Of a stretch of DNA of 64,000 nt, positions 1 to 64,000 are shown piece after piece. The DNA comes from Geotoga petraea (GTDB lineage Bacteria; Thermotogota; Thermotogae; Petrotogales; Petrotogaceae): positions 1 to 64,000 of the forward strand of contig NZ_FMYV01000006.1 of the NCBI RefSeq assembly GCF_900102615.1, written 5' to 3'. Below the pieces are notes generated by a model that did not search any database, was not told where the DNA came from, and saw only the letters and a list, made by a program, of their open reading frames with translations. The first letter of the stretch is position 1; every line of letters begins with the position of its first letter. The translations under genes were made by a program, and so were the position numbers.

Positions 1-1
1 A

Positions 2-769
2 GAAGAAAAAGTAGAGAAGAGATATGATATAGGAGAGATAAAAGAAATAAAAATAAAAGATTTAGATTTTTCATATGGAGAAAAAGAAATATTCAACAAA
101 GTAAATATAACAATAAAAAAAGGAGAAAAAGTAGCAATAATAGGAAAAAGTGGAGAAGGCAAAACCACATTTATAAAACTAATAACAGGAAATGAAACGC
201 CTGAAAAAGGAGAAACGTTAATAAATGATAAGCCAACAAATGAAATAAAAAATATATATGAAAAGATAGGTGTATTAAGTCAAAATAGTCATATATTCAA
301 TAGGAGTATAAAAGAAAACATAACGATGGGAAGAGAAATATCAGAAGAAAAATTGAACAATATACTTCATATAACAGGAGTAGAAAAATTTATAAATGAG
401 AAAACAGTAGGACAAAACGGGAAAAACTTATCTGGAGGTCAAAGGGTAAGAGTAGCTCTTGCAAGAATGATGATATCAGATCCAGAAGTAGTGATATTGG
501 ACGAACCACTTGAAGGAGTGGATAAAATAAGAGAAGAAGAAGTGATAAAAAACATAAAAAAATATACAAAAGATAAAACAGTAATAATAATATCGCATAG
601 ATTCAGTATATTAAACATGGCGAAAAGGATAATAGGAATAGAAAATGGGAAAGTGGTGTTAGATGGAGAAAAAGAAGAAGCATTAAAAAACAAAACGATA
701 TTGAAAGATTTTTTTGATGCAGAAAATCGTATGACGGTTATGAAGAAAGGGGAGGACGTTATTGAATGA
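2..769 (+). CDS. ABC transporter ATP-binding domain (5' truncated)
   Basis: The frame is open from the left edge, so the N-terminus, probably a fused membrane domain, is missing. A complete nucleotide-binding domain is visible: Walker A GKSGEGKTT, a Q-loop region LSQNSHIFNRSIKENI typical of exporter-type ABC proteins, the signature LSGGQRVRVALARMM, Walker B VVILDEP and the switch histidine in IISHR. The family couples ATP hydrolysis to export of peptides, lipids or drugs across the inner membrane. The stop overlaps the start of the radical SAM gene as ATGA, so the two are probably translated together. Codons are strikingly A-rich compared with the next gene. Substrate unknown; a modified peptide is an inference from the neighbour. 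Confidence 0.93.
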   Translation, partial: EEKVEKRYDIGEIKEIKIKDLDFSYGEKEIFNKVNITIKKGEKVAIIGKSGEGKTTFIKLITGNETPEKGETLINDKPTNEIKNIYEKIGVLSQNSHIFNRSIKENITMGREISEEKLNNILHITGVEKFINEKTVGQNGKNLSGGQRVRVALARMMISDPEVVILDEPLEGVDKIREEEVIKNIKKYTKDKTVIIISHRFSILNMAKRIIGIENGKVVLDGEKEEALKNKTILKDFFDAENRMTVMKKGEDVIE

Positions 770-1860
770 CTAATTATGAAGAAAAATTATATAATCAATT
801 TATTGATAGAATAAATGATGACAATTATTTAATAATACAATGGCACATTACTAATAGATGTGAAGAGAAATGTAAACATTGTTACTTAGATAAAGAAAAA
901 ATAAAAGATTTCCCTAACGAGCATGTTGATTTAGTGTTAAATAAAATATATGATTTATCAATCTTAATAAAGAAAAAAGTTATTATTATTCTTATAGGTG
1001 GAGATCCACTATTAAATCCTATTTTTTGGGAAATAGTAAAAAAAATAAACAAATACAACTTTTTTTTCAAAGTTAGTGGTAATCATCATAAACTTAGCCT
1101 AAAAAATATCAAAAGATTAAAAAATGAAGGGATTCTATCTTATCAAATGAGTTTAGATGGTCCAGAGCAAATAAATGATAATATCAGAAGCTCAGGTAAT
1201 TACATTAAGACGTTAAATGCTATTAAAGATTTGATAGAAAATGACATAGAAGTAACTATAAAATCAGTTGTTAGTTCTTATAATATAAAACACATAAAAA
1301 AAATGCTATATGAGATTTCTACTATAGAAAATTTTAGAAATATAAAATATAACTTCTGTAGATTTATCCCTAATAAAAATAATGAAAAACACTTTATTGA
1401 AAATATAAAACCAAATTTATATAAAAACTTTATTACAGAAATTTTTGAATTATTAAATGATCAAAATAAAATTGAAATATTATTAAGAGAACATTTGATA
1501 ATTCCTATACTTTTTGAGAAAAATATAATTAGTGAAAATTTTATAGAAAGAATTAATTACATATATAAAAAATATAATCGTACTAATTTTATTGATAGTT
1601 GTAGTATGTGGAGAGATTTTTTTGTTATAGATATAAATGGTAATATTCTACCTTGTAAAAAAGTTCCTATTGTATTTGGAAATATAATTAAAGATGATTT
1701 TTATTCTATAAAAATTAAAAAAGATCAATTTCTCAATACAGAAGAAAATGAATGTCAAATTTGTAAATATTATTTGTTTTGTAAAGGCTGTCCAGCTGTA
1801 AGCTATTCACTAAAAAAAAGTATTTTCAAAAAAGATCCAACCTGTTGGATAGAATTATAA
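766..1860 (+). CDS. Radical SAM/SPASM domain protein, probable peptide maturase
   Basis: A 364-residue protein. The radical SAM cluster motif C-x3-C-x2-C lies at residues 32-39 (C32, C36, C39, ending CKHCY) and is followed by an IGGDPLLNP glycine-rich stretch that fits SAM binding. The C-terminus carries a SPASM-type cysteine set: C-x12-G-x4-C (from CSMWRDFF to ILPC), then C-x2-C-x5-C-x2-C, then a last cysteine four residues from the end. Such proteins bind auxiliary iron-sulfur clusters and usually modify ribosomal peptides or enzyme subunits. The ATG overlaps the ABC gene stop (ATGA). No small precursor gene follows before the terminator at 1923, so a precursor, if there is one, lies upstream of the window. 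The exact reaction cannot be told. Confidence 0.9.
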   Translation: MTNYEEKLYNQFIDRINDDNYLIIQWHITNRCEEKCKHCYLDKEKIKDFPNEHVDLVLNKIYDLSILIKKKVIIILIGGDPLLNPIFWEIVKKINKYNFFFKVSGNHHKLSLKNIKRLKNEGILSYQMSLDGPEQINDNIRSSGNYIKTLNAIKDLIENDIEVTIKSVVSSYNIKHIKKMLYEISTIENFRNIKYNFCRFIPNKNNEKHFIENIKPNLYKNFITEIFELLNDQNKIEILLREHLIIPILFEKNIISENFIERINYIYKKYNRTNFIDSCSMWRDFFVIDINGNILPCKKVPIVFGNIIKDDFYSIKIKKDQFLNTEENECQICKYYLFCKGCPAVSYSLKKSIFKKDPTCWIEL

Positions 1861-1922
1861 ATATATAAATTTTTAATTAGTCTAACTGATAAAATAAATA
1901 CAAACATACTGAGTATTTTTTC

Positions 1923-1955
1923 AAGAAGAGATAATTATTTATCTCTTCTTTTTTT
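1923..1955 (+). terminator. Rho-independent terminator
   Basis: A perfect 10-base stem (AAGAAGAGAT with ATCTCTTCTT, 8-base loop) is followed by a run of seven T. It ends the ABC/radical SAM transcript. Confidence 0.85.
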
Positions 1956-1995
1956 AATGTATAATTGAATATAGATCAAATATGGGGGGATATAT

Positions 1996-3390
1996 ATGAA
2001 AAATTCAGTTGAAATAGGGAAAAAGACTTTTTTAATTTCTGTGCTTATTATTTTTTCGATTATGATTATTTCTGGTGTTTTGACAAAAACTCTACCTTCT
2101 GGTGAATATCAGAGAGAGATTGTAAACGGAAGAGACGTTATAATAGAGAACTCATATTCTGAGATAGATAAGCCAGATTACCCAGTATGGAGATGGTTTA
2201 CAGCGCCAATAGAAGTTTTGTGGAGCTCTGATTCTGCTCTTATTATAACAATCATTGTTTTTATCTTGGTGGTTTCTGGTGCTATTTATGTTTTGAATAA
2301 GAACCATGTTATAGAATATATAATCAATAATATAGTTATTCGGTATAAAAAACAAAAATATGTTTTGATGTCTTTGGTTATCTTAGTCTTTATGCTTTTT
2401 GGGGCTTTGATGGGCATTTTTGAAGAAATAGTTCCGTTAATTCCCATTATGATCATGTTCTCTGCTTCTTTAGGTTGGGACAAATTAACAGGGCTTGGAA
2501 TGAGTCTTCTTGCAGCTGGATTTGGTTTTTCTGCTGCTGTTGCTAACCCTTTTAGTCTTGGTGTTGCTCAGAAAATAGCAGATGTTCCTGTTTTTTCTGG
2601 GATTGGGTTTAGACTAATTATTTTTGCCACAACATATGCTTTGTTGCTTGGGTTTATGATTTTACATGTGAGGAAAAACCACAGTGAAGCTGTCGTACAA
2701 GAAATGGAAACTTCCCACTTTGATAAAAACGTTTCAAAAGCATCTAAAGTATTGGCATCAATAATAATTATACTTTTTGTTTTGATATTGATTTCTGGGT
2801 TTACAGGCTTTATGAGTGGACTCATGCTTCCTGTATCTGGAATTTTGTTTTTGATAGCTGGAATTTTGTCAGGGCTTATAATAGAAAAAAATATATTGAA
2901 AGTTCTGAAAGATTTTGTGCTTGGGATGAAAGATGTTTTACCAGGTGTTTTACTAATACTTCTTGCAATGTCTGTGAAACATATTATTATGAATGGTAAG
3001 ATTTTGGATACTATTTTATTTAATGCTGCAGAAGTTATTTCAACATCTGGCCCCGTAGTTGCAGTATTTTTAATTTATTTACTGTTTTTCGTAATGAATT
3101 TGTTCATAGGGTCTGCATCGGCAAAGGCCTTTTTAACAATGCCAATTATTGTTCCTCTTGCTGATCTTGTTGGGATAACAAGGCAAACTGCTGTACAAGC
3201 TTTTGTTTTTGGAGATGGTTTTAGTAACCTTTTATATCCTACAAACGCTGTATTGCTAATATCTTTGGGAATAGCGGGAGTGAGTTTTGTAAAATGGTTT
3301 AAATTTGTATGGAAGATACAAGCAGTGATTTTTTTAGTATCTTTGATTTATTTGTTTATTGCTGTAAAAATAGGTTATGGACCAATATAA
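1996..3390 (+). CDS. YfcC family membrane carrier
   Basis: A 464-residue polytopic membrane protein with about 12 hydrophobic segments and a soluble loop near residues 25-60. It matches the YfcC/DcuC-type superfamily (PF03606): an N-terminal helix ending in TLPSGEYQR, the GALMGIFEEIVPLIPIMI segment, and the late conserved FIGSASAKAFLTMPI and FGDGFSNLLYPTNA segments. Family members are predicted carriers for C4-dicarboxylates, amino acids or peptides; the substrate here is not determined. A strong GGGGGG Shine-Dalgarno precedes the ATG. The peptidase gene starts 16 bases after its stop, which suggests uptake or exchange of peptide-type substrates followed by cleavage. Confidence 0.9.
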   Translation: MKNSVEIGKKTFLISVLIIFSIMIISGVLTKTLPSGEYQREIVNGRDVIIENSYSEIDKPDYPVWRWFTAPIEVLWSSDSALIITIIVFILVVSGAIYVLNKNHVIEYIINNIVIRYKKQKYVLMSLVILVFMLFGALMGIFEEIVPLIPIMIMFSASLGWDKLTGLGMSLLAAGFGFSAAVANPFSLGVAQKIADVPVFSGIGFRLIIFATTYALLLGFMILHVRKNHSEAVVQEMETSHFDKNVSKASKVLASIIIILFVLILISGFTGFMSGLMLPVSGILFLIAGILSGLIIEKNILKVLKDFVLGMKDVLPGVLLILLAMSVKHIIMNGKILDTILFNAAEVISTSGPVVAVFLIYLLFFVMNLFIGSASAKAFLTMPIIVPLADLVGITRQTAVQAFVFGDGFSNLLYPTNAVLLISLGIAGVSFVKWFKFVWKIQAVIFLVSLIYLFIAVKIGYGPI

Positions 3391-3406
3391 TTTTGGAGTG
3401 ATTTAT

Positions 3407-4501
3407 ATGTATAATTATTGTTTTGATTATGATAAATGTAGGGATATTTTTTTAGACTTTGAAGATGATTTGAAAGAATACTACTCATCTGTAGAAAAGA
3501 GATGTTTCACTGTTAAAGATAATTGCTTTATTGACAGTTTCCTTTGTGAAAACGAAGGTAATAATAAGATTGTTATGATTACTACAGGAGAACACGGTAT
3601 AGAAGGATACGCAGGCAATGTCTTTTTACAGATGTTTATAAAAGAGTATTTACCTATTTTGAAATATAATGGTATTTCTGTAAACCTTGTACATGCTATA
3701 AATCCATGGGGAATGAAACACAAAAGAAGGGTTAATGAAAATAACGTTGATTTAAATAGAAATTTTATATTGGAAAGAAATGACCTTGAGAACAGCTCTT
3801 TTTTGGAGATGAAAAAGTATTTTACAAAAAGAAGACCGGCTAGAAAATCGGATTTGAATTTAATAAAAAGTTTTTTGGAACTGGTTCCTTACATGACAAA
3901 ACTTGGGAATAAAGGGATTACAGAAGCTTTGGCAAAGGGTCAGTTTGTTGAAGACAAGAGTGTTTATTATGGCGGACAAAAAGACGAAAAATCGACAAAG
4001 TATATGAAAGAAATATATGACGATATATATAACAATTACGAATTCATTTTACACCTTGATATTCACACTGGAGCGGGGCCAAAAAATAAGATGAGTATTG
4101 TTAATTCAGCTTTTTCAAATAAAGAAAGTAGTGCTTGGGAAAAGGATTTTGGCTATTCGCCGGTAGTGAAAACAGATAAAAGTTCTTTTTATGAAATAAA
4201 AGGAGATATGATCGATTATATTTATAAAAAATATAAGGGGAAAAATTATTTTTATTCCACATGTTTTGAATATGGGACTTATGGTGAAGGGCTCATAGGC
4301 TCTATAAAAACCATAAAATCTCTTGTGGTTGAAAACCAAGAATGGCATTATGGTTCGGCTAATTCAAAGACTAAAGAAAAAGTAGATCAAATGTTTAGAG
4401 GACTATTTTATCCAGGTGATGATAGCTGGAAAAAGAGTTTTGAAGAAGATACAAGACAGGGATTAAACGGAGTGTTGAAATATTTTGATTTTTTCAAATA
4501 A
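3407..4501 (+). CDS. M14-like metallopeptidase, DUF2817 family
   Basis: A 364-residue protein without a signal peptide, so probably cytoplasmic. It has a zinc-binding HxxE motif in TTGEHGIEGYAG (H63, E66), the WGMKHKRRVNENNVDLNRNF block common to carboxypeptidase-like M14 proteins, and the third zinc histidine in HLDIHTGAG. A glutamate in the late TCFEYGTYGEG block is a good catalytic candidate. The start at 3407 is chosen because GGAG lies 9 bases upstream; an in-frame ATG at 3377 would overlap the carrier gene and has no ribosome site. Together with the YfcC carrier it looks like a two-gene peptide or amide utilisation unit. The substrate is unknown. Confidence 0.85.
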   Translation: MYNYCFDYDKCRDIFLDFEDDLKEYYSSVEKRCFTVKDNCFIDSFLCENEGNNKIVMITTGEHGIEGYAGNVFLQMFIKEYLPILKYNGISVNLVHAINPWGMKHKRRVNENNVDLNRNFILERNDLENSSFLEMKKYFTKRRPARKSDLNLIKSFLELVPYMTKLGNKGITEALAKGQFVEDKSVYYGGQKDEKSTKYMKEIYDDIYNNYEFILHLDIHTGAGPKNKMSIVNSAFSNKESSAWEKDFGYSPVVKTDKSSFYEIKGDMIDYIYKKYKGKNYFYSTCFEYGTYGEGLIGSIKTIKSLVVENQEWHYGSANSKTKEKVDQMFRGLFYPGDDSWKKSFEEDTRQGLNGVLKYFDFFK

Positions 4502-4572
4502 AATTTAAGTCTCCTCTGAATGTATCAGAGGAGTCCCTGTGAAACAGGGGAGGAGTTTAGGCACTTAATTTT
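4501..4572. repeat. MITE-like double-hairpin intergenic element
   Basis: The element has imperfect terminal inverted repeats (AAATTTAAGT at 4501-4510, ACTTAATTTT at 4563-4572) around two hairpins: CTCCTCTGA/TCAGAGGAG (4511-4533) and CCCTGT/ACAGGG (4535-4549). A GAGGAG at 4550-4555 could compete with the first hairpin. There is no T-run directly after either stem, so it is not a simple terminator. Similar twin-hairpin intergenic repeats are known in Firmicutes; membership of a family is inference. Confidence 0.5.
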
Positions 4573-4595
4573 AAAACAATTCCGAAATATAAAAA

Positions 4596-4634
4596 ATAAC
4601 ATAGTTTGAACTATTATAGTTCAAACTATGTTAT
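4596..4634. repeat. Perfect 39-base palindrome upstream of the ATPase gene
   Basis: Two perfect 19-base arms (left arm ATAACATAGTTTGAACTAT) meet around a single central T at 4615. A-rich sequence flanks the left side and AATTTTT the right. It ends 23 bases before the ATPase ATG and overlaps the only promoter-like TATAAT (4632-4637), so it could be an operator, a terminator for the upstream operon, or the end of a mobile module. A near copy lies just behind the gene at 6032-6070, identical at 36 of 39 positions. Confidence 0.85.
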
Positions 4635-4657
4635 AATTTTTATAAGGAGGTGAATTT

Positions 4658-6028
4658 ATGAAATTTGTTGGAAGAGAGAGTGAATTGAGTTTTTTAGAAG
4701 AACAGTATAATAGAGATAGTTCTATGGTTATTATTTATGGAAGAAGAAGAATTGGTAAAACTACCCTTATTAAAGAATTTATAAAAAATAAAAAAGCTAT
4801 TTACTTTCTTGCTACCGAAGAATCGATTAATGAGAACAGGAAGAATCTTCAAAATACTATTTTTCAGATTACTAAAAATAACTTTTATTCAGAGAATAAT
4901 GAAATAAATTGGGAAAATTTGTTTAACTTTGTTAATGGTGAAAAATGGATTTTAGTTATAGATGAATACCAATATTTAACTATGACGGATAAATCTTTTA
5001 CATCTAAAATTCAAAAAATTTGGGATGAATTTTTGAAGAATAAAAATGTGATGCTTGTTCTCAGTGGGTCGCTTACAAATATGATGTATTCAGAAACTTT
5101 GGATTCTTCGAGCCCATTATACGGGAGAAGAACGGGACAAATTAAGTTACAAGAACTATCTTTTGATGATTATAAGCAATTTTTTGATAATAAAAAAATA
5201 TCGGAAATAATAGATTTTTATTCGGTAACTGGAGGGGTGCCAAAGTATGTTGAATCTTTTGATTTGAGAAAATCCTTACTTCAAAATATAAAGGATAATA
5301 TCATTAACGTTAATAGTTATTTATATGAAGAACCCATATTTTTATTGAGTAAAGAAGTAAAAGAAATAGGTAGCTTTTTTTCTATTATTAAAAGCATTTC
5401 TTTTGGGAATCATAAATTATCTAAAATATCAGCTGATATTGGGATTAAACAATCTTCACTAATATATTATATTAATGTTTTACAAGATTTAGACATTATT
5501 GAAAGGCAGGTACCAATAACCGAAAAAAATCCTCAAAAAAGTAAAAGAGGGCTATATTTTATAAAAGATAAATTTATAAATTTTTGGTTTAATTTTGTAT
5601 ATCCATACAGAAATTTTATAGAAATGAACAACAAAACCTTTGTTTTAGAAAAAATAGAAAATAATTTAATAGATAATCACGTAAGTTTTGTTTATGAAGA
5701 TATTTGTAGAAAAAAAGTTTTGGATTTATCGGCGAACAATTTTTTTAATAAAAATATTATAAAGGTTGGGCGTTTTTGGAACAATAACTTTGAATTAGAT
5801 ATTTTGGGAGTTGATATCAAGCAGAATCCAGTTCTTTTTGGAGAGTGTAAATATCAAAAGAATAAAGTTGGAAAAGAAGTTTTGAATAAATTGAAGTTTA
5901 AAGCAGAGAAAATTTCTTCTAAAGAAAAAGTTTATGTTATCTTTTCAAAATCAGGTTTTAGAAAGGATTTATTGGATCTATCGGAAAAAGAAAATAATAT
6001 ATTTTTATTTGATAATAAAATATTATAA
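4658..6028 (+). CDS. AAA-type ATPase with C-terminal DUF234 (nuclease-like) domain
   Basis: A 456-residue protein. The N-terminal ATPase_2-type P-loop domain has GRRRIGKTT as Walker A (residues 28-36), WILVIDEYQYL as Walker B, and a sensor-like VLSGS segment. A winged-helix-like middle (LSKISADIGIKQSSLIYYI) leads to a DUF234 end with ELDILG followed by FGECKYQ, an acidic-then-ExK pattern like PD-(D/E)XK nucleases. This architecture is common and expanded in archaea and Thermotogota, and its role is unsettled; mobile-element or defence functions have been proposed. An AAGGAGG ribosome site lies 6 bases before the ATG. It stands alone between two nearly identical palindromes, unlike its neighbours, so horizontal acquisition is likely (inference). 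Confidence 0.88.
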   Translation: MKFVGRESELSFLEEQYNRDSSMVIIYGRRRIGKTTLIKEFIKNKKAIYFLATEESINENRKNLQNTIFQITKNNFYSENNEINWENLFNFVNGEKWILVIDEYQYLTMTDKSFTSKIQKIWDEFLKNKNVMLVLSGSLTNMMYSETLDSSSPLYGRRTGQIKLQELSFDDYKQFFDNKKISEIIDFYSVTGGVPKYVESFDLRKSLLQNIKDNIINVNSYLYEEPIFLLSKEVKEIGSFFSIIKSISFGNHKLSKISADIGIKQSSLIYYINVLQDLDIIERQVPITEKNPQKSKRGLYFIKDKFINFWFNFVYPYRNFIEMNNKTFVLEKIENNLIDNHVSFVYEDICRKKVLDLSANNFFNKNIIKVGRFWNNNFELDILGVDIKQNPVLFGECKYQKNKVGKEVLNKLKFKAEKISSKEKVYVIFSKSGFRKDLLDLSEKENNIFLFDNKIL

Positions 6029-6031
6029 AAA

Positions 6032-6077
6032 ATAACATAGTTTAGACTATTATAGTTTAAACTATGTTATTTTTTTG
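6032..6077. terminator. Palindrome copy acting as bidirectional terminator
   Basis: A 39-base near-palindrome (6032-6070; 19-base arms with one G:U-compatible mismatch) follows the ATPase stop by three bases. It has TTTTTTT on its right and an A-run on its left, so it can end both the ATPase transcript and the convergent MBL gene. Most of it repeats the 4596-4634 palindrome. Confidence 0.85.
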
Positions 6078-6965
6078 CTATATTGTGAAATAAACTAATT
6101 TTCCGTCTTTTACGGAAGCATCTATCTTTTCGTTATCTAACATATAGTTTAAAAAAGAGGTCAACGAACTAAGGTTTACCAAATATCCATTGTATTTTGT
6201 TTTTATATCGTGGGTTATATAAAATTTTTGTAGTATTTCTTCTCTTGAAGATGGTTGCCTACAAATTTGAACTATTTCTGATATTATTTTGTTTGTATTT
6301 TTCATGTTTTCTTCAACCAATTCACGTATTTCTTCTTTGTTCAATATTTTCGTTCCGTGGCTTATTACAAAATAGTCTGCATCCATTTCTTTGATTTTGT
6401 TTAGACTTTCTATTCGTTTTTCTAAATGTAAGTTGTAGGTTAATGTGTGGTTCTCCAATGTGTATTGAGAAAAAATTGCATCTCCAAGAAAAGCGACTCT
6501 GTCGGGGGTTATTATTCCTATATCGCCCATTGCGTGCCCGGAGAGGTCTATTATTTCAAATTTTTCGTCGTTTATTTTGTATATTCCAGTTTCTATGGTA
6601 TGATCTATTTTTGATTTTTTTCTTATTTTTAGTTTTTTGTTGGGATAAGCAGAAGAAGTTATTAGATAATGAATTTCTGGATTTTCCATAAAAACTTTTT
6701 CTTTTTTAGATATATATGTTTCTAATCCAGGATATTTTTCTTTGAAATAGTTGTTTCCTCCAGAATGATCTATGTGGGCATGGGTGTTTATTATGTGTTT
6801 TGGTTTTAAATGGTTATCAATTAGTACTCTTTCAATTTTTTGTGATTCGTATTTGTTCATTGTTGAATCAATTAATAGGGCATTTTTATTTTCGAAAATA
6901 TAAACACCTATGTTTGTTGGGGCTTTTATATAATGAGTATTTCCACTTATCTTTTCTAAATTCAA
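6078..6965 (-). CDS. MBL-fold metallo-hydrolase
   Basis: A 295-residue protein of the metallo-beta-lactamase fold. The metal motif THAHIDHSGG is followed by later ligands in LSGHAMGD and LGDAIF, and a C-terminal histidine in VISHGT. The C-terminal ~90 residues look like a small helical extension of the winged-helix kind seen in many MBL hydrolases. The TTG at 6965 is chosen because AAAGGAG sits 8 bases upstream; an upstream ATG at 7022 would add 19 residues and lacks a ribosome site. No signal peptide from this start. Substrate unknown; glyoxalase-II-like thioester hydrolysis is only one possibility. Confidence 0.85.
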   Translation of the reverse strand: MNLEKISGNTHYIKAPTNIGVYIFENKNALLIDSTMNKYESQKIERVLIDNHLKPKHIINTHAHIDHSGGNNYFKEKYPGLETYISKKEKVFMENPEIHYLITSSAYPNKKLKIRKKSKIDHTIETGIYKINDEKFEIIDLSGHAMGDIGIITPDRVAFLGDAIFSQYTLENHTLTYNLHLEKRIESLNKIKEMDADYFVISHGTKILNKEEIRELVEENMKNTNKIISEIVQICRQPSSREEILQKFYITHDIKTKYNGYLVNLSSLTSFLNYMLDNEKIDASVKDGKLVYFTI

Positions 6966-7054
6966 TTTTAAGACTCCTTTTTTTGATGCTAATCTATTTA
7001 TAACAAATATACATAAAAACACAGTGAATTTTCTGAAAATATTTGTTAGCGTAT

Positions 7055-7079
7055 AAAAAAGCCCAGCTAAACGCTGGGC
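7055..7079 (-). terminator. Rho-independent terminator after the peroxiredoxin gene
   Basis: The GC-rich stem GCCCAGC/GCTGGGC with a 5-base loop is followed, on the minus strand, by a run of T (AAAAAA on the plus strand at 7055-7060). Confidence 0.85.
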
Positions 7080-7091
7080 GGGGGTAATTCT

Positions 7092-7544
7092 TTATTTCAA
7101 GTAATCAATAATTTCATCAAAATCTGGTTGTTCTCCCAAATCATAAGTTTTTATCCATTCAACTTTCCCTTCTTCGTCTATTAAAACGTTTGCTCTTGCA
7201 CTTGTTCCCATGTCATCTAAGAATAGGCCCATATCTTGGGATACTTTTCCGTGTGGCCAGAAATCAGATAAAAGAGGTAATTTTTTAATTCCTATATCTT
7301 TTGCCCAAGCAGCTTTTACTGGTTGATGGTCTATACTTAGTCCAAAAGAAACTACTCCTAAATCTTTGAATGTATCATATTTTTGGTCTAATTCTTGCAT
7401 TTGGTTTTTACAAACTGGAGTATATGCAAATGGATGTAATGATAACAGTACTTTTTTACCTCTGTAGTCAGAAATCTTGTGTAGTTTGTCTTTGTGATCT
7501 TTTAATTCAAAATCCGGTATTTTGTCTCCAACTTTTAATGCCAT
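7092..7544 (-). CDS. Peroxiredoxin (AhpC/TSA family, single cysteine)
   Basis: A 150-residue thioredoxin-fold peroxidase reducing hydrogen peroxide and organic hydroperoxides. The peroxidatic site is YTPVCK (C45), preceded by LSLHPFAYTP. C45 is the only cysteine, so there is no internal resolving cysteine and a partner thiol or protein must recycle it. The length fits the small redoxin/AhpE-like group. It lies 13 bases downstream of the KorB-type gene on the same strand and probably shares its transcript, which makes sense because the oxidoreductase holds oxygen-sensitive iron-sulfur clusters (inference). Confidence 0.92.
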   Translation of the reverse strand: MALKVGDKIPDFELKDHKDKLHKISDYRGKKVLLSLHPFAYTPVCKNQMQELDQKYDTFKDLGVVSFGLSIDHQPVKAAWAKDIGIKKLPLLSDFWPHGKVSQDMGLFLDDMGTSARANVLIDEEGKVEWIKTYDLGEQPDFDEIIDYLK

Positions 7545-7557
7545 TAAATATCACTCC

Positions 7558-8430
7558 TTATTTTTTTGAATTTATAAACTCTTCTAATTTTTTCATGTCT
7601 CTTTTTCTTTTGAACAAAGGTTCTTTACTGTTTTTGTATATGTTTAATTGGCTCTCAAAAGTTTTTCTTTCGTTTGATTGATAAATTACACCAAGTGGAA
7701 ATTTATCTTCTTTAAAGGCTAATTTAAGTGCTTCTTCTTTGTTTGAAGGGTCATAATCTTCTGGTAATTGATATGTGTTGTCTCTGAACCATTTAAATGT
7801 GTTTACTTTGTTGAAAGTAACACATGGTTGGAAAACGTCTATTAAAGCGTAACCATCGTGTGCAATAGCTTTTTTGATTACTTCAGTAGTTGTTTTTATA
7901 TCTGTAATTGAAGCCCTCGCAACAAATGTAGCCCCGGCTGCCATCGCTACAGCTATTGGGTTGAATGGTTTTAGAATTACTCCATTTACTTGAACGGGAG
8001 TTTTTTGACCTTGTCTTGTGGTAGGTGATGCCTGCCCTTTTGTCAACCCATAAATCATATTGTCGTGAACTATGTTAGTTATATTCACATTTCTTCTGAT
8101 AGTATGTAAGAAGTGGTTTCCACCTTCACCATACATATCTCCATCGCCACTTTCTGCAACAACTGTTAAATCAGGTCTTGTTGCTTTTATAGCTGTTGCT
8201 GCTGGAAGAGCTCTTCCGTGAAGCCCATTGAAGTAATTTGTTTTAAAATAATGCGGTATTTTTGCTGCTTGGCCTATTCCAGATACGAGTACAAAATTTT
8301 CAGGAGTTAACTCATCAACTTCTTCTAAAGTTTTTTTCAATAGATTCAATATCCCAAAATTCCCACAACCTGGGCACCAAGCTATATCTAAAGAATCTTC
8401 ATATTCAAGTGAAAACATATTTTCGCTCAT
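7558..8430 (-). CDS. korB: 2-oxoacid:ferredoxin oxidoreductase, beta subunit
   Basis: A 290-residue thiamine pyrophosphate subunit. Visible motifs are WCPGCGNFG near residue 19, GLHGRALPAA, and the TPP/Mg site GDGDMYGEGGNHF with the following NVNITN. With the alpha subunit it oxidises a 2-oxoacid and coenzyme A to an acyl-CoA, CO2 and reduced ferredoxin in the cytoplasm. The KorB-like sequence favours 2-oxoglutarate or a similar acid over the four-subunit pyruvate enzyme, but substrate cannot be read from sequence. It follows the alpha gene by 14 bases in the same transcript. Confidence 0.88.
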   Translation of the reverse strand: MSENMFSLEYEDSLDIAWCPGCGNFGILNLLKKTLEEVDELTPENFVLVSGIGQAAKIPHYFKTNYFNGLHGRALPAATAIKATRPDLTVVAESGDGDMYGEGGNHFLHTIRRNVNITNIVHDNMIYGLTKGQASPTTRQGQKTPVQVNGVILKPFNPIAVAMAAGATFVARASITDIKTTTEVIKKAIAHDGYALIDVFQPCVTFNKVNTFKWFRDNTYQLPEDYDPSNKEEALKLAFKEDKFPLGVIYQSNERKTFESQLNIYKNSKEPLFKRKRDMKKLEEFINSKK

Positions 8431-8444
8431 GTCATTTCCCCCTT

Positions 8445-10151
8445 TTATGATAATTTTTTCAATTCGTCTGTAAGTTCATCTACAGCAAAAGGCATTCCAT
8501 TGTATTTTAATAGTTTGTGATCAGCTTTAAATCCGGTTTCAAGTTGAACGATTTTTTCGAACTGTCCGGTTGCGTTGTTTTCCATGAATATTAATTCATC
8601 GGCTTTATCAAAGTATTCATTTGCTTTTTCACTTATTGGGTAAACTTGCGTAAAGTGAAGTAAAGCTATTGAATCATCTTTTAAATTATCTAAAGCTTCT
8701 TTTGCAACATAGTAATTTGAACCCCAAGAAACCAATAGTTTTTTGTAGTTTTCGTTTCCGTATAATTCAGGTTCTAAAGCTTCTTTTTTCAGAGCGTGAA
8801 GCTTTTTTAACCTTTTTTCGTTCATTTTATTTCTGATGTCTAAATCTTCAGTGATATGTCCAGCTTCGTCGTGTTCATCCGAATCAACACCAACAATTCC
8901 TTCTCCATATCCTGGAATTCCTCTTGGGGAAATACCATCTTCTGTTAAAGAATATCTTTTGTAATCTTTATCTGTTTTTATAAATTGTTTTTCTATTTTT
9001 ACATCAGATAAATCAAATTCTTCTACATTGTAGTAAGAATCAACAAAGAATTGATCAGTCAATAAAAATACAGGAATTTGATATTTATCTGCTAAATTAA
9101 ATGCATTTTGAGCTACTGAGAAACCATCTTCGAGTTTTCCCGGAGCAAAAATAGCTCTTGGGAATTCACCGTGTCCAGCATTCATAATTAAATTAAGATC
9201 TTCTTGAGCAGTTCTTGTAGGTAGTCCTGTTGCTGGCCCTGGTCTTTGAGCAACGTGAACTACTACAGGAGTTTCAAGCATTGCTGAGAGCGAAATGCCT
9301 TCGCCCATTAAAGCAAACCCACCGCCAGAAGTTGTTACCATTGATCTTGCTCCAGCATACCAACCACCAATAGCCTGGTTTATAGCTGCAATTTCATCTT
9401 CTGCTTGTTCTACAAGTAGATCGTCAAAAGTTTCAGAAAATCCAGCCATGGCAAGTAAAACTCCCGAGCCAGGTGTCATTGGATATGAGAATATCGAATC
9501 ACATCCCCCAGCTAAAGAACCAAGAGCGATTGCTTCGCTTCCGTTGAATAACAAATTATTTTCTACTTTTTCATTACTTTTAATTTCAATTTTTATTTCT
9601 TTGTTATCATAATATTTTTTGGCTTTTGCAAATCCTTCTTTTGTAGCTTTTATGTTGTTATTTATTATATCTTCGGACTTTTTACCGAAGAATTTTTTCA
9701 TATGTTTTGGTATATTGTCTTCTTTTATTCCGAATAGCCCTAAAACAAACCCCAGAGCAACTATGTTTGAATAAATCTTCCCACCAATATCTTTTGCAAT
9801 ATCGAATATAGGTACGTCAACAACTTTTCCATTTTCTACATTTAAGGATGATTGTTGACATACAACAATCGTTTCATCCGTCACTCTATCATTTAGGTGT
9901 TCTACGGATTTTTTGGTTAAAGGTAGTAAAATATCTATTTTGTGTTTGTGACTTCTTAATGGTTTTGTTCCAACTCTTATTTCAGTAGAGTTACTTCCGC
10001 CTCTGACTCTTGACATGTACTCTTTTGTGGCAAATACATTGTATCCCTCGCTTTTTAAAATTCTTGTAAGTAACTTTTCAATAGTTTGTATTCCCTGCCC
10101 GGCTTCTCCGGAAAGAACTATGGAGACTTCATCTTTGAAGATTGAGTTCAT
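8445..10151 (-). CDS. korA: 2-oxoacid:ferredoxin oxidoreductase, fused gamma-alpha subunit
   Basis: A 568-residue protein with an N-terminal gamma domain (LSGEAGQGIQTIEKLL, then RVRGGSN) of about 180 residues fused to the alpha pyrimidine-binding domain (EAIALGSLAGGCDSIFSYPMTPGSG, VEQAEDEIAAINQAIGGWYAGARSM). This gamma-alpha fusion is standard for the two-subunit KorAB type. ATG at 10151 is preferred over the TTG at 10166 because GGGAGGG lies 6 bases before it. It is the first gene of a three-gene minus-strand set with korB and the peroxiredoxin. Confidence 0.9.
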   Translation of the reverse strand: MNSIFKDEVSIVLSGEAGQGIQTIEKLLTRILKSEGYNVFATKEYMSRVRGGSNSTEIRVGTKPLRSHKHKIDILLPLTKKSVEHLNDRVTDETIVVCQQSSLNVENGKVVDVPIFDIAKDIGGKIYSNIVALGFVLGLFGIKEDNIPKHMKKFFGKKSEDIINNNIKATKEGFAKAKKYYDNKEIKIEIKSNEKVENNLLFNGSEAIALGSLAGGCDSIFSYPMTPGSGVLLAMAGFSETFDDLLVEQAEDEIAAINQAIGGWYAGARSMVTTSGGGFALMGEGISLSAMLETPVVVHVAQRPGPATGLPTRTAQEDLNLIMNAGHGEFPRAIFAPGKLEDGFSVAQNAFNLADKYQIPVFLLTDQFFVDSYYNVEEFDLSDVKIEKQFIKTDKDYKRYSLTEDGISPRGIPGYGEGIVGVDSDEHDEAGHITEDLDIRNKMNEKRLKKLHALKKEALEPELYGNENYKKLLVSWGSNYYVAKEALDNLKDDSIALLHFTQVYPISEKANEYFDKADELIFMENNATGQFEKIVQLETGFKADHKLLKYNGMPFAVDELTDELKKLS

Positions 10152-10317
10152 GTATATCCCTCCCAAATTAGAGTATTGTTAAATTTTGTCTATTATTTTA
10201 AAAATACTATTACTATGTAATTATAACATATTTTTGAAATATATTAATTAAAACCGACTAAATTATTCGGGAATAAAATGTTAAATATCAACAAAATAAA
10301 TTTTTGGTTGACAGTTG

Positions 10318-10326
10318 TGTTATAAT
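10318..10326 (+). promoter_or_regulatory. Extended -10 promoter element
   Basis: TGTTATAAT, an extended -10 match, lies about 40 bases before the ATG at 10368. A TTGACA at 10308 is too close to act as its -35 box. Confidence 0.45.
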
Positions 10327-10367
10327 TTATTAGAACACTATAAAATAAAACAGATGGGGGTGTGGGC

Positions 10368-11459
10368 ATGAAACAGAAGTATCCATATATCTTTAAAGCA
10401 CTTTTAGCAATGGTTTTTGCTATTTTTGCATTTTTAATACCAATTGCAAGTGTAAGACTTGTTTTAGGTCTTATAGCCGTCATAATTCTTTCTTTTAACT
10501 TAAGAAAATTTACTGCGTTTTTTATAACTTTTACCATTTTGTTTTTCTTGATACCATCATTGATAGCTATGTTTTTAACCAATTTTCAGCAACCAGCAGA
10601 ATTTTTAAACAATCTTTTTAGTGGTACAGTTCAGTTTAGTTATAACTCAAGTGAAAGAGGATATGATTATTCTTATGAAGATAATTTGAAAATCATGAGA
10701 GCAGAAAAAGAAATCCCTGCTAACAAAGTTTTAGATATAAAAGGAGATAATATAAACATAAATTTCGATAATGAATCAGATGTTATTGAAATTCCTGAAG
10801 AATTAAGTTATGAAATTGAGAATGGAATTTTGAAAATTTTTTATGACGGAGATTGGTACAATAGAAGGGCTGATATTTCTATTGGAACTGAAAATACGGA
10901 ATATGAGAGTATAGATATTCAAAGCGTTGTTTTAGATGTTAGAGGAGATTTGAAAACGAAAAAACTGAAAATAAACTCAAATAATACAAAGATGTATTTA
11001 GATCTCATAGCTGATAATTTTGATATAGCTTCTACAACAGCAAAATTAGAAGGAGAATTTATCGTAGATAATTTTATCAGTAGTAATACAACTTCAAATT
11101 ATAAAATTAATTATGAGGGAAATAATTTTGATATGAATTCAACTAATGCGGAACTAAATGGTATTTTTAGGTCAAGAGCTATAAGTATAGTAGGAGTGGA
11201 TATTTCAGCATATGTAAGTGTAGAAAAAACAGAATTTATTAGTATCTCTTCCAATATGAGTAACTTAGATATTAAATATTTAGATTTGTGGGAAGGGAGC
11301 AGAACTCTTAATATAAACTCTAAAATTGGGAAGGCTAAAGTTGGAGTAAAAGAAAAGATGTTTACAGCTTCTGGTGATTCCACAGAGAATTATGGAGAGT
11401 TGATCGTCAATACCGAAGGAAGATATAACGTTGAAAAATATACATTTTTAGGATACTGA
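10368..11459 (+). CDS. Membrane protein with beta-rich external domain
   Basis: A 363-residue protein not assigned to a named function. Residues 1-75 hold three or so hydrophobic segments; the rest is a soluble, repetitive beta domain with many short strands rich in Asn, Thr and Ser (for example KINSNNTKMYLDLIADNFDIASTT), like DUF4097/toast-rack adhesin-like domains. GGGGGTG precedes the ATG at 10368; a GTG at 10362 is less well placed. It leads a co-directional group with the GntR regulator and ABC transporter, so it may be a sensor or a target of the same envelope stress response (inference). Confidence 0.75.
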   Translation: MKQKYPYIFKALLAMVFAIFAFLIPIASVRLVLGLIAVIILSFNLRKFTAFFITFTILFFLIPSLIAMFLTNFQQPAEFLNNLFSGTVQFSYNSSERGYDYSYEDNLKIMRAEKEIPANKVLDIKGDNININFDNESDVIEIPEELSYEIENGILKIFYDGDWYNRRADISIGTENTEYESIDIQSVVLDVRGDLKTKKLKINSNNTKMYLDLIADNFDIASTTAKLEGEFIVDNFISSNTTSNYKINYEGNNFDMNSTNAELNGIFRSRAISIVGVDISAYVSVEKTEFISISSNMSNLDIKYLDLWEGSRTLNINSKIGKAKVGVKEKMFTASGDSTENYGELIVNTEGRYNVEKYTFLGY

Positions 11460-11487
11460 TGATTATATTATTTAGGGAAGTGGTTTT

Positions 11488-11853
11488 ATGTTAAATAAAG
11501 TAGATAAACACTCTGGAATTCCAGCGTATTTACAGATTATGAATCAGGTAAAAAAAGAGATTATCCTTGGGAATTTGAAGAATGGGGATCAATTACCCCC
11601 CGTAAGAAAAATGCAGAAAATATTTGGAGTTAATATAAATACAGTTACAAGGGCTTTGGAAAAGCTTTCTTATGAAGGCAAGTTGGAAGCTCAACATGGG
11701 GTGGGATATTTTATCACTTCAGAAGAAAATATTGGAGATGAGGTTTTTTCTAATTTAAAGAATTGTATAAAAAAATTAAAAGAAAGTGATCTTGATCTGA
11801 AAATGTCATTATTACTCTTTGAGGAGGTTTGGAAAGATGAGTCAAACGATTAA
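11488..11853 (+). CDS. GntR family transcriptional regulator, YtrA type
   Basis: A 121-residue DNA-binding repressor-like protein. The winged helix is clear: IPAYLQIMNQVKKEI, GDQLPPVRKM, INTVTRALEKLSYEGKLEAQHGVGYF. The short C-terminal tail with no ligand domain marks the YtrA subfamily, which typically represses an adjacent ABC transporter operon in response to envelope stress or antibiotics. The following permease gene starts inside its 3' end (17-base overlap), confirming co-translation. The effector is unknown. Confidence 0.92.
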   Translation: MLNKVDKHSGIPAYLQIMNQVKKEIILGNLKNGDQLPPVRKMQKIFGVNINTVTRALEKLSYEGKLEAQHGVGYFITSEENIGDEVFSNLKNCIKKLKESDLDLKMSLLLFEEVWKDESND

Positions 11854-12412
11854 GAAACTTGAAGCTTTTTTTATGAAAGAGTTCACAGAAAAAGCTGGTA
11901 GAATAGCAATTTTTTCTTTATTATTTATGATTCCGGAATTTGAAGTTAAAATATTTTTCTTGTTCTTATTTGTGGTGTTTGGATTGGCCTCAGATATAAA
12001 CAATAAAAGATTTTCAACATTAATTTCATTACCATTTTCATATAAAGATGTTTATTTGATGTCGTATACATTTATAGTGACTGTGGTTGCTTTGACCTCC
12101 TTAGCAGGTTCAGCCATATTTTCAGGAAGTATAGAGAATGGAATAGCTAATCTTATCAGTTCTTTGATATTTGTTACTGCCTATTACGGCGTTAGTATTT
12201 TGAGTGTTTCTTTTGGTATGGATAACTTTGGTGTACCTTTTTTAGTTTTGATTGTTGATTCCATAGTTTCCAATATTGGAATAAGTAATATAAATCCATT
12301 TTATGCTTTTAGTCCTACAACACAGGGTATTACATGGCTTGCTGCTATAATCGCCGTTTTAATATTTCTAACAGGGCTTTATGTTTTTGACAAGAAGGGG
12401 GTTCAAAAATGA
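11837..12412 (+). CDS. ABC-2 type permease subunit
   Basis: A 191-residue membrane protein with about five to six hydrophobic segments and no enzymatic motif. GAGGAGG sits 9 bases before the ATG at 11837, which overlaps the regulator gene by 17 bases. Its position between a YtrA-type regulator and an ABC ATPase, and the STLISLPFSYKDVYLM loop typical of ABC-2 permeases, identify it as the membrane partner of the next gene. Transport direction and cargo are not known; related systems export or detoxify antimicrobial compounds. Confidence 0.82.
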   Translation: MSQTIKKLEAFFMKEFTEKAGRIAIFSLLFMIPEFEVKIFFLFLFVVFGLASDINNKRFSTLISLPFSYKDVYLMSYTFIVTVVALTSLAGSAIFSGSIENGIANLISSLIFVTAYYGVSILSVSFGMDNFGVPFLVLIVDSIVSNIGISNINPFYAFSPTTQGITWLAAIIAVLIFLTGLYVFDKKGVQK

Positions 12413-13230
12413 TTGTAGATATAAGAAATATGAGTAAGAGTTTTGGATCCAAATCTGTTTTAAATAACATATCTATAAGTGTAAAAGAAGGTGAAATTTT
12501 CTCTCTTATAGGTCCTAACGGTGCGGGAAAAACTACAACAATGAGGTGTATTTATGGTGATCTAAGGCCAGATGAAGGAGAAATAGATGTTTTTGGGGAA
12601 AAATTTACACAAAAACAAAAAACAAAGATCGCTGTAATGTCTGAAGATAGGTTGACTTTTGGAAGGTTTAACGGAGAAGATTATATGAAGATGTGGGCTA
12701 TGATCTATCCGAATTTTAGTAGAGAAACTTTTTCAGATTTTGCCATTCATTACAAATTTGATTTGAAGCAGAAAATAGATACTTACTCAATGGGTATGAA
12801 AACTTTGTTTCACATTGCTTTGACAGTATCTTCTGGAGCTGATTTGTTGATTTTAGACGAACCAACACAAAATCTTGATCCAGTTATAAGGCATGAGGTT
12901 TTGGAAATGCTGAAAGACTTCGCTAATCAAGAGAAAAAAACTGTTATAATTTCTTCTCACGAGATATACGAGCTCGAAGAAATTTCAACATCTTTTGGAA
13001 TTATTAAAGAAGGAAAGTTGCTATATACAGATACTATAGATGATGCTAAAGATAAACATAGAATTATAAATCAAGGAGAAACCATTCCAGAAGGTGAAGT
13101 AATTGCCAATATAGATGATGAAGTGTTGATCAAAACACAAGAAGAGGTTGGAAGATACCCAACTTTTAGAGAAATTTCTTTGGCATACCTGAGAGAAAAT
13201 AAGGTTTTTAAGCCATTTAATAAAAAATAA
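12409..13230 (+). CDS. ABC transporter ATP-binding protein
   Basis: A 273-residue nucleotide-binding subunit: Walker A GPNGAGKTTT near residue 35, a degenerate signature YSMGMKT, Walker B LLILDEPTQNLDP and switch region ISSHEIYE. The degenerate signature (SMGMK for SGGQ) is common in ABC-2/YtrB-like ATPases. The ATG overlaps the permease stop by 4 bases. A terminator hairpin follows immediately, closing the four-gene group from 10368. Confidence 0.93.
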   Translation: MIVDIRNMSKSFGSKSVLNNISISVKEGEIFSLIGPNGAGKTTTMRCIYGDLRPDEGEIDVFGEKFTQKQKTKIAVMSEDRLTFGRFNGEDYMKMWAMIYPNFSRETFSDFAIHYKFDLKQKIDTYSMGMKTLFHIALTVSSGADLLILDEPTQNLDPVIRHEVLEMLKDFANQEKKTVIISSHEIYELEEISTSFGIIKEGKLLYTDTIDDAKDKHRIINQGETIPEGEVIANIDDEVLIKTQEEVGRYPTFREISLAYLRENKVFKPFNKK

Positions 13231-13254
13231 AAAACGGGCCTAAGCCCGTTTTTT
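13231..13254. terminator. Bidirectional terminator
   Basis: AAAACGGGC/GCCCGTTTT with a CTAA loop, A-run on the left and T-run on the right, lies between two convergent genes and can serve both. Confidence 0.9.
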
Positions 13255-13255
13255 A

Positions 13256-15136
13256 CTATTCAAAATCAACATTATCTACGTACCAATCTATATTATAAAG
13301 GTTTTCATCACTGATTTGAGTGTTTCTTTCTATCCTCAACATACCCTTGTTATCTTTTATAGGCCCTGTGAAAGGATGATAGAGTTCTTCAACGATCGAT
13401 TTTTTAATTGATTCTATCATTGTTTTTGTTTGTGGGTTTACGTCTTTTCCCATTTCTGCAATATCCACGATCCCTGATTTCATGCCTCCCCAGAATTTTT
13501 CTATTTCGTTTGATCCACCGAATAGATCAAAGAAAGAGAAGTTGGAACCTTGTAATACGTCATCTATTATTCTTGAGTAATATTTGCCCCAATTCCATAC
13601 TACAGATGTCAAAACTTTGTCATAAGTGCCGCTCATATCGTAGTGATATCCTATAGAATATAAATTGTTTTCAGCAGCTACTTTTATGACTTCACATGAA
13701 TCCTGATGATGAGTTAATACATCAGCATTTTTTTGATTTATCAAGTATTCGGCAGATTTTCTTTCGTATTCTCTGTTGTTCCAGGTATTTGTCCACGATA
13801 TTTCCACGTGAGCATCTGTATTTACCGATTTCGCGCCAAGTGCAAAAGCGTCTATACCCATTACAACTTCTGGAATCCCAAAAGGAGCTACATAACCAAT
13901 GACGTTTGTTTTTGTTTTAATTCCTGCTAAAATACCTGCTAAGTATCTTGGTTCATATAGTCTACCAAAATAAGAATTAATGTTTTCTTTTGTGTTGTAT
14001 CCAGAAAAGTGTACAAATTTAACATTTTGGAATTTATTCTTTTTATTCTCTCCTAAAAAATCGAAACTCGTTGTAAATACTATCTTATAGTCTTCTTTAC
14101 CCAATTGTTGCATTATTTTGTCGTATTCTTCTTTTGAGTTTACATCTTGAAAGTACTTTGTCTCGATATCATTATGAAATTCTTCTTGAACATATCTTCT
14201 TCCCAACTCATGTGAGTAAGTCCATGCAGAGTCTTTTATTTTAGTGTTATATATAAAAGCAACTTTCAATTTTTTCCCAGATGGAACAAATATTTTTGAA
14301 ATATCCCAAATAGATCCACTTTCAGGAGATCTTTCGTCTTCTATTTCTTTTAGTATTACTTTGACCTTGTTTTTCAGCTCTTTGTCTGATGGAGGTAATG
14401 TTTTGCCAAACTTTTTCAAATATCTTAAGAAGGCATCAGCTGGAGTTATATCGAGTTTTTCACCGTTAAGGTTGTCAAAGTGTTTTTTAAAAGGGAGAAA
14501 ATACTCGTTTATGAAATCTTTGTACTTGTTATCTATTAATTCATCGTGTACTTTATGATTTTTTATTATATCGTAGAATTCTTTGAACCTACCCTCTTCT
14601 GTAAACCATATCTCAACTAAACCAGTCTTTTTATTGAAATCCAAAAATTCATAATAAAGTCTTATTTCTTTGTTGTTTTCATCCCATTTAGGAATAAGTC
14701 TGGTTACTTTGGCACTTATAGAGTAGGCTCCTAAATATTTTAATACGGAAACACGTTTATTTCCTTCAACAACATAGTACCAATTTAAATATTCATATAC
14801 TTCTATTGGTTCTCTTATTCCCTCATCGTACTGGATTTTTAATAAGTTTATCCATTTTTGAGAAAATTCAGTATTTTCATCAAATAATGGTTTGAAAGTC
14901 CTCGAAAAAGATAAAGCTCTGGAATGATAATAAGTTCCCTGGATTTTTTCCAAAGGTAGTTGAATTAAGCCAATTTCTTCTTCTTTAACTATTTCCACAT
15001 TTTCTATTATATCTTCTAAAGCAGGCAGATAGCTTTCTTTCCCGGTTGATGCATTTAACATAAACTCTCTTCGACCAGCTCTTCTTGCTTTTGCGTATTC
15101 TTCAGATAATTTGGTGAAATTGTTCCCTTTGTACAT
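13256..15136 (-). CDS. ParB-like domain fused to BMP/PnrA-type binding domain
   Basis: A 626-residue protein with no signal peptide or lipobox. The N-terminal ~170 residues contain a ParB/sulfiredoxin-like fold signature, IQLPLEKIQGTYYHSRA and WYYVVEGNKRVSVLKYLGA. A helical linker follows. From about residue 290 the sequence is a Basic Membrane Protein (PnrA-like nucleoside-binding) domain: KLKVAFIYN, FVHFSGYN, RYLAGILAG, VIGYVAPFG, TNTWNNREYERKSAEYLINQKNADVLTHHQDS. BMP domains are normally exported lipoproteins of nucleoside importers; this one appears cytoplasmic and has no permease nearby, suggesting a ligand sensor (inference). A phosphoesterase gene lies 10 bases upstream on the same strand. 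Confidence 0.85.
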   Translation of the reverse strand: MYKGNNFTKLSEEYAKARRAGRREFMLNASTGKESYLPALEDIIENVEIVKEEEIGLIQLPLEKIQGTYYHSRALSFSRTFKPLFDENTEFSQKWINLLKIQYDEGIREPIEVYEYLNWYYVVEGNKRVSVLKYLGAYSISAKVTRLIPKWDENNKEIRLYYEFLDFNKKTGLVEIWFTEEGRFKEFYDIIKNHKVHDELIDNKYKDFINEYFLPFKKHFDNLNGEKLDITPADAFLRYLKKFGKTLPPSDKELKNKVKVILKEIEDERSPESGSIWDISKIFVPSGKKLKVAFIYNTKIKDSAWTYSHELGRRYVQEEFHNDIETKYFQDVNSKEEYDKIMQQLGKEDYKIVFTTSFDFLGENKKNKFQNVKFVHFSGYNTKENINSYFGRLYEPRYLAGILAGIKTKTNVIGYVAPFGIPEVVMGIDAFALGAKSVNTDAHVEISWTNTWNNREYERKSAEYLINQKNADVLTHHQDSCEVIKVAAENNLYSIGYHYDMSGTYDKVLTSVVWNWGKYYSRIIDDVLQGSNFSFFDLFGGSNEIEKFWGGMKSGIVDIAEMGKDVNPQTKTMIESIKKSIVEELYHPFTGPIKDNKGMLRIERNTQISDENLYNIDWYVDNVDFE

Positions 15137-15146
15137 TTTTATCCCC

Positions 15147-15869
15147 TCACTTAAAAATTACAGTAGTTGTTTTTATCTCTTTTATGTTCTTTATCGAAAC
15201 CACTTTTTTATTGATTTCATCATATTTTATGAATTTAACAGGTTCAGAATTGATCAAATAAGTTTCTTTTCCTTCTTTTTTTAATAAAAAATCGAATTGT
15301 TGAAAAGCGTAGTTTCTATGTAAATGGCCGTATAACCACAATTTTGGTGAATATTTATTGAAAATTTCAGTTAATTTTTCCGAAGGTTGATGGTATCTGT
15401 CATATTTTTCGAGAGTATTTTTAATCAGGGGTGGAGTGTGAGATACCATGATGTCTAAGCTATTTTGCCGTTTTAGCAGCATTTTTATGCTCAAATCTCT
15501 TTTCAGTTTAGTTACATCTTTTTCTGAAAAGTGGAATGGCGGCTTCCCATATGATAAAGCTCCAGAAAAACCAGCTATACATACATCTTTTTTTATATAT
15601 TTTTTTACATTAATAATTCCATGATTTAATACAAAAAAACCTTTGTATATTTTGGAAAATTTTTCGTTTTCATCTATATAGGGGTTTTTAAAATATTTTT
15701 CATCGTGATTACCATGGATTATGATGTTGAATCTGGCCTTAAACTCATTAGCCATATAATCCATATAACCAGGTGAAAGATCACCACAACCTATTAGTAA
15801 ATCATAAGTTTTCTTGTCTTTATTTTTTATAGCTTTTTCATCATCAGAAACAGCAACTATATCTATCAT
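15147..15869 (-). CDS. Calcineurin-like metallophosphoesterase
   Basis: A 240-residue two-metal phosphoesterase: AVSDDEKA at the N-terminus (the SD-D/E-E variant of the usual DxH seen in a Clostridia-type subfamily), IGCGDLSPGY, IIHGNHDEKY, MVSHTPPL and YGHLHRN. It is cytoplasmic. It is directly upstream of, and probably co-transcribed with, the ParB-like/BMP fusion gene. Substrate unknown; a nucleotide would fit the neighbour's likely nucleoside-binding domain, but this is inference. Confidence 0.88.
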   Translation of the reverse strand: MIDIVAVSDDEKAIKNKDKKTYDLLIGCGDLSPGYMDYMANEFKARFNIIIHGNHDEKYFKNPYIDENEKFSKIYKGFFVLNHGIINVKKYIKKDVCIAGFSGALSYGKPPFHFSEKDVTKLKRDLSIKMLLKRQNSLDIMVSHTPPLIKNTLEKYDRYHQPSEKLTEIFNKYSPKLWLYGHLHRNYAFQQFDFLLKKEGKETYLINSEPVKFIKYDEINKKVVSIKNIKEIKTTTVIFK

Positions 15870-15915
15870 GATTTTACCTTCTTTTAATAGGATTGGTTAT
15901 TTAAATTATATCATG

Positions 15916-15944
15916 AAAAAACCTCTCGAATAATATCGAGAGGT
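15916..15944 (-). terminator. Rho-independent terminator
   Basis: ACCTCTCGA/TCGAGAGGT with a 6-base loop, then a T-run on the minus strand (A-run 15916-15921), follows the osmoprotectant-binding gene. Confidence 0.88.
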
Positions 15945-15961
15945 CGTTTAAAATATATTTT

Positions 15962-16855
15962 TTAGTTATTATTTATTAAACCAAGCGCTTCTAAAAATCT
16001 TTCTGAGACTATTTCCGGTTCAAGTCCTTCTACATCTACAAGATAATTCAAACGAATAATTATATTTTCGTTCAAATATAGAGTCAAAGGATTCAAAATT
16101 TCCTTTATTTCAGGATATTCTTCTAATGTTTCTTCTCTTACCAAAGCAGCTGGGTAATATAATGGGAAGAAATTTTTGTCGTCTTCTAAGACTTTTAAAT
16201 CATGCTTTAGAATTAAGGCATCTGTTGAATAAACCATGGCAACATCTATATTTCCATTTTCCAATGCTGTATAGGTTAATCCAGCTTCCATAGTTTTTAC
16301 ATTATTTTTATCTACATTCATATCATATGTATCTATTACTGCAAATATTCCATCACTTCTTTTGTAGTATTCAGGATTTACGCCAAAAATAACTTTGTTT
16401 CCATTGTTTATGTAATCTGATAAATCTGATAAAGAATTAATATTGTTTTCTTGTGCGAATTCGTTTCTAACTGCTAAACCATAAGTGTTGTTAAAATGGA
16501 TCATATCTAGCCAAACTATGCCGTATTCTTCTTGGTCAATTTTTTTTACCTTGTTGAATAATTCAACTGGGTCATATATTTGTGTATCTTTTTTAAAATA
16601 AGCTGCCCAGGCTGTTCCTGTGTATTCTGGATAAATATCTATTTGACCAGTTTCCATACCTTTTCTAATAGGCAAAGAAGATAGTCCGAATCTTTTTTGA
16701 ACATCAAAACCGTTATCTTCTAAAAGGTCAACGATCATATTAGAGACTATATAGCCTTCTGTGAACATTTTTGAGCCTACAACTACGCTTTTAGAAAAAG
16801 CAAAAGAACTCATGATTACCAAAACCAAAATTATTGCTATTAAAGTTTTTTTCAT
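15962..16855 (-). CDS. Glycine betaine/osmoprotectant-binding protein (OpuCC/OsmX-like)
   Basis: A 297-residue secreted substrate-binding protein. A typical signal peptide (MKKTLIAIILVLVIMSSFAFS) precedes the mature start KSVVVGSKMFTEGYIVSNM, the hallmark of the OpuAC/OsmX family, and EIYPEY-like IDIYPEYTGTAW follows near residue 80. Members bind quaternary amines such as glycine betaine, choline or carnitine. The start at 16855 has GGGAGGG 6 bases upstream. No permease or ATPase gene for it lies in the window, so it must work with components encoded elsewhere. Confidence 0.9.
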   Translation of the reverse strand: MKKTLIAIILVLVIMSSFAFSKSVVVGSKMFTEGYIVSNMIVDLLEDNGFDVQKRFGLSSLPIRKGMETGQIDIYPEYTGTAWAAYFKKDTQIYDPVELFNKVKKIDQEEYGIVWLDMIHFNNTYGLAVRNEFAQENNINSLSDLSDYINNGNKVIFGVNPEYYKRSDGIFAVIDTYDMNVDKNNVKTMEAGLTYTALENGNIDVAMVYSTDALILKHDLKVLEDDKNFFPLYYPAALVREETLEEYPEIKEILNPLTLYLNENIIIRLNYLVDVEGLEPEIVSERFLEALGLINNN

Positions 16856-16958
16856 TTTTATCCCTCCCAATTATGATTTTATTTGTCGGTTTAATTACAT
16901 ATATATAATATCATAAAAATAAAATAATTTCTAAAATTAACAAAAAAGAAAAGAAGAT

Positions 16959-18206
16959 CTATTCTTCTATTTTGTTTAGAAATAGAAGATAAACTGAAAA
17001 GATGACACTCCAGATGATTAAACTGAAAAAAGTTAGATTTTCTAACATTGGAAGTTTTGTAAAAACTTCAGTCACTGCTATTGTTCCTGTTATTAGTGCT
17101 GTAGAGATCACCTCAATAGTTCTATTTTGAAGTAATAAATATAATAAACTTAGAAATATTATGCATCCCATAATTATAGACAAAAATGGCGTTATTAACA
17201 TTCCTATAGGAGCTAATTGTTCAAAATATATTATTGAAAAGGGCATTATACCGATGAATGAAGCTAAAGGGATCAATACAACTTTTAATTTTTCACTTTT
17301 TATCGTTTCGTTGGTTATTAATATCATGAAAGCTGCTGAATAGCTCATTTGAAAACCTACGTTATATATTGAAGAAGGGAGTATTATTAGATTTACAAAT
17401 CCAATCAAGCCAAGAATGTTGATAGAATAAACATTTATTCCAAGACTTTTGAATAATATTATCCCAACAATTAAACTCACTGCTCTAACAGAACTTGGGC
17501 TAAATCCAGTTAATGCAAGATAAGAAACCATTATTAAAGATATTAGGATATTTTTTATTTTGTAATTGAATGGGAATAACAAGTATTTTAAAATCCCAAA
17601 TATTATAAAAACATGAAATCCAGAAACAGCAAACAGGTGTAACGTTCCCGTTTTTTTAAATGTTTCTTTGTTGGTCAGTCCTCCCATGATTGAACTCATC
17701 ATTATATCTCTAACCGTATAATCTTCTATGTTTTGATATCTAATTATCGCTTTATCTTTTATTTGCAAAAAAGAGTTATTATCTGACATGGCTACATATT
17801 CAGCTTTCAAATAGTTGTTGTTTAAGTAACCATTTATATATACATTATTCCCATTTTTTATTGTTTCAACACTGAATTTATTGTAGTTAAAACTGTATAT
17901 TTCCCTATGACTCTCCCATCTATCGTTAATATAAATCTTTTCTGATAATACCTTGTAATTACTGTATTTTTTATCTATTATTTTTCCTAAAATGGCAACA
18001 TCGCCCTGAAAAACAGTATAATTCATCGTTATTAAAGGTATTATTGCCAATAAAAGATAAACAGTTTTCTTTTTGAAAAAAAACATAAAAATAGTAAAAA
18101 TAATGACCGCAGTGAGAATTCCTGCGGTCAGATTTATTTTGGATATTGTTATCAATAATATACTTGTCAAAAAGATGTATAAAAAAAGTGGTTCTTTTTT
18201 ATGCAT
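16959..18206 (-). CDS. ComEC/Rec2-family competence membrane protein
   Basis: A 415-residue polytopic membrane protein. After two or three N-terminal helices and a beta-rich soluble domain (residues ~65-150), it has the ComEC competence block: GTLHLFAVSGFHV, then LTGFSPSSVRAVSLI and VGFQMSYSAAFMI. ComEC forms the channel that moves single-stranded DNA into the cytoplasm. The protein lacks the C-terminal MBL-type nuclease domain of full-length ComEC, ending after the last helix. The ATG at 18206 has TTGGAG 6 bases before it and overlaps the upstream acyltransferase stop by 8 bases. Confidence 0.85.
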   Translation of the reverse strand: MHKKEPLFLYIFLTSILLITISKINLTAGILTAVIIFTIFMFFFKKKTVYLLLAIIPLITMNYTVFQGDVAILGKIIDKKYSNYKVLSEKIYINDRWESHREIYSFNYNKFSVETIKNGNNVYINGYLNNNYLKAEYVAMSDNNSFLQIKDKAIIRYQNIEDYTVRDIMMSSIMGGLTNKETFKKTGTLHLFAVSGFHVFIIFGILKYLLFPFNYKIKNILISLIMVSYLALTGFSPSSVRAVSLIVGIILFKSLGINVYSINILGLIGFVNLIILPSSIYNVGFQMSYSAAFMILITNETIKSEKLKVVLIPLASFIGIMPFSIIYFEQLAPIGMLITPFLSIIMGCIIFLSLLYLLLQNRTIEVISTALITGTIAVTEVFTKLPMLENLTFFSLIIWSVIFSVYLLFLNKIEE

Positions 18207-19083
18207 TAAGCACTCCAAGAGCTAAAGAAGCCATTTTTGATTGTGCATCATTTGCCCTGGAAACTACTACTATTGGAGCAGAACAGCCTAAAATAAGACC
18301 TGCGATTTTTCCTCCAGCCAAATAAACAGCTGATTTTCCAAGGAAATTACCAGAATGAATGTCAGGTACTAAAAGAATATCTGCCTGTCCAGCTACTTCT
18401 CCAGTAACTTTTTTGATTTTTGCAGCGGTCATATCAAGAGCGTTATCTATACCAAGAGGCCCGTCTACAATACAGTCTTTTATTTGCCCTCTTCTGTTCA
18501 TTTGAGTTAAAATAGCCGCATCTTTAGTTTCTGGCATATCTGGATTAACAACTTCAACAGCTGCTATAACCCCTACTTTTGGGGTTTCTATACCAAGTGA
18601 TTTTGCCAGTTTAACTGCGTTGTTTATGATAGACACTTTTTGATTTAAATCTGGTCTAATTATCATTCCACCATCGGTTACAAATATCAATTTATCCAAA
18701 TATGGAGTATCTAAAACCGCACAATGGGAAAGCACATTTCCAGTTCTTAATCCCCAATCTTTGTTCAAAGCAGCTTTTAATAATATAGAAGTTTTAATAT
18801 TTCCTTTCATAACAACGTCTGCAGCACCAGAACTAACAAGCCTTATACCTTTTTCAGCAGTATCTTGTGAATTTTCAGCGTGAACGATATCAAAAGTTTT
18901 CCCAATTTTTTTCAAATTTTCTTGGATTATTTCTTTGTCTCCAACCAATACTGGATCAGCAAAGCCTTCATCATGAGCAGCCGAAACTGCGTTTAAAGCT
19001 TCAGTATCTTCAGCTCCAACCACTACAACTCTTTTCATCTCATAATCTTTCGCCTTTTTGATTAAATCATCCAAATTTCTCAT
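18199..19083 (-). CDS. Phosphate butyryl/acetyltransferase family enzyme
   Basis: A 294-residue cytoplasmic enzyme of the phosphate acyltransferase family (Ptb/Pta-like). Diagnostic stretches are VVVVGAEDTEALNAV, DVVMKGNIKTSILLKAAL, LSHCAVLDTPYLDKLIFVTDGGMIIRP and DGPLGIDNALD. The length fits phosphate butyryltransferase rather than full Pta. It interconverts an acyl-CoA and acyl phosphate; with an acyl kinase it would make ATP. No kinase gene is adjacent. It is translationally coupled to the comEC-like gene, which looks like chance operon sharing. Confidence 0.88.
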   Translation of the reverse strand: MRNLDDLIKKAKDYEMKRVVVVGAEDTEALNAVSAAHDEGFADPVLVGDKEIIQENLKKIGKTFDIVHAENSQDTAEKGIRLVSSGAADVVMKGNIKTSILLKAALNKDWGLRTGNVLSHCAVLDTPYLDKLIFVTDGGMIIRPDLNQKVSIINNAVKLAKSLGIETPKVGVIAAVEVVNPDMPETKDAAILTQMNRRGQIKDCIVDGPLGIDNALDMTAAKIKKVTGEVAGQADILLVPDIHSGNFLGKSAVYLAGGKIAGLILGCSAPIVVVSRANDAQSKMASLALGVLNA

Positions 19084-19109
19084 ATTAAAACCTCCCGCAT
19101 ATATATTTT

Positions 19110-20597
19110 TTATCCTCTATAATTTAAAGCTTCTGTTATATGTTTTATTTTCACTTTTTCGGAACTATCCAAATCTGCTATGGTTCTGGAAACTTTTAAA
19201 ACTCTGTTTACAGATCTTGCGGTTAATTTTAAATTGTTTGATGCTTTTTTTATGAAATCTTCTGTAGATTCTTCTAAATTCAGGTGGTTTTTAAGCTCTC
19301 TGTTGTTTAACTTTCCGTTTAGTTTACCCTGTCTTTTTATTTGTATGTTTGCCGCTTTAGTAACTCTATTTCTTATAGATTCAGAACTTTCTCCATCATC
19401 TTTTGACATTAGTTCGTCTATCTTTACTCTTGGAACATTTATTCTTATATCAAATCTGTCCAGTATAGGACCGGATATTTTTTTATTGTAGTTGTTTATT
19501 TGGTTCATAGAACAAACACATTCTTTTTCTTTATCTCCATAATAACCACAAGGGCACGGATTTTTCGAAGCAACTAACATAAACTTTGCTGGATAATTTG
19601 CAACTGCTTTGGCCCTTGTTATTGTAACTTCTCCATCTTCCATGGGCTGCCTTAATGCTTCTATTACATCTGATTTGTATTCAGGGAACTCATCCATGAA
19701 TAAAACACCGTTATGGGATAAAGAAATTTCCCCTGGTTTAGGATCACTTCCACCACCGATTATAGAAACACTTGATGCTGTATGGTGTGGAGCTCTAAAA
19801 GGCCTTTTAGTTACTATTTTATTTATATAACCAGAAACAGAATACAATTTGGTAGATTCTATTATCTCATCTTCTGTCATTTCTGGTAGGATTGTTGGTA
19901 TTCTTCTTGCGATCATTGTTTTTCCAGAACCTGGAGAACCATTCATTATTATATTGTGAAAACCACTTGCTGCAATTTCAACAGCTCTCTTTGTCATTAA
20001 CTGGCCTTTTATTTCTGCAAAGTCAATTTCGAACTCTTTATCAATTTGTTTTTTGTTCACGGGGACAAATTTATCTAATTCTCCTTCTGATATTTTCACG
20101 ATGTCTTTTATGTTGTCTATCACCAGAACATCTGATTTATTTATAAAAAGAGTTTCTTCTTGATTTTCTCTGGGGATTATGAATTTAGCTTCAGGGTTGA
20201 TTTTTTTTATACTCATTAGAAAAAGGGTTATTCCTTTTACCGGTCGTATTTCTCCATTCAGCCCTAATTCTCCAAAATAATAATAATTTTCATCGAGTTT
20301 TTTTATCTGTGAAGCAGCTTCTAAAAGTGCGACTGCTGTAGGTAGATCAAAATGCGTTCCTTCTTTTTTCAAAGAACTTGGGGATAAATTGGCTACGATT
20401 GATCCGTGAGGTAAACTGAATCCAGTGTTTCTTAAAGCACTCATTACTCTTTTTTCACTTTCAAGGATAGAAGTCGTAGGAAGGCCAACGATTTTAAAAG
20501 TTTGATAAGATGATCTTGAATTTATGTCCATTTCAACTATTACTTCTTTAACGTTATAACCAGAAATAGATCCGGTTTGGATCTTAGAATATTTCAC
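19110..20597 (-). CDS. YifB/ComM family Mg-chelatase-like AAA ATPase
   Basis: A 495-residue protein in the usual three parts: a Lon-like S5 domain (SGYNVKEVIVEMDINSRS, MSALRNTGFSLPHGSIVANLSPSSLKKEGTHFDLP), a Mg-chelatase AAA core (MNGSPGSGKTMIARRI, GVLFMDEFPEY) and a C-terminal helical lid (ARSVNRVLKVSRTIADL). A cysteine-rich zinc-like insert lies at CPCGYYGDKEKECVC. ComM is a hexameric branch-migration helicase that aids integration of taken-up DNA during transformation. It lies 27 bases upstream of the acyltransferase gene on the same strand, two genes before the comEC-like gene. Confidence 0.92.
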   Translation of the reverse strand: MKYSKIQTGSISGYNVKEVIVEMDINSRSSYQTFKIVGLPTTSILESEKRVMSALRNTGFSLPHGSIVANLSPSSLKKEGTHFDLPTAVALLEAASQIKKLDENYYYFGELGLNGEIRPVKGITLFLMSIKKINPEAKFIIPRENQEETLFINKSDVLVIDNIKDIVKISEGELDKFVPVNKKQIDKEFEIDFAEIKGQLMTKRAVEIAASGFHNIIMNGSPGSGKTMIARRIPTILPEMTEDEIIESTKLYSVSGYINKIVTKRPFRAPHHTASSVSIIGGGSDPKPGEISLSHNGVLFMDEFPEYKSDVIEALRQPMEDGEVTITRAKAVANYPAKFMLVASKNPCPCGYYGDKEKECVCSMNQINNYNKKISGPILDRFDIRINVPRVKIDELMSKDDGESSESIRNRVTKAANIQIKRQGKLNGKLNNRELKNHLNLEESTEDFIKKASNNLKLTARSVNRVLKVSRTIADLDSSEKVKIKHITEALNYRG

Positions 20598-20639
20598 CTA
20601 CTTCATTTCCCCTTTTTTTCTTTGTCAATGACAAATTTT

Positions 20640-20790
20640 TATAAAATGTTTCGCATTTTGGTTGCTTTTTAGAAACCACTTTGTTCCTGTTGTTTGTTGA
20701 TATTTGTTTGTTGTTAGAAAAAAGCTGCTTTTTCGCTGTTTAGCAGTTTGGTAGATTTGTAGAAATAAAAACCAATACGCTAATTTTCTT
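20640..20790 (-). repeat. Degenerate copy of the heptamer-bearing intergenic repeat
   Basis: The gap between the yifB and MFS genes holds no credible gene. Read on the minus strand it has CAGCTTTTTTCTAACAACAAA, AACAAACAACAG and AAGCAACCAAAATGC, words shared with the intergenic repeats at 33725, 46312 and 50460. Confidence 0.55.
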
Positions 20791-20810
20791 AAAACAAAAA
20801 TTTCCAATTT

Positions 20811-21941
20811 TTATTTAGTGTAATTTTTCTTTAGCAATAAACTGAGTATTATTATGAATGAAAATGTTAAATAAGGAATTGAAAATGATAGCATCATGTT
20901 AAAATCTGCTATAACTCCCATTGATGTAGAAATGATCATAGCCCCTAAACCAGTGGATGCAAAGGATAAACCGTTGAACATTCCAACTTCTCTCGAAGGG
21001 AGTTTTTGGTTTGCATATTTTTGTATAGATGGAAATACTGGGCCAAAAGCCAGTCCTACTATTATAAAGAAGTATGGGAGTTTGAATATCAAAATTAGTC
21101 CTAAAGAAATAAAGAATAGGACTGATGAAAATATTATTGTATTTAGTTCTGTGAACTTTCTGTTCAACCAATCTGTTAAGAATCTTCCAGCAGTGAAAGT
21201 TATCCAGAAATAACTTATCATCAAAGATGAAAATTCTTTTGTGTAATCAAACATTTCAACAAATAAATTTCCCGCCCATGTTATTACACTTATCTCTGTA
21301 CCGGAGTAAAATAAAAAAATCAATAAAGAAAAGATTATCAATCTTTTCTTTATTATATTTAGAGCTTCTAAAAATTTTATCGCTTCATATTTTATGTTGG
21401 TCATCATTTTTGACGTATTTAAGTAAATTAATAATAAAATAAATAGAAATAAGTATATCAAGTAAATAGATCTAAAGTTCAAATTTTGAGATAAAAAATA
21501 GGTAGTTATCATTGGAGCAATAATTCCTCCTACTCCAAAAAAGGCGTTCAACATTCCAAAGTTTTGATATTTTTTATCTAAATGAGAAATTGTTGTTGAA
21601 AGACTTGTAAAAGCAGCACCAGTTGAAGCTCCTATAAAAAAAACACTTATTAACAAAATAATGAAATTCTCAGAAAAAACAAATGCAGTACTACCAACTA
21701 AGGCCATTAAATATGATATAGATAAATAATTTTTAATTCCTATTTGGGCAATAAAAAAACTACCTACTATGTTGGCAGTCATAACTCCGATGGTGTTTAT
21801 CAATGGAATAATTGAAGATTTTGCAACACTTATTCCAAATCCTTCTTGTATGGAAGTCATCAATGGTGCTATTGTATTAGCAGATAATGAGAAAACAACC
21901 ATAGACATGAAAACAAATATTCTTACTTGGTTTTGTTTCAT
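20811..21941 (-). CDS. MFS family transporter
   Basis: A 376-residue membrane protein with 12 predicted helices in two halves, typical of the major facilitator superfamily. Conserved features include IGASTGAAFTSLSTTISHL in the first half and FGPVFPSIQKYANQKLP with REVGMFNGLSFASTGLGAM in the second, which resemble sugar or small-molecule carriers of the FucP/YbjJ kind. The ATG at 21941 has GAGG 8 bases upstream; a GTG at 21950 is less likely. Substrate not determined. It lies 12 bases downstream of ispF on the same strand. Confidence 0.85.
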   Translation of the reverse strand: MKQNQVRIFVFMSMVVFSLSANTIAPLMTSIQEGFGISVAKSSIIPLINTIGVMTANIVGSFFIAQIGIKNYLSISYLMALVGSTAFVFSENFIILLISVFFIGASTGAAFTSLSTTISHLDKKYQNFGMLNAFFGVGGIIAPMITTYFLSQNLNFRSIYLIYLFLFILLLIYLNTSKMMTNIKYEAIKFLEALNIIKKRLIIFSLLIFLFYSGTEISVITWAGNLFVEMFDYTKEFSSLMISYFWITFTAGRFLTDWLNRKFTELNTIIFSSVLFFISLGLILIFKLPYFFIIVGLAFGPVFPSIQKYANQKLPSREVGMFNGLSFASTGLGAMIISTSMGVIADFNMMLSFSIPYLTFSFIIILSLLLKKNYTK

Positions 21942-21953
21942 ATTTTTCACCTC

Positions 21954-22436
21954 TTATTTTACTTTGACTAAAAGAACACAGTGAGCTTCTATGCCCTTAT
22001 CTTTTCCTGCGATACCTAAAGTATTGCCGCTTTTTCCTTTTATGTTTATATATTTTGAATCCATATTCATCGTTGTTGATAATTTTTGTTTAATCTGTTC
22101 TTTCAAAGGAAATATCCTTACAGAGCTTGAAAGAACAGTTGCGTCAATATTGTTTATTTTAAATTCTTCTCTTTCATTCAAGATTTTCATTATGTTTTTT
22201 AATAGTTCTATAGAATCAGAGTCTTTAAATGTGTCTGTTTCAGGGAAAAACTCGCCAATTGATCCATAACCAAAAGCACCTATTAAAGCATCTATTATTG
22301 CGTGAGTTAACACGTCAGCATCCGAATGCCCTGATAACCCAAGGCCATTCGGATGTTTTGTTTGTATTCCACCAATTATTAATTTTTTATTTTTTTCAAA
22401 AGGATGTACATCATAACCATATCCTATTCTTATCAT
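21954..22436 (-). CDS. ispF: 2-C-methyl-D-erythritol 2,4-cyclodiphosphate synthase
   Basis: A 160-residue enzyme of the non-mevalonate isoprenoid pathway that forms the cyclic diphosphate from CDP-methylerythritol phosphate. It starts with IRIGYGYDVHPF, has the metal/active-site block LSGHSDADVLTHAIIDALIGAFGYGSIGEFFP, and ends with NIKGKSGNTLGIAGKDKGIEAHCVLL. The length is normal. Its ATG overlaps the dnaN stop by one base (TGATG), so the two are translationally coupled. Confidence 0.96.
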   Translation of the reverse strand: MIRIGYGYDVHPFEKNKKLIIGGIQTKHPNGLGLSGHSDADVLTHAIIDALIGAFGYGSIGEFFPETDTFKDSDSIELLKNIMKILNEREEFKINNIDATVLSSSVRIFPLKEQIKQKLSTTMNMDSKYINIKGKSGNTLGIAGKDKGIEAHCVLLVKVK

Positions 22437-23548
22437 CAGGCCCACCTTGTAGGCATTACTATGTACATATAAGAATTGTCTTCTATTGGTTTTATAACAG
22501 TTGGATTTATTTCTCCAGATATGTTAAACTCAAATTCAGTAGTCTCAACTTTTTCAATAGCTTCTCGCAAGAATTTAGGTGAATAAGCTATAACAATATC
22601 TTCTCCATCTTTTTCAATATCTATAATTTCTTTGGCTTCTCCAACATCTGGTGAGTTCGCTTTTAATGTTATGTTTGTTTCTTCGATTTCAAGTTTCACT
22701 TGTTCACTCTTTCCTGCTGCTATAGAAACTCTTTTTAAAGAATCTAAGAATTCTTTAGAGTTGGAAACTATTTTTGTTTTAAAAGCTTGTGGGATTATTT
22801 CTGTGTAATTAGGATATTTTGCATCTACAACATTTAATATTAACTGTATATTTTCTTCTTCAAATGTGAACAATGACCTTGAACCATCGAAGTTTAACGT
22901 AAAAGTTTCTGCTTTTGAGCTTGCAAGAACCATTTTAAGTTCTTCCATACTTTTTAAAGATAAAAGAAATGACGAAGGTAGGTCTTCATCATCGATTTTT
23001 GTTTCGGATAATGCCAATCTATAACTATCTGATGCGATTAAAGTTAAATAACCACCATCTCTGAAATCCCAGTATAGACCATTGAGGTTTTTTGAAAGTG
23101 GATCATTATCTTTAAGAGCACAGAAAATAACTTTTTCAATCATTTTCAAGGTTTCTTCTCTATTTAAATTGATTGAGTTTCCAGAAACGGCTGGTATTAC
23201 ATTAGGAAATTCGCCGGCATCCATTGTAGGTATTTTGAAACTGGAATTTCCAGATTCTAATTGTAAAGTCCCGTCATATATTATTCTTACCGGGCCGTCT
23301 GGTAAAGTCCTTACTATATCTGAAAAAACTTTCTGATCAACTACAAAAGAAAATTCTTCTTCGGTATATGCTATATCTTCTTTTTTGTGAAACCCAGTTT
23401 GTAAATCTGTTGCGTATATGTTTAATTCATTTTCTTTAATCTCTAATAAAATTCCAGACAGTATTGGGTTTGTTGTTTTTCTTGCTACAGCATTTGAAGC
23501 TAACTCTACATTTGTTAATAATTTTTTCTTTTCTATTTTGAATTCCAT
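22436..23548 (-). CDS. dnaN: DNA polymerase III beta subunit (sliding clamp)
   Basis: A 370-residue ring-forming clamp that tethers the replicative polymerase to DNA. It begins MEFKIEKKKLLTNVELASNAVARKTTNPILSGILL, the usual first domain, and ends with the typical PTVIKPIEDNSYMYIVMPTRWA (here MPTRWA for the common MPMRL). The ATG at 23548 sits 6 bases behind GGGAGGG; an in-frame TTG five codons earlier is rejected. It is not next to dnaA in this window. Coupled to ispF downstream. Confidence 0.96.
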   Translation of the reverse strand: MEFKIEKKKLLTNVELASNAVARKTTNPILSGILLEIKENELNIYATDLQTGFHKKEDIAYTEEEFSFVVDQKVFSDIVRTLPDGPVRIIYDGTLQLESGNSSFKIPTMDAGEFPNVIPAVSGNSINLNREETLKMIEKVIFCALKDNDPLSKNLNGLYWDFRDGGYLTLIASDSYRLALSETKIDDEDLPSSFLLSLKSMEELKMVLASSKAETFTLNFDGSRSLFTFEEENIQLILNVVDAKYPNYTEIIPQAFKTKIVSNSKEFLDSLKRVSIAAGKSEQVKLEIEETNITLKANSPDVGEAKEIIDIEKDGEDIVIAYSPKFLREAIEKVETTEFEFNISGEINPTVIKPIEDNSYMYIVMPTRWA

Positions 23549-23643
23549 TCTTATCCCTCCCAAATTCTTTTTTTAACTTATATTTATATTTTACATTAAA
23601 ACGTAATAAAAAACAATAAGATTATATGCTTATGTATTATCTA

Positions 23644-23652
23644 TGGTATAAT
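23644..23652 (+). promoter_or_regulatory. Extended -10 promoter element
   Basis: TGGTATAAT lies 28 bases before the propeller gene ATG, with no good -35 box. The same nine bases recur at 28189 and 47993. Confidence 0.5.
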
Positions 23653-23680
23653 ATTATAGAAAAAGCAAGGAGTTATAAAT

Positions 23681-26068
23681 ATGAAAAAGTTTCTGTTTAT
23701 TCTTATTGTTTTGCTTTTGAGTTCACTGTTTTTTACAAATGATATTTTTATATCTTCTTATTTTACTTCAAATATAACAGGACTTGAATTTAGTCCTGAT
23801 AGTTCTATTGCTATTTTGAATAACAAAAATGATATTAGGATTTTTGATTCAAAAACATTTGAAATGCAAAAACATTTTAAAACTGAAAATAACAACGTTG
23901 TATCAGTTTGGTCTCCCGACAGAAAGTTTTTTATAACGGGAGATTCTGAAGGTAAAATAGAAGTTTTTAATTTGGAGAATGATATTTTTAGTTTTGATGT
24001 AAATTATGCTGATGAAAGTATAGTTGACGTAGATGTTTTTGAGAATTTAGTTGCTTTTGTTTCTTTAAACAGAGATGTATATATCTATAACCTTACAAAG
24101 AGAAAATTGAATTTCAAATATTCATTAGAAAATCTACCAACAGCTTTACATTTTGAAAATGATTATTTGTATGTGGGGGATAATAAAGGCAATTTAATAA
24201 CCATAAATCATACAAATTACGATGTTTATAAAAATTCACCAAGTACAACACCAGTAAAAGATATCTTGAAGATCGAAAATGAATTATTTGTTTTTACTTT
24301 AGATGGGAAAATTTCAGTATTTAATGGAACAAGGCTTATAAATACCATATTAACTGGTAATTCAATTAACAAGGTAATTAAATCTCCAGATAATGACTAT
24401 TTCGCAATTCTTTTTTCAAATAATGATTTAGTAGTGTATAATGTTTCAACAATGTTCAAGTCGTTAGAGTTAACAGAAACGAGTTTTAAAATTGTTGATA
24501 TAGTTTGGACTAATGATTGGGGAAAAATGTTTGTTACCGATGGGACAGACATATATACTATTAGTATAACTAACGGTATTTTCAGAAAAGTATTCGAAAA
24601 TAAAGGCAGCATACCTAAGAAGGTGTTCTGGAGAGAAGATAAAATAATATATTCAGATAGTTCTTCCAATATAGGAATTATAAATGCATCTACAGGTAGA
24701 ATTGAAAAAATTTACAACATAAACTACAAATTCAACGATTTTTATTTAGATTATGATAATATTTTATATACCGTAGATAGCAATGGCATGTTGAAAGTCT
24801 TTGACCTTGAAAACAATAATTTGGTTTTATCAAAAAATATATCTGGATCTTCACTAACAAATATAGACGTATCAAAAAATGAAAAGTATATAGCTGTAGG
24901 GGGCTGGGATAACAACGTTTACCTTTTACAAAAAGATAATTTGAATATTTTAAAAACTTTTTCAGACGCCCATAGAAATTGGATAAAATCAATAGAGTTC
25001 AATGAATTTTCTACAATGTTAGCCGTAAGTGGGCTGGACAAAAATGTTTCTGTCACAAATCTCAACAATTTAGAGCAATTGAATGTTTTGAATAATTTTA
25101 ACTATAATATATGGTCGATTGATTGGTCAAAAAGGTCTAATAACATAGTAACAGGTGGTTTTGAAGGTGTTTTAGAGATTTGGGATTCTGTCTTTAATTC
25201 AATAGTGGTTAGGTCTAATATATCTACTGCACCCATTAACGTAGTTAGGTGGAGCCCTGACGATTCGATTGTTTTATCTGGTACAAATGATGGAACCATA
25301 TATTCTTGGGAATCTGAAGATTTAAGCCTTAATAGCAGTTTAAAAAGATCCGACAATGAGATAATAGATATAGCTTGGAATGATAATAGTAGATTTTTTA
25401 CCTCGATAGATGATTCCAATTTTATTAGAATTTGGGATTTACAAGAGGGAAAAGTGTTGTCTTCTTTTATGATTTTTTCTGATGGAAGATATTTGTCTTT
25501 TAAAGATAATGGTGATTATATAACGAACATTCCAGATAATGAAACTGAAAAATATTATATAAGAAAATCCCCCTTGAGTTTATTTGAAACTTTGAACTAT
25601 AAAAAAGTGGATAGATTGACTTTACAAGAGAACAATCCGCCTGTAATAAATTCTGTAAATAAATTTATTTACGATAAGAACAACAAGGGTATTAATATTA
25701 ACGTTACAGACAACAAGGAGATCATGAATGTCAGGATAAATAATGAGATCTATAACATTAATGAAAATTTTGTGAATATTAATTACAATATAGATATAGA
25801 AAAACTTGAGGATAATTCTATTACCATAGTTGCTATAGATGACGCAGGAAATTCAGTTAAAAAAGATATTGAAATTAGCTTTGAAAATATTATTTTGACT
25901 GTGATATCAAATCAAGCGCCTATTAGAGATGAAAAGGGTAAGCTGTTGGGAGTTATTTCAAGAGGGATAAAAGTACAATTAATTGGGGTAAAGGGAGATT
26001 CTTACCATATAAAATATAAAGATAAAACAGGATATATACAAAAACCATTTTTATATAACGCAGAATAA
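23681..26068 (+). CDS. Secreted WD40-like beta-propeller protein with C-terminal SH3-like domain
   Basis: A 795-residue protein with a signal peptide (MKKFLFILIVLLLSSLFF) and no lipobox. Residues ~30-630 hold a dozen or more WD40-like blades, for example LEFSPDSSIAILNNKNDIRIFD, VAVGGWDNNVYLL and VVRWSPDDSIVLSGTNDGTIYSWE, enough for two propellers. The tail from ~735 (SNQAPIRDEKGKLLGVI...GYIQKPFLYN) is a bacterial SH3-like domain that often binds cell-wall material. A role in periplasmic scaffolding or wall assembly is inference. An AAGGAG ribosome site precedes the ATG. It is monocistronic, ending at a terminator shared with the convergent transglycosylase gene. Confidence 0.85.
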   Translation: MKKFLFILIVLLLSSLFFTNDIFISSYFTSNITGLEFSPDSSIAILNNKNDIRIFDSKTFEMQKHFKTENNNVVSVWSPDRKFFITGDSEGKIEVFNLENDIFSFDVNYADESIVDVDVFENLVAFVSLNRDVYIYNLTKRKLNFKYSLENLPTALHFENDYLYVGDNKGNLITINHTNYDVYKNSPSTTPVKDILKIENELFVFTLDGKISVFNGTRLINTILTGNSINKVIKSPDNDYFAILFSNNDLVVYNVSTMFKSLELTETSFKIVDIVWTNDWGKMFVTDGTDIYTISITNGIFRKVFENKGSIPKKVFWREDKIIYSDSSSNIGIINASTGRIEKIYNINYKFNDFYLDYDNILYTVDSNGMLKVFDLENNNLVLSKNISGSSLTNIDVSKNEKYIAVGGWDNNVYLLQKDNLNILKTFSDAHRNWIKSIEFNEFSTMLAVSGLDKNVSVTNLNNLEQLNVLNNFNYNIWSIDWSKRSNNIVTGGFEGVLEIWDSVFNSIVVRSNISTAPINVVRWSPDDSIVLSGTNDGTIYSWESEDLSLNSSLKRSDNEIIDIAWNDNSRFFTSIDDSNFIRIWDLQEGKVLSSFMIFSDGRYLSFKDNGDYITNIPDNETEKYYIRKSPLSLFETLNYKKVDRLTLQENNPPVINSVNKFIYDKNNKGININVTDNKEIMNVRINNEIYNINENFVNINYNIDIEKLEDNSITIVAIDDAGNSVKKDIEISFENIILTVISNQAPIRDEKGKLLGVISRGIKVQLIGVKGDSYHIKYKDKTGYIQKPFLYNAE

Positions 26069-26102
26069 AAAAATAGAAGACTTAATCAGTCTTCTATTTT
26101 TT
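26067..26102. terminator. Bidirectional terminator
   Basis: AAATAGAAGACT/AGTCTTCTATTT around TAATC, A-run left and T-run right, between convergent genes. Confidence 0.9.
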
Positions 26103-26108
26103 AAAAAT

Positions 26109-26711
26109 TTAAATTGTGGGGTATTTAATATTAATTGAGTTAATTTTGAATATAACTTTTTTTGCATAGTATTCGTTGCCACCGCCGTTGTACCAGCCAA
26201 TAGCAGTAAAGAGATCACCTTCATGTATTTCCATCAAATAATTGAGATATGCCGTTCCAACTAAAATATTATACATGGGGTCAGTTAATAATCTTTTTTC
26301 AATCCAATCAGTACTCTTTTCGGTGTAACCTAATTTTTCAAAAATTTCAGGGTATTTGTCAATCATGTATTTAGCTGTTGTAGGTTTTAACTGCATGTAC
26401 CCAACTTCCCCGTAACTTCCTATAAGATTTCTAAAGTTTGTTTCTGTGTCTATTATTGCAGCTATCAGCAAAGGCGAAATTTCAAATTGCTTAGAAGCTT
26501 CAATGATTCCATTTACTATTTGCTGCTTTCTTTCGTTTGACATGGGCTTACCTGCTGCCAAGTAGTATTGTTGTTCAACAAAATCCATTAAAAATGTTTT
26601 GTATTTTAAATCAATTTTTGAGTCGTTTTCATCTATTAGCGTAAGTGGGTTTAACGATAATACCATTGAACTAACAATAATACTCAGAGCGATAATTATG
26701 AATTTTTTCAA
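26109..26711 (-). CDS. Lytic transglycosylase (SLT domain)
   Basis: A 200-residue exported muramidase-type enzyme that cleaves the glycan strand of peptidoglycan. The signal peptide is MKKFIIIALSIIVSSMVLS. The catalytic glutamate is in AAIIDTETNFRN, followed by the family blocks GSYGEVGYMQLKPTTAKY, VGTAYLNYLM and AIGWYNGGG. Short length and lack of extra wall-binding repeats suggest a minimal enzyme. It lies 9 bases downstream of the GH13 gene on the same strand. Confidence 0.93.
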   Translation of the reverse strand: MKKFIIIALSIIVSSMVLSLNPLTLIDENDSKIDLKYKTFLMDFVEQQYYLAAGKPMSNERKQQIVNGIIEASKQFEISPLLIAAIIDTETNFRNLIGSYGEVGYMQLKPTTAKYMIDKYPEIFEKLGYTEKSTDWIEKRLLTDPMYNILVGTAYLNYLMEIHEGDLFTAIGWYNGGGNEYYAKKVIFKINSINIKYPTI

Positions 26712-26720
26712 AATATCACC

Positions 26721-28169
26721 TCACTCTTTAAGTATCAAAGTAGTAAAACCATTTATTTCAATTAAGTCAGATTTTTCTCTATATATACCATAGCATTTAA
26801 TTATTTTATTTTTATTAACATTCAATAAAGATTTGGAAGATTTAAAATTATAAATGGCAATAATCGAGTGAGAATCCTTATTAATCTTTATTTTGACTAT
26901 GCTCTCGTTTTGGCTGATAATAGATATGCTCGCATCATCAATCCAATTGTTTTCTTTTCTAAAACTTATTAATGATTTAATGTGGTTAAACATAGAGTTG
27001 GAGTCGTTTTTTTGATGTTCATAAGAAACTTTGCTGTATGGTGGATTGAATTTATAGCCTTTCCATTCAGTTTGCCCCGGGCCAAACCCTATTTCATACC
27101 ATTGGAATGGCTCTTGACTATCTTCTGTATAGTTAACACTAACCAGTTCTCCCCTTAACCCCAACTCTTCACCATAAAATATAAAAGGTTTTCCAGGTAG
27201 AGTGAATAATATAGAATATGCGAATTTGGTTTTGTCTTCATTTTCTTCGTATTCGCTTATAAGTCTTTGCATGTCATGGTTGGTCAAGAAGTTCCCCGAT
27301 TTAGTTTCAACATCATTTTCTTTGTCTATATATTTTGAAAAATTGTTTTTTAAAGATTTAACAAATTTCTTCGTGTCTTCTTTTTTAATGCTGTCTTTCA
27401 TATCTCCAGATAGTGGGAAGTTAAACCCTATATCGAAAACACCTTCATATTTTTCAACAATTTTTTGGTCATCCCATACTTCGCTGACTATTATTGCATC
27501 TTCTTTAACGGAATAAACATAATCAAGCATTTCTTTCCAAAAATTAATGTTTTTATCATGTTGGTATTTGAAAACCATTTTTTTTGCATCATAATCAAAA
27601 ATATGTTTTGCTGCATCCAATCTAAATCCATCAAATCCAGCATCTAACCAAAATTTAAAAACTTTTTTCATTTCTTCCCATAATTCTTTGTTTTCAAAAT
27701 TCAAATCAGGGCTACCAGGTCCAAATAAACCATAAAAATATTTGTCTCCAATTTCATGCCAAATGTAATCGTCACCCCAGTGCCTTTTTTCAGAAAGATT
27801 TGTTTTTTCATTAGCCCATGTAAACCAATTTTTATAAGGCTCTTTATCTTCTAAGGCTTTTTGAAACCATTCAGAGTTTACAGCCACATGATTAATTGGT
27901 AAATCCAATACGAATTTCAATCCCATTTCATGGCCTTTTCTCAATGCAGATTTCAAATCTTTTAGTTCCCCGTATACGGGATTAGTTTCATAAAAGCTTG
28001 AAATAGTATAGCCGTGAAAAGCTGGAGATTTCATGATAGGTAATAACCAAATGGTGTCAACACCAAGCTCTTTAAAATAATCCAACTTTTCTTCTAAACC
28101 TTTAAAATCCCCAATTCCATCTCCATTGCTATCATAAAAAGACCTAAGAAATAATTCATAAAATATCAT
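26721..28169 (-). CDS. Alpha-amylase family glycosyl hydrolase (GH13)
   Basis: A 482-residue enzyme with no signal peptide, so probably intracellular. The (beta/alpha)8 barrel motifs are present: DLPINHVAVNS (region I), DGFRLDAAKHIF with the nucleophile Asp (II), IIVSEVWDD with the acid/base Glu (III), and FLTNHDMQRL (IV). It likely acts on imported maltodextrins or related oligosaccharides, as a 4-alpha-glucanotransferase or neopullulanase-like enzyme; exact specificity is not readable. The C-terminal ~90 residues form the usual beta-sandwich. It is divergent from the membrane protein gene at 28222, sharing a 52-base gap. Confidence 0.92.
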   Translation of the reverse strand: MIFYELFLRSFYDSNGDGIGDFKGLEEKLDYFKELGVDTIWLLPIMKSPAFHGYTISSFYETNPVYGELKDLKSALRKGHEMGLKFVLDLPINHVAVNSEWFQKALEDKEPYKNWFTWANEKTNLSEKRHWGDDYIWHEIGDKYFYGLFGPGSPDLNFENKELWEEMKKVFKFWLDAGFDGFRLDAAKHIFDYDAKKMVFKYQHDKNINFWKEMLDYVYSVKEDAIIVSEVWDDQKIVEKYEGVFDIGFNFPLSGDMKDSIKKEDTKKFVKSLKNNFSKYIDKENDVETKSGNFLTNHDMQRLISEYEENEDKTKFAYSILFTLPGKPFIFYGEELGLRGELVSVNYTEDSQEPFQWYEIGFGPGQTEWKGYKFNPPYSKVSYEHQKNDSNSMFNHIKSLISFRKENNWIDDASISIISQNESIVKIKINKDSHSIIAIYNFKSSKSLLNVNKNKIIKCYGIYREKSDLIEINGFTTLILKE

Positions 28170-28188
28170 TATTAATATCCTCCTTTAC

Positions 28189-28197
28189 TGGTATAAT
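28189..28197 (+). promoter_or_regulatory. Extended -10 promoter element
   Basis: TGGTATAAT, 24 bases before the ATG at 28222, identical to the elements at 23644 and 47993. Confidence 0.45.
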
Positions 28198-28221
28198 AAA
28201 CTTAAGGTGGTGAAACCATAA

Positions 28222-29337
28222 ATGAAAAATGTAAACACAAAAAAGAATTTTTTCAGAATATTTTTGACCTTCAATATAATGGTAACTATAATAATAGCTA
28301 TTATAATTATAACCTTTTTCTATTTTTTTCGAAGTAGCGTTGATATTTTTGATATAAATAACTATTCTAAACTTATAATATCAAATATATCTTTAAAATT
28401 AGATTCGATTATGAAAAATTATGTTAACACTTCTATATTCAAGGGGATCCCTTATGGCCCTATAATAAAAATGGAGGGTAATCATATAGAGAACAAAACA
28501 AAAATACAAGGATTATTTTATGACATTAAAGCTCAAGAAGATACTATAACTGTAAATTATATTTACGAAGGTGTTCATTACACTCTCATTTTTGATAAGA
28601 AAAAATTGGTCGAGATTCTCTTAGAACAATATAATATAGATGAAGAATTTTTCTTTACAAATCAAAAAGGTAAATTCTTAGCCGGTAGTAGCTCTCTTTT
28701 TGAAGAGGTAAATCACGAAAGATTATCTATAAGAAATGAATTGGATCAATTTAAAAATAAGTATTTGTATTTCTATGAGTTCGATGAATATGGAATAAGT
28801 TTTTTTATGAAAAATTCCACAGTTTTTCAAAGGCTTATAATGAACAACATTCATATATTTATTATATTATTTTTAGGGATTATAATACTGTCCATTCCTA
28901 TGAGTTTAATGCTTTCATCTTATTTTAGGAAAAAGCTTTCAAAAAGTTCTGTTTCTTTGATTAAGGGAATAGCAGATGATGATCTGGATCAAGTAGAAGA
29001 AAGTGATATTGAGGAATATAGATATTACATTAGAGAAATTAAGGATATTATAAAAAGAAAGATAGAAAATCAAGAAAGTTTGGAACAATCGCTTGGAGAA
29101 ATGGGGTATCTATACGAAATAGCTTTAAGGCATAATTCTGTATTAGTGGAAATAATTGGTCTAATAAAAGAAATGCTGAAATACGATTTCGATGAAACCA
29201 AATTGAACAAAAAATTAAAATCTTTAGAAAGAAATAAAATAATAGAAAAAATTGATAGCGAATTCTATGTTGTTTTGAAGAAAGATTTACTTGAAATAAA
29301 CAATTATATAAAGAAATTTAAAAGTAATAAAGAATAA
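28222..29337 (+). CDS. Membrane protein with extracytoplasmic domain and coiled coil
   Basis: A 371-residue protein of unrecognised family. A first membrane helix lies at residues ~14-37, an extracytoplasmic domain at ~40-205, and a second helix at ~208-232 (IFIILFLGIIILSIPMSLML). A charged, helical cytoplasmic part follows, with a HAMP-like and coiled-coil look. The last ~50 residues (LNKKLKSLERNKIIEKIDSEFYVV...) resemble a short winged-helix wing, which would be odd for a membrane protein. It has the layout of a sensor-kinase input half without a kinase. A weak AAGGTGG ribosome site precedes the ATG. Function unknown. Confidence 0.7.
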   Translation: MKNVNTKKNFFRIFLTFNIMVTIIIAIIIITFFYFFRSSVDIFDINNYSKLIISNISLKLDSIMKNYVNTSIFKGIPYGPIIKMEGNHIENKTKIQGLFYDIKAQEDTITVNYIYEGVHYTLIFDKKKLVEILLEQYNIDEEFFFTNQKGKFLAGSSSLFEEVNHERLSIRNELDQFKNKYLYFYEFDEYGISFFMKNSTVFQRLIMNNIHIFIILFLGIIILSIPMSLMLSSYFRKKLSKSSVSLIKGIADDDLDQVEESDIEEYRYYIREIKDIIKRKIENQESLEQSLGEMGYLYEIALRHNSVLVEIIGLIKEMLKYDFDETKLNKKLKSLERNKIIEKIDSEFYVVLKKDLLEINNYIKKFKSNKE

Positions 29338-29408
29338 TTATTAATATAAATTTATTGTTTTTTTGATATAATATTAATATTCAAATAAAAAATAAGGGGG
29401 TGTTTGAG

Positions 29409-32114
29409 GTGAAAAAAATAGTATTTTTTGCCTTAACGGTGATATTTTTAATTGCTTTCCTTTCTTCGTGTAACCTTCAAACTGTTAGAATTACAGGTAC
29501 ACCTAAATTAGAAGCTCCTCTCGGAGCAACTTCAATAGTTTTAAATGATTTTTTAGGTGATTTTGAAGATCAACTAGAAGAAAGTTTAAATGGCTTAACT
29601 AAAGTTAAAGATAAACCATTAACTTTTAGATTTGCAACAGATTTGGTTAATATTAGCATGTCTGATTTTTTCAGTGTAGATCAAATTGATTTTAACGATT
29701 TACAAGAAAATATATCTATTGGTTTTGACATACCTAATTTACCAAGTTTAGCTTCACAAAGTATAACATTACCAACAATAAATCCATCAAGTTCAAATGT
29801 GGATTATACAGTAAACGATCTAGATGTTCCTTCTGGCGTAGATATTACTGAAACTTTATCTTTAAGTGTTGATGTCCCAAATACAGGAGGATCAGAACAA
29901 ACAATTGATAGTGCAAGCTTAGCCCAGACAATAAGTGCTTCAGGCTTTGATAGTATAACTCTTTCTCAAGGAACTTTTGATGTTAATGTAGGGATGTCAG
30001 TACCTTTAAACACTGTTGAAATTAAACTGAAAGTCTTGAATACTTCAGATGAGATTATAGCAGAATCTGCATACGTTGATATTTCTGATGGTAATACTCA
30101 TAGCTTAAGTATTGATTTAACTAATAAAACACTTTCATCAACTTTTAATTTACAACCAGTTTTCAGAGTAAATACCACCACTGGTTCTCCATCTACTTCA
30201 GAAGATATTACCATAGATATATTAGGTATTACAGGTGGAAAAATTAGTGCTGCAAGTGGAGTTGAGTTCGAAGAAACATTTAATAATTCAAACACAATAA
30301 ACTTATCTTTAGACGCTGATGCATTTGCTACTGCAACCTTAAATGGTTCAATAGAATTTACTTTAACTCAGCCATCAGGTTGGCAAAATATTAGTGTTGT
30401 TAGCAATGTTGAACTAGCACAAAATGGCAACGTTCTAAAGTCTCAAACGTTGAATACATATCCGACTTCTATAGATCTTTCTGATATTGATATAGACACT
30501 AATAATATTGACGTAACTGTAAATTCAACGGTTACAGGAGCAAGCAATTCAGAATTTACTACTGGAACAGTATCTTTTGGAGTAACTCCTAATATTTCTG
30601 TTTCAAGTGTAAAAGATGCAAAAGTAAATTTAAATACATCTGCCTCAAAACCAGCTGATTTAAACAGAGTAGATTTTGCATCTGGAAAAATGATAATCAG
30701 TGCAACAGGTGTAGATTTCAAAGAAATAAATGGTTCTGTGGATTTTGGAACTAATGTTTATACTTTAACAATTAATGCAGATAACAATATAGAACTTGAT
30801 TTATCTGGAAAAACTTTAGACGGAGATATCGAAGTCGTTATTAATACAGTTAGTCTTGATATGCCATCTAATAGTTCTTTTGATGTGGATGTAAACTTAG
30901 ATAATGCATCATTTGGTTATATAGAATATTCAAAAACAGGATTAGAACAAAATTTTTCTCAAAATGTAGAAATTCCTGAAACAATTGGCAATTTGGTAAA
31001 ACAAGTAGATTTGAATGCCGGAGAAATATTCATAGAATGGAATAACAATTTACCAATGACAATAAAATCATTTATAAATTCAGAAATGCTCGAAATTAAT
31101 AAGAGTTTAGATTTTACTGAAGGAACAAGCAACGAAACAATAGATTTATCGGGAAAAACTTTAGATTTTGAAACATATAACACTATAGATATTACGGCAG
31201 AAGCTTCTCCAGTTGGGTACGACGGTAGTATATTAACTTTAACTCCAACAAATCCTATTGCTCCTGGAGATAGTTTAACTTTTGATGCAACTTTCACAGT
31301 AAGAGATTTGGGAATAGGCAAAATTACAATTGGAGCTACAACAATATCAAACGAATTATCTGAAACTCCAATAGATTTATCATCAAGTGATTTAGATTTC
31401 TTAAAAAACATTGAAATAACAACAATCCCAGCAACAATTAATTTTGATATGCAAGGCATAGATGATATTACTGCTTCGTTAACAGTATTAGCTACTTATA
31501 CTTATGATGATAATGGAACTGCTAAAACTGAAACAAAATCAATATTTGGTAATATTTCAGAAAATTTTGTTGCTACAGACTTTGCAACTGTTATAAATAG
31601 AAAACCAAGTGATATGGTTTTTGGCTATAAAATAGAAACAGAAGAGGTAATTTTAGATGGGACTGATCAAAAAATAGGAATGTCATTTGAACTTGATTTT
31701 CCAATGAAATTCAATGTAACTCAAGACGCCACATTTATAGAAAACATAACTACCGAAGGTGATCTTTTGGGTAGAGATGCAGATAATAGAGAAATGATCA
31801 ATGATTTGTTGGATCAGATCAAAACTTTGGATCTAAATTTAGATTTAAGTAATACAACGGGTTTAGATGTGGGAATCAATTTATATAATGGTTCGGAACT
31901 TATTGATACATTAACACTTTCTAATTCTTCAATATCACTAAACGATTTGATAACAGAAATTAAAAATAATGAACCATTTTCTCTTACAATTGAGCCATTC
32001 ATTCCAGCAGGAGATTATGAGTTGGCAAATGGTGAGATAGCAATTAGTTTCTGGGCGTCATTGGATACAGAATTAGACATTCCAATAAACCTCAACAGTG
32101 GAGGTGATGAATGA
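29409..32114 (+). CDS. Large beta-rich lipoprotein
   Basis: A 901-residue lipoprotein of unknown function. The signal peptide ends in the lipobox FLSSC, so it is anchored by a diacylglyceryl cysteine. The rest is a long string of beta strands with internal repeats: IDLTNKTLSS, LDLSGKTLDGDIEVVINT and IDLSGKTLDFETYNTIDIT recur at ~250-residue intervals. It is acidic and rich in Ser, Thr, Asn and Asp. The GTG at 29409 is chosen because GGGGG lies 8 bases upstream; a GTG at 29400 would overlap that site. Its stop overlaps the start of the barrel-like gene, so the pair is probably made together at the outer envelope (inference). Confidence 0.8.
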   Translation: MKKIVFFALTVIFLIAFLSSCNLQTVRITGTPKLEAPLGATSIVLNDFLGDFEDQLEESLNGLTKVKDKPLTFRFATDLVNISMSDFFSVDQIDFNDLQENISIGFDIPNLPSLASQSITLPTINPSSSNVDYTVNDLDVPSGVDITETLSLSVDVPNTGGSEQTIDSASLAQTISASGFDSITLSQGTFDVNVGMSVPLNTVEIKLKVLNTSDEIIAESAYVDISDGNTHSLSIDLTNKTLSSTFNLQPVFRVNTTTGSPSTSEDITIDILGITGGKISAASGVEFEETFNNSNTINLSLDADAFATATLNGSIEFTLTQPSGWQNISVVSNVELAQNGNVLKSQTLNTYPTSIDLSDIDIDTNNIDVTVNSTVTGASNSEFTTGTVSFGVTPNISVSSVKDAKVNLNTSASKPADLNRVDFASGKMIISATGVDFKEINGSVDFGTNVYTLTINADNNIELDLSGKTLDGDIEVVINTVSLDMPSNSSFDVDVNLDNASFGYIEYSKTGLEQNFSQNVEIPETIGNLVKQVDLNAGEIFIEWNNNLPMTIKSFINSEMLEINKSLDFTEGTSNETIDLSGKTLDFETYNTIDITAEASPVGYDGSILTLTPTNPIAPGDSLTFDATFTVRDLGIGKITIGATTISNELSETPIDLSSSDLDFLKNIEITTIPATINFDMQGIDDITASLTVLATYTYDDNGTAKTETKSIFGNISENFVATDFATVINRKPSDMVFGYKIETEEVILDGTDQKIGMSFELDFPMKFNVTQDATFIENITTEGDLLGRDADNREMINDLLDQIKTLDLNLDLSNTTGLDVGINLYNGSELIDTLTLSNSSISLNDLITEIKNNEPFSLTIEPFIPAGDYELANGEIAISFWASLDTELDIPINLNSGGDE

Positions 32115-33349
32115 TGAAAAGATTAATTATAATATTTATTTTGACTATATTTAGTGTCATGATTTTTTCAGAATCTTTAACAGCCTGGGACAATCAATTC
32201 AATCCAGCTTTAATGGATTCAAAAAAAAGAGGTTTTATTGAGATAGGGGTTACTCCTGATATAATGTTTTTTCAAAATTTAGTTGATTCTAAATTTATAT
32301 TAGATAATTATGATAAAGAAGAAATAGTTATAGATTTGGATCAATTTTATGGAGGATTAGAAGGAGAAGATTTAAAGCTATACACAGTAGATAATGCTAA
32401 TGTTTATGGTTTGATTAACCTTTGGAATTTAGGCCTTGGGGTTTATTCAAATGTTGATTTAGAATTAAAATTAGATATACCAAATAGTTTGCTAAAGCTG
32501 TTGACTGAGGGGAATGAAATTGGTCAAACTTATACAGATAGCGGAGAAGTTGTTTTAGATAGTACTATAGAAGCGGGAGCTTATGGCTCTTTTTCATGGA
32601 AAGATGAAAACTTATTAGGAGTTAAAATAGGTGCTTTTTCACCAATAGCCATTTCTGATGAAGACGCTTTTTTTGAATATGGTTTATCTACAGACGAGAC
32701 TGATAATTCAATTAATGGGAATGTAAAAGTCAGCGTTCCAGTTTATTCCAATTTCAGTGCAAACGAATTAGAAAATTTAGACACAGACTTGGTGATGAAC
32801 AATTTGTTGAATAACAATGGGTTTAAAATTGATATAGGTTATATAAATGGATACGACGAAAATCCTAAATGGGGAATAGCAGTAAATAATATAACTTTAA
32901 AAAAGGCTAATTTAGCAAAATCTATAAATCTTGAAGCGGAATATACTGTAGAAGCATCAAATATAGTTTTTGAGCAGTCTTTTGAAACAAGTGAAAATTT
33001 TGAGTTTGTTGATAATGCAAGTGTAAACAAAGAATATTCAATGCCCTTAGGTATATCTGGATTTTACAAATTTACATATATTTTTGATTGGATCCCTTTT
33101 GTAGAATGGTATCCTATAACCTCAGAATTCAACTTTGGAATAAATGCAAAAAGTAATATTTTCAATATAATTCCATATTCTTTCAGTCTTGAAAGATATT
33201 CAGATTTGTGGAAAGCTGGTTTTAGTTTAGGACTCAATGCTTATTTAGTTGAAACAAGATTTAATATATCTTTAACCAACTATGAATTGTCAAATATTTT
33301 TGATTTAAAAGGTATTTCAGCAAAAATTAACTTAGCTGTTGGTTTTTAA
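32111..33349 (+). CDS. Probable outer-membrane beta-barrel protein
   Basis: A 412-residue exported protein: signal peptide MMKRLIIIFILTIFSVMIFS, then SLTAWDNQFNPALMDSKKRG. The remainder has alternating polar/aromatic strands, for example NVYGLINLWNLGLGVYSNVDLELKLD, GAYGSFSWKDENLLGVKIGAF and ISAKINLAVGF, and ends in phenylalanine like many outer-membrane barrels. It overlaps the lipoprotein gene by 4 bases. Together they could form a surface complex, possibly part of the toga-type outer sheath; this is inference and no known family was recognised. Confidence 0.72.
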   Translation: MMKRLIIIFILTIFSVMIFSESLTAWDNQFNPALMDSKKRGFIEIGVTPDIMFFQNLVDSKFILDNYDKEEIVIDLDQFYGGLEGEDLKLYTVDNANVYGLINLWNLGLGVYSNVDLELKLDIPNSLLKLLTEGNEIGQTYTDSGEVVLDSTIEAGAYGSFSWKDENLLGVKIGAFSPIAISDEDAFFEYGLSTDETDNSINGNVKVSVPVYSNFSANELENLDTDLVMNNLLNNNGFKIDIGYINGYDENPKWGIAVNNITLKKANLAKSINLEAEYTVEASNIVFEQSFETSENFEFVDNASVNKEYSMPLGISGFYKFTYIFDWIPFVEWYPITSEFNFGINAKSNIFNIIPYSFSLERYSDLWKAGFSLGLNAYLVETRFNISLTNYELSNIFDLKGISAKINLAVGF

Positions 33350-33350
33350 C

Positions 33351-33379
33351 TTGACAAGGCCTCCTTTAGTTATTATAAT
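33351..33379 (+). promoter_or_regulatory. Promoter of acpP
   Basis: TTGACA (33351-33356) and TATAAT (33374-33379) are both perfect and separated by exactly 17 bases. It lies between the barrel gene and acpP, so acpP has its own strong promoter. Confidence 0.9.
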
Positions 33380-33423
33380 TAAAAAGAATTTTTATAAATT
33401 TGTTTTTTCCGGGAGGTTATAAA

Positions 33424-33681
33424 ATGACAAGGGAAGATTTGTTCGAAAAAGTAAAAGAAATAATTTCTGAAACTTTAAGTGTTGACGAAGAAGATGTAAC
33501 TATAGATGCTTCTTTCACAGATGACTTGGATGCAGATTCATTAGAGTTAGTCGACTTAACTATGGCATTCGAATCAGAATTGGGAATTACGATTGAAGAC
33601 GAAGAAGTCGAAAGTATTAAAACTGTAGAAGATGCAGTAAATTCAATTGCTGACAAACTAAATATTGATGATGAAGATTAA
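33424..33681 (+). CDS. acpP: Acyl carrier protein
   Basis: An 85-residue acidic carrier of fatty-acid synthesis. The phosphopantetheine site is DADSLELVD (Ser39), in the normal helix-II context of FTDDLDADSLELVDLTMAFE. The ATG at 33424 is preceded by GGGAGG; an in-frame earlier codon at 33400 is not a start. It is flanked by its own consensus promoter and a terminator, so it is expressed as a single gene. No other fab genes are adjacent. Confidence 0.97.
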   Translation: MTREDLFEKVKEIISETLSVDEEDVTIDASFTDDLDADSLELVDLTMAFESELGITIEDEEVESIKTVEDAVNSIADKLNIDDED

Positions 33682-33686
33682 CCCAT

Positions 33687-33716
33687 AAAAGAGGGAGCAT
33701 TTGCTCCCTCTTTTTT
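33687..33716 (+). terminator. Rho-independent terminator of acpP
   Basis: GAGGGAGCA/TGCTCCCTC with a 2-base loop and a long T-run. Confidence 0.92.
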
Positions 33717-33724
33717 AATGGTTT

Positions 33725-33850
33725 TTTGAAATCAGAGATTTCTGTTGTTTGATGCTGGTTGTTAGTTGTTAGAAAAAATATTAAAAGTAAAAAAAGTATT
33801 TAACCAAAAACAAACAACTAAAATGCAGCTTTTTTCTTCCATTTTCCAAC
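33725..33850 (+). repeat. Copy of the heptamer-bearing intergenic repeat
   Basis: It starts with a small hairpin (GAAATCAGAGATTTC) followed by TGTTG, two TTGTTAG heptamers, AGAAAAAATATTAAAA, and an end with AACAAACAACTAAAATGC. The 20 bases at 33728-33747 are identical to 50491-50510. No gene lies here. Confidence 0.7.
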
Positions 33851-33893
33851 AAAAATTGTTTAACTAAGACATTAATAGGTAAAGGAGGATGAC

Positions 33894-35450
33894 ATGGCCA
33901 AGAAGTATATCATCGTAACAGGTGGAGTTTTAAGTGGTATTGGAAAAGGGGTTGTATCTGCTTCTATGGGAAGGCTCATGAAAGAATCTGGTATCAAAAT
34001 AAATTCTTTAAAAATCGATCCTTATTTGAATGTGGATGCAGGGACTATGAATCCAAATCAACATGGAGAAGTGTTTGTGACCGATGATGGTTATGAAGCG
34101 GATCTTGATTTGGGCCATTATGAAAGGTTTTTGGGTATTGATATGAAGAGAGAGAATAACTTGACTGCTGGTCAAGTTTTTAGCTCTGTAATCAGCAAAG
34201 AAAGAGACGGTAAATTTTTAGGTGGAACAGTTCAAATGGTCCCACACGTGACCAATGAGATTAAAGAGAGAATAGAGAGTATTGATACAGAACTCTTGTT
34301 AATTGAAATTGGCGGAACAGTTGGAGACATTGAGGGAGAAATCTTTTTTGAAGCAATAAGACAACTATCCAATGAAAAAGGAAGAGAAAATTTCATGTTT
34401 GTTCACGTGACTTTTGTTCCCTTTTTGAGGGTTACTAATGAATTTAAAACAAAACCTACTCAACAATCTGTTCAACAATTGAGAAGAATTGGTATACATC
34501 CTGATATGATAGTTATAAGAACTGAGAAAGAAATTGACTATTCAAGTTTGGAAAAAGTTGCGTTATTTGGAGGAGTTAAAAACGAATACGTAGTTAACTT
34601 ACCAGATTTAAGCAATATTTATGAAGTCCCTGAAGTATTGAATAAAATGAATATACAAGATTTGGTAGCGAAAAGGTTGGATTTGAAAATCCAAAACAAC
34701 ATAAAATGGTCATGCCCAAAAACTTTTAAAAACTTGAAGATAGCAATGATAGGAAAATATTTGGGTACTGATGATGCTTATAAAAGTATTTTGGAAAGTA
34801 TATTTTTAACTGGGGTAAAGAAACCAGAAATAGTTGATTCTGAAATGCTGGAAGAATTAGACGATGAAGGATTAAAAAGTGTTTTAGGAAAATATGAAGG
34901 GATAATTATCCCTGGAGGATTTGGCAAAAGAGGAATTGAAGGAAAGATAAGAGCTCTGAAATACGCAAGAGAAAACAACGTTCCAACATTGGGAATTTGT
35001 CTGGGAATGCAGTTAATGGTTATTGAATATGCAAGACATGTTAAAAATTTAGAAGGTGCAAACTCGACAGAGTTTGATCCAGAAACAAAATATCCAATAA
35101 TAGATATTATGGAAGAACAGAAAAAGATTTTGAAAATGGGCGGAACTATGAGGCTTGGAGCACAGAAAACAGAAGTTTTAAAAGGAACAAAGTTATACGA
35201 AATTTATAAAACAACGGAAATATATGAAAGGCATAGACATAGATATGAAGTAAACGATAAACAGTTTGGAGATATATTTGATCAAATGATTGTGTCTGCA
35301 AGAACTGAATTTGTCGAAGCAGTCGAAATGAAAGAGAATGATTTTTATATAGGGATTCAATACCATCCAGAACTGAAATCGAAAGTTGGTACACCAAATC
35401 CTTTGTTTTCAGCTTTTACGGAAGCTATTGAAAAAAGAAGAAAAAAATGA
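33894..35450 (+). CDS. pyrG: CTP synthase
   Basis: A 518-residue amidotransferase that makes CTP from UTP, ATP and glutamine. The N-terminal synthase domain begins [41 protein letters not shown] and GGTVGDIEG follow. The C-terminal class I glutaminase has [11 protein letters not shown], the nucleophile Cys in LGICLGMQ, and the catalytic His/Glu in YHPELKS. It is slightly shorter than the E. coli enzyme (545). AAAGGAGG precedes the ATG by 5-6 bases. It is monocistronic, ending at a terminator shared with the convergent rsmA gene. Confidence 0.97.
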
Positions 35451-35460
35451 AAAATTATAA

Positions 35461-35501
35461 AAACACGGGAAAGCTTAATTTTTAGCTTTCCCGTGTTTTT
35501 T
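35461..35501. terminator. Bidirectional terminator between pyrG and rsmA
   Basis: A 15-base perfect stem (AAACACGGGAAAGCT with AGCTTTCCCGTGTTT) has a T-run on the right and an A-run on the left. It overlaps the last codons of rsmA. Confidence 0.9.
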
Positions 35502-36282
35502 TATATAATTCTACATAATTTTCCACTGTTAGATCTTCTGGTCTGTTTTTTGGGTTTATGTTTAATTCAGATAAAACAGAGTCTGGATCTTTAGTTAATC
35601 TTTTTAGATTGTTTTTTATAGTCTTTCTTCGCATAGAAAAACATGTTTTTACAAACCTCATAAAGTCTTTACTGTCTAAATCGTATTTTTTATGTGGTTT
35701 GAATTCAATAACCAATGAATCTATTTTTGGGTTGGGAATAAAAGCACCTTTAGGTATTTCTAAAACACTTTTCACATCACAAAAATATTGGCTAAAAACC
35801 GTTAAAGGACTAAAATCTTTTTTGTCCATGCCCAAAATTCTTTCTCCAAACTCTTTTTGTACCATCAGATAAGCTCTTTGAAAATTCGGAGTTTCTAAGA
35901 ATATTTTTTCTAATATTGGTGAAGATATGTTGTAAGGTATGTTTGCAATATAAATTGGTTTTTTATCGTCGTATTTAGATATATCAACAGATAAAAAATC
36001 TTCAAAGACAATTTCTATTTTTTCTTCATCGCTGAACCTATCTTCCAACAAATCTTTTAGTGTTTTATCTATTTCAAATGACACAAGGGAATTTGTTTTG
36101 CTTATAATTTCTTCTGAAAGCGTTCCAGCCCCCGTTCCGATTTCAATTATGAAATCATCTTTTTTTATATTCGCTTCTTCTACAATTCTTTTAGCTATAG
36201 TGTCTTCTGCTAAAAAGTTTTGTCCAAATCTTTTTTTTAATTTTATTTCATATTTTTTTAGCCAGTAGGACGTTTTTGCCAT
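35482..36282 (-). CDS. rsmA: 16S rRNA (adenine(1518)-N6/adenine(1519)-N6)-dimethyltransferase
   Basis: A 266-residue SAM-dependent methyltransferase (KsgA) that dimethylates two adjacent adenines in the 3' hairpin of 16S rRNA late in 30S assembly. Evidence: KKRFGQNFLAEDTIAKRIVEEA, the SAM site IIEIGTGAGTLSEEI, and the catalytic NIPYNISSPIL motif, then RAYLMVQKEFGERI and FIPNPKIDSLVIEF. Length is normal. It reads alone toward pyrG. A 371-base gap without a long gene lies upstream of it. Confidence 0.96.
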   Translation of the reverse strand: MAKTSYWLKKYEIKLKKRFGQNFLAEDTIAKRIVEEANIKKDDFIIEIGTGAGTLSEEIISKTNSLVSFEIDKTLKDLLEDRFSDEEKIEIVFEDFLSVDISKYDDKKPIYIANIPYNISSPILEKIFLETPNFQRAYLMVQKEFGERILGMDKKDFSPLTVFSQYFCDVKSVLEIPKGAFIPNPKIDSLVIEFKPHKKYDLDSKDFMRFVKTCFSMRRKTIKNNLKRLTKDPDSVLSELNINPKNRPEDLTVENYVELYKKTRES

Positions 36283-36441
36283 GCAGGCACCTCCTGCGAT
36301 AATTAATTCTGTATATTTATTATTTTAAAAGTAATAAATAATACACTAATATAAGCAAATTTAATACAAATTGAAGTCACGAAATATACATAAATGTAAC
36401 ATGTGAATAATATAATAATAACTAAAGAAAGGAGGATTAGA

Positions 36442-36492
36442 GTGAAAAGGACGTTATTCTTCTGGTATTGGAATTTATTAGATCTCTGGTAA
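36442..36492 (+). CDS. Candidate 16-codon aromatic leader peptide
   Basis: An AAAGGAGG Shine-Dalgarno at 36428-36435 stands 6 bases before a GTG that opens a 16-residue ORF, MKRTLFFWYWNLLDLW. Six of 16 residues are aromatic, with three Trp codons, and the ORF stops just before a strongly folded RNA segment. This is the layout of an attenuation leader peptide for aromatic amino acids. However, no aromatic biosynthesis or transport gene follows; the next gene encodes an STN-domain envelope protein. It may be a relict leader, a regulator of the downstream gene, or a signalling peptide. Confidence 0.5.
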   Translation: MKRTLFFWYWNLLDLW

Positions 36493-36499
36493 TAATTAT

Positions 36500-36601
36500 A
36501 ACAGAAGTTGTGTAGAATAGTTAATGTTACCAATCAGTATACTATTAAACTTCTGAGAGCATAGTTCTAAAAATAGACATGGATTTCTATGATGGTTAGA
36601 A
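36500..36601 (+). ncRNA. Structured RNA segment behind the leader ORF
   Basis: Two hairpins can form: CAGAAGTT (36502) with AACTTCTG (36548), closing an inner AATAGT (36516)/ACTATT (36541) stem; and TTCTAA (36565) with TTAGAA (36596) around ATAGA/TCTAT. Neither is followed by a T-run, so a terminator is not evident. The rest of the 36283-36653 gap shows only AT-rich sequence with no other gene. Confidence 0.4.
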
Positions 36602-36662
36602 AAACATAACAAGAGAAAGAACATGAAATCATTTTAATTTAACAAAATCAGGAGTGAAAACT

Positions 36663-38084
36663 TTGAATAAAAAACTTTTTATTATATTATTTGTTTTGTT
36701 TACTTTTTCTATATTTGGAAACACCATAGCTTTTGATTTTATAGATGTGGACTTAAAAGATGCTTTAGACGATATAGCCTTTGCAGCAGATGTTCAAATA
36801 GTTTATTCAGAAAGTGTATCAGGAAAGGTGGATCTTTTAATAAACACAAATAATGTTGAAACAGCTTTGGAACTTATACTTTTTGGGAAACCTTTCTTTT
36901 TTGAAAAATATTCAGAAGATATATATTTTGTAGGTGATTACAGAGAAAGAACAAATTTAGCGAACTATCTTTTAGAACCCAATGTGGTAAAGCTTTCTAA
37001 TATAAGTACCAACTCAATATCAGAATTGCTAAGTTTGTATCCTTATAGAGTCAAATTTTTAAAAGATTCTAATTTGGTAATCGTTTATGGAAAAGATGAA
37101 ATTGCCACCAAGATAATAGAGATGATAAGAGATATCGACAACAACAGCTACACCAACAAAATATTAGCCGTTAATATAATAGAATTGTCAGAAGCTCAAT
37201 GGAAAGTTAAAGAAGCTAACAACATAACGATAGATTTCATTGTTGGTAAGAATAATGGGACAAATTTTGAGTTTTTGAACTTTGAGCAAAATTTAAGATA
37301 TAATTATTATAATGTCTTTAAAAATGAGAATGAAATGTCATTTGTGTTCTACGATAAAAAAGTAGATATATCAGTAGTAGAAAACGATGGAATTGATCTT
37401 AAACTTTTAATCGATGATTCTTTGATACTGGATTTAAATTTGAGTTATTCACAAATGAATACACCTATTTATTATTTTATGAATAATTCAAATAAATATT
37501 TCATGATAGTTTTGGGTGTTTACGAAAAGAGGGATTATACAAACTATTTTCAAGAAAAAAATAGCAATTCTATAGGCTTGGAGTATGAGTTCGATAAAGG
37601 GAATGATTACATAGGCCTCGATTTTATAACAAACGATTACAAATTAAATTTTAAATACGGTTTTTTTGACAAATATAAGTTTACTTTCACAGATGAGATA
37701 AGTAAAGATTTTTATTCAAATGTGGGAATTGACTATCACGATGATTTGTTGTACTTTTTACTGTCTTTTAAAGAATATCAGCATTTTGAAGAGATTATTT
37801 TGAATGGTGAAATAGGGTTGTTAAGCAATATAAGATTTGAAAGCAACAGTTTAAACCCTTCTTTTGATGGATTATTTTATGATATTTTTATTGGCTATGA
37901 AAATGATACAATTGAATTAGGAGCGGGTGCGGATATTTATTTTAATATTTCAAATATAAAAATAAATCCATATTCTGAATTAAAATTCAATTATGAATAC
38001 GAAAAATTTGAATTAGTTGGAGAACTTTTATACATAATAAACGAAGGATTCAAGGTTAATACTAAGATTTTTTATAACTTTTAA
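36663..38084 (+). CDS. Exported protein with secretin/TonB N-terminal (STN) domain
   Basis: A 473-residue exported protein with signal peptide (NKKLFIILFVLFTFSIFGNTIA). Residues ~20-95 fit the STN/N0 domain found at the start of secretins and TonB-dependent receptors: FDFIDVDLKDALDDIAFAADVQIVYSESVSGKVDLLI...VETALELIL. A second secretin-type N1-like stretch follows (VVKLSNISTNSISELLSLYP). The remaining ~280 residues are strand-rich and barrel-like but lack an obvious secretin core. It may be a divergent PilQ-like outer-membrane protein. The TTG at 36663 has GGAG 8 bases upstream; the GTG at 36654 lies inside that site. It is followed by a terminator. Confidence 0.72.
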   Translation: MNKKLFIILFVLFTFSIFGNTIAFDFIDVDLKDALDDIAFAADVQIVYSESVSGKVDLLINTNNVETALELILFGKPFFFEKYSEDIYFVGDYRERTNLANYLLEPNVVKLSNISTNSISELLSLYPYRVKFLKDSNLVIVYGKDEIATKIIEMIRDIDNNSYTNKILAVNIIELSEAQWKVKEANNITIDFIVGKNNGTNFEFLNFEQNLRYNYYNVFKNENEMSFVFYDKKVDISVVENDGIDLKLLIDDSLILDLNLSYSQMNTPIYYFMNNSNKYFMIVLGVYEKRDYTNYFQEKNSNSIGLEYEFDKGNDYIGLDFITNDYKLNFKYGFFDKYKFTFTDEISKDFYSNVGIDYHDDLLYFLLSFKEYQHFEEIILNGEIGLLSNIRFESNSLNPSFDGLFYDIFIGYENDTIELGAGADIYFNISNIKINPYSELKFNYEYEKFELVGELLYIINEGFKVNTKIFYNF

Positions 38085-38107
38085 AGCGCTCAAAGAGCGT
38101 TTTTTTA
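38083..38107 (+). terminator. Rho-independent terminator
   Basis: AAAGCGCTC/GAGCGTTTT (one G:U) with AAA loop and eight T. Confidence 0.82.
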
Positions 38108-38124
38108 TTGATGGAGGTGGAACT

Positions 38125-38787
38125 GTGTATAAAATTCTTATTGTAGAAGATGATAAATCAATTTCCAGACTGCTCGAGTTAGAACTTAGCCATGAAGGCT
38201 ATGATACGAAAATTGCAAATGATGGAGATGAAGCCATAAAATTTTATGAGGATTTTAAGCCAGATGTTATATTATTAGATATAATGCTTCCTATTAGAGA
38301 TGGTTTTGAAATTGCAGAGATAATACGTAATTATGATAAAGACATTGGTATAATTATGTTAACTGCAAAAGGAGAGTTAGAAAACCGTGTTGAAGGGTTA
38401 AAATATGCTGATGACTATATTGTAAAACCATTTGAAATTGAAGAAATATTTGCGAGGTTAGAAGCTCTTCTTAGGAGACTTAACAAAAGCAAAGACTATC
38501 TGACAGTAGATGGGATAAACATGTATTTGGACAGGATGCAAGTATACGTAAATGAAGATGAAATCCATTTAAGTCTCACAGAATTCAACATACTCAAAAC
38601 ACTAATGATCAACAAAAATATAGTTGTATCAAAAGAAAAAATCATGGAAGAAGTCTGGGGATATACAGAAGAAGAAAACAAAAATATTGTGGAAGTTTAC
38701 ATGAACTATTTAAGAAAAAAATTGGGCGAAGCGTCAAAATACATTAAGACAGTAAGAGGTGTTGGATACGTTATTCGAGAAGAATGA
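38125..38787 (+). CDS. OmpR/PhoB-type response regulator
   Basis: A 220-residue regulator: receiver domain with acidic pair ED9-D10, phospho-acceptor Asp52 in VILLDIMLP, the Thr in IIMLTAK and Lys in IVKPF; and a winged-helix domain ending IVEVYMNYLRKKLGEASKYIKTVRGVGYVI. The usual GADDYI is shortened to YADDYI, one residue less than typical before it. A GTG start lies behind GGAGGTGG. The histidine kinase gene overlaps its end, so they form a pair. Target genes are unknown. Confidence 0.95.
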   Translation: MYKILIVEDDKSISRLLELELSHEGYDTKIANDGDEAIKFYEDFKPDVILLDIMLPIRDGFEIAEIIRNYDKDIGIIMLTAKGELENRVEGLKYADDYIVKPFEIEEIFARLEALLRRLNKSKDYLTVDGINMYLDRMQVYVNEDEIHLSLTEFNILKTLMINKNIVVSKEKIMEEVWGYTEEENKNIVEVYMNYLRKKLGEASKYIKTVRGVGYVIREE

Positions 38788-40105
38788 AAAGAAAAAATCT
38801 GCTGTTATTCAACAAACTTTTGTAATAACAATAACAACTTTTTTATTAACCTCAGTAGTTATATTATTATTGAGGTTTACAGTTATAGATATTTCTATGG
38901 ATACTTATGGAAAAATGTTTATAAATGAAATTAGTCCAGAATATCTTGAAAAAAGTAAAAAAGCTCCTCGGAATAACGAAGAACTTTTTAACCAATTAAT
39001 GGATGATACCGATATTTTTAGAAGGAGTCTTTTGTCAAACAAAATAGTTATAATTGATGGAACGGTAATGTCTGACCCATACAACATCATATATAATGGT
39101 TTTAAAATAGATAAATTACCTTATCTATATAAAGCTCAAGATAAATACTATATATTTGTAGGATTGGAAGTGTTTCAGAATAAACTTTTAATAGTTGGAA
39201 GTCCATCTTTAGAGTTTACAGCTTTAATAGAAACCTTTGATAAAGTAGCTATTGTTGCGATATTTTTGTTGTCACTTGTTTCTTTAGCAATCTCTTATAT
39301 ACTGGCTAGAAGGCTATTGAAACCTACTATAACCATATCAAGACAAATATCTCAAATTGATGCGAACTCTATTAACCAAAGAATTCCTGAGCAAAGCACT
39401 GTGGAATATCAAAACTTATCCAACAAATTGAACTCGATGCTTGAAAGAATAGAAGATGCATTTAACGCTCAAAAACAATTTGTTTCAGATGTGTCTCACG
39501 AGCTTAGAACCCCTTTGACCTCTATAAATGGGTTTGTTAAGATGCTAAAAAGATGGGGAACAAAAGATGAAAAAATTCTTACTGAATCAATTGAAAGTAT
39601 CGAAAATTCAACTGAATATTTAAAAGATATGGTTGAAAAGTTGTTAATTTTAACTAAACCAAATTACGAGATAGAAAAGCAAAAACATAATGTTAAAAAG
39701 ATAATAAAAGAAACATTGGAAATATTTCACAAAGAAGATGAAATATTCAATCTTGAAGGTGAAGATTTTTATATAAATACATCAGAAGAATATCTATCCA
39801 TAATTTTAAAAGTGGTAATAGAAAATGCATTAAAATACAATTCAGAGGGAAAAAAAGTTGATATAAAATACGGTGAAGGAGAAATAAGCATAAGAGATTA
39901 TGGTAATGGAATTAGTGAAGACGAGATAGACAAAATCTTTCAAAGGTTCTATAAAGGTGACAAAGCACGCAGTACAAAATCACATGGGTTAGGCTTGTCA
40001 ATTGCCAAAAAATTAGCAGATAAATTAAACATAAGCATAAAAGTAGAAAACAAAGAAAAAGGAGTTCAATTCACTCTAAAATTCACTGATTACAAACTAT
40101 CTTAA
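38759..40105 (+). CDS. Two-component sensor histidine kinase (start disturbed)
   Basis: A membrane sensor kinase: two membrane helices (around residues 19-41 and 160-183 of the open frame), an extracytoplasmic domain between, HAMP, then the H-box FVSDVSHELRTPLTSI, the N-box VIENALKYN, and G-boxes DYGNGISEDEI and SHGLGLSIAKKLA. It phosphorylates the preceding regulator. No good start exists in this frame: the 38759 GTG overlaps its own possible ribosome site. The expected ATG at 38784, in an ATGA overlap with the regulator stop, is out of frame by one base at an A-run (38792-38797). Either a -1 slip or a sequence error would give an MKRKKSAV start. Confidence 0.85.
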   Translation: MLDTLFEKNEKKKSAVIQQTFVITITTFLLTSVVILLLRFTVIDISMDTYGKMFINEISPEYLEKSKKAPRNNEELFNQLMDDTDIFRRSLLSNKIVIIDGTVMSDPYNIIYNGFKIDKLPYLYKAQDKYYIFVGLEVFQNKLLIVGSPSLEFTALIETFDKVAIVAIFLLSLVSLAISYILARRLLKPTITISRQISQIDANSINQRIPEQSTVEYQNLSNKLNSMLERIEDAFNAQKQFVSDVSHELRTPLTSINGFVKMLKRWGTKDEKILTESIESIENSTEYLKDMVEKLLILTKPNYEIEKQKHNVKKIIKETLEIFHKEDEIFNLEGEDFYINTSEEYLSIILKVVIENALKYNSEGKKVDIKYGEGEISIRDYGNGISEDEIDKIFQRFYKGDKARSTKSHGLGLSIAKKLADKLNISIKVENKEKGVQFTLKFTDYKLS

Positions 40106-40150
40106 TAATTTAATTAATTCAAGTTAATATAACTAATATAAAATTGAAGA

Positions 40151-40175
40151 AAGGTCGGATAACCGGCCTTTTTTT
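40151..40175 (+). terminator. Rho-independent terminator
   Basis: AAGGTCGG/CCGGCCTT (one G:U pair) with ATAA loop and T-run, ending the two-component operon. Confidence 0.85.
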
Positions 40176-40209
40176 ACTATTTTATTATTTTGTTTTAGGA
40201 GGCATAAAA

Positions 40210-41340
40210 TTGATTTATTTAGACAACAATGCCACAACTATAATGTATGAAGAGGTTTTCAATGTTCTGAAAAAATACTCAATAGATGTGTACGCAAACC
40301 CAAATTCAATTCATGAGTTTGGGGTAAAAGCTGAGATTGCCTTGGAAGAAGCCCGGTTTAAAATTGCCAAATTGATGGGAGTTATGCCATACGAAATATA
40401 TTTTACTTCTGGTGCCACAGAGTCTATTAATTGGGCGATAAAAGGGAGCGTCTTATCTAAACAAAATATAGGAAAGCACATCATTTCTTCAAAAGTAGAA
40501 CATTCATCTACAATAAACACATTATCCTACTTAGAAAAACAAGGGTTTGAAATAGAATACGTAAAAACTGATAATTATGGAAAAATTGATTTGGAAGACT
40601 TGAAAAACAAGATAAGGCAAGATACAGTTTTGGTAACATTGATGGTTGCAAATAACGAACTTGGGACATTAAACCCTATAAAAAAAGTTTATAAAATCAT
40701 AAAAGAAAAAAATGAAAAAACATTATTTCATTTAGATGCTGTTCAAGCAATAGGAAAAATAGATTTTAGGTTGAAAGACTTCAAGTGTGATATGGCTTCT
40801 TTTTCAGCACATAAATTTCACGGCCCAAAAGGGATAGGGTTTTTATATAAAAAAGATACAGCATTGATACATCCTTTGATAACAGGCGGATCTCAAGAGA
40901 GATCTCAAAGAGGTGGGACACAAAATGTTGCTTCTATAGTTGCTATGGCGAAAGCATTAGAAATTAGTTTTGAAGATCTTCCAAAAATGGAAAATATAAA
41001 AAACATGCGGGATAATTTAGCAGAACAAATGGAAAAGTTGGGAGCAAAAATTGTAACTCCGTTGGATAATTCAACACCAAATACCTTATCGGCTTTTTTT
41101 GAAGGACTTAGAGGTGATGTAATAGTTAACGCATTATCCGATGAAGAGATCTATATATCAACATCGGCTGCTTGTTCTTCTAAAGGTACTTCTGGAAGCA
41201 GGGTTTTAAAAGAACTGGGTTATTCTTCAAAAGCTTCAGAAGGGATGGTGAGGATTAGTCTTTCAGCTCTAACCACAGCCGATGAAGTACAAAGATTCAT
41301 AAATATTCTCAAAAAAGTACTCGAATTTTTGAGATTTTGA
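40210..41340 (+). CDS. Cysteine desulfurase (NifS/IscS family)
   Basis: A 376-residue PLP enzyme that takes sulfur from cysteine for iron-sulfur cluster or tRNA thiolation pathways. It starts with IYLDNNATT, has FTSGATESINWAIKG, HLDAVQAIGKIDF and the PLP-lysine in FSAHKFHGPKGIGFLY. The active cysteine is in STSAACSSKGTSGSRVLKEL, with a longer loop than typical IscS, pointing to group I. The TTG at 40210 follows GGAGG by 7 bases; an upstream ATG at 40144 lies before and reads through the terminator hairpin and is rejected. No iscU or suf genes are adjacent. Confidence 0.93.
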   Translation: MIYLDNNATTIMYEEVFNVLKKYSIDVYANPNSIHEFGVKAEIALEEARFKIAKLMGVMPYEIYFTSGATESINWAIKGSVLSKQNIGKHIISSKVEHSSTINTLSYLEKQGFEIEYVKTDNYGKIDLEDLKNKIRQDTVLVTLMVANNELGTLNPIKKVYKIIKEKNEKTLFHLDAVQAIGKIDFRLKDFKCDMASFSAHKFHGPKGIGFLYKKDTALIHPLITGGSQERSQRGGTQNVASIVAMAKALEISFEDLPKMENIKNMRDNLAEQMEKLGAKIVTPLDNSTPNTLSAFFEGLRGDVIVNALSDEEIYISTSAACSSKGTSGSRVLKELGYSSKASEGMVRISLSALTTADEVQRFINILKKVLEFLRF

Positions 41341-41357
41341 AATTTTTAGTGTATAAT
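41329..41357 (+). promoter_or_regulatory. Promoter of the yicC-remA-gmk-rpoZ operon
   Basis: TTGAGA (41329-41334) and TATAAT (41352-41357) at exactly 17 bases, the -35 box lying inside the last codons of the desulfurase gene. Confidence 0.8.
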
Positions 41358-41376
41358 TAAATTGGAGGAGATGTAT

Positions 41377-42252
41377 ATGAGAAGTATGACTGGTTACGGA
41401 CGAATAGAGAAAATTATTGGCGATTATAATTATTCCGTTGAGATCAAAACCTTGAATGGAAAATATTCAAATGTCAAAATTTCATTAGCAAGTATTTTTT
41501 CATCATTAGAAATTGATATTCAAAATTTAATAAAATCAAAGCTAAATAGGGGAAATATAAGTGTATATATTGATATAAGATTTATGAACCCAGAAGATTT
41601 TGTAGATGTTGACCTTGGACTTGCAAAATCATACTCAACAGCTTTGGATAAAATAGCAAGTGAACTTCATCTTTCAGATGAGGTTAGTTTGGATGTTCTT
41701 ACAAAATTCAGAGAAATAATTAAAATAAAAATAAAGGAAGAAAAACAGGAAGAAATCTGGGAAGGCTTAAAAAATGTATTAGAAGAAACAATTGAAAAGG
41801 TCATAGAATTTCAAAAACATGAAGGAGAAGACCTTAAAAGTATATTGTTATCCAACGTTGATGAACTTAAAGAAATGGTCAAAAAAATAGAAAATTTGAG
41901 TAATGATATGAAAGAGGAATTCAGAAAAAGGATCAAAGAAAATTTGGATGAAATATTAGATTCTGAAAAAATAAATGAAGATAGATTAGAGCTTGAAGTA
42001 GCCCTCCTTGCAGAAAAAGCAGATATTTCTGAGGAAATAGACAGATTAAAAAGTCATCTAAGTAGATTTACAAAAATAATTAATGACGAAAACGAAAGCA
42101 AGGGACAAAAGCTGGACTTTCTTTGCCAAGAACTACATAGGGAATTCAACACAATAGCTTCAAAATCAAAAATAACAGATATAACGAACTTATCAGTTGA
42201 CGGGAGAGTAGTAGTAAATAAATTAAGAGAACAAGTACAAAATGTTCATTAA
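41377..42252 (+). CDS. YicC family endoribonuclease
   Basis: A 291-residue protein of the YicC/YloC family, recently described as endoribonucleases involved in RNA turnover and stress responses. It begins RSMTGYGR, the family hallmark, and ends with CQELHREFNTIASKSKITDI...VVNKLREQVQNV. Charged helices fill the middle. The ATG at 41377 is behind GGAGGA at a 7-base spacing; an upstream TTG is not used. First gene of an operon with remA, gmk and rpoZ, the same order as in many Firmicutes and Thermotogota. Confidence 0.93.
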   Translation: MRSMTGYGRIEKIIGDYNYSVEIKTLNGKYSNVKISLASIFSSLEIDIQNLIKSKLNRGNISVYIDIRFMNPEDFVDVDLGLAKSYSTALDKIASELHLSDEVSLDVLTKFREIIKIKIKEEKQEEIWEGLKNVLEETIEKVIEFQKHEGEDLKSILLSNVDELKEMVKKIENLSNDMKEEFRKRIKENLDEILDSEKINEDRLELEVALLAEKADISEEIDRLKSHLSRFTKIINDENESKGQKLDFLCQELHREFNTIASKSKITDITNLSVDGRVVVNKLREQVQNVH

Positions 42253-42277
42253 AATATAGCTTCTGGAGGTGTTATTA

Positions 42278-42571
42278 GTGTACGGTTTAATAAATATAGG
42301 TTTTGGTAATGTTGTGGTTGGTGATAGGGTTATAGCAATAGTAAATCCAGGTAGTCAACCATTAAAAAGGCTCAGAGATGTAGCAGAAACACAGGGAAAG
42401 CTATTAGAAGTTAATCATGGAAGAAAAACAAGAGCTTTTATAATAACTGACTCGGGACATGTAATTGCTTCTGCAATACAACCAGAAACAATAACAAATA
42501 GATTTTCTCAAAACTTCTATGATATAGAAAAATCATTGGAGAGAATTAGGAAAGAGGCTTTCAACGGATGA
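42278..42571 (+). CDS. RemA-like regulator (DUF370)
   Basis: A 97-residue protein of the DUF370/RemA family: [32 protein letters not shown] and [26 protein letters not shown]. RemA in Bacillus is a DNA-binding regulator of matrix and osmoprotection genes; the role in this group is untested. The GTG at 42278 stands 8 bases behind GGAGG. Its stop overlaps the gmk ATG by 4 bases. Confidence 0.9.
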
Positions 42572-43197
42572 CGGGAGGAGTTTTATATGTGGTAAGCGGT
42601 CCTTCCGGTGCTGGAAAATCCACAGTAATAAAAAAAGCTTTGGATAAAGTAGAAGGTTTTACTTTTTCAGTTTCATATACTACCAGGGAAAAGAGACCAG
42701 GTGAAATAGAAGGGGAAGACTACTTTTTTATATCCGAAGAAGAGTTTCATGAATTAAAAGAGCAAGGTGAATTTTTAGAATATGCTGAAGTTCATGGATA
42801 TTACTATGGTACTTCAAAATCTTTTATCAAAGAAAAATTGGATGAAGGATTTAACATAGTTTTAGATGTAGACGTTCAAGGCTCATTAAATATAAAAAAA
42901 GAAATGCCATACGATTCTGTATTGATTTTTGTTGTTCCTCCATCTTACAAAGAACTTCAAAAAAGGTTGATGGGTAGAGGAACAGAAAATGAAAAGGATC
43001 TCAAAAAGAGGTTGGAAGATTCTAAGTGGGAAATACAGCGTATGGAAGAATTTGATTATCTTTTGGAGAACAACGATGTTCCCGAATCGGTAAACAGATT
43101 AATATCTATTATAATCGCTGAACAATTAAAAATATCAAGAATAAAAGATGGTCTTGAAGAAAAAGTAGATAAATTTTTTAAATACGATTTTTCATAG
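42568..43197 (+). CDS. gmk: Guanylate kinase
   Basis: A 209-residue enzyme phosphorylating GMP to GDP. The P-loop is [18 protein letters not shown]; the GMP-binding block follows as [23 protein letters not shown], and the lid as [18 protein letters not shown]. Normal length. It sits between remA and rpoZ, a conserved order, and its start overlaps remA by 4 bases. Confidence 0.97.
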
Positions 43198-43207
43198 GGG
43201 TGAAAAG

Positions 43208-43444
43208 ATGAGTACAGGTTTTAATTATGATATAATTATGGAAAAAATGCATCACAAGTATGCAGTGCCTATTATAGCAGCAAAAAGAGCTCAAGAAATA
43301 AAAAATGATAAAGACATGAAAGAACCAAATAAATATCATGCCAATAAAAACTACTTGGATGAAGCATTTGTAGACATTCAGAAAGGGAAAACAATTATAA
43401 GAGATGTAGACAAAATAGATGAAATTAAAACAAAGTTGAAGTGA
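43208..43444 (+). CDS. rpoZ: RNA polymerase omega subunit
   Basis: A 78-residue subunit that helps assemble RNA polymerase. It is recognised by NYDIIMEKMHHKYAVPIIAAKRAQEI and by its place directly after gmk. GGGG lies upstream of the ATG. The next gene's start is 5 bases after its stop. Confidence 0.93.
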   Translation: MSTGFNYDIIMEKMHHKYAVPIIAAKRAQEIKNDKDMKEPNKYHANKNYLDEAFVDIQKGKTIIRDVDKIDEIKTKLK

Positions 43445-43449
43445 TTAGA

Positions 43450-44007
43450 ATGAAAAAATCTTTTCTCATTTTATCTATAATTTTCATTTTTATTTTTGGT
43501 CTTTCTAACAGTTTTAATTATGGATTGACTATTATGACAGATGAACAAGTAAACTGGGCTTTGAGAACAGGTTTTGATTCTGAACAGTTTAAGTTGTACT
43601 TTGATTTAAGCCCAAATTTTGGTGAAGAACTGAATATGATAACGATAACAGATTTAGATTTAAAATTAGCAGATTTGAATGACATGATTAGTTTGTCTGC
43701 AGGTGTGCTTTGGTTGAATGACAGACCTACTCAAGATTATATTGATGCTGGAGAAAATAGAAGTGTTATCTTTGCTAATGTCGGTTTTAACTTTCACGTT
43801 CAAAATGTCAGCGCCAAACTTGGCGTAGGATATCCAGTTGGTCAAGATTTTGAACCAACAACAAATATTATAGACTACCTTAATTTGAGAATGACTTATA
43901 CAGTTCCGAAACCTGCAAATTTTATAGATGACTTGAAATTGCAGTTTAGGTTTACAAAACTAAGGAGAGATATTTCTATATTCATCTCAACACCAATTTA
44001 TGAATAA
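43450..44007 (+). CDS. Small exported beta-barrel-like protein
   Basis: A 185-residue protein with signal peptide (MKKSFLILSIIFIFIFGLS) and about eight amphipathic strands (for example KLYFDLSPNFG, VIFANVGFNFHV, VSAKLGVGYPVG, LKLQFRFTKL). It is likely a small outer-membrane barrel; no family was recognised. It begins 5 bases after rpoZ and overlaps the pseudopilin gene by 8 bases, so it is read from the yicC-rpoZ transcript. Confidence 0.7.
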   Translation: MKKSFLILSIIFIFIFGLSNSFNYGLTIMTDEQVNWALRTGFDSEQFKLYFDLSPNFGEELNMITITDLDLKLADLNDMISLSAGVLWLNDRPTQDYIDAGENRSVIFANVGFNFHVQNVSAKLGVGYPVGQDFEPTTNIIDYLNLRMTYTVPKPANFIDDLKLQFRFTKLRRDISIFISTPIYE

Positions 44008-44428
44008 ATTCAAAGGTAAAAGTGGTTTTTTATTACTTGAATCAGTATTAGAATTATTTTTAATTTCAATAATGACAATAACAGTCCTTGCGACATTTGC
44101 AAGGACTTTGTTTATATTAAAAAACTCTCTAACAGAGATGAGAGACCTTAACTTATCGCAAAACGCATTTATTTCAATTTATACTTTGGCAAAAGATGAA
44201 ATAAAAACAACAAATAATTTTTCTAATAATTATATCTACAATTATAAACCAAATGGGACATATGTTGGACTTGACTATAGTCCTTTTTTAAAAAAGGTAA
44301 CAAGAAAAACAAGAACTGGAGCCACTTTAATAACAAATAATATAGACTTTTTTGAGTATAAAGATAATTATCTTACAATTGAATTAGAAGGTTATTCTTA
44401 CAAGATATATATAAAACAGGAGGAATAA
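44000..44428 (+). CDS. Type IV pilin-like (pseudopilin) protein
   Basis: A 142-residue protein with a class III prepilin start: short basic leader MNKFKGKSG, then FLLLESVLELFLISIMTITVLA, giving Gly(-1), Phe(+1) and Glu(+5) followed by a hydrophobic helix. The globular tail has no recognised motif. Such proteins are cut by prepilin peptidase and assembled into pili or pseudopili for DNA uptake, secretion or twitching. It overlaps the barrel-like gene before it by 8 bases and sits 2 bases before the HEAT gene. Competence use is suggested by the nearby comF gene (inference). Confidence 0.75.
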   Translation: MNKFKGKSGFLLLESVLELFLISIMTITVLATFARTLFILKNSLTEMRDLNLSQNAFISIYTLAKDEIKTTNNFSNNYIYNYKPNGTYVGLDYSPFLKKVTRKTRTGATLITNNIDFFEYKDNYLTIELEGYSYKIYIKQEE

Positions 44429-44430
44429 AA

Positions 44431-45699
44431 ATGGCGAACGAAATAATAGAATCATATAAAATATTGGAAGAAAAAATAAAATCTGAAAATGCCAAAATAT
44501 TTTTTGAAATGTTGGATTCCAATTATCCAGCTTTTAAGTCAAGAGCTATACAAGAATTAACAAAACTAAAAATAGAAACACCAGCTATAAAAGAATTCAT
44601 AGAAGATCCAGATAGAGAGGTTAGATTATCCAGCTTAAAATACTTGGAAAAATTAGCCTTGTTAGAAGAAGAAGATTTGATTAAATTGACAAAAGACATT
44701 TCTCCTGCAATAAGAAGAGAATCGATAAAATTCTTTATAAGCATGGGTATAGAAGATGAAAAAATAATTGAAGAAAAAATAAAAGATCCAGATCCAACCG
44801 TAAGATATCAACTTTTGATATCTTATTTAGAGTATTATCCAGAAGAATCACCAAAATTAATAGAAAAGATGAAAGATGATCCATATGTAAAGATAAAACA
44901 ACTTATAGAAGCTTTGGAAAATGTATCTGAAACTATGCTGGATGATACTATTCCATCCAACATTAAAAAAATATCATTAATAAGATATTATGAAAAGACA
45001 GATGCAATGGTATTTTTCACAACTTTAAAAGAAGTTTATGGAGAAGTTGATAAAGAAACCAAAAAAATCATCTTGAGATTTTTAGCTGGGCTGCCTTGCG
45101 ATATAATAAAAAAATATTTAGAAGGTAAAATAGAAGAAGAAAAAGACTACGAAATTTTAATGTCCATCACAAAGGTAATAAGAAAAGTTTGTGGGACTGA
45201 AGATATACCAAGTTGGTTGATAAACAACTTTGTAGATCACAAAGATCCAAAAATAGTTAAGTTTGGGTTGAAATTAGCTCAAGATAAAGAAGATATAGGA
45301 TATGTTGATTATGCAAGGGAACTGTTAGATGAAGTGGACGATGATTTGGTTATTGGTGCGGCAGATTACCTGACTTTTTTCCAAGATTATCAACTTACAG
45401 ACTATGTGTCTGAATTTCTACATTCTGTGTCCTCAAAAAGGATAAAAGAAGCTCTTAAAATAATCAAAAAGCTAAAATTGGAAAACTTTATAAACGAAAT
45501 TTCAGATATTGCAAACAACAAAAAATACCCTATGTCTATAAGAAAAAATGCTATAAATCTATTAAAATATTTCAAAGCTAAAAATTTATGGGAAATACCT
45601 TTTAATATATTAAAAGATCCATACGAAAATGGGCAACTAAAATTGGCATCATTAAACGCTTTGCTAAAATTAAATCCGGAGATGGTGACAAATATTTAA
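44431..45699 (+). CDS. HEAT-repeat protein
   Basis: A 422-residue, probably cytoplasmic protein built of paired helices with HEAT-like repeats, such as FKSRAIQELTKLKIETPAIKEFIEDPDREVRLSSLKYLEKL and PTVRYQLLISYLEYYPEE. There is no signal peptide or catalytic motif. Proteins of this kind act as scaffolds or binding adaptors. A GGAGG ribosome site overlaps the end of the pseudopilin gene; comF overlaps its end. Function unknown. Confidence 0.82.
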   Translation: MANEIIESYKILEEKIKSENAKIFFEMLDSNYPAFKSRAIQELTKLKIETPAIKEFIEDPDREVRLSSLKYLEKLALLEEEDLIKLTKDISPAIRRESIKFFISMGIEDEKIIEEKIKDPDPTVRYQLLISYLEYYPEESPKLIEKMKDDPYVKIKQLIEALENVSETMLDDTIPSNIKKISLIRYYEKTDAMVFFTTLKEVYGEVDKETKKIILRFLAGLPCDIIKKYLEGKIEEEKDYEILMSITKVIRKVCGTEDIPSWLINNFVDHKDPKIVKFGLKLAQDKEDIGYVDYARELLDEVDDDLVIGAADYLTFFQDYQLTDYVSEFLHSVSSKRIKEALKIIKKLKLENFINEISDIANNKKYPMSIRKNAINLLKYFKAKNLWEIPFNILKDPYENGQLKLASLNALLKLNPEMVTNI

Positions 45700-46309
45700 A
45701 AAAATATTTTCAGAATTATTTGATAATAGGTGTATAAGCTGTGAAACTCGAACAAATTTTAATACTATAATATGTGATGATTGCATTCAAACTGTTAAAA
45801 ACCCTACAATTACTGATGGGGTTTTTAATACATATCATATGACATATTATGATGAGAAAATGAAAAAAATAATAAGAAAATATAAATATGGGAATTTTAC
45901 AAAAATATCGAAATATTTAGCAGAAATGATAATGGATTTGTTGATTTATTACAAATTAGACGTAGAAAATTATAAAGTTACATCTGTTCCTTCAAATTAT
46001 ATAAGTTATATAAACAGGGGGTTTACACCAGCAGAGTTAATAGCCAAAGAGTTTTCAAAGCTTTCTGGCCTTGAGTATATAAAACTCTATAAATCTTTGA
46101 CTTTGAAAAAGCAGGCTTCTTTGGGACATCATCAAAGATCAGATAATGTGCATAAAAAGATAAAATTAACAAAGTCAGTACCAGAATATATTATAATTAT
46201 AGATGATGTTTATACTACAGGAGCCAGCATGAACGAATGTTATAAATTGATAAAAGATCAGGTTAAAAATGTTTATGGGATGACTGTTTCAAAAGCACAT
46301 AGAAACTAA
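45692..46309 (+). CDS. comF: ComF-type phosphoribosyltransferase protein (non-AUG start)
   Basis: A ~205-residue protein with a double zinc-finger-like start, DNRCISCETRTNF...IICDDC, and a PRTase domain ending IIIIDDVYTTGASMNE (PRPP loop). ComF proteins are needed for DNA uptake or processing in transformation. The frame is open from 45689, but no ATG, GTG or TTG comes before the cysteine block. ATG at 45839 would delete the whole zinc region. The best candidate start is ATA at 45692 (giving IFKKIFSELF) with GGAG 10 bases upstream, overlapping the HEAT gene stop. Confidence 0.85.
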   Translation: MFKKIFSELFDNRCISCETRTNFNTIICDDCIQTVKNPTITDGVFNTYHMTYYDEKMKKIIRKYKYGNFTKISKYLAEMIMDLLIYYKLDVENYKVTSVPSNYISYINRGFTPAELIAKEFSKLSGLEYIKLYKSLTLKKQASLGHHQRSDNVHKKIKLTKSVPEYIIIIDDVYTTGASMNECYKLIKDQVKNVYGMTVSKAHRN

Positions 46310-46311
46310 AT

Positions 46312-46595
46312 AGAAATTGTTTTACAACAATTTCTGTTGAAGGTTTAAGGTTGGAAGTTGGAAGAAAAAACATTGATAAAAATCAAAAATAGAAAAAAAC
46401 CAACAACCAGCAACAAACAACCAACAAACCAACAACAAACAAACCAGCAACAAACAACCAGCAACCAGCAACCAGCAACCAGCAACCAACAACCAGCAAC
46501 CAGCAACCAGCAACCAACAACCAACAACAAACAAACCAACAACAAACAACCAGCAACCAACAACCAACAACCAACAACCAAAATGCAACTATCAA
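46312..46595 (+). repeat. Full-length heptamer-bearing intergenic repeat
   Basis: It opens with a hairpin (AGAAATTGTT/AACAATTTCT, 46312-46335), then CTGTTGAAGG, GTTGGAAGTTGGAAG, GAAAAAACATTGATAAAAAT, the heptamer array, and ends CAACCAAAATGCAACT. The start and end words recur at 20640, 33725 and 50460. No gene is credible in this 297-base gap. Confidence 0.75.
46398..46580 (+). repeat. Heptanucleotide tandem array
   Basis: About 25 head-to-tail copies of AAC(C/A)A(G/A)C, mainly AACCAGC and AACCAAC, with three copies one A longer. Seven is not a multiple of three, so no frame on the minus strand contains a stop, creating three false overlapping ORFs. Such arrays change length by slippage and are useful strain markers. 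Confidence 0.92.
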
Positions 46596-46607
46596 AGGGG
46601 GGTTAAT

Positions 46608-47960
46608 ATGTTAAAAAGAAGTCATGATTTAGTTATTTTAGGGGGAGTTGCCGCTGGTACATCTGCAGCAGCTGCAGCCATAAGAGAAAATAAAGAAAAA
46701 GATGTGGTGATTTATCAAAAAGAACCTTTTATTTCTTATGGAGGGTGTGGCCTTCCATACGCGATAACAGGCGATGTTAAAAATGTAGACGATGTTATAG
46801 CTTTTTCGCCAGAGGAGTTTGAAAAGAAAAAGGGAGCTAAAGTTTATACAGAACACGAAGCTTATGATGTTGATTTTGACAACAAATTAGTATATATAAG
46901 AAATTCTAAAGAAGAAATCGAAGTGTCTTATGATAAACTCGTTATTTCAACTGGTGCTTCTCCTATAATACCAGGATTCGATGCAATTGGTAATGATGGA
47001 GTTTTTAAAATGAGGAACCCTAATGATGATAAAGCTATTTTAAATTTTATCGAAAAAAAATCACCTAAAAAAGCAGTTATAATAGGTGGTGGTTTTATAG
47101 GTGTTGAAACAGCAGAAGGACTTTTGGAAAGGGGTTTGCAAGTCGATCTAATTGAAGGACTCGATTCATTAATGGGAGATATAGAACCAGAACTGCATGA
47201 AGATTTGTTGGCGAAGATGGAAGAAGAAAAGGTTAAAGTACATTTGAACAACATGGTTAAAAATATTGTTAAAAAAGAAGATGGTTTTGAAGTTCAAACT
47301 AATAATAAATCGATAAATACTGATATGGTGATAGTTGCTATAGGAGTTAGGCCAAATACACAATTTTTAAAAGACTCAGGAATTAGCATGCTTAAAAATG
47401 GAGCAATAATAATAAACGAAAAAAGTGAAACCAATATTAAAGATGTTTATTCAGCTGGTGATTGTGCTTCTGTAAAACATTTGATAACTGGAGAAGACAC
47501 ATATTTCCCACTTGGTACGACAGCAAACAAACAGGGAAAAATAGCCGGTAAAAATGTATTTTCAACAGAAAAAGATGAATTCAAGGGTATTGTAGGTTCT
47601 TTCATTACAAAATTCAAAGATTTAGAATACACAAGAACTGGTCTCACATTAAAAGCTGCAAAAGAAAAGGGCTTTGATGTTGACTCTGTGGTAATAAAAT
47701 CCATAAGTCGAGCGGGGTATTACACCGGTGGTGGAAGAATAAAAATGAAAATGGTTTTTGATAAAAAAACTGGGAGAATATTGGGAGCCCATTACATTGG
47801 AAAAGAAGTTCATGCAAGGGTTAACACAATGGTCTCTCTAATATATAAAAACTCCACTGTTTTTGATCTTTTAAATATGGACCTTCCATATGCACCACCC
47901 TTTTCACCTGTATGGGATATCAATTTAATAGCAGCTTCACAAGCGATCAAAAAAATATAA
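46608..47960 (+). CDS. FAD-dependent CoA-disulfide reductase / NADH oxidase family protein
   Basis: A 450-residue pyridine nucleotide-disulfide oxidoreductase. FAD-binding LVILGGVAAGTSAAAAA opens the protein; the single redox cysteine is C47 in ISYGGCGLPY, the signature of CoA-disulfide reductases and NADH oxidases. NAD-binding is at AVIIGGGFIGVETAEGL, and the second FAD motif at VYSAGDCAS. It likely reduces CoA disulfide or oxygen/persulfide with NAD(P)H, protecting an anaerobe from oxidation. A GGGGGG ribosome site precedes the ATG, just past the heptamer repeat, so upstream control may be affected by array length (inference). Confidence 0.92.
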   Translation: MLKRSHDLVILGGVAAGTSAAAAAIRENKEKDVVIYQKEPFISYGGCGLPYAITGDVKNVDDVIAFSPEEFEKKKGAKVYTEHEAYDVDFDNKLVYIRNSKEEIEVSYDKLVISTGASPIIPGFDAIGNDGVFKMRNPNDDKAILNFIEKKSPKKAVIIGGGFIGVETAEGLLERGLQVDLIEGLDSLMGDIEPELHEDLLAKMEEEKVKVHLNNMVKNIVKKEDGFEVQTNNKSINTDMVIVAIGVRPNTQFLKDSGISMLKNGAIIINEKSETNIKDVYSAGDCASVKHLITGEDTYFPLGTTANKQGKIAGKNVFSTEKDEFKGIVGSFITKFKDLEYTRTGLTLKAAKEKGFDVDSVVIKSISRAGYYTGGGRIKMKMVFDKKTGRILGAHYIGKEVHARVNTMVSLIYKNSTVFDLLNMDLPYAPPFSPVWDINLIAASQAIKKI

Positions 47961-47963
47961 TCA

Positions 47964-47990
47964 AAAAAGCCCTTAAATAAGGGTTTTTTT
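47964..47990 (+). terminator. Rho-independent terminator
   Basis: GCCCTTA/TAAGGGT (one G:U) with AA loop, followed by seven T. Confidence 0.85.
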
Positions 47991-47992
47991 GA

Positions 47993-48001
47993 TGGTATAA
48001 T
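47993..48001 (+). promoter_or_regulatory. Extended -10 promoter element
   Basis: TGGTATAAT, 31 bases before the GTG at 48033, identical to 23644 and 28189. Confidence 0.5.
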
Positions 48002-48032
48002 GTATATATACGCACTAATAGGGGTGAGCTTT

Positions 48033-49736
48033 GTGAAGAAGTTATTTGGTGTACTATTAATATTATTTTTTTTAGTATCGGGTATATCAGAAGTTATTTT
48101 TTTGAACAACGGTAGAATTGTTGAAGGTGAAATAACAGATATCAACGAAGGTATAGTAATTGTAGAAGTAGACGATTATAAACACATTTTTTCAACATCA
48201 AACATTTCATATATATTTTTTACCCAAAACATAAATTTTAAAAATGGTTTTTATTTAAAAAATGGAATAGTAATAAAGAAGGCCATCCCTTTAAGAAATA
48301 TGTCTGAAGGGGTTTTGGAATTTTCAGATGGCAGTTCAAAATTATTTTTGAACAAAAAAGACATAGTTCAATTATCTTTTATAGAAAACTCAAATGAACC
48401 AGAAATAAAAATTGAGGATAGTTTAATAGATTTTACAGAAATCAATTCAATTAATGATAAGGAACATTTAATAAAAACACCTCAAGGAAAGCTGAAACTA
48501 AATTATGATAATTTAGAAAAATATTCTAAAAAAGATAAAGAATATATTTTAAACAAAGACAATGAAATATATTTTTTAAAAGACATAAAAATAACAGAAA
48601 AAGGGATAAAACCTTTTGTTGATGATGAATATTATATAAAAGACTTTAATTCTCTTATAAAAATTGATGCTTCTTTTGATGGTGGGAACAATGCTTCTAA
48701 CGATATATACACTATCAAAACTAAAGAAAAAACTTATTCTGGAAAATTTGTATATGGAAAAGATTCAATAATTATTAATAAACAAGAAATTAAGTCAGGA
48801 GATATAGTAAGTATAAATAAAAACTTGATTTTTAAGAGAAAGATGGATTATTTCTCTTCAGGTTATAACGAAAATGAGTATTTTATAATGGATAATTACA
48901 GCAATTTGTATGCGCTTTCTGAAAAGGGTCTAATAAATAAAGAAAAGGTTATTGAAGAGTTTGATACAAATAGCCATTATATAAGTGTTATAAGAGGTAC
49001 TGAGGACCACATTTTATTAAGAGATAATAGGAGTATACTTCTTTTAGACGCTAAAACTTTTGAAGTCAAAGAAAAAAGGGAGTTTTCACATTCCTTTTTA
49101 TATAAACTTAGAGGCGATCTTTTAATAATTTATAGTACATTTAGTACAAAAATTTTAGTTTACGACATGAGGGATCTAACTTTGTTAAAAGAATATAACC
49201 TTGATTTAAAAGTTTCAGACATCGAGTATTGGAATGAAGAAATATATATAATTAATTCCTCGTTATTGTACAAGTATCACGATGGAGAATTTAAAGTTTT
49301 AGAAGACTTTGGAACCAAATTATACAACCTTGTAATAATTAATGATAAAATATATTTGATAGCATATGATTCAGTTTTTGTTTATAATGGAGAAAATTTA
49401 AAAGAAATAAAAATAGATCCCGTTTATGGTTATGAACACGATGGTGAAAATTTATTCATAGTTTCTAAAAATAAAATATCCTCAATTAAGAATGATGAAT
49501 TAGCTTGGGAAAAGAATTTTGAAGAAGAAAATTACAGGTCCTCTGTTGTTATAATTGATGAGAATCTATACACTATTTATGGAGATAATTTGTATAAATT
49601 TGATAAGGAAGGAAATTCAGAAATTATATTTAATTATGATTTTAGTAAATCTATACATAATTTATACAAATTGAAGGACAAATTTCTACTCATAACTTGT
49701 CAAGACGAATTTCTTCAATTTGCTGTAGCTGATTAA
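48033..49736 (+). CDS. Exported propeller-like protein of unknown function
   Basis: A 567-residue protein with signal peptide (KKLFGVLLILFFLVSGISE). The first ~100 residues have IFLNNGRIVEGEITDINEGIVIVEVDDYKHIF and a second NGIVIKKAIPLRNMSEGVLEF stretch, resembling an Sm-like or small beta domain repeated twice. The last ~300 residues are WD40-like strands in a propeller pattern (NEYFIMDNYSNLYAL, HILLRDNRSILLLDAKTFEVK). No enzymatic motif. Start at GTG 48033 follows AGGGGTG by about 5-9 bases; the earlier ATG at 48000 would give an unlikely leader. Probably periplasmic. Confidence 0.72.
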   Translation: MKKLFGVLLILFFLVSGISEVIFLNNGRIVEGEITDINEGIVIVEVDDYKHIFSTSNISYIFFTQNINFKNGFYLKNGIVIKKAIPLRNMSEGVLEFSDGSSKLFLNKKDIVQLSFIENSNEPEIKIEDSLIDFTEINSINDKEHLIKTPQGKLKLNYDNLEKYSKKDKEYILNKDNEIYFLKDIKITEKGIKPFVDDEYYIKDFNSLIKIDASFDGGNNASNDIYTIKTKEKTYSGKFVYGKDSIIINKQEIKSGDIVSINKNLIFKRKMDYFSSGYNENEYFIMDNYSNLYALSEKGLINKEKVIEEFDTNSHYISVIRGTEDHILLRDNRSILLLDAKTFEVKEKREFSHSFLYKLRGDLLIIYSTFSTKILVYDMRDLTLLKEYNLDLKVSDIEYWNEEIYIINSSLLYKYHDGEFKVLEDFGTKLYNLVIINDKIYLIAYDSVFVYNGENLKEIKIDPVYGYEHDGENLFIVSKNKISSIKNDELAWEKNFEEENYRSSVVIIDENLYTIYGDNLYKFDKEGNSEIIFNYDFSKSIHNLYKLKDKFLLITCQDEFLQFAVAD

Positions 49737-49748
49737 GGAGTTAAAAAA

Positions 49749-50432
49749 ATGTTTAATGTAGCTGTCCTAGTAAATACAATAGCCGTTATTTTCGGCGGTT
49801 TTTTTGGAACTTTTATTGGAAACAAATTAACAGATAATATCAGAAAAATTTTGTTTCAAAGTGTTGGTTTGACAACGATTTTTATCGGTATAAACATGGG
49901 GTTAGAGGCAAATGACCTGATAGTTGTTTTAATATCTCTTGCAATAGGTGGAGTTATTGGAGAATTTTTGAAAATAGAGGATAGAATTGGAAAAATAGCC
50001 AACAAAATCGAAAAATCAGAAGGGGAAACGAAATTTGTTAAAGGTTTTATCACAGCAACTGTTTTGTTCGTTATAGGGCCTATGACGATACTCGGTTCTT
50101 TAAATGCGGGGATTAGTAATGACAACTCTGTTCTTTTCTTAAAATCGATGTTAGATGGCATCTCGTCAATCATATTGTCTTCTGTGTATGGAGTTGGAGT
50201 TATTTTTTCAGCTTTAAGTGTTTGGGTTGTTCAGGGGTTATTAGTTGTTGGCTCAAGACAATTACAATTCTTATCTCAGGAAATATATCTAAACGACTTT
50301 ACAGCTGTTGGTGGTGCGATGATAGTTGCAATTTCTTTAAGATTGATGGATATAAAAGATATAAAGGTAGGGAACTTTTTACCAGCTTTAGTGGTTGTTA
50401 TATTTGCTAATTACATAAAAATGATGTTTTAA
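49749..50432 (+). CDS. DUF554 family membrane protein
   Basis: A 227-residue membrane protein with about seven helices of the DUF554 (YdfK/YqgA-like) family. It opens FNVAVLVNTIAVIFGGFFGTFIGNKL, and conserved parts are IGGVIGEFLKIEDRIGK, ITATVLFVIGPMTILGSLNAGI and LKSMLDGISSIILSSVYGVGV. The function is not established. It follows the propeller protein gene by 12 bases with GGAG before its ATG, so it is likely co-transcribed. Confidence 0.9.
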   Translation: MFNVAVLVNTIAVIFGGFFGTFIGNKLTDNIRKILFQSVGLTTIFIGINMGLEANDLIVVLISLAIGGVIGEFLKIEDRIGKIANKIEKSEGETKFVKGFITATVLFVIGPMTILGSLNAGISNDNSVLFLKSMLDGISSIILSSVYGVGVIFSALSVWVVQGLLVVGSRQLQFLSQEIYLNDFTAVGGAMIVAISLRLMDIKDIKVGNFLPALVVVIFANYIKMMF

Positions 50433-50459
50433 AATAAATCACAAAGCAATTTATTTTGT

Positions 50460-50545
50460 GGTTAGTTGGAAGTTGGAGTTTGGAAGAATAGAAATCAGAG
50501 ATTTCTGTTGAAGAAAAAATATTAAAATTAAAAAGGTCTTTCCTT
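50460..50545 (+). repeat. Short copy of the heptamer-bearing intergenic repeat
   Basis: It includes GTTAGTTGGAAGTTGGA, the hairpin AGAAATCAGAGATTTCT, TGTTGAAGAAAAAATATTAAAA and AAAAAGG. Twenty bases (50491-50510) are identical to 33728-33747. It has no AACCAAC array. Confidence 0.65.
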
Positions 50546-50596
50546 TAAATAATGACCTGTTTTATCTTGTGGGTTAAAAAAGATTTTGAAATGATA

Positions 50597-50625
50597 TAAA
50601 AAAAACACCAGTAAACTGGTGTTTT

Positions 50626-50626
<1 letters not shown>
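50597..50626 (-). terminator. Terminator of the tRNA operon
   Basis: AAAAACACCAG/CTGGTGTTTTT with TAAA loop and a T-run on the minus strand. The stem abuts the CCA end of tRNA-Phe, so termination happens right after the mature end. Confidence 0.88.
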
Positions 50627-50701
<75 letters not shown>

Positions 50702-50708
50702 AAATTAA

Positions 50709-50783
50709 TGGTGGGCACTGCAGGATTTGAACCTACGACCCTCTGCTTGTAAGGCAGATGCTCTCCCGCTGAGCTAAGCGCCC
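50709..50783 (-). tRNA. tRNA-Val (TAC)
   Basis: 75 bases with encoded CCA: acceptor GGGCGCT/AGTGCCC (one G:U), anticodon stem TCTGC/GCAGA with loop CTTACAA (anticodon TAC), T-arm GTAGG-TTCAAAT-CCTGC. Second in the operon. Confidence 0.97.
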
Positions 50784-50788
50784 TTTAA

Positions 50789-50864
50789 TGGCGCCCCCAA
50801 CCAGATTCGAACTGGTGTCTTTGGCGTGAAAGGCCAATGTCCTAGGCCTCTAGACGATGGGGGC
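50789..50864 (-). tRNA. tRNA-Glu (TTC)
   Basis: 76 bases with encoded CCA: acceptor GCCCCCA/TGGGGGC, anticodon stem TTGGC/GCCAA with loop CTTTCAC (anticodon TTC), and T-arm ACCAG-TTCGAAT-CTGGT. Discriminator G. First in the operon. Confidence 0.97.
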
Positions 50865-50885
50865 AATCATCGACAGCCGAAATAT

Positions 50886-50914
50886 ATAATACCATATTAA
50901 AAATTATATGTCAA
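50886..50914 (-). promoter_or_regulatory. Promoter of the tRNA-Glu-Val-Phe operon
   Basis: On the minus strand, TTGACA (50909-50914) and TATTAT (50886-50891) are separated by exactly 17 bases, about 20 bases before tRNA-Glu. Confidence 0.88.
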
Positions 50915-50945
50915 GTATTTTCCTTTAATAAGTATAAATTTTAGT

Positions 50946-52304
50946 TTAAGTTCTAACATGCATTTTATCTAAATGTTCTTTAAATTCGTATGCTACTTTG
51001 CTTATGTCTCCAGCACCTAAAAAAAGAAATACAGTATCACTATATTCACTTAAATATTTGAAAAGGATTTTGGTATTATTTATAAATATTGCGTTCTTTT
51101 TTGATTCTATAAGTTTATCAACAACATAATTTTCTTTTATTCCTTCAATAGGTTTTTCAAATGCAGAGTAAATCTTATAAACCACTATTTCATCCGATTT
51201 TAAAAGAGAGTCTACAAATTGGTCTTTTTCTCTATGTAGCCTTGTATATCTATGAGGTTGAAATACTGAAACGATTTTTTTATCTGGGAAAAATTCTCTT
51301 GTTGCTTGGATGGTGTGTCTTATTTCTTCAGGTGTGTGAGCATAATCATCAATAATATATCTGGATGTATTTGAATATAAGATATTGAATCTTCTGTCTA
51401 CATTTTTATATGAGAAAAGGCCTTCAGAAATATACTTGAAACCAATTCCATAATCATGGCAAAAAGCTATAGCTGCTAAAGCATCTAAAGCGTAATGTAG
51501 ACCTGGAGTTGACATTGTTATTTTTCCCAAGAATACTTTATTGTAATAAACTTCAAATTCTTGGTATTTTCCAACTTGATTTCTATTTTTAAAATAGTAA
51601 TTGCTTTCTTCGCTCAAACCAAATGTAATTACATTTTTAGATTTAATATTCATTTTTTCTAAATTTTTATCATCATTGTTGATAAAAACTTTTTGTTTTG
51701 TGTTATTTATGGCATTTTCTATAGAATTTTTTAGGTTTTCAAAATCGTTGTCATAATGTTCAAGATGATCAGGTCTTAAGTTAGTAACTATTAAAAAATC
51801 AACTATAGTTTTTTTTATGTATCCATCACTTTCATCAGCTTCAGCTATTATTAAATCTTCACCAAAAGAATAATTACCATCTTTTAAAGAGTCATGAATT
51901 CCTCCCAAAAAGACGGTTGGGCATTTACCTGCTACTTTAAATATTTGTGAAATCATAGCAGTTGTACTTGTTTTTCCATCAGTTCCCGTTATTCCCAAAC
52001 TCTTATTTTCTTTTAATATGCTATTTAGAAACTCCATTCTTGAAATTATTGGGATATTCATTTTTTTAGCGGCTATTACTTCAGGATTGTCATCTTTTAT
52101 GGCTGTGCTTTTTATAAAATAGTCTAAGTCATCTGGTAGTGTTTTATCCTGTTTAGTTTTTATCTCAATACCTTTAGTTTTTAAATACTCTATTCTTTCG
52201 TTTTTTATGTTGTTTGAGCCATATACTTTTTCATTATTATAAAAAGTATGTAATGCAATAGAGCTCATCCCTATACCGCCGATACCCGAAAAATAATATT
52301 TCAT
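50946..52304 (-). CDS. murC: UDP-N-acetylmuramate-L-alanine ligase
   Basis: A 452-residue cytoplasmic Mur ligase that adds L-alanine to UDP-MurNAc with ATP. It starts KYYFSGIGGIGMSSIALH, has the ATP loop LGITGTDGKTSTTAMI, then EADESDGY and NLRPDHLEHYDNDFENL, and a late DDYAHTPEEIRHTIQ block. Last gene of the minus-strand cell-wall cluster, 9 bases after murG, and just before the tRNA operon. Confidence 0.96.
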   Translation of the reverse strand: MKYYFSGIGGIGMSSIALHTFYNNEKVYGSNNIKNERIEYLKTKGIEIKTKQDKTLPDDLDYFIKSTAIKDDNPEVIAAKKMNIPIISRMEFLNSILKENKSLGITGTDGKTSTTAMISQIFKVAGKCPTVFLGGIHDSLKDGNYSFGEDLIIAEADESDGYIKKTIVDFLIVTNLRPDHLEHYDNDFENLKNSIENAINNTKQKVFINNDDKNLEKMNIKSKNVITFGLSEESNYYFKNRNQVGKYQEFEVYYNKVFLGKITMSTPGLHYALDALAAIAFCHDYGIGFKYISEGLFSYKNVDRRFNILYSNTSRYIIDDYAHTPEEIRHTIQATREFFPDKKIVSVFQPHRYTRLHREKDQFVDSLLKSDEIVVYKIYSAFEKPIEGIKENYVVDKLIESKKNAIFINNTKILFKYLSEYSDTVFLFLGAGDISKVAYEFKEHLDKMHVRT

Positions 52305-52313
52305 TTTTTCCTC

Positions 52314-53357
52314 CTAATTTAGTTCTTCAATATAATTTGTTATATTCTTTACGCTATCATCTGATTTTTGATACCAAATATAATCAGCGGGTTTACTATT
52401 GATATTATTTAAAAAATTAATAATTGAATTAGTTGAATAATTATCTTCATCACATATAATGCTGTTTACATTTTCTTGTGTTTTTTTGGCATTTATCATT
52501 TGATGGTTTTCGGCAGCTCCCTTCCAAGGTATTAAAACGGAGTTTAGGTTATAAAATATGATTTCTGCTATAGAAGTTGCACCAGCTCTTGATACTATTC
52601 CATCAATAACACCCATTATTTCGTAAGCATTATCTATATAATCAAATGTTTTAACATTTTTAAAACTTTGGAATCTTTCTGAATCTTTTGTTATATGTAT
52701 AAAGTTAATATTTTCAGTCGATTGGTACACCTCATACATTATATCATCTATTTTTTCCGATCCCAAACTACCCCCCATTACGAGAATTGTTTTTTTGTAT
52801 AAATCTTCTAAGTTGTAGTTTAGCAAAATTTCTCTTTTGATATCTTTGCTTGGATACCTAACGGGGTTACCGGTGTAGACAGTATTTTGCAAATAAGGAG
52901 TTTCCTTAAAAGAAATAAAAGTTTTTTTTGAATACTTAGAAAACCTTTTGTTAACTAGTCCTGGGATTGAATTTTGTTCGTGCAAATAATATGGTATTTT
53001 CAGTTTTTTCATAGCTAAAATAACTGGAGCAGTTATATAGCCACCTGTGAAAAAACCAAAGTCTGGATTAAATTCTTTTATTATCTTTTTAATACCTCTC
53101 GATTCTTTTAAAAAGTCATTTATTCTTTTGACGTTTTCTAAATTATAGAGAGGTCTTAATAATCCTTTGGTTTCAAGAGTTATAGTTTTAGCATAAGGAA
53201 TATCTTTGGGTATTTTTTTTTCTTCAATTCTACCTTTTGTCATGAAATACAAAATATCCAAATTGTAATATTGCTCAAGATATTTTATAAATGCAAGAGC
53301 CGGATAATAATGCCCACCAGTTCCCCCTCCAGCCACAACAATTTTTTTAGTTTTCAA
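52314..53357 (-). CDS. murG: UDP-N-acetylglucosamine-N-acetylmuramyl-pentapeptide transferase
   Basis: A 347-residue GT-B glycosyltransferase forming lipid II from lipid I at the inner face of the membrane. It begins KKIVVAGGGTGGHYYPALAF; GFFTGGYITAPVILAMKKLKIPYYLHEQNSIPGLVNK and VMGGSLGSEKID follow, and GIVSRAGATSIAEI contains the sugar-nucleotide site. TTG 53357 is preferred (GAAGG 8 bases before); GTG 53366 is possible. It overlaps the end of ftsW. Confidence 0.95.
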   Translation of the reverse strand: MKTKKIVVAGGGTGGHYYPALAFIKYLEQYYNLDILYFMTKGRIEEKKIPKDIPYAKTITLETKGLLRPLYNLENVKRINDFLKESRGIKKIIKEFNPDFGFFTGGYITAPVILAMKKLKIPYYLHEQNSIPGLVNKRFSKYSKKTFISFKETPYLQNTVYTGNPVRYPSKDIKREILLNYNLEDLYKKTILVMGGSLGSEKIDDIMYEVYQSTENINFIHITKDSERFQSFKNVKTFDYIDNAYEIMGVIDGIVSRAGATSIAEIIFYNLNSVLIPWKGAAENHQMINAKKTQENVNSIICDEDNYSTNSIINFLNNINSKPADYIWYQKSDDSVKNITNYIEELN

Positions 53358-54459
53358 TGTCTTCACCTTCGTCGTTTATTCTTCTTATTCCGTTATAGTA
53401 AATCAACCCTATAGCCAGCCCAATACTCGCCAAAGTCATCATTAAAGAGCTATTTCCGTAACTCATTAATGGTAGTGTTACTCCAGTTACTGGAATACCT
53501 GGGACCCCCAAACCTACCAAAGCATTTATAGCCATTTGTAAAAAAATGAAAAAGGCTATTGCTGTAGAATAAGAAAAAGTTACTTGATCTCTGGTGAAGT
53601 AAGAAAGTCTCGTCATCTCTCTGGACAATATAAAGAATAAAGTCAAAACTAATATAATTCCAACTTTACCCCATTCTTCACCAATAATTGACATTATAAA
53701 ATCGGCATAAGAGGCTGGAACATTATATTTTAACATTCCTCCAAAAGGAGCTGTTCCAATTATTCCTCCATTTTCAATTGCCTTTCTGGATTGTTCTGTT
53801 TGAAAGCTATCTTGCCCTAAAACTCTTTCCATTTGATAATCTTGTAGAAATAAATCTTTGTTAACAAATACCGCGAAGAAAAGTATAAATATTATTAATG
53901 AGAAAACAATAAATTCTCTTTTATTTTTTAGATTTAAAAATATAGTAAAAATTCCTATCGATAAAACTATTATCGATGTGCTGAGGTCAGGCTGAATAAA
54001 AATGAAATATATTGTAATTGCTATAGATAGAGAAGAATATAAATACTTTAAAATGTTGTTCTTTTCCTTATAAAAAATGTATGTTATTATTGCCGGCAGA
54101 AGTATTTTGGATAATTCTGATGGTTGAAATTGAATAAATCCTAAATCAATCCATCTGTTAACATTCGCTACAGAGCTATACATATGTGGGAGATACAAAA
54201 GGCCTATGTGAATGATGAAAATAAAAGGCAAAAAGTAACTACCTTTTATAATTCTTTCCCCAAAATAAAACATAAAAATTCCAGCTGAAATTCCTACAGA
54301 TAAAGCGATGATATAGTTAAACAATTTTAATTCAGGGTCTAACCCTTCAAGGCTTTTCATTGCGTATAAAGAACTATATACAAAAAAAACACCCATTATA
54401 AGAGTTGATCCTAATATTACTAAATAAAATATAAATCTTTGTCTAAAACTTTTATACAT
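53347..54459 (-). CDS. ftsW: FtsW-type lipid II polymerase / cell division protein
   Basis: A 370-residue SEDS-family glycosyltransferase with about ten membrane helices. Signature parts are YLPHMYSSVANVNRWIDLGFIQFQPSELSK, IQPDLSTSIIVLSIG, FGGMLKYNVPASYADFIMSIIGEEWG and PVTGVTLPLMSYGNSSLMM. It polymerises glycan strands at the division site, and its place among the mur genes supports FtsW over RodA. The ATG at 54459 has GAGGGG upstream; longer ORF starts run into murD. Confidence 0.93.
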   Translation of the reverse strand: MYKSFRQRFIFYLVILGSTLIMGVFFVYSSLYAMKSLEGLDPELKLFNYIIALSVGISAGIFMFYFGERIIKGSYFLPFIFIIHIGLLYLPHMYSSVANVNRWIDLGFIQFQPSELSKILLPAIITYIFYKEKNNILKYLYSSLSIAITIYFIFIQPDLSTSIIVLSIGIFTIFLNLKNKREFIVFSLIIFILFFAVFVNKDLFLQDYQMERVLGQDSFQTEQSRKAIENGGIIGTAPFGGMLKYNVPASYADFIMSIIGEEWGKVGIILVLTLFFILSREMTRLSYFTRDQVTFSYSTAIAFFIFLQMAINALVGLGVPGIPVTGVTLPLMSYGNSSLMMTLASIGLAIGLIYYNGIRRINDEGEDIEN

Positions 54460-54475
54460 AAAAATCCCCTCAATA

Positions 54476-55756
54476 TTATTGAATGTTTTCCAATATGGAC
54501 TTTTTGAATTCATATCCTCTATGTTCATAATTTTTAAATAAGTCAAAACTAGCCCCAGAAGGGGAAAAAACAACAAATTCAGATTCAGTATTTTTCAAAA
54601 CTTCAACTACTTCTTTTAAATTATTTAGAAATAAAAATTTGTCAGTTAATTTGTATTTCTTTACTTCAGATACCATTTGTCCAAAAACAAGCACTTTTGC
54701 AGCGTATTGATTCAGTTCTTCTATTAGTTTGGACATGTCTTCATTTTTTGGTTCTCCAGATAAAATTGCGATGTACTTTTTATTTCTAAAACTCATGTAA
54801 GAGTAGTAAGCAGAATGAACATTGGTTGCTTTTGAATCGTTTATATAATATGTCCCGTTAATATGTGCAAAATTTTCAAGTCTATGCGCTAAAGGTTTAA
54901 AAGTAGATATTCCCATTTCTATTGTTTTTTTATCGAAATTTAGTTCTAATAAACATACCACAGCTGCTACAACATTTTCTCTATATATAGCTAAATTCAA
55001 TGTATCATTTTTAACCATTATTTCTTCGTTTTTATAAAAGACTTTCTTTTCTTTATAGTTGTACTTTGGTGAAAATTTGATTAAGTTGTTTTTGGAACAT
55101 CCATAATCTATTTCTGAATTGATTATGAATGTTCCGTAGTTTTCCAGGGTTCTCCCACCCATATTTAACTTGCTGTTGTAATATTCCTCCAAATCAGAAT
55201 GCCAGTTTAGATGATCTGGAGCCAAATTCAACAATATCGCTATATCTGGGGAAAATTTTTTAGACCAATACATTTGAAAAGAGCTAACTTCTAAAACATA
55301 GTAATCTATGTTTAAAGGGGCGTTTATTAAAGGTATCCCTATATTTCCTGCTTTATAAGAAGATTTATCAGAAATTTGAATTATGTGATTTATTAAAGAT
55401 GTAGTTGTTGTTTTACCATTTGTTCCTGTTACTCCAATAAAAGTGGCGTTTGGGTTAAATCTTTTCAAATGCATCCATGAGTATTCCAGTTCGGTAGTAT
55501 AATTTATGTTATTATCAAAAATTATTTTTGCTGCTTTACTATTTGGTCTTATACCCGGACTGATTATGGCTAAATCTGTGGTTTTTAACAGTTCTCCGTG
55601 ATCTTCTTCAAATTTGATATTATTCCTGATAAAAAATTTTTTCTCTTCTTCAGAGAATTTGTTATTATTGGAAATACAAAGAGAATTTCCTTTGTCTAAT
55701 ATTATGTCGACAAGGGCACTATTGCTCTTACCAAACCCCACTAAACAAACTTTCAT
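54476..55756 (-). CDS. murD: UDP-N-acetylmuramoyl-L-alanine-D-glutamate ligase
   Basis: A 426-residue Mur ligase adding D-glutamate. It begins KVCLVGFGKSNSALVD, has LAIISPGIRPNSKAAK, the ATP loop FIGVTGTNGKTTTTSLI, VSSFQMYWSKKFSPDIAILLNLAPDHLNWH and AHRLENFAHINGTYYINDSKATNVHSAYY. The carbamylated-lysine region is in the usual place. The start directly follows the mraY stop with GGGGG upstream. Confidence 0.95.
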   Translation of the reverse strand: MKVCLVGFGKSNSALVDIILDKGNSLCISNNNKFSEEEKKFFIRNNIKFEEDHGELLKTTDLAIISPGIRPNSKAAKIIFDNNINYTTELEYSWMHLKRFNPNATFIGVTGTNGKTTTTSLINHIIQISDKSSYKAGNIGIPLINAPLNIDYYVLEVSSFQMYWSKKFSPDIAILLNLAPDHLNWHSDLEEYYNSKLNMGGRTLENYGTFIINSEIDYGCSKNNLIKFSPKYNYKEKKVFYKNEEIMVKNDTLNLAIYRENVVAAVVCLLELNFDKKTIEMGISTFKPLAHRLENFAHINGTYYINDSKATNVHSAYYSYMSFRNKKYIAILSGEPKNEDMSKLIEELNQYAAKVLVFGQMVSEVKKYKLTDKFLFLNNLKEVVEVLKNTESEFVVFSPSGASFDLFKNYEHRGYEFKKSILENIQ

Positions 55757-56692
55757 TTACATACCCCCAAATCCAATTAAACTAAACAAGACGTTTATCA
55801 ATAAAAAAGTCATTACTATTCTTTCTTCACTCCATTTTTTCAATTCAAAATGATGGTGAATTGGTGCCATTAGGAAGACTCTTTTTTTTCTCAATTTGAA
55901 ACTGGAAACTTGTATTATAACAGAAAATAGTTCTGCAATAAAGATAATTCCAGTGAAAATAACAAAAGCGTCCATAGAATTGTACATAAGGTAAACTGCA
56001 AAAATAGCTCCTAAAGAAAGTGAACCTGTATCTCCCATAAATATCTTTGCAGGTTTTATGTTAAAAATCAAAAAAGCTATAACGGGAAAGACAATAGCAT
56101 AAATAAATTCAACATTGTTAAAGCCAGAGATTAAAATTGTAAAAATCATAGAAGATGTGAATATAAAGCCGTTCAAACCATCCAACCCATCAGTCAAATT
56201 AGTTGCGTTTGACATACCTGATATGAATACAACTCCCCACGGAATGTAGAGTAACCCTAAATTAATTTCTGTATCTAAAAAAGGTATTATTATAGATGTT
56301 TCTGGTGAGTTCAGTTGTATTATATATAAAATTATCCCTGAAAAAATAAACTGTAAAATCAATTTTTGTATTGAATTTAGACCAGTAGAATGTTTTTTGT
56401 ATATACTTAAAAAATCGTCTAAAAAACCAATGAATCCAAATAATAACGTGGTCAAGCCTATAATATAATACAAAGGTTGAGAGTTTAAAAAATAGAAGAT
56501 AAAATTCAAAACACTTATAGATATTACAAACAATAGTCCACCAGCGGTTGGTGTACCTTCTTTATAATTGTGAAGAGCCGGTCCTTCCTTTCTTATAAAT
56601 TGACCAAATTGCTTTTTCTTGGCCCATTTTATATAAACCGGATATAAAAAAAGTAATAATATAAAAATTAGTAAAGATATTAAAAGCTCCAT
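55757..56692 (-). CDS. mraY: Phospho-N-acetylmuramoyl-pentapeptide transferase
   Basis: A 311-residue membrane enzyme with about ten helices that moves phospho-MurNAc-pentapeptide to undecaprenyl phosphate, making lipid I. Evidence: GPALHNYKEGTPTAGGLLF, LFGFIGFLDDFLSIYKKHSTGL with its DD pair, GMSNATNLTDGLDGL, KPAKIFMGDTGSLSLG, and MAPIHHHFELKKW with the HHH motif. It is 2 bases after murF. Confidence 0.97.
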   Translation of the reverse strand: MELLISLLIFILLLFLYPVYIKWAKKKQFGQFIRKEGPALHNYKEGTPTAGGLLFVISISVLNFIFYFLNSQPLYYIIGLTTLLFGFIGFLDDFLSIYKKHSTGLNSIQKLILQFIFSGIILYIIQLNSPETSIIIPFLDTEINLGLLYIPWGVVFISGMSNATNLTDGLDGLNGFIFTSSMIFTILISGFNNVEFIYAIVFPVIAFLIFNIKPAKIFMGDTGSLSLGAIFAVYLMYNSMDAFVIFTGIIFIAELFSVIIQVSSFKLRKKRVFLMAPIHHHFELKKWSEERIVMTFLLINVLFSLIGFGGM

Positions 56693-56694
56693 AA

Positions 56695-57957
56695 TTAACC
56701 CCTTTCTTGCATAAATTTATATAAACCAGTTGAATTCGACCCTTTAATCAAAATAACTCCTTTGGAGCTATTCAATATTTTTTCTATTTTCTTTATTTCT
56801 TTTATTTTAATAACATCATCAAATGAATATTTGTCCTCTTTATCATAAAAATAAATTTCATCAAAAATTTCTTTTGCTTTTTCAATAACCCGATTTAACA
56901 CTATTTTATCATCCTGTCCTATTTCTTTTATTTCAGACATAATGAGTATTTTAGAAGTTGCTTGAATTTTTTCAACACTTTCAAACGCACTGAAGAAAGA
57001 TTCCTCTGAGGCGTTATAAGAATCGTTTATGATTATGTTGTTTTCATTTTTGATCAATTCAAACCTGGATTCTGGTAATTTAATTTCAGATATAACAAAA
57101 GGGTCTATAGGTATTTTAGCAAAAATAGAAAACGTCACAGCAGCTAAAAGGTCTAATATTTGTCCTTTGCTCCAATAAGACTTTAGAGTTAGCAATCCAT
57201 CTTTTCCAAATGTTTTAAAGTGTACTTTCGTAGTGTCTTCAAAATATTCATAATCAATTAAATATGCATCGCTATTTACTTTCTGCCCAAATGAAATTTT
57301 GTTTTTGTAACTTTTAACAAATTTTTGTAATTCAATAGAGTCGCTATTATAAACCAATAATCCACCATTTAACGCAGTTATTATTTTTGACTTTTCTTCT
57401 GCGATGCCTTCTTTTGATTTCAAAAATTCTAAGTGAGAAGTTCCAATGTTTGTTATAAAAGCTACATCCAGATTAAAAAATTTTGTTAGATTTTCCATGT
57501 CTCCTTTTTTTTGAATTCCCATTTCTATTATGGCAACTTCTTCGTTAGAGTAGTTGTTTAATATTGAAATAGGTATTCCAATTTCAGTGTTATAATTTTT
57601 TTCTGTTGCAAAAGTAGATATATTACTTTCTATTATATTTTTTAAACAAACTTTAGTAGTAGTTTTCCCTGTAGAGCCTGTTATTCCTATTTTCATCTTA
57701 GCGTTTTGGTTAACTATTTTGGAAGAAACAGATAAAAGCTTTTCTTGGACGTTTGGAACTTTTATAATCTTTTCAGAATTATCTGGATAGCCAGCTTCAA
57801 CCACAGCAAAAGATGCGCCCTTTTTGAACGCATCTTCTACATATCTATGTCCATCAGTATTTTCTCCCTTTAAAGCAACAAAAACATCGTTTTTCTTTAT
57901 TTTTCTCGAATCTATTTGAAAATAATATTTTCTTTCAAAAAGTTGTTCAAGTGTCAT
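56695..57957 (-). CDS. murF: UDP-N-acetylmuramoyl-tripeptide-D-alanyl-D-alanine ligase
   Basis: A 420-residue Mur ligase adding D-Ala-D-Ala. Evidence: YFQIDSRKIKKNDVFVALKGENTDGHRYVEDAFKKGA, the ATP loop KIGITGSTGKTTTKVCL, TEKNYNTEIGIPISIL, EMGIQKKGDMENLTKFF, and INDSYNASEESFFSAFES. ATG 57957 overlaps the murE stop (ATGA) and has AAGGAG 9 bases upstream. The longer ORF start at 57990 is rejected. Confidence 0.95.
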   Translation of the reverse strand: MTLEQLFERKYYFQIDSRKIKKNDVFVALKGENTDGHRYVEDAFKKGASFAVVEAGYPDNSEKIIKVPNVQEKLLSVSSKIVNQNAKMKIGITGSTGKTTTKVCLKNIIESNISTFATEKNYNTEIGIPISILNNYSNEEVAIIEMGIQKKGDMENLTKFFNLDVAFITNIGTSHLEFLKSKEGIAEEKSKIITALNGGLLVYNSDSIELQKFVKSYKNKISFGQKVNSDAYLIDYEYFEDTTKVHFKTFGKDGLLTLKSYWSKGQILDLLAAVTFSIFAKIPIDPFVISEIKLPESRFELIKNENNIIINDSYNASEESFFSAFESVEKIQATSKILIMSEIKEIGQDDKIVLNRVIEKAKEIFDEIYFYDKEDKYSFDDVIKIKEIKKIEKILNSSKGVILIKGSNSTGLYKFMQERG

Positions 57958-59453
57958 TTTTTCATACTCCTTCTTAAGGAGTCTATACATTCTGAGGCTA
58001 TTTCAAAATCGTTGAATTTTATTTGTTTCCCGTTTGAAAAAAGTTGGAATTTTTCATGACCCCTACCAGCTATAATTACCAAATCATCTCTATTGGCAAA
58101 ATTTATTGCTGCATTTATAGCTGTTTTTCTTTCTGGAATAACTATAAAATTTCTTTCTTTTGTGATGCCATCTTTGACCTGCTCTATTATCTTTTCCGGA
58201 TCCTCGTCTTTTGGATCGTCAGTTGTGAGAACTATAATGTCCGAGTATTTACTAGCCACTTCTCCCATTATTTTTCTTTTGCCAACATCTGCATTACCAC
58301 CAGCTCCAAAAACAAGTATGATTCTACCCTTAACTATTTCTTTTGCATTTGATAAAACTTTATCAAGAGCGTCTGGAGTGTGGGCAAAGTCTATGACAAC
58401 TGAAAAACCAAGGGCTTTAGAACTTGGGATAAGTTCGAATCTACCTCGAACGCCTTTAAAGGTTATGATGCTATGTTTTATCTGATCATAAGATAATCCA
58501 TACTCTTTACAAACAATTAAAGCATTTGTTATGTTATAAGCATTAAATTTCCCTATTATAGAAGAGTAAATAGATAACTCTTCTCCCTCGGGAGTGTCGA
58601 TTTTAAAATTCATTTGATAAATACTTTGGTTGATCGATTTTATTGTATAATCAGCTTTATCGTCAAACCCATAAGTAATTATCTTATTTTTGTCAACGTG
58701 AAAATTATCCAATTCTATCTCATCTATATTTACTATAACTTTTCCATTTTTTTTCAAATAATTTGTTAAAGACAATTTTGTGTCCATATATTCTTTAAAA
58801 GTGTGGTGATAGTCAAGATGATCCCGTGTTATATTTGTATATGATATCAAATCGTATTCCAGTTTTTCAACTCTTTTTTGGTGAATGGCGTGGGAAGATA
58901 CTTCCATGTTTACAAATTCAACATTTTCTAACTTACTTTTTTCCAAAATTTCTGAAATTTTTATAACACTTGGGGTGGTATTATAAGGCTCTTCAATGAC
59001 TTGATCTTTGATCATTATTTCAACAGTGCTGAATAGAGTCGACTTTTTACCACTTTCTTGTAAAATGTGGTGGACTAAAGTGGCAACGGTAGATTTTCCA
59101 TTTGTACCAGTAACGGCGAACATCTTAAAGTCTTTTGGAGATATGTGTTTATTTTTATATGCCAGTTCTGCAATAACTTTTCTGGTGTTTTTTATAAGAA
59201 CGTAGTCGAGAGACAAGTCTTCTGGTATTTTTTCTGGGTTATCTAAAATTACAAAAACAGCTCCTCTACTAAGAGCTGAATGTATAAAATCATGGCCATC
59301 TACTTTAAAACCTTTTACAGCAATAAAAACATCGTTTTTTTCAACAAGTTCGCTGTTATCTTTGAAATTTTTAATTTCAAGGTCGGTATCGACTTCTATT
59401 CGAGTTTCTATAATCTCATCTTTTAAGAAGTCCAAAATTTCAGAAATTTTCAT
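57954..59453 (-). CDS. murE: UDP-N-acetylmuramoyl-L-alanyl-D-glutamate-diamino acid ligase
   Basis: A 499-residue Mur ligase adding the third stem residue. Evidence: VFIAVKGFKVDGHDFI, the ATP loop FAVTGTNGKSTVATLVHHIL, TTPSVIKI, NMEVSSHAIHQKRVEKLEYDLISYTNITRDHLDYH, and VVIDFAHTPDALDKVLSNAKE. Near the end, LTTDDPKDEDPEKI has DDPK rather than DNPR, the motif used by meso-diaminopimelate ligases, so lysine or another diamino acid is possible, as in Thermotoga (inference). First gene of the cluster, divergent from hrcA. Confidence 0.94.
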   Translation of the reverse strand: MKISEILDFLKDEIIETRIEVDTDLEIKNFKDNSELVEKNDVFIAVKGFKVDGHDFIHSALSRGAVFVILDNPEKIPEDLSLDYVLIKNTRKVIAELAYKNKHISPKDFKMFAVTGTNGKSTVATLVHHILQESGKKSTLFSTVEIMIKDQVIEEPYNTTPSVIKISEILEKSKLENVEFVNMEVSSHAIHQKRVEKLEYDLISYTNITRDHLDYHHTFKEYMDTKLSLTNYLKKNGKVIVNIDEIELDNFHVDKNKIITYGFDDKADYTIKSINQSIYQMNFKIDTPEGEELSIYSSIIGKFNAYNITNALIVCKEYGLSYDQIKHSIITFKGVRGRFELIPSSKALGFSVVIDFAHTPDALDKVLSNAKEIVKGRIILVFGAGGNADVGKRKIMGEVASKYSDIIVLTTDDPKDEDPEKIIEQVKDGITKERNFIVIPERKTAINAAINFANRDDLVIIAGRGHEKFQLFSNGKQIKFNDFEIASECIDSLRRSMKK

Positions 59454-59487
59454 CTATAAATTACCCCCTAATTATCTAATTGGAAAT

Positions 59488-59516
59488 TTGACAATAAAAA
59501 AAAATATTGATATCAT
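59488..59516 (+). promoter_or_regulatory. Promoter of hrcA-grpE-dnaJ
   Basis: TTGACA (59488-59493) and TATCAT (59511-59516) at 17 bases. A perfect TATAAT at 59516-59521 would have a 22-base spacer and is less likely. The start of transcription would fall inside the CIRCE element. Confidence 0.8.
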
Positions 59517-59520
59517 ATAA

Positions 59521-59547
59521 TTAGCACTCAATAAAAAGGAGTGATAA
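59521..59547 (+). promoter_or_regulatory. CIRCE operator
   Basis: TTAGCACTC-N9-GAGTGATAA: a perfect left arm and an 8 of 9 right arm of the HrcA-binding inverted repeat. The right arm contains the GGAGTG ribosome site of hrcA, so repressor binding and RNA folding could both limit expression. It predicts heat-inducible autoregulation. Confidence 0.9.
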
Positions 59548-59552
59548 TTAAA

Positions 59553-60560
59553 ATGGGGATGAAGCTCTCAAAAAGACAAAAAGATGTCTTGTTGACAATC
59601 GTTGAATTGTACTCAAGGAGTAGTAAACCTGTCAGTTCTGATGATGTTATAAAGAACTCAGGGATAAAAGCTTCAAGCGCAACAATAAGAAATGATATGC
59701 AAAAATTACAGCATCTTTCATATATCTATCAACAACACACAAGTGGGGGAAGAATACCCACTGACAAAGCGTTGAAATTGTATTTCGAAATTATAGCAGA
59801 GGCATACGGAGAAGAACAAAACTACTTAGAAATGCCAAGAGACTATAAATTCTATGATTTAAATATTATGTTTGAAAATTTGTCTGAAATTATATCAACA
59901 ACACTAAATGGGATGGTTATTTTCGAGTATCCAGATCCTAAATATATTTACGTAACTCGTGCCGTGGTAACACAATTAACAGAGTATCATTATGTTGTAA
60001 TTCTGTTGACTAATTTGGGTATGACAATATCAAGAACTGTAGAATCCTATGGACTACCTGCTGCAAAGGAACTTGAAAATATGTTGAATGAAGGATTATC
60101 TGGTAAATCTTTATTTGATATAATTTATGCTTCAAAAACACAGAAGCTCAAAACTGATGATATTAGGTTAACTAATATGTTTAACCTCATAGAAGTACTG
60201 CTGAATGAGTTTTCAAGAAACAAGTATCTTATAAAGGGACTCGAAAAAATAATAAACAAATTCAAACCAAATATAGAAAGCGTTGAGAGTCTAACTAAAA
60301 TAATCGAAAATGATTATATAAAAGATAAAATTTTTGAAAATATTGATTATAGTCATGAGTTAAATGTATTTTTTGGTTCAGATTTAAAAAACAAATCGCT
60401 AAAAAACTTTGCTTTTTTCAGTACTTCTTATAGTTTAGGTTCAAATCCTATAGGGAGAATGCTTTTTATAACTGACAAATTTTGTAATTACGAAATGATT
60501 TATAAAATTATAAGAGAATATAATTCACGCTTCTCTGAAATTATATCAAAAAACTTGTAG
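59553..60560 (+). CDS. hrcA: Heat-inducible transcription repressor HrcA
   Basis: A 335-residue repressor. The winged helix is MKLSKRQKDVLLTIVELYSRSSKPVSS...ATIRNDMQKLQHLSYIYQQHTSGGRIPTDKALKLYF, the classic HrcA start. The C-terminal dimer/effector domain normally needs GroE for activity. ATG at 59553 is used (GGAG 11 bases before); GTG 59541 is inside the CIRCE arm. First gene of the chaperone operon. Confidence 0.95.
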   Translation: MGMKLSKRQKDVLLTIVELYSRSSKPVSSDDVIKNSGIKASSATIRNDMQKLQHLSYIYQQHTSGGRIPTDKALKLYFEIIAEAYGEEQNYLEMPRDYKFYDLNIMFENLSEIISTTLNGMVIFEYPDPKYIYVTRAVVTQLTEYHYVVILLTNLGMTISRTVESYGLPAAKELENMLNEGLSGKSLFDIIYASKTQKLKTDDIRLTNMFNLIEVLLNEFSRNKYLIKGLEKIINKFKPNIESVESLTKIIENDYIKDKIFENIDYSHELNVFFGSDLKNKSLKNFAFFSTSYSLGSNPIGRMLFITDKFCNYEMIYKIIREYNSRFSEIISKNL

Positions 60561-60615
60561 TAAAAGAAATTTTAAACTAAAAAATATAGGTTAAAGTATA
60601 TGGAGGTGTATTTTT

Positions 60616-61317
60616 ATGGATAAAAAAAATGAGAAGAAATTAAATAAAGAAGAAAATAAAACAAATGAAAAAGAACAAAAAGCTGAAAATGAGGAAATAG
60701 AAAAAGAAGTAGAGGGAAAAAATGAAAAGAAAGAAGAGGAATCAGTAGAATTGTATGAGAATTTACCAAAAGAAGAACTAATAGAAATCATAGAAAGAAT
60801 TGAAAGTGAATTAGAAGAGACTAAAAAAGAAAAAGAAAAATACAAAGAAGTTGCAATAAACATAAAAGACAAATTTGATCATTTTCAAAGACTTGTTGAA
60901 AAAGAAAAGAAAGAGTTAAAAAAATCAACAAAAGAGAAAGTAATAAGAAATTTTTTAAATCCTTTTGAACAGTTAACTATTTCGTTGAAATATGAAGATG
61001 ATCCACAGTTTGCAAAAGCGATTAAAATGGTTTATAAGGAAATGAAAAGTGCATTTGAGAAATCTGACTTAGAATTTATCTTTCCAGAAAAGGGAACTGC
61101 ATTTGATCCCTTTGAACATGATGTTGCCGATAAAATAGAAACGGAAGAAATAACAGAATATCACGTTCATTCAGTTCATAAACCAGGTTACAAAATGGAT
61201 GGGAAGGTAATAGAGCCAGCTAAAGTTAATGTTGCAGTTAAGCCTAAAAAGGTTAAAGAAAAGCCACAAAAAGAGGAAAAATCTGAAGAGGAAAATAAAA
61301 AAGAAGGTGATGAATAA
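60616..61317 (+). CDS. grpE: GrpE nucleotide exchange factor
   Basis: A 233-residue DnaK co-chaperone that speeds ADP release. The first ~75 residues are a very charged Lys/Glu tail; a long coiled coil follows, then the C-terminal beta domain FPEKGTAFDPFEHDVADKIETEEITEYHVHSVHKPGYKMDGKVIEPAKVNVAV, with HKPGYKMDGKVIEPAKV diagnostic. The end adds another Lys/Glu run. GGAGG precedes the ATG. Its stop overlaps the dnaJ ATG by one base. Confidence 0.95.
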   Translation: MDKKNEKKLNKEENKTNEKEQKAENEEIEKEVEGKNEKKEEESVELYENLPKEELIEIIERIESELEETKKEKEKYKEVAINIKDKFDHFQRLVEKEKKELKKSTKEKVIRNFLNPFEQLTISLKYEDDPQFAKAIKMVYKEMKSAFEKSDLEFIFPEKGTAFDPFEHDVADKIETEEITEYHVHSVHKPGYKMDGKVIEPAKVNVAVKPKKVKEKPQKEEKSEEENKKEGDE

Positions 61318-62465
61318 TGCCTCAAAAGAAAGATTATTATAAACTTTTGGAGATCGATAAAAATGCAACTCAAGAAGAGATTAGGAAAGCTTACAGAAAA
61401 ATGGTTAAAAAATGGCACCCAGATAGACATCAAGAAAACAAACAATATGCTGAAGAAAAGTTTAAAGAAATCCAAGAAGCTTACGAAGTTTTAAGTAATC
61501 CTGAAAAAAGAAAACTATATGATAGATTTGGATTTATACCTGAAGGTGGAGGATACCAACAAAGAGGTGGTCAGCCAGGCGCTGGTGGAGTAGAAGACAT
61601 ATTCAAAGATTTCTTTGGAGGTAGCTCTGGAAACTTTGGTGAAAGTGGCGGAGGCTTCGGAGATTTCTTTGACATGTTTTTTGGATCCGAAAGAAGCTCA
61701 TCAAGAGGTTCCCGAAGAGCAAAAAGACCTGAGAGAGGTCAAGATATACACGCAACTATATCTTTAAATTTAGAAGAAGTTTTATATGATGTTAAAAAGA
61801 CCATTGAATACGATAGATACGAACCTTGTAATTCATGTAAAGGAACTGGAGCAGAAAATGGAACGTCTTATTCAACTTGTCCAAGATGTAATGGTCAAGG
61901 TCAAATAAACGAAGAACAGAGAACGTTCTTTGGAACTTTTGTAAAAACTTATACATGCCCAACTTGTAATGGAGAAGGAAAAATTATAGAAAAAAAATGT
62001 TCAGTTTGTAACGGACAAGGAAAGCTACACAAAAAAGAAAAACTTACAGTAACTATTCCTTCCGGGGTAGAAGATGGATACGTGCTAAGGTTGAGAGAAA
62101 AGGGAAATGCAGGTAAAAACGGTGGCCCTGCAGGAGATTTGATTATTCATGTTAAAGTTAATCCAAACAAAAATTTCAGAAGAAAAGGTGCTGATCTTGA
62201 AACCGAAATAACCGTAGATTATGTTGAAGCAGCACTTGGAACAGAAGTTAAGATACCAACTCTTGAAGGAGAAATTGTAGAAAAAATTCCAGAAGGAACA
62301 AATCCTGGAACAGTTATAAGACTAAAAAATTTGGGAATGCCAAATTTTTCAGGCAAAAAAAGAGGAGATATATACGTAAAAATAAACGTTAAAATTGATA
62401 AACCAGGTTTGAGAGAGAAAAAGCATTTAAGAGACTTAGCAAAATTGAAAAAAATAAACATATAA
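61317..62465 (+). CDS. dnaJ: Chaperone protein DnaJ
   Basis: A 382-residue type I DnaJ. J-domain DYYKLLEIDKNATQEEIRKAYRKM with the HPD motif (WHPDRHQ), a Gly/Phe-rich linker (GSSGNFGESGGGFGDFFDMFFG), four CxxCxGxG-type zinc repeats (CNSCKGTG, CPRCNGQG, CPTCNGEG, CSVCNGQG), then the substrate domain. It stimulates DnaK. The usual dnaK gene is not in this operon or window; hrcA-grpE-dnaJ without dnaK matches Thermotoga. Confidence 0.96.
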   Translation: MPQKKDYYKLLEIDKNATQEEIRKAYRKMVKKWHPDRHQENKQYAEEKFKEIQEAYEVLSNPEKRKLYDRFGFIPEGGGYQQRGGQPGAGGVEDIFKDFFGGSSGNFGESGGGFGDFFDMFFGSERSSSRGSRRAKRPERGQDIHATISLNLEEVLYDVKKTIEYDRYEPCNSCKGTGAENGTSYSTCPRCNGQGQINEEQRTFFGTFVKTYTCPTCNGEGKIIEKKCSVCNGQGKLHKKEKLTVTIPSGVEDGYVLRLREKGNAGKNGGPAGDLIIHVKVNPNKNFRRKGADLETEITVDYVEAALGTEVKIPTLEGEIVEKIPEGTNPGTVIRLKNLGMPNFSGKKRGDIYVKINVKIDKPGLREKKHLRDLAKLKKINI

Positions 62466-62482
62466 TATAAAGGGGGCAGGAA

Positions 62483-63385
62483 ATGACAAAAAATTCAAAA
62501 AGTATAGATATCAAAAAAGAAGTATTCGATTACTCTATAATCACCATAGGCACTATACTTACAGCTGTTGGTATAGTATTATTCCTTGTCCCTTACAATA
62601 TAGTGGCAGGCGGAGTCAGTGGACTTGCCATAGTAATGAATGAATTATTTGGTTGGTGGGTAGGCTTACAAATGATAGTCTACAACCTTTTTTTGTTTGC
62701 GTTAGGTTTTAAATTATTGGGAATGGGTTTTGGTGTAAAGAGTATATATAGTGCTATAGCTCTTTCTCTTTTTACAGACTTATTTCAACAAGTGTTTAAG
62801 ATGAACGAAATACTACCAAATATGATTAATCAAACACAAAATCCTGGATTAGACATGATGCTGATGACGGCTGTATATGGAGCCATTATAACTGGAACTG
62901 GTATGGGACTTGTAATTTGGAGAGGAGCCACTACAGGCGGAACTGATATACTTGCTATAATATTCAATAAATATTTCCACGTTTCAGTTGGTACTGGTTT
63001 ATTAATTGCAGATTCCGTAATTACAGCCTCTTCGATATTAATAAGTCCTATACTACCAATGTATGGTATCATAACAATTTTCATAATGGCAAGGACTATA
63101 GACGGTATTGTGACAGGATTAGAGTCGACAAAGACTGTTTTGATAATAAGTGACTATCATGATAGAATAAAAGAGATGATATACAAAGAATTAGACAGAG
63201 GAATAACATTCATAAAAGGTGCCGGTGGGTATACTAATAAAGACAAAGAGATTATGATGGTTACCATATCAAGATCTGAAGTCGGTATGTTGAAAAACAA
63301 CCTACATGAAATAGACGAAAATGCTTTTGTAATAATACTTCCAAATAATGAAGCTTTAGGTTATGGGTTTAAAAAAATAAAATAA
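62483..63385 (+). CDS. YitT family membrane protein (DUF161/DUF2179)
   Basis: A 300-residue membrane protein with about six helices in the first 210 residues (FLVPYNIVAGGVSGLAIVMNELFGWWVG and WRGATTGGTDILAIIFNKYFH are diagnostic), and a cytoplasmic DUF2179 tail (SDYHDRIKEMIYKELDRGITFIKGAGGYTNKDKEIMMVTISRSEV). Role not established; the tail resembles PII-like ligand sensors. GGGGG upstream of the ATG, 17 bases after dnaJ; possibly read through with it. Confidence 0.92.
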   Translation: MTKNSKSIDIKKEVFDYSIITIGTILTAVGIVLFLVPYNIVAGGVSGLAIVMNELFGWWVGLQMIVYNLFLFALGFKLLGMGFGVKSIYSAIALSLFTDLFQQVFKMNEILPNMINQTQNPGLDMMLMTAVYGAIITGTGMGLVIWRGATTGGTDILAIIFNKYFHVSVGTGLLIADSVITASSILISPILPMYGIITIFIMARTIDGIVTGLESTKTVLIISDYHDRIKEMIYKELDRGITFIKGAGGYTNKDKEIMMVTISRSEVGMLKNNLHEIDENAFVIILPNNEALGYGFKKIK

Positions 63386-63407
63386 ATCAAGGCAGGTGTA
63401 TGACAGA

Positions 63408-64000
63408 GTGGATGACCCCCAAAGTGGTGAACTGATTTACACACTTTTAGCAATACTGGTTTTACTTGTATTATCTGGATTTTTTTCAGGTTCAGAAACT
63501 GCGATGACTGCTTTAGGAAGAGGGAAAATAAAAGATTACCTGGAAAATGAGAATGATGAGAAAAAGAAAAAGAAATTAGAGAAATTTATGCATAGACCAA
63601 ATCAATATCTAACAACTATTCTAATTATGAATAACATTGTTAATATTTTGGCATCATCTTTGACAACTGTTTTTGTTGTTAATTTATTTCCTGGTTCACA
63701 GGGTACTGCAGTTGGTATCGCAACTGGATTTATGACTTTGCTGATTTTAATTTTTGGTGAAATAACTCCAAAAGTATTTGCCAGAGAAAATAGGGAGAAG
63801 TTTTTTAGTTTTGTATTTAATCCAATACATTTTTTAAATTTGATTTTGACCCCTATTGTTTGGGTACTTGTAAAAATCACAAATGTTGTTATTAAAGCTT
63901 TTGGCGGGGAAAAAATTGATCAAGCTCCTCCTTTTATAACAGAAAGTGAAATTATGACATATCTTGACATGGGACACGAAGAAGGCGTAATAGAAAAATA
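63408..64000 (+). CDS. CNNM/HlyC-CorC family protein (3' truncated)
   Basis: The frame is open to the right edge. It reads VDDPQSGELIYTLLAIL, then VLSGFFSGSETAMTALGRGK, the DUF21 (CNNM) start, NQYLTTILIMNNIVNILASSL, FGEITPKVFARENREKFF and FITESEIMTYLDMGHEEGVIE, matching the DUF21-CBS-CorC_HlyC family thought to transport or sense Mg2+ or Co2+. The CBS and CorC domains would lie beyond the window. GTG 63408 is chosen because CAGGTG lies just before; GTG 63396 is another possibility. Confidence 0.88.
   Translation, partial: MDDPQSGELIYTLLAILVLLVLSGFFSGSETAMTALGRGKIKDYLENENDEKKKKKLEKFMHRPNQYLTTILIMNNIVNILASSLTTVFVVNLFPGSQGTAVGIATGFMTLLILIFGEITPKVFARENREKFFSFVFNPIHFLNLILTPIVWVLVKITNVVIKAFGGEKIDQAPPFITESEIMTYLDMGHEEGVIEK

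Follow-up and report, generated by a model that had tools for sequence, protein, structure and literature searches.

PDC-S27, a candidate system of PADLOC, combines an ATPase with a PD-(D/E)XK-superfamily domain in one protein; it is abundant in Archaea and Bacteria, as few other uncharacterised defence candidates are, and experimental validation is still lacking for most PDCs (PMC12988326). In the literature searched, outside which most subscription journals lie, no upstream palindrome or array is described for DUF234, COG1672, PF01637 or PDC-S27. Related folds occur in the archaeal Walker-type ATPases PABY2304 (2qen) and SSO1545 (2fna), with chains of about 350 aa, and in the ORC/Cdc6 initiators, which join an AAA+ domain to a winged helix and function at origins. 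These initiators recognise repeated sites that lie close to the genes encoding them. In autoregulated toxin-antitoxin and defence operons, the promoter of a potentially toxic gene contains a palindromic operator, to which an antitoxin or a separate repressor binds.

Here we analysed a stretch of 64,000 nt from Geotoga petraea (NZ_FMYV01000006.1, positions 1 to 64,000; hereafter the window), in which one gene of the PDC-S27 family (PADLOC HMM match, E = 2.8e-43 over residues 2-421) stands between two near-identical palindromes. In contrast to PDC-S27 as the searched papers describe it, this gene and many of its homologues carry a palindromic array, probably an operator. PABY2304 and SSO1545 are the best profile and fold matches to the window protein, but the match is limited to its ATPase/winged-helix part; ORC/Cdc6 initiators are similar in fold but lack the nuclease-like domain. 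The arrangement resembles that of toxin-antitoxin and defence operons, except that the proposed repressor domain lies inside the ATPase-nuclease effector, in a single gene, and that the operator units are spaced by the same 15-bp register in different phyla.

The Gene, Its Protein and the Two Palindromes

The features of the locus are as follows.

4596..4634, no strand assigned: upstream palindrome, the proposed operator, with two 15-bp units, ATAGTTTGAACTATT (4601-4615) and ATAGTTCAAACTATG (4616-4630)
4629..4637, plus strand: extended -10-like element TGTTATAAT, read from the sequence, overlapping the right end of the upstream palindrome
4644..4652, plus strand: putative Shine-Dalgarno sequence AAGGAGGTG, read from the sequence
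4658..6028, plus strand: PDC-S27-type gene, 456 aa, with ATPase_2, winged-helix and DUF234/PD-(D/E)XK parts
4664..5257, plus strand: P-loop ATPase domain, residues 3-200 (PF01637), Walker A GRRRIGKT at 28-35, Walker B D102-E103
5366..5563, plus strand: predicted winged-helix region, residues 237-302 (AF2 model), recognition helix 265-277, wing 285-298
5570..6025, plus strand: DUF234/PD-(D/E)XK nuclease-like domain, with E347, D381, E396 and K398
6032..6070, no strand assigned: downstream copy (36/39 identical), with two matching 15-bp units (6037-6051 and 6052-6066) and an extended stem (6027-6075) followed by a T-run

An earlier note, made from the window's letters, had described a perfect 19+1+19 palindrome before the gene and a copy of it shortly after, and both are confirmed: the first ends 23 nt 5' of the ATG at 4658, and the second starts 3 nt past the stop codon. 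The two are the cores of a longer direct repeat of 53 nt with 91% identity (4588-4640 and 6024-6076). At the base composition of the window, chance alone would produce a perfect palindrome of such length about 4e-6 times per 64 kb. A pattern search of the 2.17-Mb genome allowing up to three mismatches found the palindrome at these two places only, and a shorter-core pattern likewise found no further copies in the same genome. With two genomic copies only, an origin of the palindromes from a dispersed or REP-like repeat is ruled out. The comparison with Rfam families gave only sub-threshold chance matches. A peptidase gene lies on the upstream side of the locus and a convergent metallo-beta-lactamase gene on the downstream side. 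Between the peptidase and ATPase genes, at 4511-4549, there are also two adjacent G+C-rich hairpins (CTCCTCTGA..TCAGAGGAG and CCCTG..CAGGG), with no Rfam match over threshold.

The protein matches ATPase_2 (PF01637, E = 2.5e-25) and DUF234 (PF03008, E = 2.2e-22), both above the family cut-offs, and its nuclease-like domain has a profile match to AF1548 (1y88, E = 0.007). In an alignment of homologues, the Walker A/B residues G28, G33, K34, D102 and E103 and the PD-(D/E)XK residues E347, D381, E396 and K398 are invariant or nearly so, and the earlier proposal of an intact PD-(D/E)XK-type nuclease site thus holds for its four residues. The AlphaFold2 model of the 456-aa protein has a pLDDT of 96; in this model, the helices and strands between the ATPase and nuclease domains fit a winged helix. 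In Foldseek, the top matches were the archaeal ATPases 2qen and 2fna, followed by STAND and ORC/Cdc6 proteins. Through its membership of PDC-S27, the window gene is a candidate for an anti-phage role.

Phased Arrays Upstream of Homologues

To cover the family, we extracted 150 distinct genes, taking homologue loci from the window's family and phylum together with 80 named loci from species genomes; homologues on viral contigs were examined apart from this main set. Palindromes or tandem palindromic units stand directly 5' of the start codon in many homologues. Within the 120 nt upstream, 45% of homologues score 11 or higher for palindromes; the corresponding shares are 6% for control genes and 7% for the sequences downstream of the homologues themselves. 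By dinucleotide shuffles, 51% of the 146 homologues had significant upstream self-complementarity (P ≤ 0.005), compared with 5% of the 161 control genes and 4.7% of the homologues' own downstream flanks. In about 30% of homologues it was not significant.

The 90 nt before the start codon were compared with themselves at every shift in the 146 homologues. Mean self-match peaks at shift 15 (10.4), with a smaller value at shift 30 (4.9) and about 3.3 at all other shifts, whereas controls are flat at about 3.3. The best-scoring shift is 15 in 104 of 146 homologues and in 34 of the 56 representatives below 50% identity, compared with 5 of the 161 control genes and 7 of the 148 own downstream flanks. 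The strong dyads in these arrays are spaced by 7.5 bp, and the window palindrome itself consists of two units of the 15-bp register. In several archaea, this periodicity is less pronounced. Twelve plasmid and phage records, fetched after the period had been discovered, served as a hold-out, and shift 15 ranked first in 10 of their 12 homologues, including those of Fusobacteriota, haloarchaea and Methanocaldococcus jannaschii. A 2.1-Mb Fusobacterium record filed as a plasmid (NZ_CP084075.1) is probably a mislabelled chromosome.

A different period was found in the 90 nt upstream of sister ATPases of Thermotogota (L207-L226, about 365 aa, with a partial profile match), which are similar in length to 2qen and 2fna: shift 19 is the best in 11 of 20 and shift 15 in none of 20, in one unreplicated sample, and CTTCCGnnnnCGGAAGTAA is an example of such a 19-bp-period array.

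Plasmid iterons are phased repeats adjoining a gene, and by this likeness the arrays could be replication-type iterons, with an ORC/Cdc6-like initiator encoded beside its own binding sites; the Foldseek match to ORC/Cdc6 also speaks for such a reading. However, many Thermotogota have several of these ATPase-nuclease genes per genome, a nuclease domain is fused to the ATPase, and the context is chromosomal with a single gene, so that we regard iterons as extremely improbable.

Co-inheritance of Array and Protein

Among pairs of homologues at 60-80% protein identity, the proximal upstream sequence is shared in 73%, whereas the distal upstream and the downstream sequences are each shared in 0%. 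The array is therefore inherited together with the protein, and the neighbouring DNA is not. The 29-nt core ATAGTTTRAACTATTATAGTTYAAACTAT (ATAGTTTGAACTATTATAGTTCAAACTAT) of the window palindrome recurs with 28/29 and 27/29 matches before two genes of another Thermotogota family (loci L154 and L157), whose proteins are 51-52% identical to the window protein. In the tree, the window gene groups in one clade with genes from several Thermotogota families, a placement that weakens the case for a horizontal import, although its subclade was found in 1 of 21 genomes of its own family, that of the window alone.

The window genome encodes a second ATPase-nuclease gene on another contig (L004, contig C3), 36% identical to the window gene. 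It is flanked by two near-identical alpha/beta hydrolase genes whose terminators match, an arrangement that would fit a duplication of the hydrolase gene on either side of it. In two other places (L025, L026, L028 and L029, on G011:C9 and G007:C58), broken or partial related genes lie near longer ones, which suggests turnover in clusters.

Three orthologues of the peptidase gene (L031-L033) have neither a palindrome nor an ATPase gene in the stretch read, an orthologue of the lactamase gene (L198) ends in a different hairpin, and orthologues of the two flanking genes are never adjacent in the loci examined. Because the peptidase orthologues lack the palindrome and ATPase homologues carry the same operator-like site, the upstream palindrome is to be assigned to the ATPase gene and not to the peptidase gene, for which a terminator at this place is ruled out. 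Both copies do score as terminator-like, as they would if they were ordinary flanking terminators, the first ending the peptidase gene and the second resembling it by chance, an outcome that the earlier note had named as one of two refutations. This account fails on the three peptidase orthologues, on the 29-nt core shared with ATPase homologues, and on the 36/39 identity between two genome-unique sites, which is not chance; we give it a minimal probability.

Probable Recognition by the Protein's Own Winged Helix

For each alignment column, agreement between two proteins was used as a predictor of operator similarity, corrected for overall identity. The top predicting columns are P292, Y270 and Q265, in the predicted wing and recognition helix. 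As a region, helix and wing exceed the other columns (P = 8e-4 for all proteins, 2e-4 for representatives below 60% and 3e-4 for those below 50% identity), with bounds taken from AF2 secondary structure, yet after the first column ranking was seen. A downstream-DNA control had no effect (P = 0.87), and reversed upstream sequence had a weaker one (P = 0.012), so that composition accounts for part of the winged-helix effect. These statistics support recognition of the operator by the protein's own winged helix, a predicted DNA-binding domain of the product that co-varies with the site.

Alternatively, the array could be a nuclease target, where the ATPase-nuclease cuts or is loaded in a self-targeting or homing-like manner; a nuclease that recognises the palindromes was among the options of the earlier note. 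In favour are the intact catalytic residues, the co-variation of protein and array, and the restriction of the array to this one locus in the genome. Against it, the site is part of the gene's own chromosomal locus, where a cut would do harm, and in an exact-pattern scan of IMG/VR viral contigs the specific palindrome had no match. We consider a nuclease target very improbable.

The arrays could also act as RNA, as 5' leader hairpins that control translation or mRNA stability. As RNA, the palindromes form stable hairpins (z about -10), and several homologues have a -10-like element 5' of the array. An RNA hairpin, however, would not predict strict 15-bp direct periodicity across diverse sequences, the array of L154 and L157 lies 5' of a -10-like element, and array similarity follows the winged-helix residues. 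At the window gene, TGTTATAAT is followed by AAGGAGGTG and then by the ATG; by its consensus match, which the scan that scored terminators did not list, it may be the -10 element of the ATPase-nuclease promoter. If it is, the palindrome itself would be largely untranscribed, which favours a DNA operator, and we hold an RNA-level element to be improbable.

A Proposed Autoregulatory Operator

A palindromic site stands before the gene itself and is conserved in homologues, as is usual for an operator. We consider it quite likely that the upstream palindrome is the window gene's member of a family-wide autoregulatory operator bound by the encoded protein, and that the downstream palindrome is a duplicate and putative terminator. 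The idea of an autoregulated candidate defence gene with a palindromic operator, one of several put forward in the earlier note, thereby gains support from the phased arrays across phyla and from the apparent co-variation with the protein's own winged helix.

We propose that the operator consists of at least two palindromic units of about 15 bp in strict 15-bp register, with dyad axes every 7.5 bp, and that in PDC-S27-type ATPase-nuclease genes these units either immediately precede the start codon or cover the promoter. The gene product would bind the operator via its own winged helix, perhaps as an oligomer that depends on ATP state, and the bound protein would repress its own promoter, so that a potentially toxic nuclease is kept low until a trigger releases the repression. 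Because the position of the array relative to promoter-like elements varies among homologues, activation in place of repression is possible. A conserved DNA site beside most PDC-S27 copies offers a concrete, testable ligand and regulatory model for the family, and the exact 15-bp register would constrain how the ATPase assembles on DNA.

As a tentative and rather doubtful extension, PDC-S27 and the sister ATPases might be single-gene systems in which the effector is its own repressor on a rigid palindromic lattice, of 15 bp in the nuclease-bearing proteins and 19 bp in the sisters. A promoter-bound oligomer would then couple expression to the sensing of infection, and in the window the second lattice, 1.4 kb downstream, could allow a repression loop.

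The Downstream Copy

The downstream copy has no -10-like element and has TGTTATTTT at that place. It forms a hairpin of -23.5 kcal/mol followed by a T-run at the gene end, a consensus match to an intrinsic terminator, but its stem is A+T-rich with 3 G-C pairs, unlike a classical terminator. The missing -10 element, the T-run and the position between two convergent genes make a duplicated operator, now used as a terminator, the probable explanation; in the proposed mechanism, this local duplicate would act bidirectionally between the ATPase and metallo-beta-lactamase genes.

Flanking palindromes in ATPase homologues, which the earlier note had suggested looking for, are thus found family-wide on the upstream side, but convincing downstream copies occur in only 2 of 144 homologues, the window gene and one from KSB1, and bracketing as a general trait of the family is ruled out. 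The KSB1 locus (L051:2860-4430) has three operator blocks: two precede the start codon, by about 105 nt and by 11 nt, and the third follows the stop codon at a distance of about 20 nt.

The bracketing bears on a further possibility, also raised in the earlier note, that palindrome, gene and palindrome form a mobile cassette, moved or excised via its ends and possibly by its own nuclease. Exactly one gene is enclosed by the 53-nt direct repeats, the palindrome is absent from orthologues of both flanking genes, the subclade has its sporadic occurrence in the family (1 of 21 genomes), and the KSB1 homologue is flanked too. Against this, paired ends are not conserved among homologues, the genome holds no further copies of the palindrome, and an operator role already accounts for the upstream array. 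We therefore judge a mobile cassette unlikely to a high degree, and explain the palindrome as a feature of the family and not as a mobile end.

Elsewhere in the window, tandem repeats of the AACCAGCAACCA type occupy 46362-46605, and short TTGTTTGTTG-rich stretches related to them occur at 20684 and 33739.
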